37,070 bases of DNA from an uncultured Bacteroidota bacterium (lineage in GTDB: Bacteria; Bacteroidota; Bacteroidia; Bacteroidales; GCA-2748055), in contig CAKZNC010000024.1 in assembly GCA_937129385.1 (NCBI GenBank), forward strand, positions 1 through 37,070, given 5' to 3'. Position 1 is the stretch's first letter, and every line of letters starts with the position of its first letter. The position numbers and the translations under genes are program-made. The notes under the pieces were generated by a model, which was not told the origin of the DNA, made no database searches, and saw only the letters and a list, made by a program, of their open reading frames with translations. Of the stretch, positions 1 to 37,070 are shown piece by piece.

Positions 1-1996
1 TGTCAAATACATGTCCACCACCCGAATGATCTTCATCGATAAATATCTCAAGGATGTCGTAATTGGGATAGCCACCATCGGGATATACATATCCATCCAC
101 AAAAACATCATCGGTGGTTTTTACAAGGAAGTACAACAGGTCAGTCTCGGATGACCACATCACTTTGAATTTACCACTGAAATCATCAGCGGGAATGTTG
201 TTTTCTCCCCAGGGAATCCAAAGCTGGTCGATCGGGAACCATTCTGCTGAAGTCCAGCATGCATCATCCCCGATGCCATCCACGTTTGGAACAGTTGCTG
301 TCTCTTTTGCTACGAATCCCTCATCTTCTGCCACGAGGTCGGACGGGATGGCATACAATTCTATTCCGGTTCCTTCTTCAAGATTTCCTGAATATTGTTT
401 GAGTGTCGGATTGTTCCAGTGCTCGTGTACACCCAGGCTTCCAATCGGAGTGCCGGAATTGTCTGGATCATAAGTGATTCCCTCGGGCCAGTTTTCGCTC
501 GAAGCTGCCTGGTGGAGATAGTCATCCACACCCTGGGCAAAATTGGGACGGTCATACCAGAGCTCCGATCCGGCTTCTGCCTCGTGCCTGAGAAAGTCAA
601 AACAGACCGACTCCAGCGCTACCTGGTCGAGGGACATGAAGATCGAACTTGGCCAGTCATTGTTAAATGGCTCCATGGTCCATTTCACGGGGTATTGGGT
701 TGCTTCCGTTCCGCCCCAGAGGCCATCAACAACGAATAGAAGGGTATTGCCACCAAGTGCTGAACTACCCATGATATCCACAAGCACCCTGTACATCCCG
801 TAATCGGGACGCTCCACCTGGTCGTTTTCAGGTGCAACCAGGCCTGGGTGCATATGCGCTGCTGAATTCCTGTTATGGGAGCCGAAGTGGTTTTTGGCAG
901 TGAGGGTGATTCCTGCCCTTGCATGTGCTTTCAGTGCTGCGAGGTTGACCAGGTAATCTGCATTTACCATCTGCTCATAATAGGTGTCATTGATTGCATC
1001 GGGCATTTCGGCTCCTTTATCAGAAAAGTAGACCGAAGGTTCAGATGCTTCTGTCAGCAATGTTCTTGTCCCTCCGTAGTCTCCATCCCTGTCTCCATAA
1101 TTGACATCGGGGTATACCGCTGCGAACTTTTCGTAGCTCTCCTGCCAGATATGTGATTTTGGATCAGCAACCCAGATATTTTCCTGGGGAACGCCTGCCT
1201 CCCCGATCAACTGCTTCAGGATGCCGAGGGTCACCTGTGGGGAAGTCTCGGAAATGGCAGCATGGTCCCTGCGAGTCAGGTCACCATTGGACCTCCATGA
1301 AGAGGTGCCTTCATTGATCTTGATAAAAATGGTTTCTCCGGATGTATAGCCCACAGCCCCTTTCCCTTTCCGGCTGTTAAAGTTTTTGAATATCGCATCC
1401 CATGCAGAACCTGCATCTTCCATGTTCGCCAGTGCCATGACCGTTTCATTCAGCATACCATCTACCACAGTTTGGTCGGTATTGTCATCCGAAACATAGG
1501 GATCTGCTCCTGTATTTTCGCAATTTTCATCGGTGGCAGCCGGATCCCAGTTCCAGACCACGCGTCCGGGTACCACACCGATAGGTTCGCCAAAGGGTTG
1601 ATTAGATGGGTGATATACTGCCGCTTTTGTGGCATTTGACTTGCCCCTGATATCCAGGTTACCAGTATTGATCAATACCATTGATAACGCAAGCGCCCCG
1701 ATGAAAACAGTCAGTGTGGCAAGATACCTTGATCTCCTCATCAGCTTCCCTGCAGTTTTGAATGCAACGAATGCACCGGTAAAGGAGGTGAGCCAGAGGA
1801 TGAATGTTGCCATCACGGGGAAGGCAGCTTTCATGCATGGATAGGCGGCGCGTGAGGGTTTTGGGATCACCCTGATCAGGAACCATGCTGTTGCAAGGAT
1901 CCCCATGATAATAAATACAAGTTTTGCGGGCATTCGCTTTCCCGATAGCCTGCTTCTCAGCTTTCCGAATCTTCTCTCAAACTTTGGATGTGTCAT
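1..1996 (-). CDS. Membrane-anchored DUF362 protein with C-terminal CBM9-like domain (partial)
   Basis: The frame is open from an ATG at 1996 to the left edge (about 665 codons visible), so the C-terminus is missing. Residues 25-44, 57-78 and 91-109 form three hydrophobic membrane segments. They are followed by a DUF362-type domain (about 180-470) with the family-like stretch IFIKINEG, a TSPQVTLGILKQLI helix and ENIWVADP. From about residue 565 the sequence resembles a family 9 carbohydrate-binding or DOMON-like domain (VDGIGDDACW, then FKVMWSSETDLLYFLV and DILEIFIDEDHSGG). DUF362 proteins are of unknown function, and some relatives carry iron-sulfur clusters; no ferredoxin-type cysteine cluster is visible here. 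The gene is the last of the minus-strand carbohydrate island, 271 bp downstream of the GH28 gene. I infer an inner-membrane protein with an extracytoplasmic sugar-sensing or binding domain. The domain calls are fairly firm; the role is unknown. Confidence 0.8.
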   Translation of the reverse strand, partial: MTHPKFERRFGKLRSRLSGKRMPAKLVFIIMGILATAWFLIRVIPKPSRAAYPCMKAAFPVMATFILWLTSFTGAFVAFKTAGKLMRRSRYLATLTVFIGALALSMVLINTGNLDIRGKSNATKAAVYHPSNQPFGEPIGVVPGRVVWNWDPAATDENCENTGADPYVSDDNTDQTVVDGMLNETVMALANMEDAGSAWDAIFKNFNSRKGKGAVGYTSGETIFIKINEGTSSWRSNGDLTRRDHAAISETSPQVTLGILKQLIGEAGVPQENIWVADPKSHIWQESYEKFAAVYPDVNYGDRDGDYGGTRTLLTEASEPSVYFSDKGAEMPDAINDTYYEQMVNADYLVNLAALKAHARAGITLTAKNHFGSHNRNSAAHMHPGLVAPENDQVERPDYGMYRVLVDIMGSSALGGNTLLFVVDGLWGGTEATQYPVKWTMEPFNNDWPSSIFMSLDQVALESVCFDFLRHEAEAGSELWYDRPNFAQGVDDYLHQAASSENWPEGITYDPDNSGTPIGSLGVHEHWNNPTLKQYSGNLEEGTGIELYAIPSDLVAEDEGFVAKETATVPNVDGIGDDACWTSAEWFPIDQLWIPWGENNIPADDFSGKFKVMWSSETDLLYFLVKTTDDVFVDGYVYPDGGYPNYDILEIFIDEDHSGGGHVFD

Positions 1997-2267
1997 TTTG
2001 ATCGTTGTCTGTTAATGATGAATATGTCAGTTAATTTGTCAGTCGTATTTCGGTCCGGTTCCTTTCAGAACGATGTTCAAATTCATCTGTCCCGTCCTGC
2101 GCCCCGCACTTTAAAGGCGCCAAGGTATTGAAAAATAGCATACTGTAGACTTTTACCTTTTTATTTTAATAAGGTATAAATAACAGGAGGGCTGTACACT
2201 TATTGTCTACTAAATACTCCACCGTATGGTTGCATGCTTCTGCTTTTGTATCCGGAAATCGGCAGCT

Positions 2268-3779
2268 TTAATTGTTTTTAATTGCGGGTAAGCCGGATCC
2301 CGGTCTTGCCGGGGTCTTGCTGATCTCATCGATGTCAAAGCCAGTAACCTCTACCAGCTGTATTCCAAATGTATGATAGGCCGGAACATCACTGTCCCAT
2401 TTAAGTTGAAAATTTCGCACATTCACTCCATCTGTCTTCTGAATATACAGACCCGGCAAGTCGGATTCAAAGAGCTTGTGCCTGTCATCCAGCGCAGGTC
2501 TCAGATCAATATTTCCTCCGTAAGAGGCGGCCAGCGGACTTGTATGGATATGCAGATCGATGTCGTGAAATTCGATATCACTGATCCGGTTGTGATCGGA
2601 CCCCCACACGATCATCCCGGTTTCACTGTCGGCCGTAATATTGCTGAAGCGAATGTTGCTGATGTCTCCGCCATCCATATCTTCGAACTGCGGGATGGTC
2701 GATACATGGACAGGTTCACCGTTCCCCCACCAATGTCCTGAATGGAGCCGGTTGCGGATAATGATGTTGTCAAAGTAGATGTTTTCGATGGATGCATCAT
2801 CCCTGGCAAACACTCCAAGCCCCCTGTTTGAATCATAGATGACCAGGTTAGAGAAGATACAGTTTCGGATCGGGTATGCACCGTAACCAACACGTACACC
2901 TGAGCTTCTGCTTTGAAGCAGGCAGTTGGTTACTGTTACATTTTCGGTCCAGGTTGTATTGTTTCCGTAATATTCAACAGCGTCAACCGAATCTTTCCCC
3001 TCTCCGCCATGTACACCGATGTCGTCTCCGAAACCAGTGACAATAATCGCATCGTCACCTGCCCGGATATCACAATCACTGATTCGGACGTTCCTTGAGT
3101 GTGTGCAATGGATGCCGTCTGAATTCGGTATGAGCAGGTTATTGTGTATGCTGACTCCCCTTACATTCACATCGTCACAGTCACCGATTCGAACAGCCCA
3201 GGAAGGGGTATCCCTGATTGTAATGTCGACCATGGATACATCCTCACAATGCATGAGGACGATACACATGCCGGGTCTGATGTCTTTAAATATCGGACCG
3301 TCAGAGAAATCAAATCCTGGTTTCATGTATGCCTCTCCCTGGCGAATGTATTTCCGGTCAAAATCACCAGCATCATGCGGGCTTGTCTCATCGTGCCAGG
3401 GGGTACCATTGCCGTTGATCTCTCCGTCACCTGTGATGGATATATTCCTGGCGTTGAAAGCATTGATCACACCAAGGATCCGGTCTCCTCTAGTGAAGTC
3501 TTTAATGTCTGTGGATCCTTTCAGTACGGCACCATTCATAAGATGCAGTTCCACATTGTTAAGCAGATCTATTGTCCCTGTAATCCAGGTACCCGGGGGG
3601 ATTATGACCCTTCCTCCGCCTGCTTCATTACAGGCCTTGATGGCATCGTTGATGGATGCTGAGTTGATGAAATCAGGGTTGCTGATCGCCCCATGATCGG
3701 TGATCAGGAAATCTGTTGATTCGGTCTGGCAGGCGCTGAGCAGAATAAATACGACTGCGAGGACTGTAAATTGTCTCAT
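2268..3779 (-). CDS. GH28 family pectinase-like lipoprotein (polygalacturonase fold)
   Basis: This is a 503-residue protein. The N-terminal signal ends in a lipobox (LLSAC, Cys17), so an outer-membrane or periplasmic lipoprotein is likely. The body is a right-handed parallel beta-helix of the GH28 type: an N-terminal GGGRVIIPPGTW segment, then NSDG at 219-222 (family NTDG) and GDD at 241-243, which supply the conserved catalytic aspartates. The usual GHG motif with the third catalytic residue is replaced by SRSSGVRVGYG near 290-300, and the RIK motif is not recognisable (NRGLGVF instead). Length fits bacterial GH28 proteins. The family hydrolyses galacturonan or rhamnogalacturonan backbones, or removes terminal galacturonate or xylogalacturonan units. 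The gene lies 54 bp after the FtsX-like gene in the same direction. Family assignment is strong; substrate and even full catalytic competence are open. Confidence 0.88.
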   Translation of the reverse strand: MRQFTVLAVVFILLSACQTESTDFLITDHGAISNPDFINSASINDAIKACNEAGGGRVIIPPGTWITGTIDLLNNVELHLMNGAVLKGSTDIKDFTRGDRILGVINAFNARNISITGDGEINGNGTPWHDETSPHDAGDFDRKYIRQGEAYMKPGFDFSDGPIFKDIRPGMCIVLMHCEDVSMVDITIRDTPSWAVRIGDCDDVNVRGVSIHNNLLIPNSDGIHCTHSRNVRISDCDIRAGDDAIIVTGFGDDIGVHGGEGKDSVDAVEYYGNNTTWTENVTVTNCLLQSRSSGVRVGYGAYPIRNCIFSNLVIYDSNRGLGVFARDDASIENIYFDNIIIRNRLHSGHWWGNGEPVHVSTIPQFEDMDGGDISNIRFSNITADSETGMIVWGSDHNRISDIEFHDIDLHIHTSPLAASYGGNIDLRPALDDRHKLFESDLPGLYIQKTDGVNVRNFQLKWDSDVPAYHTFGIQLVEVTGFDIDEISKTPARPGSGLPAIKNN

Positions 3780-3833
3780 TGTGTTTGGTTATTGGTTAGT
3801 TGGATGCCTGAAGATACTAAAAAGCCAAAGATA

Positions 3834-6239
3834 TCAGTCACTTTTGATGAATTCGGTAGGATTGAGGTTGGCAAGTCTCACCGAGTGATAGATCACAGCG
3901 ATCCATGAAAAGAGAACCAGGAAAAATGTAATAACCGGAAAGATCCAGATGGGAATTCCTGCCTGGTATGCAAAATTTTCCTGCCATCTTTCAATGGCGA
4001 GCCATGACAGGGGAATGGCAATGGCCGAAGAGAGAATGGCCAGCCAGAGGTATTGACCCAGTTCTGGTCGAATGATCCTGTACATGCTGGCACCGTTGAT
4101 TTTCCTGATCGCCGCTGCATGCATCTTACGTTGCATAAAGAAGCCGCTAAGCGCAAAGAGTCCGGTTCCGGCGATGATCAGGGTGAGCAGACTGAAGACC
4201 ATCAGGACGCGTAGAATGGTATATTCAGTGGCATACAACTCCCTGTAAATATCGGTAGTGAAAAAGTACCGCAACGGATAATCCGGATATAACTTCTGCC
4301 AGACCTGCCTGAGCTTTTGAAGCCCCGTTTCGGTATCTCCTGCGAACCGGATCGAGAAGCACCACAGCCAGGTGTACTCCGGGAAAATGATCATGGGTGA
4401 GATTTCACGCTCCATATCGGAAAGATGAAAATCTTCAACGATCCCGATGATCTCCCCCGGGTATATATACCCTTTTATAGAAAATGTCATGGTGATCTCC
4501 CTGCCGATGAGATTTTCATAGTCTCCGGAGCTGTGAAGCCGGGCTGCCGTTTCATTCAGCATATAAAATTCCGTCGTATCCTCAGTATTGTAATGGGTAG
4601 GAAAATCATTTCCTGCAAGGATCTCAAGGTCATAGAACCGGGTAAAATTTTCATCCACCGGGAATACGAACAACCGGTCTTCAGTCTCAGGCAATCCTTC
4701 GATCTGGTATGGAAAAGCATCCATGGCCATTCCCCCCGGTTCCTCCATCATGGCTGTGACCTCTTCGATGACAGGATATTTCATGAGTTCCTCTCTGAAT
4801 AATGTATATTGATCGACGACGGGCCTTGGAAGATTTGGGATCTGCAATGTGGTGGAATCGTTTGAGCCAATCTGGTTTGAGATCGAAAAGTGAACTTGTT
4901 CCCTGATCATCAGAAGGTTGGTCATCAGGACAAATGTAATGACGAATTCAACGATGATCACGGCCCTGATGAACCAATTCCTGGAATTCAAATTTCGCCG
5001 GGAATTTGTACTTCCTGCAAAGTACCTGATCTTCAGTATTCTGAATAATCTTCGCGTGGTATAACCAGCTGTGACAACCGAAGACAGTACCAGTACCAGG
5101 AGAATGGCCAGCAGGCTTAAGACGAAAAGACGTGGATTTTGTAAGACCGGAACATGAAAGGTATTCCTGATGGTTTCACTCAGAACGAGGCTGAAACCTA
5201 TTGCAAGCATGTAAGCAATGATCCCCACGACCATGAATTCCGTGAGGAACTGGGCGAAGAAATTGCGTTTACCGGATCCTGCCTGCCACTGATAAATAAG
5301 CTTGTTAAGGTTGAGCTGATTCTGGCTGACAGATAACAGCGTGAAATTGAACCAGGCGAGGACAAATACCAACATGCCGGCGATGAAGAGGATCAACAGG
5401 GTTAGTTGATGGACATTCTGGTTCATTTCCCTGGCCAGGTGTGATTTAAGGTGTATATCAGTCAGCGGAATCAATACAGGTTCAACCCCCGTGGCATAAT
5501 CGGCATCGTTATTATCTTTGATCAATGTTGTAATCCCTTTTTCCACCTCTGGAATATTTGCTCCGGGAATGAGTTTGAGGTAGGTCCAGGCGGTAGCATC
5601 ATAAGTCTCAGGGGCATCAAACGAGGTAAGCAGATCGATGGTGAAATGCGTGTTTTTCGGGTATCCCCTGAAGATCCCGGTGATCTCATATTCTTCTGCT
5701 TCAACCCCGAACTGGTGTACGATCTCAATGGTCTTTCCTACCGGGTTTTTGTCTCCAAAATATTTCCAGGCCGTCTCTTCCGACAGGATCACTTTGTAGG
5801 GATTGTTCAATGCACTGCCTGCATCCCCCATCACCATTTCGGGGGGGAAGAGTGTAAGGAATTCAGGGTCACAGGCATAGGTCCTGTTTTCATAATATAC
5901 CGTGGTCTCCTTCCTGACGATGGCATTCCGGAATGGGGCAATTCTTGCCAGGGAGACGATCTCCGAGATCTGGGAATTTGCATACAGCTGGTGAACTATG
6001 TCACCATGGAGGATTCTTGCTGTATGCCGTTCAAAATTCTCCCTGTGCTCTTTAATTGACAACCTGTAGATCTGATCGCTTTCCGGAAAATGCTGGTCAT
6101 AGCTCATATGCCAGGCTGTCCACTGAATAATGGAAAGAAAAGTCATGATCCCGATGATAAGACCTCCTACAACTATGCCTGTGTAGAGAAGGTTCTTCTT
6201 CAGGTTTCTGAAAACCAATCTGATAAATCCGCCTAACAT
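3834..6239 (-). CDS. FtsX/MacB-type ABC transporter permease
   Basis: The protein has 801 residues from the ATG at 6239. The frame could extend 13 codons to a TTG at 6278, but the ATG gives the normal family N-terminus (MLGGFIRLVFRNLKKN), so I chose it. The architecture is the duplicated MacB/FtsX permease layout: TM at about 17-38, a large periplasmic MacB-like domain, TMs at 280-303, 330-355 and 370-392, a second half starting with TM 422-445 and another periplasmic domain, then three C-terminal TMs ending in NPTEFIKSD. Such permeases normally pair with a LolD/MacB-type ATPase for lipoprotein, peptide or drug efflux, or for signalling across the envelope. No ATPase gene is adjacent, which is common for Bacteroidota paralogues of this class. 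It sits between the GH78 and GH28 genes on the same strand, but nothing in it is sugar-specific. Family is certain; substrate is unknown. Confidence 0.9.
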   Translation of the reverse strand: MLGGFIRLVFRNLKKNLLYTGIVVGGLIIGIMTFLSIIQWTAWHMSYDQHFPESDQIYRLSIKEHRENFERHTARILHGDIVHQLYANSQISEIVSLARIAPFRNAIVRKETTVYYENRTYACDPEFLTLFPPEMVMGDAGSALNNPYKVILSEETAWKYFGDKNPVGKTIEIVHQFGVEAEEYEITGIFRGYPKNTHFTIDLLTSFDAPETYDATAWTYLKLIPGANIPEVEKGITTLIKDNNDADYATGVEPVLIPLTDIHLKSHLAREMNQNVHQLTLLILFIAGMLVFVLAWFNFTLLSVSQNQLNLNKLIYQWQAGSGKRNFFAQFLTEFMVVGIIAYMLAIGFSLVLSETIRNTFHVPVLQNPRLFVLSLLAILLVLVLSSVVTAGYTTRRLFRILKIRYFAGSTNSRRNLNSRNWFIRAVIIVEFVITFVLMTNLLMIREQVHFSISNQIGSNDSTTLQIPNLPRPVVDQYTLFREELMKYPVIEEVTAMMEEPGGMAMDAFPYQIEGLPETEDRLFVFPVDENFTRFYDLEILAGNDFPTHYNTEDTTEFYMLNETAARLHSSGDYENLIGREITMTFSIKGYIYPGEIIGIVEDFHLSDMEREISPMIIFPEYTWLWCFSIRFAGDTETGLQKLRQVWQKLYPDYPLRYFFTTDIYRELYATEYTILRVLMVFSLLTLIIAGTGLFALSGFFMQRKMHAAAIRKINGASMYRIIRPELGQYLWLAILSSAIAIPLSWLAIERWQENFAYQAGIPIWIFPVITFFLVLFSWIAVIYHSVRLANLNPTEFIKSD

Positions 6240-6300
6240 CTGTTGAATTCCGAAGCTTACGTAAAGATAGTAATTCAATAATCAGTCAGGTCAGAACTGC

Positions 6301-6333
6301 GATAAAATATTACCGGAATCTGTTCATTTTATC
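6301..6333. repeat. 8-bp inverted repeat upstream of the FtsX-like gene
   Basis: The arms GATAAAAT (6301-6308) and ATTTTATC (6326-6333) are perfect inverted copies separated by 17 bases, about 60 bp upstream of the permease start. A run of six T follows on the plus strand only, whereas both flanking genes are on the minus strand, so an intrinsic terminator for the GH78 gene is unlikely. It could be an operator or chance AT-rich symmetry. The rest of the 6240-6474 gap shows nothing recognisable. Confidence 0.3.
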
Positions 6334-6474
6334 TTTTTTCCGATTGGTACAGATCGCATCACGAGGGTTTATTATAACTTTCTTCCTTCAGTATTTTCCC
6401 GTCATTGTCCTCCTGCATGCATGGATGCAACAGGTAAATCCAATTCGGCGGTGTTGCTACTACCGCGGATCCAG

Positions 6475-9204
6475 CTAATACAGTAGTTCAAACCTGAACG
6501 TGCCGCTTGTTACTTCTAGGACGATCTCGTTTTCACTGATCCGGGTGACCTCAATCCCCTGTACTGCACTCACCTTCTCATTTTCATTGACAAGCGGGAC
6601 TCCCCCCTCATAAAGCTCCATGCGGGTACCGTCAGGTACAGGAACTTTCACAGTGGCTGAAGTATTTGCCGGGATAACCACATCCAGCGTAAAGAGTCCG
6701 TTTTCATTTTTCCAGCTGCTCTTCAGTTTCCCATATGAAGTTTCGATCTTTCCGCTGGCCCATTGGAGGCCCTCTGCAGGCATGGGCGCGATCACCGACT
6801 TTTTGAATCCGGGGTGGTTTTCATCAATCCTGATCCCGGCAAGGTGAGAATAAAACCATTCTCCAATTGAACCGAGTGCAAAGTGATTTCGGGAGTTCAT
6901 CCCTTCGGGTCGTTCTGTATCACTGTTCCAGAGCTCCCACATGGAGGTGGCACCATTTTCCACCATATATCCCCAGGAGGGATACGTTTTACTTGCCGCG
7001 GTTTTGTATGCGGTTTCATGGAAATTGTAATCGCTGAGCGTAGGCAACAGGTATTTGGTGCCAAGGAAGCCGGTGCTCGGGTGATAACCCCGTGAGACCA
7101 CATCCTTTTTCAGGTTTTCAACCACATCCATCTTTCTTTCTTCCGGTGTCAGTCCGAAATTTACCGGCAGCAACAATGCTGTCTGGGTAGCCCCTTCATA
7201 TAGCCCCTGTTCTGCTTCAAAATATCGTTCCTGGAATGCTTTCCTGATCTCCCCGGCAAGCACCTGGTAGCTGTTTTGGTCTTCTTCATATCCGAGGATC
7301 TCTGCGAACTTCGCCAGTAATTTCGTGCTGAAATAGTAATAGGCAGCAGAGATGGGTTGCTGGGGTGATTCCACAACCGCAATCCAGTCGGCATATCCTC
7401 CCCAACCATCACTGTCGTAGATATAGAGTCCGTCCGGCTCTGCGTTCTCCCGCATGTATTCCACCCACTCCTTGTAATCGTTATAGAATTTCTCAAGGAT
7501 ACGTTTATCATTATAGAACCTGTATAGCTCCCATGGCACAATGGTAAAAGCATCACCCCAGGCCGGTTTGGCCGGACCGGTGACCACGATCACAGGATTT
7601 ACATCCGTGACCCATCCTTCTTCAGACTGACTGTCGGCGATGTCCCTGACCCATTTTGCATAGAATCCATTCATGTCCATGTTGTAGCAAGAGGTGGCTG
7701 CAAAAATCTGTGCATCACCCATCCACCCCAGCCTTTCGTCCCTTTGAGGACAGTCTGTCGGAACTGAGAACATGTTGCTTCGCTGGCCATTTTCAATATT
7801 TGCCTGGATCTGGTTAAGCAGCTCATTTGAACATTCAAAGTTGCCGGTTTCCCTTGCGGCATTGTGATAATTCAAACCTAAAACTGTCGAGGAGTCGGGT
7901 GTTGCTGGCAACCCGCTGATCTCAACATACCTGAATCCGTGATATGTAAAGGCGGGTGACCATACCTCCGTGCCTGTTCCTTTCAGGATATACCTGTCAG
8001 TGGCTGTTGCTGATCGCAGGTTCTCCTGGGCAACAGTTCCATCTTCATGAAGCAGCTCTGCGAACTTCATCACGATCTCCTTTCCCTCATCACCGCTGAC
8101 TTCCAGCCTTATGCCTCCTGTCATGTTCACTCCCATGTCAAATACCCAGGCGCCATTCTCAACCTGTTTCATACTTTTTGGAGTGATTTTCCTGGTAATC
8201 CTTATTGGAGGATGTGTATGCGCGGAAAGAATCGCATCCTTCTGTTCGAACACATCCACGTTGTCCCAATCTGAATCATCCAGACCAGTCTCATTCCAGC
8301 CCGGAATCTCCAGCCTTCCATCATAATTCTCGCCATGGTAAAGTGTGTTTTCCTTGATGGGGGAGAAGTTCCATTTCCAGGTGTCATCAGAAGTAACTAT
8401 TTCTTTACTTCCATCGACATATTCCACCTCCAATTGCATGAGTGCCATCATTGGGCCCTGACTGTAGGATTTTCCTCCCTTCCATCCAAGTCCGGATGAA
8501 TACCAGACATTGCCAAGCATCATGCCGGTGACGTTGTTTCCTTTTTTTAACTGGTCGGCGACCTCGTACACCTGGTACATGATCCTGGTCGGGTAATCGG
8601 TCCACCCTGGTGTGAGCAGGTCTTCACTGATCTTTTTACCATTCATGAACAGATGGTAACTGCCGAGTCCGGTCACATAGGCCTTGGCCGACCTCACATT
8701 TTTATCCAATTTGAACTCTTTCCTGAGCAGGATGGACCGGGGGCGTGTTGAATCTGATTTGGACTCGGACTCAAATGCTCCAACCCACTTTGCATGCCAG
8801 TCGTCCTGATCAAGTGCCACATCGAAAATTCCTGGATTGCTCCATTCCGTCACCTGGTCATTATTGTTCCAGGTCCTTACCGTCCAGTAATATCTCATTC
8901 CAGGTTCGAGTGGACTGCCGTCATATTCTATAAATACAGATTTTCCGGATACAACCTTGCCACTGTTCCATGCATCTGCTTTCTTTTCGGAAAGGATGCT
9001 GTTGGAGGTGGCGACCAGCACCTGGTAGGCAGACTGGGCCGCTCCGCGGGTAGTATCGCTGAGAATCCAGGAAAATCTGGGAATATCTGTGTCGATGATC
9101 CCGCTGCCATATTCAACTCTGAGGTCGGATGGTGGGTTTTCAAGTTCACTAGTACATGCGTTGATTAGCAATGCAATTCCAAAAAACAGGATGAAGTTTT
9201 TCAT
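6475..9204 (-). CDS. GH78 alpha-L-rhamnosidase, lipoprotein
   Basis: A 909-residue enzyme of the usual GH78 length. The signal peptide ends in a lipobox with Cys17. An N-terminal fibronectin-like domain (about 25-130; RFSWILSD, YYWTVRTWN) is followed by two beta-sandwich domains (about 150-340 and 345-450), the (alpha/alpha)6 catalytic barrel (about 455-790) and a C-terminal beta domain. The signature DCPQRDERLGWMGD is at 484-497; by family knowledge Glu490 is the general acid, and Glu757 in MWELW is the likely base. The enzyme removes terminal alpha-L-rhamnose from rhamnogalacturonan, glycosides or bacterial/algal polysaccharides, probably at the outer membrane or in the periplasm. It lies 235 bp upstream of the permease gene and 158 bp downstream of the esterase gene, all minus strand. 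All key residues are present, so it should be active. Confidence 0.95.
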   Translation of the reverse strand: MKNFILFFGIALLINACTSELENPPSDLRVEYGSGIIDTDIPRFSWILSDTTRGAAQSAYQVLVATSNSILSEKKADAWNSGKVVSGKSVFIEYDGSPLEPGMRYYWTVRTWNNNDQVTEWSNPGIFDVALDQDDWHAKWVGAFESESKSDSTRPRSILLRKEFKLDKNVRSAKAYVTGLGSYHLFMNGKKISEDLLTPGWTDYPTRIMYQVYEVADQLKKGNNVTGMMLGNVWYSSGLGWKGGKSYSQGPMMALMQLEVEYVDGSKEIVTSDDTWKWNFSPIKENTLYHGENYDGRLEIPGWNETGLDDSDWDNVDVFEQKDAILSAHTHPPIRITRKITPKSMKQVENGAWVFDMGVNMTGGIRLEVSGDEGKEIVMKFAELLHEDGTVAQENLRSATATDRYILKGTGTEVWSPAFTYHGFRYVEISGLPATPDSSTVLGLNYHNAARETGNFECSNELLNQIQANIENGQRSNMFSVPTDCPQRDERLGWMGDAQIFAATSCYNMDMNGFYAKWVRDIADSQSEEGWVTDVNPVIVVTGPAKPAWGDAFTIVPWELYRFYNDKRILEKFYNDYKEWVEYMRENAEPDGLYIYDSDGWGGYADWIAVVESPQQPISAAYYYFSTKLLAKFAEILGYEEDQNSYQVLAGEIRKAFQERYFEAEQGLYEGATQTALLLPVNFGLTPEERKMDVVENLKKDVVSRGYHPSTGFLGTKYLLPTLSDYNFHETAYKTAASKTYPSWGYMVENGATSMWELWNSDTERPEGMNSRNHFALGSIGEWFYSHLAGIRIDENHPGFKKSVIAPMPAEGLQWASGKIETSYGKLKSSWKNENGLFTLDVVIPANTSATVKVPVPDGTRMELYEGGVPLVNENEKVSAVQGIEVTRISENEIVLEVTSGTFRFELLY

Positions 9205-9362
9205 AACAGGAAGGTTGGTTTTAGGTTAATAGCTTCTAAAAATAGTAAAATTCAACGGATTGATGCATGAGGATGTAAAATAGAAGATACCAGGTATGTG
9301 ACCTGCTGATCACATGGTGCAGCCAGTTAACGAGGATCTTCCGGTGACGAAAAGTCTGACCC

Positions 9363-10421
9363 TTATCCTTCAATATGCTTCTCTATAAATGTCCTGACAA
9401 GCTGCATCGACTCCTTTCCTTCCGGGAAGATCATATACAGGTTGAGGAATCCATGGATCAGTCCGTCATATTCTTCATAAGCAACTTCCTGACCGGCTTC
9501 TTCGAGTTTACGGGCATACATTCTTCCATCATCCCTGAGCGGATCCACCTGGGCAGTAAGTATCAACGAAGGAGGAAGCTCACCGGTGAGATCAGCTTCA
9601 AGAGGTGATACATACGGATTGATCTCGGAGACTGAATCATCCAGGTAGCTTCGCTTTGAATTCATCACGAATTCCTGTGTTAACAGGTAAGACCTGGTCG
9701 TATCCGACAGGAAATAGACCCGGGAAGGAAATTCTCTCTCGACGAAGGTGGTGGGGGGATAATACAATACCTGGCAGAGGATCCTGCTCTGCTTGTCATC
9801 TCTCTCCTTAAGTGATAGAACTGTGGCGAGGTTGGCTCCTGCACTGTCGCCCATGATTGTGATCTTTTCCCCGGCAATTCCAAGTTGTTTCCTGTTTTTC
9901 ATGATCCAGTCAAGGACCGCATTGACATCATGAAGTGCGGCCGGGTATGGATATTCCGGTGCCAGCCTGTAATCAACGGAGATGATGATCTTGTCAGTGA
10001 CTTTTGCAAGTTTTTTTACAGCCATATCGTACTCTTCGATGCTTCCATACATAAAACCACCTCCATGGATGAAGAATATTGCTGGAGTAGGTGTGTTGAC
10101 CGTTTTCTTCGTGGGATAGTAAATTCTGACGGGTACATTTCCTTCTTCATAATTCACCTGCGTGTCGATCACTTTTTTTACACCGGGTTCAATAATGTCG
10201 AGCAGTTTTTTAGCAAATTCATTGTTGTATGGATTCTCCTCTACATTATCAATTGCCTTTAAAAGTCTGTATGCCTTTGGATCCAGGCAGGTGCCCGGCT
10301 CTGCTGTGGCAAACTTTTCCTTCTTGCAGTTTTGCGGGGACAGTGAATTTTGGGTGACAGCTACAAGCGTGGCTGAAGTGATCAACAGGACCAGGGTCAG
10401 CAGGGGTACTTGTTTTTTCAT
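9363..10421 (-). CDS. Secreted alpha/beta-hydrolase, HSL-type carboxylesterase
   Basis: A 352-residue protein with an N-terminal hydrophobic signal segment (residues 4-22) and no clear lipobox, so periplasmic export is expected. The hormone-sensitive-lipase family motifs are complete: oxyanion-hole HGGG at 119-122, nucleophile elbow GDSAG at 191-195 (Ser193), the catalytic aspartate near 293 in DPLRDD, and His323 in IHGF. The YRLAPE motif at 151-156 is also typical. Family members hydrolyse short-chain esters. In this setting, flanked by a GH78 and a GH-A hydrolase gene, it may remove acetyl or similar groups from polysaccharide fragments, but that is inference from position. It is not one of the pectin acetyl- or methyl-esterase CE families by motif. 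The start is the only good ATG ahead of the signal peptide. Confidence 0.9.
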   Translation of the reverse strand: MKKQVPLLTLVLLITSATLVAVTQNSLSPQNCKKEKFATAEPGTCLDPKAYRLLKAIDNVEENPYNNEFAKKLLDIIEPGVKKVIDTQVNYEEGNVPVRIYYPTKKTVNTPTPAIFFIHGGGFMYGSIEEYDMAVKKLAKVTDKIIISVDYRLAPEYPYPAALHDVNAVLDWIMKNRKQLGIAGEKITIMGDSAGANLATVLSLKERDDKQSRILCQVLYYPPTTFVEREFPSRVYFLSDTTRSYLLTQEFVMNSKRSYLDDSVSEINPYVSPLEADLTGELPPSLILTAQVDPLRDDGRMYARKLEEAGQEVAYEEYDGLIHGFLNLYMIFPEGKESMQLVRTFIEKHIEG

Positions 10422-10813
10422 TTGAATATGAATTATTCGGTTGTATTGATGCTTATTCTCATTATTTGCAACGGAAAAATGCAGAAAAATTGTACTGCAA
10501 AACGTGGAATTTATTCAGGCAACAATGATTGCCGACTAATAATGATAACAATAGTGTGAGGGTTTCGTTCCGGATCGCCTTATGTTTTGCAATATGCCGC
10601 AAGTACCCGGAACCTGTCCGGTACATATTGAATTATGGGATCTTCGGGTAAGTTGACAGTCAGCGGATGTGAAAGACAGTTTAAATTGGTTAAAAGTAGT
10701 TGACAGTCAGGAAGATCATATTTACATCCCGGTATCTGCCATATGCTGAATTTCTGCCCGATCACGCTGTTTACGCAGTTGATTATCGTAATTTAATGAA
10801 ATGTATGATTGAG
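10422..10813. promoter_or_regulatory. Divergent intergenic region (about 390 bp)
   Basis: This gap separates the minus-strand esterase gene from the plus-strand small secreted protein and must hold promoters for both. I find no convincing TAnnTTTG element. It contains a 13-bp direct repeat, listed separately. Short frames inside it have no protein-like features. Confidence 0.5.
10651..10710. repeat. Pair of 13-bp direct repeats in the divergent promoter region
   Basis: AGTTGACAGTCAG occurs exactly at 10651-10663 and again at 10698-10710, spaced 47 bp start to start (about 4.5 helical turns), between two divergent genes. This arrangement fits a regulator binding two sites, but it may also be a local duplication. 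Confidence 0.45.
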
Positions 10814-11341
10814 ATGAAGTACATATTCAACATGATCATTTTTGTCCTATTGATGAACTCCGGCTTGAAGGCACAGGTTGTCAATTCATCTGATCTTTCC
10901 GTCAGCGGGATAACTTTCAGATCGGAAAGCACCTGGAACCATTCTGAAACTGATCGGAATGATGTGCTCGGACTGGTGAACATGAACAGGAACCTCCAGC
11001 TGAAACTGTGGTTCCAGGATTTCGAGGGGACAGCAAAGCAGTGTCTTGTTGGAATTATGGACAGAGAGGGGTGCAGCATGCTGAAGTCACCTTTTACAAC
11101 GCGGGTTGACAACAGGGAGGCTACAGCAGTCATCGCGGGTAAGACTTCCGGTCATCGACCGGTAAAACTATTGATTCTTGCCATTCAACAGGGTAACGGG
11201 TATTACGTGGCGACATTCGAATGTCCCGAAGACAGTTTCCGTGATCACCTGCAGATGATGAACCGGTTGATCAGCTCGATCTCCCTGGATGATCCGCTAC
11301 AGAGCCAGGTATATTATGCCGATCAAAAGACAAGTTCGTAA
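10814..11341 (+). CDS. Small secreted protein of unknown function
   Basis: A 175-residue protein if started at the ATG at 10814, which gives a clean signal peptide (MKYIFNMIIFVLLMNSGLKA, cleaved before Gln). In-frame ATGs at 10796 and 10805 are possible; the open frame extends further upstream, but that extension has no signal-peptide character. The mature part is a small soluble domain. Its closing pattern (GYYVATFECPEDSFRDHLQM, then a helix ending LISSISLDD) is reminiscent of the PsbP/DcrB-like fold, where a strand is followed by a helix and a 'SI' ending, but this is only an impression. It is the only plus-strand gene in the first 21 kb, and its 3' end overlaps the end of the convergent GH-A hydrolase gene by 19 bp. 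No function can be assigned. Confidence 0.7.
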   Translation: MKYIFNMIIFVLLMNSGLKAQVVNSSDLSVSGITFRSESTWNHSETDRNDVLGLVNMNRNLQLKLWFQDFEGTAKQCLVGIMDREGCSMLKSPFTTRVDNREATAVIAGKTSGHRPVKLLILAIQQGNGYYVATFECPEDSFRDHLQMMNRLISSISLDDPLQSQVYYADQKTSS

Positions 11342-13530
11342 TAGATGGTCTTATGCACTGAACCATCTGCCATAAAACTCTTGCTATTGCAATTGATCAC
11401 TTCACCGGTCGGTTTGCCAACATGGTCAAGAATCCTCACCTCTTTGATCTTTCTGTCGAGGGTGAGCCTGAACTGGACCGGTTCCATGAGGATCGGCTGA
11501 ATTCCCGGGTCCAGCAATTCGGTCATCTCTTCATTGAATTTCATGTTCGTATTCCTGGCGCGAGCGACAGCAGTGACGATCATACTTTCACAATGATCCA
11601 GGTCCAACTCCCGGTCTGCACTGGTGATAAAGATCACCGAGAATGGTGTTTCTGAAACAATGGCCACCTGGCCAGCCCTGAGTTCCTTTCCTCCTGTAAA
11701 CCCAACAACACCTGATGAAAAGGGCGTTTCAAGGGTGAAGAATCCCTTTTCGGAATAATCCCAGGTAAGCTGACCCGTATTGGATTCAATGACCTTATTA
11801 ATGGTGTCCCAATACCTGTGGTAGTCACCCTCAAGGGTTTCGCGGAATTCATCTGCAAATGCGAGTTCAACCTTTCCAATTGCAAAAACCTCATTGGGTG
11901 GAGTACCGGTGATCTCCTTTTGATCCCAGTCCTGCCTCACAGATTCATCAAATCCGATCATGCCGTCCTGCAGGCTTGGAATATGCACATGACGGGTATG
12001 CACAACTTCACCCTCTTCGATCTCATCGCGATAGATCATGGCTGCTATGGCCGGATAAAGAGGAAGCTGCGTCGGGGCATTGACATTGTATACTCCGGGA
12101 GTATGGATTGTTTGGGTGAAATGGGGATAATCACTGGCAAACTGGTAGGAGGCATCCCAATCATTTAATCCGAGTCCGTATATACCCACAACTGCCGGGC
12201 CTTCGGCAATCCATTCATTTGGAGGAAGACTCATCCATTCTGACAGGGCAAAGGGCCGGTCAGAGATTTGCTGTCGGCCTGTACTCAGGAAACCGCTTCC
12301 GGGTGAAGAGAGCATGGAGGCGTTATTCATACTACCCGGAACGAGCCGGTGACCTGTACCGCCTCCGAAATAATTATGCCTGTCGATAAACCCCACGGAG
12401 CGGTCTGCCTCCAGGTTATAATAATGCGTGATACCGGCACCTGCCTGCCAGCACGACCCGACAATGGCACCCTTGTACCCGGTCTCACGGATCGCTTTTG
12501 CAAACCTGTCGTAAAAAGCAAGCTGCTCTTCATAGAGAAACCTTGCATGATCCCTGAGAAAAAGGGGAACAACCGTATCTCTTTCAGCATACTTGCTGTA
12601 TTCGTATCCATAGATACCATGACTGGCAACTGGCGTGATGTTGCATTTTTCCAGGTTCCAGTCTTCGTCTCTTACCGATCGGCCCCATTCAAATGCGGCT
12701 TCACCCCAGGCTGTTTCGAGCGCCTCCTGTGAGCCATATTTGTTCTCAAGCCAGCTACAGAATTTTTCCCGGTGAAGCTCTTTGTATGTAGGACACAATT
12801 CCATCATCTTGTCTGCCGTTGAAAACCAGATGTTGTCCTCGTTCTGCAATTCGATGAAATTGAGAGCCGGATCATCGGCGTAACGCAACCCGGTTTCCGG
12901 ATTTTTATGTTCCAGCATGTGTACAAGCAGATCAATATGGAGGTCCTGGATGTCTTCAGCAAAGTTGACAAGGCCAATGGTGCTGTAGCTAAGATGTCCG
13001 CCCATGTCGGCCCTGGCAATCTCATCATATGCCAGCAATCGCTCTTTGTCACCCGGGCGCAGTTTGTGGCCGTAGATCGGTGACCAGCCGTAGTAGATGC
13101 CGGCCTCCCTCAAAGATGCCTGGAAATAATCAAAATGATTCCACTTCTCCTGGGTGATACGGTCGGAACGAGTCTCCGACAATCCATGCTGCGTGAACTT
13201 GTGGAAACGAACGCCATTGACGCCGTAATGGGTCAACTGTTGCACCCATTGATCGATGGTTGCATCATCAGTAAATGGCCTGGCAGAACAGATATTCACT
13301 CCCCAGAATTTTACAGGCGTACCATCTTCAAATACAAAGTCATCACCCTCCATCTTGACAAATCCATGGGATCCCGCCGGTTTGTCCAGCCAGTCGGACA
13401 TGTCAATGACACTGCCATAAAAATTTTCATCTGGTTGAAATTCAAACCATTCGGGCTCTGTAAACGAAGTTTCTTTTTTTGAACAGGAAAAAAGAATTGT
13501 GAAAGCAACGAACAATACGGGGTATTTCAT
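11323..13530 (-). CDS. Clan GH-A type glycoside hydrolase, lipoprotein
   Basis: A 735-residue protein from the ATG at 13530, preceded by an A-rich leader and giving a compact lipoprotein signal (MKYPVLFVAFTILFSC). An ATG 12 codons upstream (13566) is possible but only adds a charged leader. An N-terminal beta domain leads into GTPVKFWGVNICSARPF, the usual opening of a GH5/GH42-like TIM barrel, and GVNGVRFHKF. The expected catalytic pair is visible: Glu231 in FIELQNED (acid/base after strand 4) and Glu431 in ALSEWMSLP (nucleophile after strand 7). The C-terminal roughly 200 residues form a beta-rich domain. I cannot assign the CAZy family; GH5-like subfamilies or related unclassified GH-A groups are the best candidates, so the substrate is unknown. 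It is followed on the same strand by the esterase and GH78 genes, with the small plus-strand gene in between. Confidence 0.85.
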   Translation of the reverse strand: MKYPVLFVAFTILFSCSKKETSFTEPEWFEFQPDENFYGSVIDMSDWLDKPAGSHGFVKMEGDDFVFEDGTPVKFWGVNICSARPFTDDATIDQWVQQLTHYGVNGVRFHKFTQHGLSETRSDRITQEKWNHFDYFQASLREAGIYYGWSPIYGHKLRPGDKERLLAYDEIARADMGGHLSYSTIGLVNFAEDIQDLHIDLLVHMLEHKNPETGLRYADDPALNFIELQNEDNIWFSTADKMMELCPTYKELHREKFCSWLENKYGSQEALETAWGEAAFEWGRSVRDEDWNLEKCNITPVASHGIYGYEYSKYAERDTVVPLFLRDHARFLYEEQLAFYDRFAKAIRETGYKGAIVGSCWQAGAGITHYYNLEADRSVGFIDRHNYFGGGTGHRLVPGSMNNASMLSSPGSGFLSTGRQQISDRPFALSEWMSLPPNEWIAEGPAVVGIYGLGLNDWDASYQFASDYPHFTQTIHTPGVYNVNAPTQLPLYPAIAAMIYRDEIEEGEVVHTRHVHIPSLQDGMIGFDESVRQDWDQKEITGTPPNEVFAIGKVELAFADEFRETLEGDYHRYWDTINKVIESNTGQLTWDYSEKGFFTLETPFSSGVVGFTGGKELRAGQVAIVSETPFSVIFITSADRELDLDHCESMIVTAVARARNTNMKFNEEMTELLDPGIQPILMEPVQFRLTLDRKIKEVRILDHVGKPTGEVINCNSKSFMADGSVHKTIYYELVF

Positions 13531-13709
13531 TTTGATCTTTTTGTTAGTAGTTTTCTGATCTTTCATTGTGGAGGTAATCCCGCAAAATCGATCAGTTCAA
13601 ATATAGAAAAAATGCTGATACTCTTTCAAACTGCGTTGCATGGATAATACCATCCAAGTTGAATGCGGAATCCCGGAAAAACTGAATAAGGATAGGAGAT
13701 GCCATCAAC

Positions 13710-16700
13710 TCAGGGTTTTATTGGATCAATGCGAAGATGGTAAACAGCCTCTTTCGGTTTTACCCGGTATTTCTCAAGCTGGCGTACGGCGGTGCCGCCA
13801 ACTCCTGATACTTCGTAATCGATATTCAGGGTAATATATGGTGCATCCTTCAGCTGGTGTTGGTACATCGCACGTGAAAGATTATCGGTGGTGTATTTAT
13901 GGAGACTGAAATTCATGAGATCGTCAGAAGAGAAACGCAGCCCTGTGCCCGCCCCATTTCCGACATGAACCCATCGTATATCCGTATGGTTGCCATAATC
14001 CTGCGGCATAAGATAGGGCACATATTCACGGTCTGCGTTAGAGTGGTAAACTCCGATTTTGGATCCGGTCTTCCGATCGGGATAACTCTCCCAGGGACCT
14101 CTTCCATACCAACTCACATCTCTGAATTCCGGGGGCAAACGGAATTGCCAGCCCACTTTGGGCAAAATATCGGGCATTACACCGTGCGGCACAAGGTGAA
14201 AATCAATCTCCACGGTTCCATCAGGGAAAAATCTGTACTCTTCCCTGCATTCAAAAGCCCCTCTTAAATTGGTCGAATGATGGTACTTGTGAAGTTTGAT
14301 CTGGATATAGCCATCCAGCGAGGTGCTTTTTGATCCTACCACTTCAGTGTTGAATTCACGCATTCCCAGGGTACGCAATTGGTTGTCAATACTCCTGCCC
14401 AGTCCGGCCATCATCTTGCTGTCAGAATACTTGTAAGCTCCCCAAGGATCCACATCATTGGCAAGGGGTGCTCTCCAGATGTTGAATGACGGCCCGCTTT
14501 CGATCAGGAGTGTATCGCCTGATATCACGGATTCGAAGGAGCCGGTCTGCCTGGACAATCGGTATTGAACAGCATTGCAGGTGATCACATATGCATTGTC
14601 CTCCGTCAACAGCTCAATCTCTTTTCCCTGGGATGAATTCTTTGCCCTGTAGCTATCCTGGATGACAAATTGCTCCCAGGCCACCTCATGTCCCTGTTCT
14701 GCCCGGTTTTTTTTCTCCCGTGACCGGAATGATATTGTGAGGATCAGCTCTCCCGGGGTTTTTAATTTCGCAAAAGGCACCTGCACAGTTGTAGAATCTC
14801 CGGGTAAACAATTTACTTTGATTGATCCCTCTTCTGCCAATTCCCCATCCATCAGAAATGACCACGCAACATCAAAATCTGCCAGGTCTGTAAAATGATG
14901 ATGATTGATCACCATGAATTCTCCCATTGGAACATTGACCCCAATGATCTCTATAGGTTGTGCCGACTTCCTGACCTGGTGAAGCTCCGGTTGAATGCTC
15001 CTGTCAGGCCAGACAATTCCGTAAGTCCGACCACCCAGTCCGGTTGAATAGAACTCCCCGCCAACTGAGTCTGTTTCGAAATGCATGGACAATAGCGCTT
15101 CCCCGGGACTGATCCCGTCATACAGCTCCCCGATGGAATATACGGTGTCGGAGATCTGTACATCATCTATGACCATGGAGGATAACCTTCCTGAGTATTC
15201 CCCCTGGTCCTGGTTTTCCGAATCCCTGCCAATACACAGTGGAAATGGAGAATGAGCAATTTTTCCGGAGGCTTTTTCATTTGCTACCATTTCCTGATCG
15301 ACAAATACCGAGATCGCTTTTCCATCATAGATACCTGCAACATGATGCCAGTTGCCAAACCAATCCCCCGGTATTCTACCTGAAGCTGAAATACGGGATG
15401 ATGTGTTGTTGTAATAAGGGCTTTGGTGTATGTCGCCAAGGTTGTTTTGCTGAATATAAAATTCGATGCTTCCGGGTGAATCCATCCGTATGCCATACTG
15501 GTGATCACCCTTCATAATAAAGTTATTTGGTTGAGGAATCATCCCGGGGTTTACCCAGAAGCTGATAACCAGTCGATCCCCGCAAACATCCAGGGAGGGA
15601 TCCCTGTAGAATTCGACCCATTGATCATGACCAGAGAATGAGAGTGCCCGGCCGCTTCTACCTTCCACAAATTCGGGGCGTCCAAGGATGATGCCATGAT
15701 TGCTTTTCGCAGAATGATCGGGGGTGGACCACAGGGGGACGGTAATGCCCGGACTGATCCAGTCCCAGATGGCCCCGCCGGTGATCTTCGGATATCTTCT
15801 GATCAACTCCCAGTATTCATCCAGTCCGCCCAGTCCGTTCCCTGTCGCCGCCAGGTATTCATCCATGAAAGCAGGCCGGAGGTCATCTTCACCCAATATC
15901 CGGTGTTCTGCCAGGTTTTTTAGCTGATAGGGGGTCCAGTACCTGGGACCAGTAATATCCTCGTAGGGAATGTAAAACGTATTGCCACCGTACATCCAAG
16001 CGGGGCGCGAGGGATCAATCTCTTTCCCTGTCGTGATGACCTCATCAATATTGGGTCCGCTGCCAGATTCATTCCCTGCACTCCACATGATCACGCTCGC
16101 ATGATTCCGATCCCTGTAAACAAGCTTGCGACTCCGGTCCCTGTACATTTCAGTATAACTGGAATCATAGGACAGTTCTATATGCTGATGTGCCTCATCC
16201 CCAACTTCATTGATCAGGTAGATACCCAGTGAATCGGCAAGGTGGACATAAGCAGGTGAAGGTGGGTAATGTGATGTTCGCACACAATTGATGTTATTCC
16301 TTTTCATGATCAGGAGGTCTTCCCTGAGTGTATTTATCGGAACAGCCTGGCCGTGATCAGGATGATGCATGTGGCTGTTCACACCATTTAGCTTCACGGG
16401 TTTCCCGTTTACGAGAAGCATTTCATCCCGTATTTCCACCTCCCTGAAACCGATGTTGGCGGAAAATGTTTCAACCAGATCACCATCCTGGTTATAAAGG
16501 GTATACAGGATTTTATACAAATGGGGATGCTCGGCCGACCATTGATCAGGCTCCACGGCTTCTGCGCTGACTTTTACATCCAGGGGAACACCTGGTGCGA
16601 TATTCAAGCCTTCCCTGCGTATTGGATTCCCCAGGATCGACCCCCGGGAATCATCAAGAACATCCACCTCAAGGGCATAATTTTCAGCGAATTTTCCGGA

Positions 16701-17507
16701 GGCATTTGTAAGTTGAATAATGGTGTGCAGGTTAGCGGTGCGGCAGGCGTCGTCAAATTCAGTATAATAATAATGATCACTTATACGGACCTGCGGCATC
16801 GCATATAGCAGCACATCTCTGAAAATTCCTGAAAGCCGCCACATGTCCTGGTTCTCCAGGTAAGAACCGTCACAGAAACGGATCACTTTCACTGCGATCA
16901 CATTCTTTCCTCTTTTCAGGTAGGAGGTTATATTGTATTCCGCCGGTTCAAATCCTCCCTGGTTATAACCAACAGGATGACCATTGACCCAGACGTATGA
17001 GGCCGACTTGATCCCTTCAAATCGCATGAAAATATCGCGTTGCCTCCAGTTCCGGGGGATCCTGAACTCTTTCCGGTAACAGCCGGTGGGATTATAATAA
17101 TCGGGGATGTTGGGTGGATCACTTTCGAAACTGAGTGCAATGTTCCTGAATTTGGGGTCGCCATACCCTTGCATCTGCCAGTTGGAGGGAACCTCGATCT
17201 CATTCCATTGGCGGTCGTTGAACCTGTAGAGTTGAAAATTTCCCGGGGCAAGCTCCGGTCTGTGTACCCATTTAAATTTCCAGCTTCCATTGAGAGACAG
17301 GAAGTATGGACTGGCTGCAGGATCACTTTTGGTGGCCGCCTCCCTGGTTTCGAAGGGAATATGAAAGGAGTGCGGGAATACCTGTCCCATTTCAAATACT
17401 GCAGGATCTTCAATATCTCCGGGAGCAAATACAAATTGTTGGGACCAGAGGCTGAAAGGCAGCCCGGAAACTAGAACGACCAGGATGAGTATGTGCAAAC
17501 GCTGCAT
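13710..17507 (-). CDS. GH2 beta-galactosidase-like enzyme with inserted LamG domain
   Basis: A 1265-residue protein from the ATG at 17507, which starts a good signal peptide (ending SLWSQQ); the frame also runs 16 codons upstream without a better start. The layout is LacZ-like: sugar-binding jelly roll (about 65-235), immunoglobulin-like domain (about 240-355), and a TIM barrel from about 360 with KLNGVNSHMHHPDHG, acid/base Glu480 in WSAGNESG and nucleophile Glu550 in FMDEYLAATGNG. After GGAIWDWISPGI the barrel is interrupted by about 200 residues (roughly 605-810) of LamG/ConA-like jelly roll (ALSFSGHDQWVEFY, WHHVAGIYDG, VIDDVQISD). The sequence then resumes with YGIVWPDRSIQPELHQVRK, as in LacZ, and ends in a Bgal_small_N-type domain. 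It probably releases beta-galactose or a related sugar from polysaccharide side chains in the periplasm. The insert may bind glycan near the active site. Confidence 0.93.
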   Translation of the reverse strand: MQRLHILILVVLVSGLPFSLWSQQFVFAPGDIEDPAVFEMGQVFPHSFHIPFETREAATKSDPAASPYFLSLNGSWKFKWVHRPELAPGNFQLYRFNDRQWNEIEVPSNWQMQGYGDPKFRNIALSFESDPPNIPDYYNPTGCYRKEFRIPRNWRQRDIFMRFEGIKSASYVWVNGHPVGYNQGGFEPAEYNITSYLKRGKNVIAVKVIRFCDGSYLENQDMWRLSGIFRDVLLYAMPQVRISDHYYYTEFDDACRTANLHTIIQLTNASGKFAENYALEVDVLDDSRGSILGNPIRREGLNIAPGVPLDVKVSAEAVEPDQWSAEHPHLYKILYTLYNQDGDLVETFSANIGFREVEIRDEMLLVNGKPVKLNGVNSHMHHPDHGQAVPINTLREDLLIMKRNNINCVRTSHYPPSPAYVHLADSLGIYLINEVGDEAHQHIELSYDSSYTEMYRDRSRKLVYRDRNHASVIMWSAGNESGSGPNIDEVITTGKEIDPSRPAWMYGGNTFYIPYEDITGPRYWTPYQLKNLAEHRILGEDDLRPAFMDEYLAATGNGLGGLDEYWELIRRYPKITGGAIWDWISPGITVPLWSTPDHSAKSNHGIILGRPEFVEGRSGRALSFSGHDQWVEFYRDPSLDVCGDRLVISFWVNPGMIPQPNNFIMKGDHQYGIRMDSPGSIEFYIQQNNLGDIHQSPYYNNTSSRISASGRIPGDWFGNWHHVAGIYDGKAISVFVDQEMVANEKASGKIAHSPFPLCIGRDSENQDQGEYSGRLSSMVIDDVQISDTVYSIGELYDGISPGEALLSMHFETDSVGGEFYSTGLGGRTYGIVWPDRSIQPELHQVRKSAQPIEIIGVNVPMGEFMVINHHHFTDLADFDVAWSFLMDGELAEEGSIKVNCLPGDSTTVQVPFAKLKTPGELILTISFRSREKKNRAEQGHEVAWEQFVIQDSYRAKNSSQGKEIELLTEDNAYVITCNAVQYRLSRQTGSFESVISGDTLLIESGPSFNIWRAPLANDVDPWGAYKYSDSKMMAGLGRSIDNQLRTLGMREFNTEVVGSKSTSLDGYIQIKLHKYHHSTNLRGAFECREEYRFFPDGTVEIDFHLVPHGVMPDILPKVGWQFRLPPEFRDVSWYGRGPWESYPDRKTGSKIGVYHSNADREYVPYLMPQDYGNHTDIRWVHVGNGAGTGLRFSSDDLMNFSLHKYTTDNLSRAMYQHQLKDAPYITLNIDYEVSGVGGTAVRQLEKYRVKPKEAVYHLRIDPIKP

Positions 17508-17634
17508 AGGAATTTGTTTTGACAATAAAGATAATGCACCAATCCAAATACACAAACCGGCCGTGGAATTACGGTCAGGATCATGAGATAATTCATGTGT
17601 TCAGGAGATCAGGTATACAGACAGGAGACCAGTA

Positions 17635-18720
17635 TCATCCTCTGCCAAGGGTCTTCAGCATCTTGTAATGTTCATGAATTGCTTTGGGGAAGTTCGGTTG
17701 CTCGAAATAGGGGAGGTTGAATTCCCGGGCTGTTTCTTTTACGATGGGCGAGATCTTGCGGTAATGTACATGACAGATCGCCGGGAAGAGATGGTGCTCC
17801 ACCTGGTAATTCAATGCGCCGATCAGCCAGGACAGAACCCGGTTGTTTGGCGCATAGTTGGTGGTGGTCATCAGCTGGTGGATAGCCCAGTGATTCTCTA
17901 TGCTCCCGTCCTCGGCAGGTTCCGGGAAGGCTGATGTAGGCATGACATGCGCTGTCTGGAAGATCACCGCAAGTGAAAAGCCTGCAATAAAATGCATTAC
18001 GACGTAGAAGAGTACGATCATCCACCAGGCAATGGGAACAAACAGGATCGGGATCACCAGCATGTAGGTGTAATAGATCACTTTTGAAAGGATCAACTCT
18101 GTAATAATTTGTGTTTTGTTTTTGCCATTCAGACGAACACCCTCTTTCAGGTAGCCAGCCAGCTGTTTAAAATCCTTGGTTATCGTCCAGGAAATAGTCA
18201 TCAGTCCGTACAGGAACCAGGCATAAATGTGCTGGTACCTGTGAAATTTTTTGTGCTCCTGGTGGGGGGAGAACCGAAGCAGATCACCGGCGTCAATATC
18301 TTCGTCATGCCCGTCTATATTGGTAAAGCTGTGGTGAAGAATATTGTGCTGGTACTGCCAGTTTACATGGAATCCACCAAGCATGCTCATGGAGTAAGAA
18401 AGAATCTTGTTCACCCGCTGGTTGCTTGAATAGGAACGATGGTTGGCATCGTGCATGACCGAAAGGCCGATTCCGGCAGTGCCGAATCCCATGAATACCC
18501 AACAGAGGGCAATCAGCCATGGACTTGTCACCAGGCCTGTTACCATGCTAAAGTACGGCAGAAAAAAGAGCATGAACATGAAGATGGTTTTTGCCACCAT
18601 GTTGCCGTTTCCAAATCTGCTGATCCGGTGATCCTCGAAATAGCTTTTCACTCTGCCCCTTAGACTGTTCACAAACTCTGCTTCCAGCGAATTTGCATAC
18701 TTTATCGTTTTTTTACCCAT
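17635..18720 (-). CDS. Membrane fatty acid desaturase (acyl-lipid/acyl-CoA type)
   Basis: A 361-residue integral membrane di-iron enzyme. The three histidine boxes are all present: HDANH at 90-94, HNILHH at 125-130 and QVEHH at 306-310. The Gln-x-x-His-His form of the third box is typical of front-end (Delta5/Delta6-like) desaturases, but there is no N-terminal cytochrome b5 domain. Hydrophobic segments lie at about 42-62, 66-88, 210-230 and 232-255. The enzyme introduces a double bond into membrane fatty acyl chains using O2 and an electron donor, so the host can use oxygen at least part of the time. It sits between the GH51 and GH2 genes on the same strand without obvious functional link. 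The ATG at 18720 follows an inverted repeat 20 bp upstream that might matter for temperature or other control. Confidence 0.93.
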   Translation of the reverse strand: MGKKTIKYANSLEAEFVNSLRGRVKSYFEDHRISRFGNGNMVAKTIFMFMLFFLPYFSMVTGLVTSPWLIALCWVFMGFGTAGIGLSVMHDANHRSYSSNQRVNKILSYSMSMLGGFHVNWQYQHNILHHSFTNIDGHDEDIDAGDLLRFSPHQEHKKFHRYQHIYAWFLYGLMTISWTITKDFKQLAGYLKEGVRLNGKNKTQIITELILSKVIYYTYMLVIPILFVPIAWWMIVLFYVVMHFIAGFSLAVIFQTAHVMPTSAFPEPAEDGSIENHWAIHQLMTTTNYAPNNRVLSWLIGALNYQVEHHLFPAICHVHYRKISPIVKETAREFNLPYFEQPNFPKAIHEHYKMLKTLGRG

Positions 18721-18740
18721 ATTCTTTTCTGCTTCTCCTG

Positions 18741-18757
18741 CCAGGGTTGACCCCTGG
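18741..18757 (-). promoter_or_regulatory. Inverted repeat in the leader of the desaturase gene
   Basis: CCAGGG (18741-18746) and CCCTGG (18752-18757) form a perfect 6-bp inverted repeat with a 5-base spacer, starting 20 bp upstream of the desaturase ATG. It could be an operator or an mRNA hairpin near the ribosome entry site. No regulator family can be named from the motif. Confidence 0.35.
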
Positions 18758-18871
18758 TTTGGAAATAAGTTCAGCCAATGAAACAGTTCACTGACTGAAA
18801 AGTTCTATAATTGGGGTGAATGGCTCTCTGGAGGTCTGATTGACCATACAGAAATGTGATCTCGCTGAGGG

Positions 18872-18905
18872 CTGCTGCAATTGCTGCATCGCAATATTGC
18901 AGCAG
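18872..18905 (-). terminator. Long stem-loop downstream of the GH51 gene
   Basis: CTGCTGCAAT (18872-18881) pairs perfectly with ATTGCAGCAG (18896-18905). The stem extends inward through TGC/GCA with a 2-base bulge, leaving a 6-base loop. It starts 15 bp past the stop codon of the GH51 gene, so an mRNA 3'-end hairpin is plausible, but no T-run follows on the minus strand. Transcription halt or transcript protection are both possible. The rest of the 18721-18920 gap shows only the inverted repeat listed separately. Confidence 0.45.
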
Positions 18906-18920
18906 TGCAATATAGGAATA

Positions 18921-20585
18921 TTATTCCTGAAGATCGAATACGAACACTGAAACCGAACTTTCAGGCACCTGGATATGCAGATTTTCCCTGTTTTGAGTGA
19001 ATTCCGAACTTTCAACGTGTGCTGCATGGCGAAGCAGGCTGTTTGATATCTCTGCAGATTTCTCCCCGATCAGCGCCAGTCGTTTATATTGCTTTTTCAC
19101 CGTCAATCCTTCGAATTGCACATCAACAGCATAGGTGTCGGTGTAATTCCTGTTGATGACATGCAGGTATACCTGGTCATCCGTTCTTGTTGCAACAATA
19201 TCCAGGTAGGCAACTTTGGGAGCTGCTTTAAGTGCATTCATGGTCAATGGTTGTGCATACACCGGGATTTCTTCGCTCCGGACTTTCAATCGCTCATTGC
19301 CATGATAATTGGAATAGAGTCCGGTGACCTGGAAGCTGGGCAAGAAGACCGGATCCTGTTGATATTCCGGATCCACCCTTATTCCGGTTATACCCCATGA
19401 TTTCCCCAGTAACATGCTCTGCATGGCCATTTCAATTTTTTCCCCTTCACGCATGAAACTGTGGAGGAATCCGGCAGCCCCGATTCCCTTGGCCAGGTCA
19501 GACTCCACCATGCCGCTCTTTTTTACAGCGCCGGATAGCCAGCCATTCCAGTTCCATTCGGTACATGCGACTGGAAATATGGTGTTTCGGGCCGACTGTG
19601 TATACCGGTCATCAAACATTTTTGAAAATCCCGTAGCGCTATCAATGGCCGGTGTGGATACCCATGCTTTCCAGAGGTCATGCTGCCCCAGGCTTTCAGG
19701 ATCCACATCATTTCCATCACGATCGACGATATTGTTTACATTCCAGGGAAGGTAGGGGTGGAAGACTATGTAACTGATCTTGTCCTGCATCTGTTGCTCA
19801 AACAGCCGGTTTAAACCCGGAAGCGGACCGTCAACGATAATCTTTACCCCGGGGTCAAGTGCAAGCAATGTGTCTGCCACTCCCCTTATACATTCAAATA
19901 AATGTTTCACCAGGGCAGTATCTGCTTCCCCGCCTTTCCAATTAAATCCTTCAAATCCCCAGTATTCATTTCCTATCTCAAAATACTGTACGTCATATGG
20001 CTTTCTCCTGCCGTTCAATTCCCTGTAGGTTGCCCATTCTCCGGAACCGGCGGCTGCATTACAATATGACCAAAGCGAAGCCGCACTTTTCCTGGCCTCT
20101 TCGATGGACTCCTTTTCCAGAAAGGCATCTCCGATATTCAGTACCAGGATCGGTTCAGCCCCGAGCGTGTCACAAAGGGCCAGGAACTCATCAAAGCCAA
20201 GCCGGTTGTCAGATACAATGGAATCTCCATCCCCCTGGCGGTACGCATAATAGGGGTTCCGGCTGGTCTGACCAGGGGCATGATCGATCATGTCTGTCCA
20301 GTCATAGTAGTCGACATCAGTCCCCCCGGGAAACCGTAAATTGGGGATTTTCATCTGTTTCAGCATCCCAAGGATTCGAGGATCGAATTCACCGGTTTCC
20401 GGGTTGATCACCAGGTCTCCACCGATCTCTCCACCCCAGCTGCACTTCTCCAAAAATTGTCCGAACAGATGATCGTTTACCGGGTTCAAGACCTCGTTTG
20501 TGATGGTCACCGACGGCATGGGTTCCTGGTTGGAACAGCCTGCCGCGAACAGCATGACCACAAAAGGAAAAACTACTTTCTTCAT
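18921..20585 (-). CDS. GH51-type alpha-L-arabinofuranosidase, lipoprotein
   Basis: A 554-residue protein with a lipoprotein signal (MLFAAGC, Cys17). The family pattern is clear: an N-terminal FGQFLEKCSWGGEIGG segment, PNLRFPGGTDVDYYDW (about 81-96), acid/base Glu207 in YFEIGNEYWG and nucleophile Glu343 in CTEWNWNGW. A TIM barrel (about 60-400) is followed by a C-terminal beta-sandwich resembling the alpha-L-AF_C domain, with DDQVYLHVINRNYTD near 480. Enzymes of this type remove alpha-L-arabinofuranose from arabinan, arabinoxylan or arabinogalactan; some relatives act as endoglucanases, so the exact activity is inferred. It lies 52 bp downstream of the GH10 xylanase gene, probably in the same transcript, which supports arabinoxylan as one substrate. 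Confidence 0.87.
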   Translation of the reverse strand: MKKVVFPFVVMLFAAGCSNQEPMPSVTITNEVLNPVNDHLFGQFLEKCSWGGEIGGDLVINPETGEFDPRILGMLKQMKIPNLRFPGGTDVDYYDWTDMIDHAPGQTSRNPYYAYRQGDGDSIVSDNRLGFDEFLALCDTLGAEPILVLNIGDAFLEKESIEEARKSAASLWSYCNAAAGSGEWATYRELNGRRKPYDVQYFEIGNEYWGFEGFNWKGGEADTALVKHLFECIRGVADTLLALDPGVKIIVDGPLPGLNRLFEQQMQDKISYIVFHPYLPWNVNNIVDRDGNDVDPESLGQHDLWKAWVSTPAIDSATGFSKMFDDRYTQSARNTIFPVACTEWNWNGWLSGAVKKSGMVESDLAKGIGAAGFLHSFMREGEKIEMAMQSMLLGKSWGITGIRVDPEYQQDPVFLPSFQVTGLYSNYHGNERLKVRSEEIPVYAQPLTMNALKAAPKVAYLDIVATRTDDQVYLHVINRNYTDTYAVDVQFEGLTVKKQYKRLALIGEKSAEISNSLLRHAAHVESSEFTQNRENLHIQVPESSVSVFVFDLQE

Positions 20586-20637
20586 CAGGGATGATATTTG
20601 AAAATTCGGGATAAAACTGATTGCTGCAAAAGCCTTT

Positions 20638-21714
20638 TTAAAAATTCATGATCGCCTCAAATGCGCTTTTGGGCTGATATTCAGTATCGAAGAGCAAAGG
20701 ATAATCGGTTCTTCCCTTTACGAAATAGTTGCTCAGCCAGGTATTGTTATCGGCCAGTCCCCAGAAAGTTACATTCGTGACCTTGTCGGACTTTTCCCTG
20801 AGCACCCGGAAGATCTCCGCATACTTTTTCGCCTGCATTTGCTCGATCTCATCTGTAAAGGCCCTTTTCTCCTTTGGCAGGTATTCTTCGGCAATGTTAT
20901 GATAGAATGGATAAATAGAGACATCCAGTTCAGTGATCTGCACTTCAAGACCAAGTGATGCAAAAAGGTCGATCGATTTCGACAGGTTCTCTGCGGTCAC
21001 ATCCTCCAGGGTCCAGTGTCCCTGCATCCCGATCCCGTCAATGGGAATCCCCCGCTCCTGGAAATCCTTCACCATTTTGTAGACCTTTTCCGCCTTCACC
21101 GGATCGATAAGGTTATAGTCGTTGTAAAATAGTTTCACCTCCGGATCCGCCTCGCGGGCATATACAAATGCCTTCTCAATGTATTCCGGTCCGCAGATGC
21201 GAAACCAGTCAATGTCCTCCCTGAACATTTTGTCAGGCTCATATGCAATCGCCTCATTGACCACATCCCATGCATAAACTTTCCCCCGGTAATGATCCAG
21301 CACTTCTCCGATATACCATTCAAGGCGTTCGAGCATCTTCTCTTTCGAAAGAAGATTTCCCATAGAGTCACGATAAAACCATTCATCGGTCTGGTTGTAC
21401 CATACCAGCGTATGTCCCCTTGCCATGATATCGTTCTCCGATGCAAAACTTGCAATCTGGTCCCCGGCCCCGAACGTGAATTCACCATTTTTGTTGATCG
21501 TGCGTTCAGGTTTCATGTCGTTCTCAGCCGTAATACTGGCAAAATGTTTTTTTATGAGGACTGTGTCGTGCCCCTCCATGTGCGCCTTGCTTATGGCCAC
21601 GCCAATCGGGAAGTATGCTGAATATTTCTCCGCGAGTGAAGCAGCCGGCTCCCCGGTGCGATTGCATGCTGTGAAAATAAAGATGGACAGTAAGAAAATG
21701 GTTCTTTGAGGCAT
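20638..21714 (-). CDS. GH10 endo-beta-1,4-xylanase, lipoprotein
   Basis: A 358-residue single-domain GH10 enzyme, close to the usual catalytic-domain length, with a lipoprotein signal (FIFTAC, Cys17). Hallmark motifs occur in order: TAENDMKPE (62-70), RGHTLVWYNQ (99-108), WDVVNEAI with acid/base Glu154, FYNDYN (196-201), QITELDVSIY with nucleophile Glu262, and FWGLADNNTWL near the C-terminus. The family cleaves the beta-1,4-xylan backbone. No carbohydrate-binding module is attached. It is the first gene of the minus-strand run and shares it with the GH51 gene 52 bp downstream, so xylan cleavage and arabinose removal are probably co-expressed. The start ATG at 21714 directly precedes the signal peptide. 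Confidence 0.96.
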   Translation of the reverse strand: MPQRTIFLLSIFIFTACNRTGEPAASLAEKYSAYFPIGVAISKAHMEGHDTVLIKKHFASITAENDMKPERTINKNGEFTFGAGDQIASFASENDIMARGHTLVWYNQTDEWFYRDSMGNLLSKEKMLERLEWYIGEVLDHYRGKVYAWDVVNEAIAYEPDKMFREDIDWFRICGPEYIEKAFVYAREADPEVKLFYNDYNLIDPVKAEKVYKMVKDFQERGIPIDGIGMQGHWTLEDVTAENLSKSIDLFASLGLEVQITELDVSIYPFYHNIAEEYLPKEKRAFTDEIEQMQAKKYAEIFRVLREKSDKVTNVTFWGLADNNTWLSNYFVKGRTDYPLLFDTEYQPKSAFEAIMNF

Positions 21715-21873
21715 GAGGTTTGTTTAGATATTATAAGCGTAAATATAATGAAAACTCTTCATAGCAAAGTTCTTGTCCCCGAAACCTGCCAACATGATCA
21801 TCCTCCACCTGGTCCACCAGCGTCGAGTTCAGGTTGCCGGGTAAAAGCTTCAATTACAGGCAACTCAGGCAAT

Positions 21874-22281
21874 TTACTTGTACGAGGTGCGTAATGCCCA
21901 TAAGATAGAAACCGCGGCCACGATGTGCATAATACCCATGCTGATCCTCGAGGCCCATGTCAGTTCCAGGGTGAGGGGATATACCGAAATTGCGAGCACG
22001 ATCACTGAAATGATGACCAGGATCATGAATGGCTTCCGCGTGGTCCTGTTCAGAAGCATCAGCAATAAAAGCGCACCGATTGCAGGAACCATCGACGCAA
22101 AGATGATCCCGAAGGGGTGAAGGTCCAGGGGTAGCTCGCCGGAGGTTTTGGGTGGAAGAACAAAAGATACATCCATTGCCCTGGAGATGTAATAAATAGC
22201 TACGTTCAGGATGGATGCCGCTACACCCCCAATGATTCCGTTGACGAGGATAGCGCTGTTGCTTACTTTTTTTGCGTTCAT
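21874..22281 (-). CDS. DUF6069-like small membrane protein
   Basis: A 135-residue protein with four predicted membrane segments (about 10-30, 55-78, 84-104 and 109-131) and a short extracytoplasmic loop with LPLDLHPFGIIFASMVPAIG. Length and layout match the DUF6069 family, whose function is not known. The gene starts 3 bp after the stop of the NmrA-like reductase gene, so the two are almost certainly co-transcribed and perhaps translationally coupled. Pairing with an NAD(P)H-binding reductase suggests a stress or redox-related unit, but nothing in the sequence proves it. Confidence 0.75.
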   Translation of the reverse strand: MNAKKVSNSAILVNGIIGGVAASILNVAIYYISRAMDVSFVLPPKTSGELPLDLHPFGIIFASMVPAIGALLLLMLLNRTTRKPFMILVIISVIVLAISVYPLTLELTWASRISMGIMHIVAAVSILWALRTSYK

Positions 22282-22284
22282 GGG

Positions 22285-23169
22285 TTATGATTTTGGTTCG
22301 AATTTTTTTAATTCTCTCTCTATAAACGCTTCAAGGGTGCCGGGAGTTCGACCTGTAATGTTTTTTACCTCATTTGTGAGCCTGGTTGGCTTTTTGGAAA
22401 AGCGGGGCAGGTAGTGCAGCATGATCATTACAAAGATCATGGCAGCTGGTACTCCCTGGTTACGTTTCTTTAGAAAGAATCGGATTAGATTCGGGCTGAC
22501 ATACCTGATCTCTCTACCTGTCATTTCTGTAAGCAGACCGGCAACTTCGTTGAAATTCTTCTGTTCCGATCCCGTAATCTCAACGCTGCTGTTGCTGAAT
22601 TTTTCAAATTCTTCCAGCAAAATTGCAGCCGTGACACCGATATCCCTGGCATCAACCCAGGTGAATGGCAGATTGCCTGCAGGAATGAAGATACGATTCT
22701 CTTCCCTGATTTCACGGACCAGGGTCGTGGTAAGATTTTGCATGAAATAAGAGGGGCGGAGGAAAATATATTCCAGCCCCTGGTTAAGTACCAGCTGCTC
22801 GATCTTGTAATGTGGGATCTTTGGCTGAGACTCTGCACCCTGTACAGAAAGAAATGCGATCCTGTTTATCCCGTTCCTTTTGATGCTTTCAAGGAAGGGT
22901 TTGAAATATTTCTCAACATCAGCCAGACCAGGTGGTCTTACCAGGAATACGATATCGACTCCAGCCAATGCCGGATCAAAAGTGTCGGGTTTTTCAAAAT
23001 CAAGTTTACGATGCTCCAGTTCAGGATATGCTTGAAGTGCTTTTTTTGATTTGTCAATGTCATAATGTGCCGCAATCAGGTTGTTTTCCCTACCCAACTC
23101 CTTCAGTCCCCTGATGGTTTCTGAACCAATATTCCCTGTGGCACCTGTAATCAGTATTTTTTTCATCAT
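22285..23169 (-). CDS. NmrA-like NAD(P)H-binding oxidoreductase (atypical SDR)
   Basis: A 294-residue cytoplasmic protein with the N-terminal Rossmann motif ITGATGNIGSET (about 7-18), the atypical-SDR NAD(P)-binding signature. The central segments LDFEKPDTFDPALAGVDIVFLV and IAFLSVQGAESQ are typical of NmrA/quinone-reductase-2-like proteins, which lack the classical SDR YxxxK catalytic pair. Members act as NAD(P)H:quinone reductases or redox sensors. The sequence starts MMKK; the second Met is an equally good start. It is divergent from the UPF0316 gene across a 54-bp gap and followed 3 bp later by the DUF6069 gene. Family call is firm, substrate unknown. Confidence 0.88.
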   Translation of the reverse strand: MMKKILITGATGNIGSETIRGLKELGRENNLIAAHYDIDKSKKALQAYPELEHRKLDFEKPDTFDPALAGVDIVFLVRPPGLADVEKYFKPFLESIKRNGINRIAFLSVQGAESQPKIPHYKIEQLVLNQGLEYIFLRPSYFMQNLTTTLVREIREENRIFIPAGNLPFTWVDARDIGVTAAILLEEFEKFSNSSVEITGSEQKNFNEVAGLLTEMTGREIRYVSPNLIRFFLKKRNQGVPAAMIFVMIMLHYLPRFSKKPTRLTNEVKNITGRTPGTLEAFIERELKKFEPKS

Positions 23170-23223
23170 CCATTCAACTTTATTGCTTAAAATTACAAGA
23201 ACAATTTAAATCATACAGTCAAA

Positions 23224-23790
23224 ATGGAATTTTTAGAATCAGAGCAGTTTATGATGGTGGCAATCCCATTGATGATCTTTTTTCTTCGCATCATTGATGT
23301 CTCTTTGGGCACACTGAGGATCATTTTTGTGTCCAAAGGGTTTAAGTTCCTCGCACCCATTATCGGATTTTTTGAAATCCTGATCTGGATATTTGTCGTA
23401 AGCCGGGTGATGGATGATCTCAGTAATTGGGTCTCCTTTGTTGCCTATGCAGGTGGTTTTGCCACCGGTAACTTTGTCGGGATGAAACTCGAGGAGAAGC
23501 TGGCAATCGGACATGAGCTCGTTCGGGTGATCACCCGGAGGGAGGCTTCTGATTTGATCGGATCCCTGAAAACAGGTGGCTATGGAGTCACTTCTGTCGA
23601 AGCAATGGGGGTCGATGGAGAGGTGTCTGTACTTTACATTATCATCAATCGGAAGAAATTGCCGGAAGTGCTTAAAATTATCAGGGAATACAATCCGAAA
23701 GCACTTTATACGGTGGAGGACATCAGGAAAGTAAGCAGGGAGGTCTATTACGGTGAATCGCCTGTCAATAGAAGCCGGTTATTCAAATAG
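23224..23790 (+). CDS. UPF0316 family membrane protein (DUF5698-DUF2179)
   Basis: A 188-residue protein. Three hydrophobic segments (about 10-34, 42-63 and 69-86) form the DUF5698 membrane part, including the family-typical DVSLGTLRIIFVSKG. A cytosolic DUF2179-like ferredoxin-fold domain follows (about 90-170; IGHELVRVITR, LIGSLKTGGYGVTSVEAMG, VLYIIINRKKLPEVLKII). The family is widespread in bacteria and of unknown role; DUF2179 is thought to be a small-ligand regulatory domain. It is a single gene, divergent from the NmrA-like reductase gene and convergent with the T9SS remnant (22-bp gap). Confidence 0.9.
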   Translation: MEFLESEQFMMVAIPLMIFFLRIIDVSLGTLRIIFVSKGFKFLAPIIGFFEILIWIFVVSRVMDDLSNWVSFVAYAGGFATGNFVGMKLEEKLAIGHELVRVITRREASDLIGSLKTGGYGVTSVEAMGVDGEVSVLYIIINRKKLPEVLKIIREYNPKALYTVEDIRKVSREVYYGESPVNRSRLFK

Positions 23791-23812
23791 GCAGTTCAGA
23801 TCATCAATAATA

Positions 23813-24192
23813 TTATTCCAGGATGATGACCTGTCCGGCCAGGTGATTGTTCTTGTCAGACAACAGCAGGTAATAGGGCCCCTTTGCCAACTCTTCCAAA
23901 TCCAGCTGGTTGGAATTCAGTACACCTCTCTTTACCAATTGTCCCGAGGTATTGTAAAGTGAGTAAAATCCTTTTTCTGTTTCAATTCCCCTGATCATGA
24001 AATGCCCCTTTCCGGGATTTGGGTATACCTGCAATGCCTGCATGTCATAGCCTCATCTGCAGAAACTGCGATGTAGTGGCCAGGATTGTATCTAATGGTA
24101 TCACTTCCAAAAACTGATCCGTGTGTCGCCGGAGTGAATGTGAACAAGAACAGTGTCAGAAAAGTAAGAATGGTTGAGGGTTTGGTCTTCAT
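23813..24192 (-). pseudogene. T9SS cargo remnant: signal peptide joined out of frame to a C-terminal sorting domain
   Basis: An ATG at 24192 begins a typical Sec signal peptide followed by GSDTIRYNPGHYIAVSADEAM; this frame then stops at about 23995. From 24043 another frame carries a complete type A T9SS sorting tail (LQVYPNPGKGHF, FYSLYNTSGQLVKRG, GPYYLLLSD, ending GQVIILE) to the stop at 23813. A single-base change near 24043-24055 would fuse them into about 126 residues. Even when joined there are only about 45 residues between signal and tail, too few for a normal T9SS cargo domain. The simplest reading is that an internal deletion removed the passenger and shifted the frame. The tail identifies the host as T9SS-bearing Bacteroidota. 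A sequencing indel in a genuine mini-protein is the alternative. Confidence 0.75.
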
Positions 24193-24362
24193 CAGCGAAT
24201 CTTGTTAAGGTTATGATTGTAGAGAGACAAGGAAGATTGAAAGATCTAAAAATACACCTTTCACGACTGAATGACAAAATGATCAGCGATGAAGATCAAT
24301 CGGATCATTAAAGGTCGGGTGATTTTCAACTTGACAAGTCGCAAAAGAGCAGAAAAATAATC

Positions 24363-24392
24363 AAAAAAAAGGTCCCCGGAAAACCGGGGACC
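24363..24392 (-). terminator. Rho-independent terminator of the RNA-binding protein gene
   Basis: GGTCCCCGG (24371-24379) and CCGGGGACC (24384-24392) form a perfect 9-bp GC-rich stem with a 4-base loop. On the minus strand it is followed by eight T (complement of 24363-24370). It lies 30 bp past the stop codon of the RRM gene. The 24193-24362 stretch beyond it shows no gene and presumably holds the old promoter of the T9SS remnant. Confidence 0.95.
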
Positions 24393-24422
24393 ATCACACT
24401 ATACTTCCGTATAAGTTTTCTT

Positions 24423-24704
24423 CTACCTGTAACCACCATCTCTCGGTCCACGACGATCGTCGTTTCTCGGATTGGCTTTTTTAACTACGATGGTTCTTCC
24501 CTGCAGCTCAGTGTCGTTCAGTCCGTCAATTGCCGCCTGAGCTTCATCGTCGTTTGGCATCTCAACGAAACCGTAACCTTTTGACCTGCCGGAGAATTTG
24601 TCCATGATAATTTTTACAGAGTCTACTTCTCCATAAGATTCGAAAGCTGATCTGAGATCATCTTCCTGAGTGTCATAATTCAATTTTGCACAAAAAATGT
24701 TCAT
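24423..24704 (-). CDS. Single-RRM RNA-binding protein (cold-shock-type RBP)
   Basis: A 93-residue protein from the ATG at 24704, whose first residues (MNIFCAKLNY) already form the first RRM strand; an upstream in-frame extension to 24761 has no domain character and overlaps the promoter. RNP2 is IFCAKL (3-8) and RNP1 is KGYGFVEM (about 43-50), with the usual beta-alpha-beta-beta-alpha-beta order. A short basic, glycine-rich tail follows (NPRNDDRRGPRDGGYR). Such proteins are abundant in Bacteroidota and cyanobacteria, bind single-stranded RNA, and are often induced by cold or act as global post-transcriptional regulators. The gene is monocistronic: it has its own promoter-like element, a hairpin in its leader and a strong terminator. 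Confidence 0.95.
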   Translation of the reverse strand: MNIFCAKLNYDTQEDDLRSAFESYGEVDSVKIIMDKFSGRSKGYGFVEMPNDDEAQAAIDGLNDTELQGRTIVVKKANPRNDDRRGPRDGGYR

Positions 24705-24729
24705 AAGAAATAATAATAAATTAATACAA

Positions 24730-24747
24730 GAGTCCGGTGAGGGACTC
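24730..24747 (-). promoter_or_regulatory. Hairpin in the 5' leader of the RNA-binding protein gene
   Basis: GAGTCC and GGACTC form a perfect 6-bp stem around a 6-base loop, 26 bp upstream of the ATG and inside the predicted transcript leader. It could serve autoregulation or temperature-dependent translation, as with some RBP leaders, but this is inferred only from position. Confidence 0.4.
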
Positions 24748-24758
24748 ATAAAACTTTT

Positions 24759-24766
24759 CAAAGATA
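24759..24766 (-). promoter_or_regulatory. Bacteroidota-type -7 promoter element for the RNA-binding protein gene
   Basis: The minus strand reads TATCTTTG, an exact match to the Bacteroidota housekeeping -7 consensus TAnnTTTG, 54 bp upstream of the ATG. A TTTG lies 15 bp further upstream, somewhat closer than the usual -33 spacing, so the upstream element is less certain. Confidence 0.6.
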
Positions 24767-24780
24767 CAATACATTAAAAT

Positions 24781-24799
24781 ACAAAACCCGGATTTCGGG
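24781..24799 (-). terminator. Weak intrinsic terminator after nhaA
   Basis: CCCG (24787-24790) and CGGG (24796-24799) flank a 5-base loop. On the minus strand the stem is followed by a T-rich run, about 38 bp past the nhaA stop. The stem is short, so termination may be partial. It directly abuts the promoter of the RNA-binding protein gene. Confidence 0.45.
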
Positions 24800-24836
24800 A
24801 ATATTTTTTCTTTTTTTACTGATTATTAGGATTTTC

Positions 24837-26201
24837 TTAACTTTTTGTCGCCACTTTTTTGTCAAGAATTTCATCTGGAACCTTCACCGATTTCATTTTG
24901 CCGGAAAATCTTAGTAGCAGGTAACCGATAAGTCCTGAAATTAATGAACCTAAAAGGATACCGATCTTTGAAGAGTTGGCCATGATCGGATCATTTGTAA
25001 ATGCCAGGTTTGATATAAATATGGACATGGTAAATCCTACACCGGCAAGGAAAGCAACACCGAAAACATGAGCTATGGTCAGTCCTTTTGGCAATTCGGT
25101 GAGTTTTAACTTCAGTCCAATAAATGTAAATAATGGAATCCCCACTATCTTCCCAATGAAAAGTGCGGCTGTAATGTTGATGACCAGCCTCCAGTCGATA
25201 CCGATGTCTACATTGAAAACCACCCCTGCATTGGCAAGTGCAAAGATCGGCATGATGAAATAGGCCACCCAGTAATGCAATTTATGCTCGAGGTGCTGCA
25301 ATGGCGATTGCACCTTGTCTGTCCATTCTTCCAGGTCATCGAGGTAATGGATCTGCTTCTCTGTCAGTATCGTTTTTTCACGATGTTCGGTATTTTCAAT
25401 CTCATGGATGATTTTATGCAATTTGTCGGTATAGGTCTTCACATTGATCTTTCTCCTGATCGGCACTGTAAAGGCGAGCATGACACCAGCAATGGTGGGA
25501 TGTATACCTGCTTTCAGGAAGAGCAGCCAGACCACAGCACCCAGTCCGATCCAGAGGTATTTGGAATAATACCGGTATTGACCTAGTATCGCCAGAAAAG
25601 CCATGGGAATCAATGCGAAAAGGATCAGTCCATATTTGATCTCTTCACTATAGAAGATAGCAATGACAAGGACAGCGCCAATATCATCCACGATAGCAAA
25701 AGCTGTCAGAAATACTTTGAGTGCAACGGGTACACGTTTCCCAAGTGAGTTGATGATTGCGAGTGAAAATGCGATGTCCGTTGCCATCGGAATACCCCAT
25801 CCGGGTTCGCTTTCCGGACTGTGATTCAGTATGAAATAGATGGAAACAGGAATGACCATGCCACCCAGAGCTGCAAAAAGTGGCAGGGCTGCTTTGCGCG
25901 GGGTATTCAATTCTCCGATCATGAGCTCCCTTTTGATCTCAAGGCCGATCAGGAAAAAGAATACGGCCATCAGTGCATCATTGACCCATAGCATGGTTGG
26001 TTTTGAGAGCTCAAAAGTGTCAGAATCAAACCCGATTTTGTATTCCCAGATCGATTGGTAAATATCTCCCCAGGGGGAATTTGCCCACAGAATTGCGATC
26101 ACAGTCGCAGCAAACAGCAGGATTCCGCCGAGCCCTTCTATTCGGGCAAATTTCTGGAAGGGCGTGATGATCATTTTTCCTATGGTATTTTCCTCTTTCA
26201 T
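24837..26201 (-). CDS. nhaA: Na+/H+ antiporter NhaA
   Basis: A 454-residue inner-membrane antiporter with about 11-12 membrane segments, longer than E. coli NhaA (388) mainly because of an insertion at about 255-310, a charged cytosolic stretch between membrane halves, and a C-terminal tail. Family hallmarks are present: FFFLIGLEIKREL (about 81-93), ATDIAFSLA with Asp142, and the ion-binding pair Asp172-Asp173 in AFAIVDDIGAV. The protein exchanges cytosolic Na+ or Li+ for external protons, supporting pH and salt homeostasis, which fits a saline habitat. It stands alone, divergent from the S74 protein gene across 170 bp and upstream of the RNA-binding protein gene on the same strand. Confidence 0.96.
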   Translation of the reverse strand: MKEENTIGKMIITPFQKFARIEGLGGILLFAATVIAILWANSPWGDIYQSIWEYKIGFDSDTFELSKPTMLWVNDALMAVFFFLIGLEIKRELMIGELNTPRKAALPLFAALGGMVIPVSIYFILNHSPESEPGWGIPMATDIAFSLAIINSLGKRVPVALKVFLTAFAIVDDIGAVLVIAIFYSEEIKYGLILFALIPMAFLAILGQYRYYSKYLWIGLGAVVWLLFLKAGIHPTIAGVMLAFTVPIRRKINVKTYTDKLHKIIHEIENTEHREKTILTEKQIHYLDDLEEWTDKVQSPLQHLEHKLHYWVAYFIMPIFALANAGVVFNVDIGIDWRLVINITAALFIGKIVGIPLFTFIGLKLKLTELPKGLTIAHVFGVAFLAGVGFTMSIFISNLAFTNDPIMANSSKIGILLGSLISGLIGYLLLRFSGKMKSVKVPDEILDKKVATKS

Positions 26202-26371
26202 TACATTAGATTGTCACATATAAATGCATAAGATTGGTTTTTGTTCAAATCAACGTACCAATTTAGAGGAATCCGGGAAAAAGACCAAGCAGAACCTGAG
26301 GGATCTTGTGGGTATACTTTACTTATATGCTAATAATTTGTAATTTGGACAGAATATAAAAAACAGTTGCC

Positions 26372-28132
26372 ATGAAAAAAAATCAATACATTCTTACAAC
26401 CCTGCTGCTCATTGTTCTCTCTCCCTGCATATTGCTCTATGCGCAGAACAACATGGGGTTCAACTACCAGGCAGTCGCCCGTGATGGAGACGGAAAAATA
26501 TTGATAAATGAAGCGGTTACAGTTAATATCGGGATACTCAACGTAGACAATGCCAATGAATTGCTCTGGGAAGAACAGCATCAGCTTCTCACGAATAACC
26601 AGGGGCTATTTAGTCTCGTGGTTGGCACAGATCCGCAAAAAAAGGTGGATGGTGCAGTGGAATCCTTCTCAATGATTGATTGGGCAGGCGGAGATCATTC
26701 TCTTTTTGTAAAAGTCGCTGTTGGTGGAGGTGAATTCACAGACCTCGGGACGTCACCCATCATGGCAGTCCCCTATGCAATACTCTCCGAAGAGATTCGT
26801 CAGCCCATATCAAAGCTTACCATCGGGAACGCCGACGGGGTGCCACAAGAGGAGCCATTGTTTGAAGTGAGAAATTCAACAGGACGCCCTGTATTTGCCG
26901 TATATGAGAAAGAGGTATGGGTGTATACGGATCCGGAGGCAAAACCTTCCCAGAAGGGTGGATTCGCTGTTGGAGGTTATCGTACCGGGAAACAAAGTTT
27001 GCCTGGTCAGCGCTATTTCATGGTGGATCCCGACAGCGTGCGGGTCTATATCAACCAGGATCCCCTGAAAGGAATTAAAGGTGGTTTTGCAGTTGGTGGC
27101 TACAGGACAGGCAAAGCCGAATATGTGGAATATCTGAGTATCTCAAAAGACAGTACCAGGATGTTCGTGAATAGCAATTCTGAAGATCCCAGGAGGGGAG
27201 GTTTCGTAATCAGGGGAGAAAGTGTCGAGACCGGGGAAAGGGTTCCTTTCCTGTTCATGACTCCGGTCAATTATTTTATAGGTGAAGGTGCCGGCCGACG
27301 CAACAAAACAGGGTTATTCAACACCTTCCTGGGATTCCAGGCAGGTGAACATAATGAAACGGGCTCCCAGAACCTGCTGATCGGACTCCGCTCCGGTAGT
27401 CAGCTCGTTGCCGGAAGCAACAATGTTTACCTGGGTAATTTTACCGGTCAACAGAATGAAGGTGGAAATGACAATGTTTTTATCGGCAACAATGCTGGAA
27501 GGGAGAATTTTGGCAGCGGCAATGTATTTCTAGGCAGCAACGCCGGTAGCCTGAATCCCGGGAGTAACAATGTATTCATCGGGAACAACGCGGGTGACCT
27601 TATACAGGGAAGCAACCTGTTTGTTTTGGAAAATGGTACAAGAGATGAAGCCGGGAGCCTGATGGTTGGACGATTTGATCACGACATGCTCAGAATAAAT
27701 GCATTTATGGGAATCAACGCCAAGCCCGATTCTGCCTTTGCGATCACGACAGAAGGGAATATCGAAGCTACCGAAATAACTTCAACATCAGATGTGAGAC
27801 TTAAGAAAGAGATCAACGAGATAGAAAATGCCATTGCACTCGTCTCCGGACTGAATGGCATTACTTACCAGTGGAATACAGAGGATTATCCTGAACGCAA
27901 ATTTGAAGGGGGTACCCACCTCGGTTTCATTGCACAGGAGGTGGAAAAAGTGATGCCCGAACTTGTACGAACCAACAGCAAAGGCTACAAATCTGTGAAC
28001 TATACCAAGGTAAGTACGATCCTGGTTGAAGCAGTGAAAGAACAACAAAGAATGATCGAAGAGCGGGATCATAAGATCTCTGATCTGGAGGAAAGGATTG
28101 AAAGACTGGAATCGCTGGTTGGAGCAGAATAA
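26372..28132 (+). CDS. Secreted adhesin-like protein with peptidase S74 (endosialidase chaperone) C-terminus
   Basis: A 586-residue protein with a Sec signal peptide (cleavage near LLYAQ). Residues 26-145 form a domain common in Bacteroidota cell-surface proteins (MGFNYQAVARDGDGKI). Residues 195-302 carry three repeats of about 40 residues with core GGFAVGGYRTGK. Residues 303-415 form a YadA-head-like left-handed beta-roll with repeated GSNNVFIGNNAG units. The C-terminus (about 471-560) is an intramolecular chaperone of the S74 type (STSDVRLKKEI, GFIAQEVEKVMPELV, VNYTKVSTILVEAVKE). It ends in a coiled coil (555-586). S74 domains drive trimerisation and may cleave themselves off at the Ser-Asp site. 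I infer a trimeric surface fibre or adhesin. No phage genes are nearby and the signal peptide argues against a tail fibre. Confidence 0.88.
   Translation: MKKNQYILTTLLLIVLSPCILLYAQNNMGFNYQAVARDGDGKILINEAVTVNIGILNVDNANELLWEEQHQLLTNNQGLFSLVVGTDPQKKVDGAVESFSMIDWAGGDHSLFVKVAVGGGEFTDLGTSPIMAVPYAILSEEIRQPISKLTIGNADGVPQEEPLFEVRNSTGRPVFAVYEKEVWVYTDPEAKPSQKGGFAVGGYRTGKQSLPGQRYFMVDPDSVRVYINQDPLKGIKGGFAVGGYRTGKAEYVEYLSISKDSTRMFVNSNSEDPRRGGFVIRGESVETGERVPFLFMTPVNYFIGEGAGRRNKTGLFNTFLGFQAGEHNETGSQNLLIGLRSGSQLVAGSNNVYLGNFTGQQNEGGNDNVFIGNNAGRENFGSGNVFLGSNAGSLNPGSNNVFIGNNAGDLIQGSNLFVLENGTRDEAGSLMVGRFDHDMLRINAFMGINAKPDSAFAITTEGNIEATEITSTSDVRLKKEINEIENAIALVSGLNGITYQWNTEDYPERKFEGGTHLGFIAQEVEKVMPELVRTNSKGYKSVNYTKVSTILVEAVKEQQRMIEERDHKISDLEERIERLESLVGAE
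26954..27278 (+). repeat. Three tandem coding repeats (about 40 codons each) in the S74 protein gene
   Basis: The encoded units start at about residues 195, 236 and 275. Two share an identical GGFAVGGYRTGK core and all run on to a DSVRVYIN-like strand; the third (GGFVIRGESVETG) has diverged. The DNA of the two matching cores differs at several positions, so the duplication is old. Confidence 0.7.
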
Positions 28133-28133
28133 T

Positions 28134-28149
28134 CTCCGGGTTCCGGGAG
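28134..28149. terminator. Short hairpin filling the convergent 17-bp gap
   Basis: CTCCGG (28134-28139) pairs with CCGGGAG (28143-28149) with one bulged base and a 3-base loop, between the stops of the S74 gene and the convergent lipoprotein gene. There is no T-run on either strand, so bidirectional termination is only a suggestion. Confidence 0.35.
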
Positions 28150-28833
28150 CTACCTGATCCTTAGTACATATTCAAGTGACTGTTCCTTCTCCTCATTGAA
28201 GATCAGGTACCTGTTGGTAACCGTTTTTGCATCTTCAGAGACTTCAACCTGTCCCTTCCGTACCTTCCTGACTTCCATCTCTTCAAGGATGACCTGGTTT
28301 ACGTAGGCAACTTCGGAGAACAATGCAGACAGGTCCATGCCCTCTGCTTCCGATGCCTCCGTGTCGAATTCATTTTTGATCTGTTGTAGGAAGTCATGTG
28401 CTGCAGTTCTTTCGAACTTTCTTCGCTTCATGACATAATATTCGGGAACCTCATCGCCCGATTCTTCCTCATTGTAAATGATCTGCATGCCCCGGTTGAG
28501 CGCCTCAATATCGGTAAAGTCAAAACTGCTGATTACAACATATCCGTCCTCCTCAGATTCCAGCCGGGTATTGTAAATCCCTTCAGTTGCATTCAATTTT
28601 TCCATTGTTTCATCGTAGTCTTCCTCTATATCCTGAAGGGGACTTTCAGCGGCTACCTCTTCACTTTCACCAAAGCCCTCCAGCATTTGCTTCAACTCAC
28701 TCATATCCAGCACCAGGCTGAATGTGCCCGATCCGTCCCGCTGCAACCTGACGATCTCCCTGATCTCAAAGCAGGATTGCAGGGACACACTGGCTATCAC
28801 GATAAGAATGACGATAAACCTGTTATATTTCAT
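28150..28833 (-). CDS. Lipoprotein of unknown function
   Basis: A 227-residue protein with a lipoprotein signal (ASVSLQSC, Cys21). The mature part is acidic and soluble, beginning FEIREIVRLQRDGSGTFSLV, a beta-hairpin-like opening seen in several poorly described bacterial lipoproteins. A glutamate-rich helical segment at about 70-105 follows, and the C-terminal part is strand-rich with ending RYLIFNEEKEQSLEYVLRIR. No catalytic motif is visible. It is convergent with the S74 protein gene and divergent from the sulfatase operon (126-bp gap). I do not recognise a named family; anchoring in the inner or outer membrane facing the periplasm is the most that can be said. Confidence 0.82.
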   Translation of the reverse strand: MKYNRFIVILIVIASVSLQSCFEIREIVRLQRDGSGTFSLVLDMSELKQMLEGFGESEEVAAESPLQDIEEDYDETMEKLNATEGIYNTRLESEEDGYVVISSFDFTDIEALNRGMQIIYNEEESGDEVPEYYVMKRRKFERTAAHDFLQQIKNEFDTEASEAEGMDLSALFSEVAYVNQVILEEMEVRKVRKGQVEVSEDAKTVTNRYLIFNEEKEQSLEYVLRIR

Positions 28834-28959
28834 GATAATCTTGTTTAAATAATTTTGGAAACAAGATAAGAAAAGATTTGTTGGTGGTCCATCCTTTTTT
28901 AAATGAACCTAAACACCTATTTTTACAGTCGTTCACCTGCTAACTAACCATTTTTGACT

Positions 28960-30498
28960 ATGATAAGGGTCTCCTTTTTATCCCTCATTCTGACACTGGC
29001 ATTTTTTATTGTATCCTGTGACAGAAGCTCTTCTGTGACTGAGATAACAAATGTTATCGTAATCGTAGGTGATGATCATGCAGCAAACGCTGTTGGATGC
29101 TATGGAAATGAAATAATCAGGACGCCCAACATTGACAGGCTTGCTTCATCAGGTATCCGTTTTGAGAATGCCTATTCCAATGCACCTGTCTGCAGTGCAT
29201 CCAGGCAGTCGATTCTTACCGGCAAATACCCGCATGCTACCGGAGTGACGCTACTTACCACGCCGTTCCCAGATGAGGGAAATATTACCATTGCAGAATA
29301 TTTGCGTGACAGGGGATATGAGACCGGAGTGGTGGGCAAGACCCATTTTAACAACAGGACCCACCCATTACCCGATCATGGTTTTGGCTCAAGTATGTCA
29401 CACTCAGGATATCGTGATTGGCTGTTGCAGCAGGATATGGAGCCCATTCCGGATTCGATCAGCGTCCTTCCGAAATGGCGCCCTTTCAGGGATTCTGCCA
29501 GAATTTGGCTCAACGCTGACGTATTGCCCTCGGCGGTGAGGCAGGAATATGGCAGTGCAGCATTTGATGCGATGAAGGCCATCGAATTTCTTGAGAATAA
29601 CAGGGATACAAACTTCTTTCTCTGGGTGGGTTTTCATGAACCTCACTCTCCCTTCAACTTTCCCCTGGAATATGCAGGTCGATATGACCCCGCAGATATG
29701 CCACTTCCGGAAGGAAGTCCGGAGGATGACCGCTTCGTGCCGGAAATATTCAGAGGACTTTCCGAAGCAGATAAGAGAGGGATCATTGCATCATATTATA
29801 CATCCGTGGAGTACCTCGACCATTACGTAGGTGAGATACTGGACGCAGTTGATGAACTCGGCCTTGACGAAAACACCCTGGTCGTTTACATGGGAGACCA
29901 GGGATACCTGCTGGGAGATCACAAACGTTTTGAGAAACATACCATGTGGGATCCGGCAATCAAAGCTCCACTGATCTTCAGGGTAGGTAATAAAAAGACA
30001 AAGAAGCAGAAAAACGATGCCCTTGTTCAGTTCATTGACGTTGTGCCGACCATACTTGATATTCTAGACCAGCCCCCAATGCCAGATGTTCAGGGGAAAA
30101 GCATGAGATACCTCCTGGAAACAAGGAATGCCAGGGGAAACGATTATGTATTTGCCGAATTCCTGGAAGACAACAAGGCGATGGTCACAGATGGCAAATA
30201 TAAATATGTGTATACCACTGGAAAATATGATCTCGGGCAGGGCTATGCCACCGGAGAGGGGCCGTCTGGCGTCCTTCATAAACTATATGATCTGCAAAAT
30301 GATCCCGGGGAGACCGTGAACCTGGCAGAGGTGCCTGGCTATGAAACCATCATGGAATCCCTACAGGCTGAAATGATTGCAATATTTATGGATACACACC
30401 CCGCAGCTGGTGAATGGGTGGATACCCTTTCAACTGGCCAGAAACTTGACTTCTTTTGTGAACCACCCGATGAGGGTGCAAAACGTGGTGTTGAATAA
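28960..30498 (+). CDS. Formylglycine-dependent sulfatase (S1 family), lipoprotein
   Basis: A 512-residue protein from the ATG at 28960 (a TTG two codons earlier is less likely). The signal ends in a lipobox with Cys20. The S1 signature CSASR begins at Cys78, which maturation converts to formylglycine; GDDH at 37-40 supplies metal-binding aspartates and YMGDQGYLLGDH (Asp313, Gln314) the second metal site. The sequence PNIDRLASSGIRFENAY is classic for the family. The enzyme removes sulfate esters from carbohydrates in the periplasm or at the outer membrane. It needs an anaerobic or aerobic maturase, which is not encoded here. The gene leads an operon with two rhamnosidase-type hydrolases (17 bp to the next gene), so the likely substrate is a sulfated glycan with rhamnose or a similar deoxysugar. 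The exact S1 subfamily cannot be told by eye. Confidence 0.94.
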   Translation: MIRVSFLSLILTLAFFIVSCDRSSSVTEITNVIVIVGDDHAANAVGCYGNEIIRTPNIDRLASSGIRFENAYSNAPVCSASRQSILTGKYPHATGVTLLTTPFPDEGNITIAEYLRDRGYETGVVGKTHFNNRTHPLPDHGFGSSMSHSGYRDWLLQQDMEPIPDSISVLPKWRPFRDSARIWLNADVLPSAVRQEYGSAAFDAMKAIEFLENNRDTNFFLWVGFHEPHSPFNFPLEYAGRYDPADMPLPEGSPEDDRFVPEIFRGLSEADKRGIIASYYTSVEYLDHYVGEILDAVDELGLDENTLVVYMGDQGYLLGDHKRFEKHTMWDPAIKAPLIFRVGNKKTKKQKNDALVQFIDVVPTILDILDQPPMPDVQGKSMRYLLETRNARGNDYVFAEFLEDNKAMVTDGKYKYVYTTGKYDLGQGYATGEGPSGVLHKLYDLQNDPGETVNLAEVPGYETIMESLQAEMIAIFMDTHPAAGEWVDTLSTGQKLDFFCEPPDEGAKRGVE

Positions 30499-30515
30499 AA
30501 AACAAATTTATACCT

Positions 30516-33356
30516 ATGAGAAATTTTTTATTGTTACTGTTGACGTCAATAATACTGGGAGGATGTGGGAAAATCACCCCGGAACCTCAATATGTATGGT
30601 CAGCACCGGGTGATTCGGGAAGGGCGGAATATGTGATGTTCAGAAATGTTTTCGAGGCACCTGAAAATGCCACATGTAAATTACACCTTTTCGCCGATTC
30701 AAGATATCACCTCCTCGTAAACGGGGAATTTGTCAATTTTGGTCCGGCCCGGTTTTACCCCGAAAATCCGCAGTACGACACCTATGATATCACTTCACTA
30801 CTGAGAAAAGGAGCCAACGTTGTTGCTGTGAAAGCCCTTTCAAATGGCACCTACACTTACCAGGTGCCTCTGAGTGAGGCCGGTTTTATCGCTTGGGGAG
30901 AGGTCCTGGACGACAGCAAGGTTGTTCATTCATTCTCTACTCCCGGAAATTGGGTTTGCAGGGAAATGCAGGGTTTTGACCGGCTGGCTCCGAAAATGAG
31001 TTTTGCCACCGGCGTGATGGAGGTGTTCGATGCCAGGAGAGATCCGGACGACTGGGCCGAGGTTGGTTTCGATGATGAAGACTGGAAAGAGGTGTCTGTG
31101 AAAGCTGACCAGGAGCATTGGGGTGAGCTCACCCCAAGGACGATTCCTCATTTGACCCAGGACAAACGACCAGTGAAGAAATTACTTGGGGCCTGGTCCC
31201 TCAAAACAGATGAAGATATCTACTCCTTTCGGGTGAAATCAGCAGACCGCACAAGGGGGGATTTTGGTAAGAATAAATATGCATTTGCCTATACCTACAT
31301 ATGGTCCCCTGAAAATCAGCAGGTGCGGACCGGACTGTGGTGGGGTGAGTATTGGCTGAACGGGGAGGGACCACTTGAAAACCTAGGATTGGAACCAGGC
31401 AGACCGGTAAGGAGTGATGTGATCCTGGATCTCAAACAGGGATGGAATTTCTTTTTTGTCAAATATGGAATTGTCTGGGCCAACTGGGAATTCTATATGG
31501 CCATACCCAAAAGTGCAGGGCTTGAACTTTCCCCGGAAAAGCAAAAGAGTGGAGATTTAAGATTCATGACTGCCGGACCGTTTACCGATGACGAAGAGAA
31601 ACTTGTGAAAAATCTTGAACTGCCATTCAGTTCGCCTGGTGACCTGCCTGATCTTAGTGCCGGGTGGGTGCCGAAAACAGATGATGATAAGGCCGGTAAT
31701 CCTGCCTGGGATGTTGCCTGGAGCTATTTTGACCATCCAGTTGATCCTGCAGGTAAAAATGGTTCAATGCAATTTGAAGGAGGGGAGCCTGTTGCCCTTG
31801 TATATGACATCGGTGGGAAAACACTGGGCAGATTCTATCTTGATATTGAGGCTGAAGCCGGTACAGAGATCGATATAGCTTTTGCAGAAGATTTGCAGGA
31901 CGGGCGACCATGGATCCTGAAACGAGCAGGACTTTATACAGCCGTAAAATTCATTGCAGATGAAGGCGAAAACCATTTAGAAAGTTTTAAACCCTACGGG
32001 GCACGTTACATTCAGGTTAACCTGACCGGGTACGATGACCAGGTAAAACTAAACGAAACAGGAATGATCAGTCAGACCTACCCATTTGAGCAGGTTGGGG
32101 ATTTTGAATGCTCAGATACATTACTGAATGCTATCTGGGACCTGGGATGGCGAACACTGTTGGTTTGTTCGGAAGACAGCTATACCGATACCCCATTCAG
32201 GGAAAGAGGGCTCTACGCGGGAGACGCCTTGCCAGAATATGCGATCACACTTGCTGGAAGCGGTGACAGCAGGCTGATGAAACAATGTACACATCTCTAT
32301 TCCCAGATGTATAACGACCTGATGCAACCTGGATCAGAACGCCAGTATACAAGTGTCAACCATATGGCAGATTATCCGCTGCTTACCCTTCTTTCATGGG
32401 TTTGGTCGGTAAACAGAACAGGTGACCTCGCCTATGCAGAAAAGTACTACGATGGGTACAGGAACATGATGGAACTTGTTGCTGAGAACAGGATGCAGAA
32501 TGGATTGCTTGATCATTCCAGGGCATTTATCGAGTGGACCCGGATTGATAAAGATGCTACGCTGACTGCTTTACAGTCGTTGGCTGCATATTGTTTCAGG
32601 TCGATGGCCTATGTTTCGGATATGCTGGGAAAAGGTGATGCGTCCTGGTTACTCGAAGAAGAAAAAAAGACCCTTGATGCAATGCACCAACTTTGCTGGG
32701 ACGGGGAAAAAGGAGCCTTCAGGGATGGTTTCAGGGATGGCGTACCCATCGACCACCATTACCCGATCTCCAGTATCTGGCCCTCCCTGTTTAATCAGAC
32801 AACCAGGGAGCAGGAAGCAAAACTCGAAGGTTTCTATGATGAAACACTAAGGGACATAGGAACAGAGAACAGGAACAGGCTCTCTACACCTTATGGCGGT
32901 TTCTATGTGATCGATGCACTCTACCGGAAAGGATACGCTGCTACCGCGGAATATTACATGAAACAATACTGGGGACCGATGATAAGGAAACACAACGATA
33001 CAGCCTGGGAAAATTTCGGGGATGGCAGTGATGGAGACGGACAGGGTACACTCAGCCATGCATGGAGTGGCGGTCCAACCTATCATATGACAAGACATAT
33101 CCTGGGTGCAGATCTCGGGTGGCCGGATTATACTTCGCCAGACACCCTGCATTTCGAGCCACAGACCAACTCAGTTACCTGGGCAAAAGGGGTGGTACCC
33201 CATTCCATGGGAACGATCACTGTCGACTGGAGAACAGAGGGGGATAAGCTTTATTTCAACTGTGAAGTTCCTGACGGGATCGCCTGGGATGTTCAGCCCC
33301 GTGGCATGCTTGCCGATAAAGAGTTGTATATTAACAATGAAAAAGTTACAAACTGA
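30516..33356 (+). CDS. GH78-like alpha-L-rhamnosidase family protein, lipoprotein
   Basis: A 946-residue protein with a lipoprotein signal (SIILGGC, Cys17). Two N-terminal beta-sandwich domains (about 30-350; RYHLLVNGEFVNFGPARF and TSLLRKGANVVAVKAL are typical) and a further jelly roll (about 400-520) precede an (alpha/alpha)6 barrel. The barrel contains DSYTDTPFRERGLYAGDA at about 554-571. This aligns with the GH78 signature, with Glu563 as candidate acid, but differs from the canonical DCPQRDERLGW found in the other rhamnosidase of this window. A candidate second acidic residue is Glu832 in TAWENFGDG, followed by SHAWSGGPTYHM. It probably cleaves alpha-L-rhamnosides or a related sugar. It is the middle gene of the sulfatase operon, 17 bp after the sulfatase and 4 bp before the GH106-like gene. 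Confidence 0.85.
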   Translation: MRNFLLLLLTSIILGGCGKITPEPQYVWSAPGDSGRAEYVMFRNVFEAPENATCKLHLFADSRYHLLVNGEFVNFGPARFYPENPQYDTYDITSLLRKGANVVAVKALSNGTYTYQVPLSEAGFIAWGEVLDDSKVVHSFSTPGNWVCREMQGFDRLAPKMSFATGVMEVFDARRDPDDWAEVGFDDEDWKEVSVKADQEHWGELTPRTIPHLTQDKRPVKKLLGAWSLKTDEDIYSFRVKSADRTRGDFGKNKYAFAYTYIWSPENQQVRTGLWWGEYWLNGEGPLENLGLEPGRPVRSDVILDLKQGWNFFFVKYGIVWANWEFYMAIPKSAGLELSPEKQKSGDLRFMTAGPFTDDEEKLVKNLELPFSSPGDLPDLSAGWVPKTDDDKAGNPAWDVAWSYFDHPVDPAGKNGSMQFEGGEPVALVYDIGGKTLGRFYLDIEAEAGTEIDIAFAEDLQDGRPWILKRAGLYTAVKFIADEGENHLESFKPYGARYIQVNLTGYDDQVKLNETGMISQTYPFEQVGDFECSDTLLNAIWDLGWRTLLVCSEDSYTDTPFRERGLYAGDALPEYAITLAGSGDSRLMKQCTHLYSQMYNDLMQPGSERQYTSVNHMADYPLLTLLSWVWSVNRTGDLAYAEKYYDGYRNMMELVAENRMQNGLLDHSRAFIEWTRIDKDATLTALQSLAAYCFRSMAYVSDMLGKGDASWLLEEEKKTLDAMHQLCWDGEKGAFRDGFRDGVPIDHHYPISSIWPSLFNQTTREQEAKLEGFYDETLRDIGTENRNRLSTPYGGFYVIDALYRKGYAATAEYYMKQYWGPMIRKHNDTAWENFGDGSDGDGQGTLSHAWSGGPTYHMTRHILGADLGWPDYTSPDTLHFEPQTNSVTWAKGVVPHSMGTITVDWRTEGDKLYFNCEVPDGIAWDVQPRGMLADKELYINNEKVTN

Positions 33357-33360
33357 TCTT

Positions 33361-36300
33361 ATGCGTACATTCTGTAAGTCTTTTCTGCTGTCTGGGCTGA
33401 TCCTGCTATCTGCCTGTGGTGAGGATATTCGGATGGATACTCACCTCACTACCTATGAACAAGTGTCAGGGCACTTTAAAAATGTTCCTGCATCCTATCG
33501 CACGGTTCCTTTCTGGGTGTGGAACGGGAAAATGACACGTGATGTGATCGATCGTCAACTCTCTGACTATGCCGAGAAGGGGTATGGGGGTGTTTTCGTT
33601 CATCCGCGGTATGGGTTGATCAATGATTATGCTTCGGAGGAGTGGTACGAGCTTGTGGATTACGCAAATACCCGTGCAAAGAGACTCGGTCTCGACCTCT
33701 GGCTGTACGATGAGAACTCATTCCCCAGTGGATTTGCCGGAGGCCACGTTCCTGCTGAAATGCCTGAATCCTATAACGAAGGACATGCACTTCGCCTGCA
33801 TGTGCAGGATACATTCAGGCTGGATCCTGAGGTGGAGTATGAACTGATCTACTTACAGGACGACAGCCTTGTTGATATCACCGCGACATATAAAGATTAT
33901 GTGGGTGAGAGAGGTGAGTATCTTCTGTATGAAAAAGTGTATTATCCTGTAAGGGATTGGTATGCAGGATATTCTTATGTTGATCTCATCAAGCCAGGAG
34001 TTACAGAGAAGTTCATTGAGGTGACCATGGATGGATATGAGCAAACCCTGGGGAAAGAATTCGGTGCATCAGTCCCCGGAATATTTACGGATGAACCCAA
34101 TATTGCGCCCCAGGGGGAGGGACACCTGATCAGGTGGACTCCCGATCTTTTCGACCGTTTCAGGGATAGATGGGGCTACAGTCTGGAACCTCACCTTGTT
34201 TCCCTCCAGGAAGATCTTCCGGGTGCAGGACGGATCCGGCATAATTATTACCAGCTGCTTCTTGAACTGTTTATAGAACGCTGGTCCAGGCCCTGGTACG
34301 AATATGGTGAAAACCATGACCTTGCATGGACGGGACATTACTGGGAGCATGGCTGGCCAAGCCCCCATCATGGTCCGGATAACATGGCCATGTATGCTTA
34401 TCACCAGGTGCCGGGAATTGATATGCTCTTTAATAGCTGGGAGGGTCGGCCGGATCAATTCGGAAATATCCGTGCAGTTCGGGAACTCAACAGTGTTGCA
34501 AACCAGCTGGGCAGGGTCAGAAAACTCAGCGAAACTTATGGTGCAGCTGGCTGGGAGCTGACCTTCGAGGATATGAAACGGAATGGTGACTGGGAATTTG
34601 TCCTTGGTGTGAACCTGATGAACCAGCATCTTTCATATCAGACATTACTGGGAGACAGGAAACATGACTTTCCGCAATCCTTTTCCTATCATGCTCCCTA
34701 CTGGGAAGATTTGCAGGTATTGAATGATTACTACGCAAGGTTGTCCCTGGCATTGAGCTCGGGAGAACAGGTAAATAAGGTACTGATCCTTGAACCGACA
34801 ACCTCTGCCTGGATGCACTATTCTGTAAACGGGGAGGCAGATGAGATTTCCATGATCAACGATGAGTTTAACAAATTGCTTACACTCCTTGAAAATGAGC
34901 AGATTGAATATGACCTTGGTTCGGAGAATATCATTAAAAACCATGGTCTAGCAAGTGATGGACGATTTGTAATAGGTGAGAGAAATTATAATTATGTGGT
35001 AATCCCCAGGTTCCTGACCAACTTGAACAGTGAGACGGTGGCGCTCCTGGAAGAATACCTGGATCAGGGGGGTACAGTGATTGCACTTTGCCAGGTACCG
35101 TCTTATATTGATGGACAGAAGACAGAAAAGATTGCAGATTTGTCATTGGAGTATTCTGATCAGTGGTTCTCCCTTGGTGGGTGCAACGATCCCCGTCTGA
35201 TCAACTACCTGAGACGTGATGATTTTGTTGTTGTTGAACAGACAGGAGGAGCACTGTTTCATATGCGCCGGCAACTGGAGAAAGGACAACTGTTGTTCCT
35301 TGTAAATTCCGACAAGAATGAGTCCTCGAATTTAAGGATGATGAGCCAGGGTGTAGATATTGCACACATGGATCTGTTCACCGGTGAGATCGAAAACTAT
35401 CCATGCGTACTGGCAGATAAAATCCTGAGTTTTGATGCAGAGATCGAACCCTGCGGCAGCCTGCTGCTTTATATCTCGGATGAAGATATCAGGGGTAAAA
35501 AGGGCAGGATCTCCAAGTGGTATGGCACAGAACAAGAGCTCAGGATCAGCAATATCGATGTGCAATTGCAGGAAGATAATGCATTTACACTTGACTATTG
35601 CAAGGTGATCATGGATGGAGATACTTCCGGATTGGAGTATTTCTATGATGCCCAGAACAAGATTTTCCGGCATCATGGATTTCCGAAAAATCCATGGGTG
35701 TCTGCATCACAATTCAAAACAGAGATCATCGACCAGGATACCTTCCCGAAGGGAACAGGTTTTACTGTACAATATCCTTTCTTCGTTGATACCGAATTCT
35801 CCACGAAAATTTTTAACCTCGTCGTGGAAAGGCCGGATTTGTATGAGGTCAGGTTAAATGAGACCTTGCTTGAACCTACAAAGGATCAGTGGTGGCTGGA
35901 CAGGAACTTTGGATTATACCGGATCACTGATGGGTTGGTGAGAGGTGAAAATTTTATCGAGATATCCATTGATCCGATGTCAGTGTATGCAGAGCTTGAA
36001 CCGGTTTACCTGGTGGGTGATTTTGATGTACTTCCCCTTGACCAGGGCTGGATCCTGGCAGCTTCCGAACAGAAAGAGCTCGGATCATGGAAAGAGCAGG
36101 GGATGCCCTTTTATTCAGACAAGGTAACCTATTCGGCAGAATTTGAACTTGAAGATGAGAAGCCGGTCAGAATACAGCTTGGAAACTGGAGTGGTACAGT
36201 CTCTTCCGTTACCGTAAACGGAGAGGATGCTGGTGAAATATTTATGAAGCCCTATGATCTGAGGATCGACAATTTTGTAAAACGTGGCAAAAACCAGGTG

Positions 36301-36483
36301 GAAGTGACTGTTTGCGGATCATTGAAAAATCTGCTGGGACCGCATCACAATGTGAGAAATCAAGGTATCGTGACTCCCTGGAGTTTTAAATATGCGCCAG
36401 GTCAGCAACCAGCTGGAACAGAATATGACCTGGTTGATTACGGGTTGTTTGAGACTTTCAGGGTATTCACATTGGAAAAATAG
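33361..36483 (+). CDS. GH106-like glycoside hydrolase (putative alpha-L-rhamnosidase), lipoprotein
   Basis: A 1040-residue protein started at the ATG at 33361, which gives an ideal lipoprotein signal (LILLSAC, Cys19) and lies 4 bp after the preceding stop. The frame is open another 85 codons upstream, but that part overlaps the GH78-like gene and reads as shadow sequence. The N-terminal catalytic region opens with VPFWVWNGKMTRDVIDRQL and GYGGVFVHPRYGL, then LDLWLYDENSFPSGFAGG (112-129), a pattern of GH106-like and related unclassified TIM-barrel hydrolases. Candidate catalytic acids are Glu245 in IFTDEPN and Glu391 in LSETYGAAGWE. The C-terminal portion (about 920-1030) is a GH2-type sugar-binding jelly roll (RIQLGNWSGTVSSVTVNGEDAG). 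Known GH106 enzymes are alpha-L-rhamnosidases; the broader group may have other activities. It closes the sulfatase operon. Confidence 0.82.
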   Translation: MRTFCKSFLLSGLILLSACGEDIRMDTHLTTYEQVSGHFKNVPASYRTVPFWVWNGKMTRDVIDRQLSDYAEKGYGGVFVHPRYGLINDYASEEWYELVDYANTRAKRLGLDLWLYDENSFPSGFAGGHVPAEMPESYNEGHALRLHVQDTFRLDPEVEYELIYLQDDSLVDITATYKDYVGERGEYLLYEKVYYPVRDWYAGYSYVDLIKPGVTEKFIEVTMDGYEQTLGKEFGASVPGIFTDEPNIAPQGEGHLIRWTPDLFDRFRDRWGYSLEPHLVSLQEDLPGAGRIRHNYYQLLLELFIERWSRPWYEYGENHDLAWTGHYWEHGWPSPHHGPDNMAMYAYHQVPGIDMLFNSWEGRPDQFGNIRAVRELNSVANQLGRVRKLSETYGAAGWELTFEDMKRNGDWEFVLGVNLMNQHLSYQTLLGDRKHDFPQSFSYHAPYWEDLQVLNDYYARLSLALSSGEQVNKVLILEPTTSAWMHYSVNGEADEISMINDEFNKLLTLLENEQIEYDLGSENIIKNHGLASDGRFVIGERNYNYVVIPRFLTNLNSETVALLEEYLDQGGTVIALCQVPSYIDGQKTEKIADLSLEYSDQWFSLGGCNDPRLINYLRRDDFVVVEQTGGALFHMRRQLEKGQLLFLVNSDKNESSNLRMMSQGVDIAHMDLFTGEIENYPCVLADKILSFDAEIEPCGSLLLYISDEDIRGKKGRISKWYGTEQELRISNIDVQLQEDNAFTLDYCKVIMDGDTSGLEYFYDAQNKIFRHHGFPKNPWVSASQFKTEIIDQDTFPKGTGFTVQYPFFVDTEFSTKIFNLVVERPDLYEVRLNETLLEPTKDQWWLDRNFGLYRITDGLVRGENFIEISIDPMSVYAELEPVYLVGDFDVLPLDQGWILAASEQKELGSWKEQGMPFYSDKVTYSAEFELEDEKPVRIQLGNWSGTVSSVTVNGEDAGEIFMKPYDLRIDNFVKRGKNQVEVTVCGSLKNLLGPHHNVRNQGIVTPWSFKYAPGQQPAGTEYDLVDYGLFETFRVFTLEK

Positions 36484-36504
36484 GGGTTGAATTACGCAGC
36501 TTTT

Positions 36505-37070
36505 TTAGCGCATCTGGCGCACAAGATCTACAGCTGTCATATAACCGCTGAAGATGGCGCCAGAAAATCCACCTCCGAATTTCCCCCATGCAGAGGCAAT
36601 ATGCATGTTTGAAAAATTCTCATGTACATTCAGTGAAGTCCTGTTTGGAACCTGGGCAAAACCATAAACTGCTCCACCGGGATTCAGAGTGTAGCGGCGA
36701 ACTGTTTTTGAAGTTCCGACATCGATTTGTTCGATGTGTGATCTGCAGCCCGGGATCAGAATTTCAAGTCGGTTTATGAACTGTTCAGCAACAAGCTTTT
36801 TCTTTGCAAGGTATGCTCGACGGTCAAGATGTTCCCAGTCGGCCAGGTAGTCGATACAGCAAATGGCCCCTACACTTTTTCCGGGAGGAGCCAGGGCTGA
36901 ATCCACCTGGCTGTAGTCAACGAAGGTGAATCCCCGCTTGTCGAAATCCGCATGGTTGTTGGCCTGGATATCTTGCTGGGATTTGACAGATTCATCAAAT
37001 ACGAAAGTTGAATAATGCTGGTGACCAAGTGCTTTCAGGGATTTTGAAAAACCAAGGTATAGAGTAAGCA
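36505..37070 (-). CDS. FAD-dependent carotenoid desaturase/isomerase-type oxidoreductase (partial, C-terminal part)
   Basis: About 188 codons are visible; the N-terminus, including the FAD Rossmann motif, lies beyond the right edge. The remaining sequence matches the C-terminal half of phytoene desaturase/CrtISO/retinol-saturase-like proteins: YLGFSKSLKALGH, then a substrate-domain stretch with LAPPGKSVGAICCI, a helix ending RLEILIPGCRSHI, the family-typical TSKTVRRYTLNPGGAVYGF, and the C-terminal FAD-binding signature ASAWGKFGGGFSGAIFSGY. These flavoproteins desaturate or isomerise polyenes in carotenoid synthesis or act on related lipids. The gene is convergent with the GH106-like gene, 21 bp apart. 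Subfamily cannot be settled from this fragment. Confidence 0.85.
   Translation of the reverse strand, partial: LTLYLGFSKSLKALGHQHYSTFVFDESVKSQQDIQANNHADFDKRGFTFVDYSQVDSALAPPGKSVGAICCIDYLADWEHLDRRAYLAKKKLVAEQFINRLEILIPGCRSHIEQIDVGTSKTVRRYTLNPGGAVYGFAQVPNRTSLNVHENFSNMHIASAWGKFGGGFSGAIFSGYMTAVDLVRQMR

Follow-up and report, generated by a model that had tools for sequence, protein, structure and literature searches.

Published work already places sulfatase genes together with GH78 and GH106 genes, in Verrucomicrobiota (PMC8857213) and in a proposed ulvan locus (PMC13050008), going by the accessible parts of both papers. In the former, MAGs from diatom blooms contain GH78/GH106 contexts ringed by sulfatases, and these organisms were read as degraders of sulfated methyl pentoses. 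A literature search on rhamnan sulfate found no paper combining a rhamnosidase with a sulfatase. Against these published combinations the unit described here, three adjoining plus-strand genes for an S1 sulfatase, a GH78-like protein and a GH106-like protein, is a modest and fairly ordinary new example. It occupies positions 28960-36483 of the window, the whole stretch of 37,070 nucleotides that was analysed, which is the entire contig C24 of a 4.28 Mb genome in 236 contigs (Table 1). GH78L and GH106L denote the GH78-like and GH106-like proteins of the unit and their close relatives.

Table 1. Features of the unit and its immediate flanks, by window position.
Feature	Position	Strand	Basis or remark
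227-aa protein	28150..28833	-	no Pfam match; slot synteny marker in G024, G025, G027
126-bp divergent intergenic region 5' of the unit	28834..28959	.	one TAnnTTTG match, 28850-28857, + strand
S1 sulfatase, lipoprotein-type signal	28960..30498	+	512 aa from ATG; ORF and Pfam
CSASR formylglycine motif, residues 78-82	29191..29205	+	coordinates computed from residue numbers
GH78 family, RhaB-like subgroup, lipoprotein-type signal	30516..33356	+	946 aa; Pfam, alignments, model
GH78 acid region ERGLYAGD, E563 (acid) to D570	32202..32225	+	KoRha alignment; coordinates computed
GH78 putative catalytic base E832	33009..33011	+	KoRha alignment; coordinates computed
GH106 family, Ram106B-like active-site pattern, lipoprotein-type signal	33361..36483	+	1040 aa; Pfam, profiles
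GH106 D244-E245 (DE replacing DSxE of BT0986-type)	34090..34095	+	alignment; coordinates computed
GH106 E391, catalytic base position (E593 of BT0986)	34531..34533	+	aligned to 6q2f and L072; coordinates computed
Carotenoid isomerase/desaturase-like gene, cut by contig end	36505..37068	-	opposite-side synteny marker in G025, G026, G027

Layout of the unit and features of its proteins

The earlier note, made from the letters and their open reading frames, had described three plus-strand genes spaced 17 and 4 bp apart, with lipoprotein signals throughout. The ORF coordinates bear this out, with gaps at 30499-30515 (sulfatase/GH78L) and 33357-33360 (GH78L/GH106L), and lipobox-like IVSC, LGGC and LSAC sequences were read by eye at the N-termini of the sulfatase, GH78L and GH106L. 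A TTG at 28954 lies just ahead of the sulfatase ATG at 28960. For GH106L, the ATG that opens the signal was taken as the start; the mechanical ORF opens at a GTG at 33106, within the GH78 gene. Terminator-like sites were commoner than in shuffles (12 vs 6.3, sd 2.9), all lying within the three genes and none in either gap, and promoter-like sites were not enriched (12 vs 12.7 in shuffles). Across the window TAnnTTTG was rarer than chance (11 matches vs 19.8 expected), so the match ahead of the unit is by itself no evidence of a promoter.

The Pfam scan took in 19 window proteins out of 21 ORFs kept, and no SusC/SusD, lyase or GH105 was recognised among them. The absence of SusCD and lyases that the earlier note had remarked on therefore holds for these 19 proteins; it says little, since the window is a complete contig, stopping 587 bp past GH106L, with the flanks beyond it cut, and a carbohydrate cluster lies upstream, its end about 7 kb from the unit. 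For the same reason it gives no basis for calling the unit a distinct module.

The sulfatase matched PF00884 with 203.5 bits (cut-off 25) and has an intact CSASR motif, as claimed. In alignment A3, comprising the window sulfatase and eight relatives at 47-71% identity, the motif Cys is replaced by Ser in one of the nine sequences (L121), and D38, D39, R82, K89, K127, H129, H229, D313 and K326 are invariant; we take these to be the expected S1 metal- and sulfate-binding positions. Sulfatase-maturase-type proteins are present in the genome, with five PF03781 matches, three of them with E <1e-33. The best solved relatives in a single-sequence search were 6hhm (1.7e-45) and 4upi (1.9e-45), with 6hr5 weaker at 2.8e-30; in a profile search the first ten PDB entries, under names of mixed specificity, ranged from 8e-59 to 1.5e-53, with 6hr5 at 8.5e-46. 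According to the accessible part of PMC9096561, 6hhm is P18_S1_7, an ulvan sulfatase acting on 2-sulfo-xylose, and 6hr5 is P36_S1_25, a 3-sulfo-rhamnose sulfatase. The deposited name of 6hr5 is alpha-L-rhamnosidase/sulfatase GH78. Because the scores to known sulfatases are flat and the 2-sulfo-xylose enzyme stands above the rhamnose-3-sulfatase, the substrate of this sulfatase cannot be named. The genome holds 48 PF00884 matches (47 above the cut-off, some being pieces of one gene), and with sulfatases this common a single sulfatase neighbour can be chance.

The two hydrolases belong to rhamnosidase families, as had been proposed: both score above the Pfam cut-offs and have their catalytic residues largely in place. 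Their scores against the Pfam models are weak, so that the label '-like' is fair. For GH78L they were 50.6 bits for PF17389 (cut-off 24.5), 43.7 for PF08531 (25), 26.2 for PF17390 (22.1) and 24.9 for PF05592 (22.2), and phmmer matched it to 2okx, the RhaB of Bacillus sp. GL1, at 2.3e-69. An AlphaFold model built from 24 sequences (mean pLDDT 86.3; loops 563-565 and 837-847 of low confidence, pLDDT <50) predicts an (alpha/alpha)6 catalytic domain and the GH78 beta-sandwich domains. The model aligned with 2okx over 884 residues (Z 40.4, rmsd 3.6, 24% identity); further GH78 structures came next, and the highest-ranked enzyme outside GH78 had Z 25.8.

The roles of acid, base and rhamnose-site residues were taken from KoRha (PMC4690510, accessible part) and placed on GH78L by motif, since the chain and the paper number differently; Tyr284, Trp335, Phe338 and Tyr498 were left out of the mapping. 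GH78L retains the acid (E563), the base (E832) and four of the five further rhamnose-site residues mapped (D570, W674, H848 and W850), and has Tyr567 at the position of the stacking Trp226. In KoRha, Trp226 and Trp341 sandwich the rhamnose (PMC4690510, same part); of these two aromatics, which serve substrate binding and do not define the family, GH78L keeps one, as W674, the other being Tyr567. None of these residues, Tyr567 included, varies among the 24 sequences of alignment A4 (window included), and DTPFRERGLYAGD is the motif found in most members of the Tyr567 RhaB-like subgroup. Judged from these alignments and the predicted fold, GH78L is a distant, full-length GH78 of the RhaB-like subgroup.

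GH106L matched PF17132 with 68.6 bits (cut-off 29). Its profile reached 6q2f (2.9e-29) and 5mwk/5mqm (3e-27), and aligned with two canonical GH106 proteins over 809 columns at an hhalign probability of 99.9. The base position E391 is invariant in all 19 sequences of alignment A2 (window included). The BT0986-type active-site pattern, DSxE with the general acid, was not found: D458-S459-x-E461 corresponds to D244-E245-P246-N247, which puts Asn247 at the general-acid position, and the E538 position is H326. Ram106B and a Niabella GH106 are active rhamnosidases with DE for DS, His for E538 and Asp for E561, according to the accessible part of PMC6828813. GH106L has the Ram106B/Niabella-type pattern at two positions (DE and H326) and is set beside that type by the published residue description. 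No GH106L relative was confirmed on viral contigs; in the L058 relative the fusion partners are CHB_HEX_C, PA14 and propeller domains, with no sulfatase among them.

Genomic neighbourhoods and history of the slot

Relatives were counted with the window's own genome included; the order searches scored the top two or three candidates in each of 393 genomes sampled from a larger order, and their counts are lower bounds. With E up to 1e-60, GH106L was present in at least 28 of these 393; within the family, 13 of 28 genomes had it (E up to 1e-40). GH78L was present in at least 2 of the 393 (E up to 1e-80) and in 7 of the 28 (E up to 1e-60), and its relatives also came from 31 named loci, including a remote one at 22%. 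For the sulfatase, close relatives occupied at least eight places in at least five of the 393 genomes (E up to 1e-75).

Among 27 GH106L context rows, several of which are one slot in related genomes and hence not independent, a sulfatase match lay within 5 kb in ten, the window among them, and in none of the other 17. The sulfatase was directly upstream on the same strand in four rows (G026, G024, G016 and G138). Another GH78 or GH106 match lay within 5 kb in seven of the 27, and GH78 was near GH106L in G272, G069, G131 and G342. For GH78L, a sulfatase match lay within 5 kb in 6 of 38 rows, or 6 of 31 without seven rows whose equal lengths or spacings mark them as apparent repeats of a contig already counted, most rows having none. 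Sulfatases stand beside GH78L in L083, L094 and L097, the last also with SusC- and SusD-like genes recognised solely by neighbour profiles, which were built from few sequences and can miss genes.

Around the sulfatase, a GH78 or GH106 match was next to it or one gene away at four of the eight places (the window, G026:C17, G026:C30 and G040:C230), and none was found in the stretch examined at G040:C55, G354:C65, G000:C91 and G064:C75. Four of the five genomes with a close sulfatase relative also hold GH106L, compared with 28 of 393 overall (Fisher p 1e-4, kinship uncorrected); two of the four share a genus, and G040 and G064 carry the genes on different contigs. The association of the sulfatase with rhamnosidase-family genes is real, yet moderate.

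The slot itself was found in five genomes. Two genus mates, G027 and G025, have GH106L without a sulfatase between the 227-aa and carotenoid isomerase-like genes, the G025 ORF being shorter. The third genus mate, G026, has a sulfatase followed by GH106L adjoining the carotenoid isomerase-like gene, and G024, from another genus of the family, has the same order at a contig end, adjoining the 227-aa gene; the gaps within these pairs are 47 bp (G026) and 11 bp (G024), and the sulfatases are 71% and 67% identical to that of the window. Only the window genome has a GH78 gene between the two, and among the loci searched the trio as a unit was found in this genome only.

A GH78L tree of 28 rows (quick method, one support value; rows <700 aa and the seven apparent duplicates left out) placed the window protein apart from the five other family rows, and a forced grouping with them was rejected (AU p 2.7e-5). 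Its place is in a set of nine rows (support 96), the others being L072, L097, L080, L073, L090, L076, L077 and L088. Within this set a canonical GH106 adjoins L072, SusC-, SusD- and sulfatase genes adjoin L097, sulfatase matches lie near L080, and relatives of an orphan gene at 11323-13566 lie near L073 and L090; no GH106, Sus, sulfatase or orphan-type neighbour was found in the stretch examined for L076, L077 and L088. Given this separation from the family copies, the most likely history is that a GH78 gene of outside origin entered a sulfatase-GH106L pair that already existed. The insertion would not be recent, as the even GC content (48.2% against 47.7 and 46.5% in its neighbours) gives no sign of recent import. 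One chromosomal slot may therefore show stepwise assembly, from GH106 alone to sulfatase plus GH106 and then to the insertion of GH78.

The upstream carbohydrate cluster (minus strand, 1 to 21.7 kb) includes GH28, canonical GH78, esterase, GH2 and GH10 genes and the orphan, of 747 aa. Orphan relatives are rare in the family (2 of 28 genomes, its own and G019), and three were found among 66 loci (0.99 Mb) that had been selected by means of the trio genes: directly upstream of GH78L (L073), one gene off on the other strand (L090) and immediately 3' of a sulfatase relative (L121). The probability of this recurrence by chance is 1.6e-7 at the family rate and 1.5e-4 at a tenfold rate, although rates in those other lineages may differ. 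The recurrence hints that cluster and trio may share one substrate. A DUF362-CBM9 gene (1-1996) is likewise beside or near GH78L in L017, L019 and L074; this link was dropped because the gene is widespread, with 39 other rows and presence in 15 of 28 family genomes (own counted).

Proposed function and alternative readings

From the families, residues, gene order and relatives read in the sequence and the model, we infer that the trio is probably a set of lipoprotein exo-enzymes for a sulfated, rhamnose-containing glycan. This reading draws on the enzyme families, the tight same-strand spacing, the GH78 and GH106 residues, the recurring sulfatase linkage and a match in the genome to L-rhamnose isomerase (PF06134, one match, 2.5e-171); Tyr567 at the GH78 stacking-Trp position and Asn247 at the GH106 acid position count against it, as do the flat sulfatase scores, the abundance of sulfatases in the genome, and the many GH78L and GH106L rows and sulfatase places that lack the partner genes nearby. 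The three genes would be co-transcribed and their products located as lipoproteins. Matured to formylglycine at C78, the sulfatase would take off a sulfate ester blocking the chain end, by chemistry known for its family. The GH106-type enzyme, the older partner, would free terminal alpha-L-rhamnose with the conserved E391 as base, and the later-inserted RhaB-like GH78 would free alpha-L-rhamnose of another linkage or context, inverting, with E563 as acid and E832 as base on the predicted fold. Release of rhamnose by the unit is likely. The sugar would be used inside the cell through the isomerase, and uptake and backbone cutting would be the task of genes outside the unit, which may include the cluster at 2-21.7 kb of the contig. 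The earlier note had likewise proposed desulfation followed by trimming of a sulfated rhamnose glycan. The families, compact layout, isomerase, maturases and sulfatase linkage elsewhere agree with that proposal; its premise of a sulfatase working on sulfated rhamnose found no support.

The unit could instead be a side-chain module for non-sulfated rhamnose, as in a pectin- or exopolysaccharide-like glycan, with the sulfatase an unrelated neighbour or acting on another residue, e.g. xylose. We consider this unlikely, given that the sulfatase-GH106L pair is kept in G026 and G024 and that in G016 and G138 other sulfatases immediately precede GH106L. It would nevertheless account for the GH28, canonical GH78, GH2, GH10 and esterase genes on the same contig, for the sulfatase-free slot of G027 and G025, for the better score of the sulfatase to the 2-sulfo-xylose ulvan enzyme than to the rhamnose-3-sulfatase, and for the GH106L relative of G272, which lies among canonical GH78, GH88 and GH43 genes and lacks a sulfatase match within 5 kb. 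A side-chain module for ulvan or rhamnan sulfate, suggested in the earlier note and a special case of the sulfated-rhamnoglycan reading, appears quite improbable and was not upheld: neither lyase, GH105 nor SusCD, nor any polymer-specific marker, was recognised among the 19 scanned proteins, and the sulfatase profile scores are flat across specificities. What speaks for it is that a proposed Pseudoalteromonas marina ulvan locus joins GH106, GH78 and sulfatases (PMC13050008, 2026, accessible part) and that, among solved structures, the sulfatase finds its best single match in the ulvan enzyme 6hhm.

The reading of the trio as an exo-enzyme set for a sulfated rhamnoglycan can be extended, with little probability, to a broader proposal. 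Tyr567 RhaB-like GH78 and lipoprotein Ram106B-like GH106 might be two rhamnosidase clades for sulfated rhamnoglycans which, joined by a clade of sulfatases whose specificity would be new, would strip sulfated rhamnose side chains by lyase-free, exo-only action, the orphan 11323-13566 being a further enzyme of the pathway. The unit ties two little-studied rhamnosidase subgroups to sulfatases, and the trio is a small, expressible enzyme set for testing bacterial trimming of sulfated rhamnose glycans.

Comparison with described systems

Like the unit, the ulvan locus of Formosa agariphila (P36_S1_25, P18_S1_7, P32_S1_8) combines S1 sulfatases with GH78 (PMC9096561, accessible part), and the proposed ulvan locus of P. 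marina combines S1 sulfatases with GH78 and GH106 (PMC13050008, accessible part). The unit differs from both in that no lyase or transporter was recognised on the contig, the sulfatase is not close to S1_25 and the GH106 is Ram106B-like. The Verrucomicrobiota contexts belong to another phylum and also include GH36 and GH2, and the accessible text of PMC8857213 describes no such three-gene unit. At the level of the proteins, GH78L differs from the Bacillus sp. GL1 RhaB (2okx) in its 24% identity, in Tyr567 for the stacking Trp and in its lipoprotein-type signal, and shares with it the full-length predicted fold and the acid and base. GH106L differs from the Ram106B enzymes of Thermotoga, Caldicellulosiruptor and Thermoclostridium and from the Niabella enzyme in its lipoprotein-type signal and, likened by description only, shares with them the DE, the His and the base (PMC6828813, accessible part).

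Candidate and clustered genes of the window

The 747-aa protein is a candidate for an unnamed enzyme in the pathway of the trio (the S1 sulfatase, GH78L and GH106L genes). Its relatives are rare within the host's taxonomic family, and in the loci L073, L090 and L121 of other genomes they lie close to relatives of the sulfatase or of GH78L, the RhaB-like GH78 protein of the trio. Relatives of the DUF362-CBM9 protein, which are common across that family, adjoin or neighbour GH78L in L017, L019 and L074. The carbohydrate cluster also encodes an arabinofuranosidase-like protein (weak match), its GH2 protein bears a LamG domain, and a gene for a MacB-type permease and one for a fatty-acid desaturase are interspersed within it.

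Features of the window and of related loci
Feature	Location	Strand	Description
747-aa protein	window 11323-13566	-	Pfam: marginal GH42 match, nothing else
DUF362-CBM9 protein	window 1-1996	-	truncated at contig end
Carbohydrate cluster	window 1-21714	-	GH28, canonical GH78, esterase, GH2 and GH10 genes
Peptidase_S74 protein	window 26372-28132	+	upstream of trio; secretion-type N-terminus, C-terminal Peptidase_S74 (intramolecular chaperone) domain
Protein immediately 5' of GH78L	L016:7566-10175; L017:8890-10974; L013:3-1226		three loci
GH78L neighbourhood	L085:3151-17998		PF03781 sulfatase-maturase-type protein immediately 3' of GH78L
GH106L fusion	L058:281-6012		single frame with CHB_HEX_C, PA14 and regulator-propeller domains
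GH106L	L129:7140-9698		genus mate (G025); lies in the chromosomal slot that GH106L occupies in the window's genome

GH78L and GH106L in other genomes

The protein directly upstream of GH78L has a complete length of 869 aa and a Tat-like N-terminus; its L016 copy, the one scanned, had no Pfam match. Four sulfatase matches surround GH78L in L085. For GH106L, the GH106-type protein of the trio, the fusion frame spans at least 1910 aa and reaches the contig end, and the ORF of the genus mate comprises just 852 aa, with 44% identity across the part that matches.
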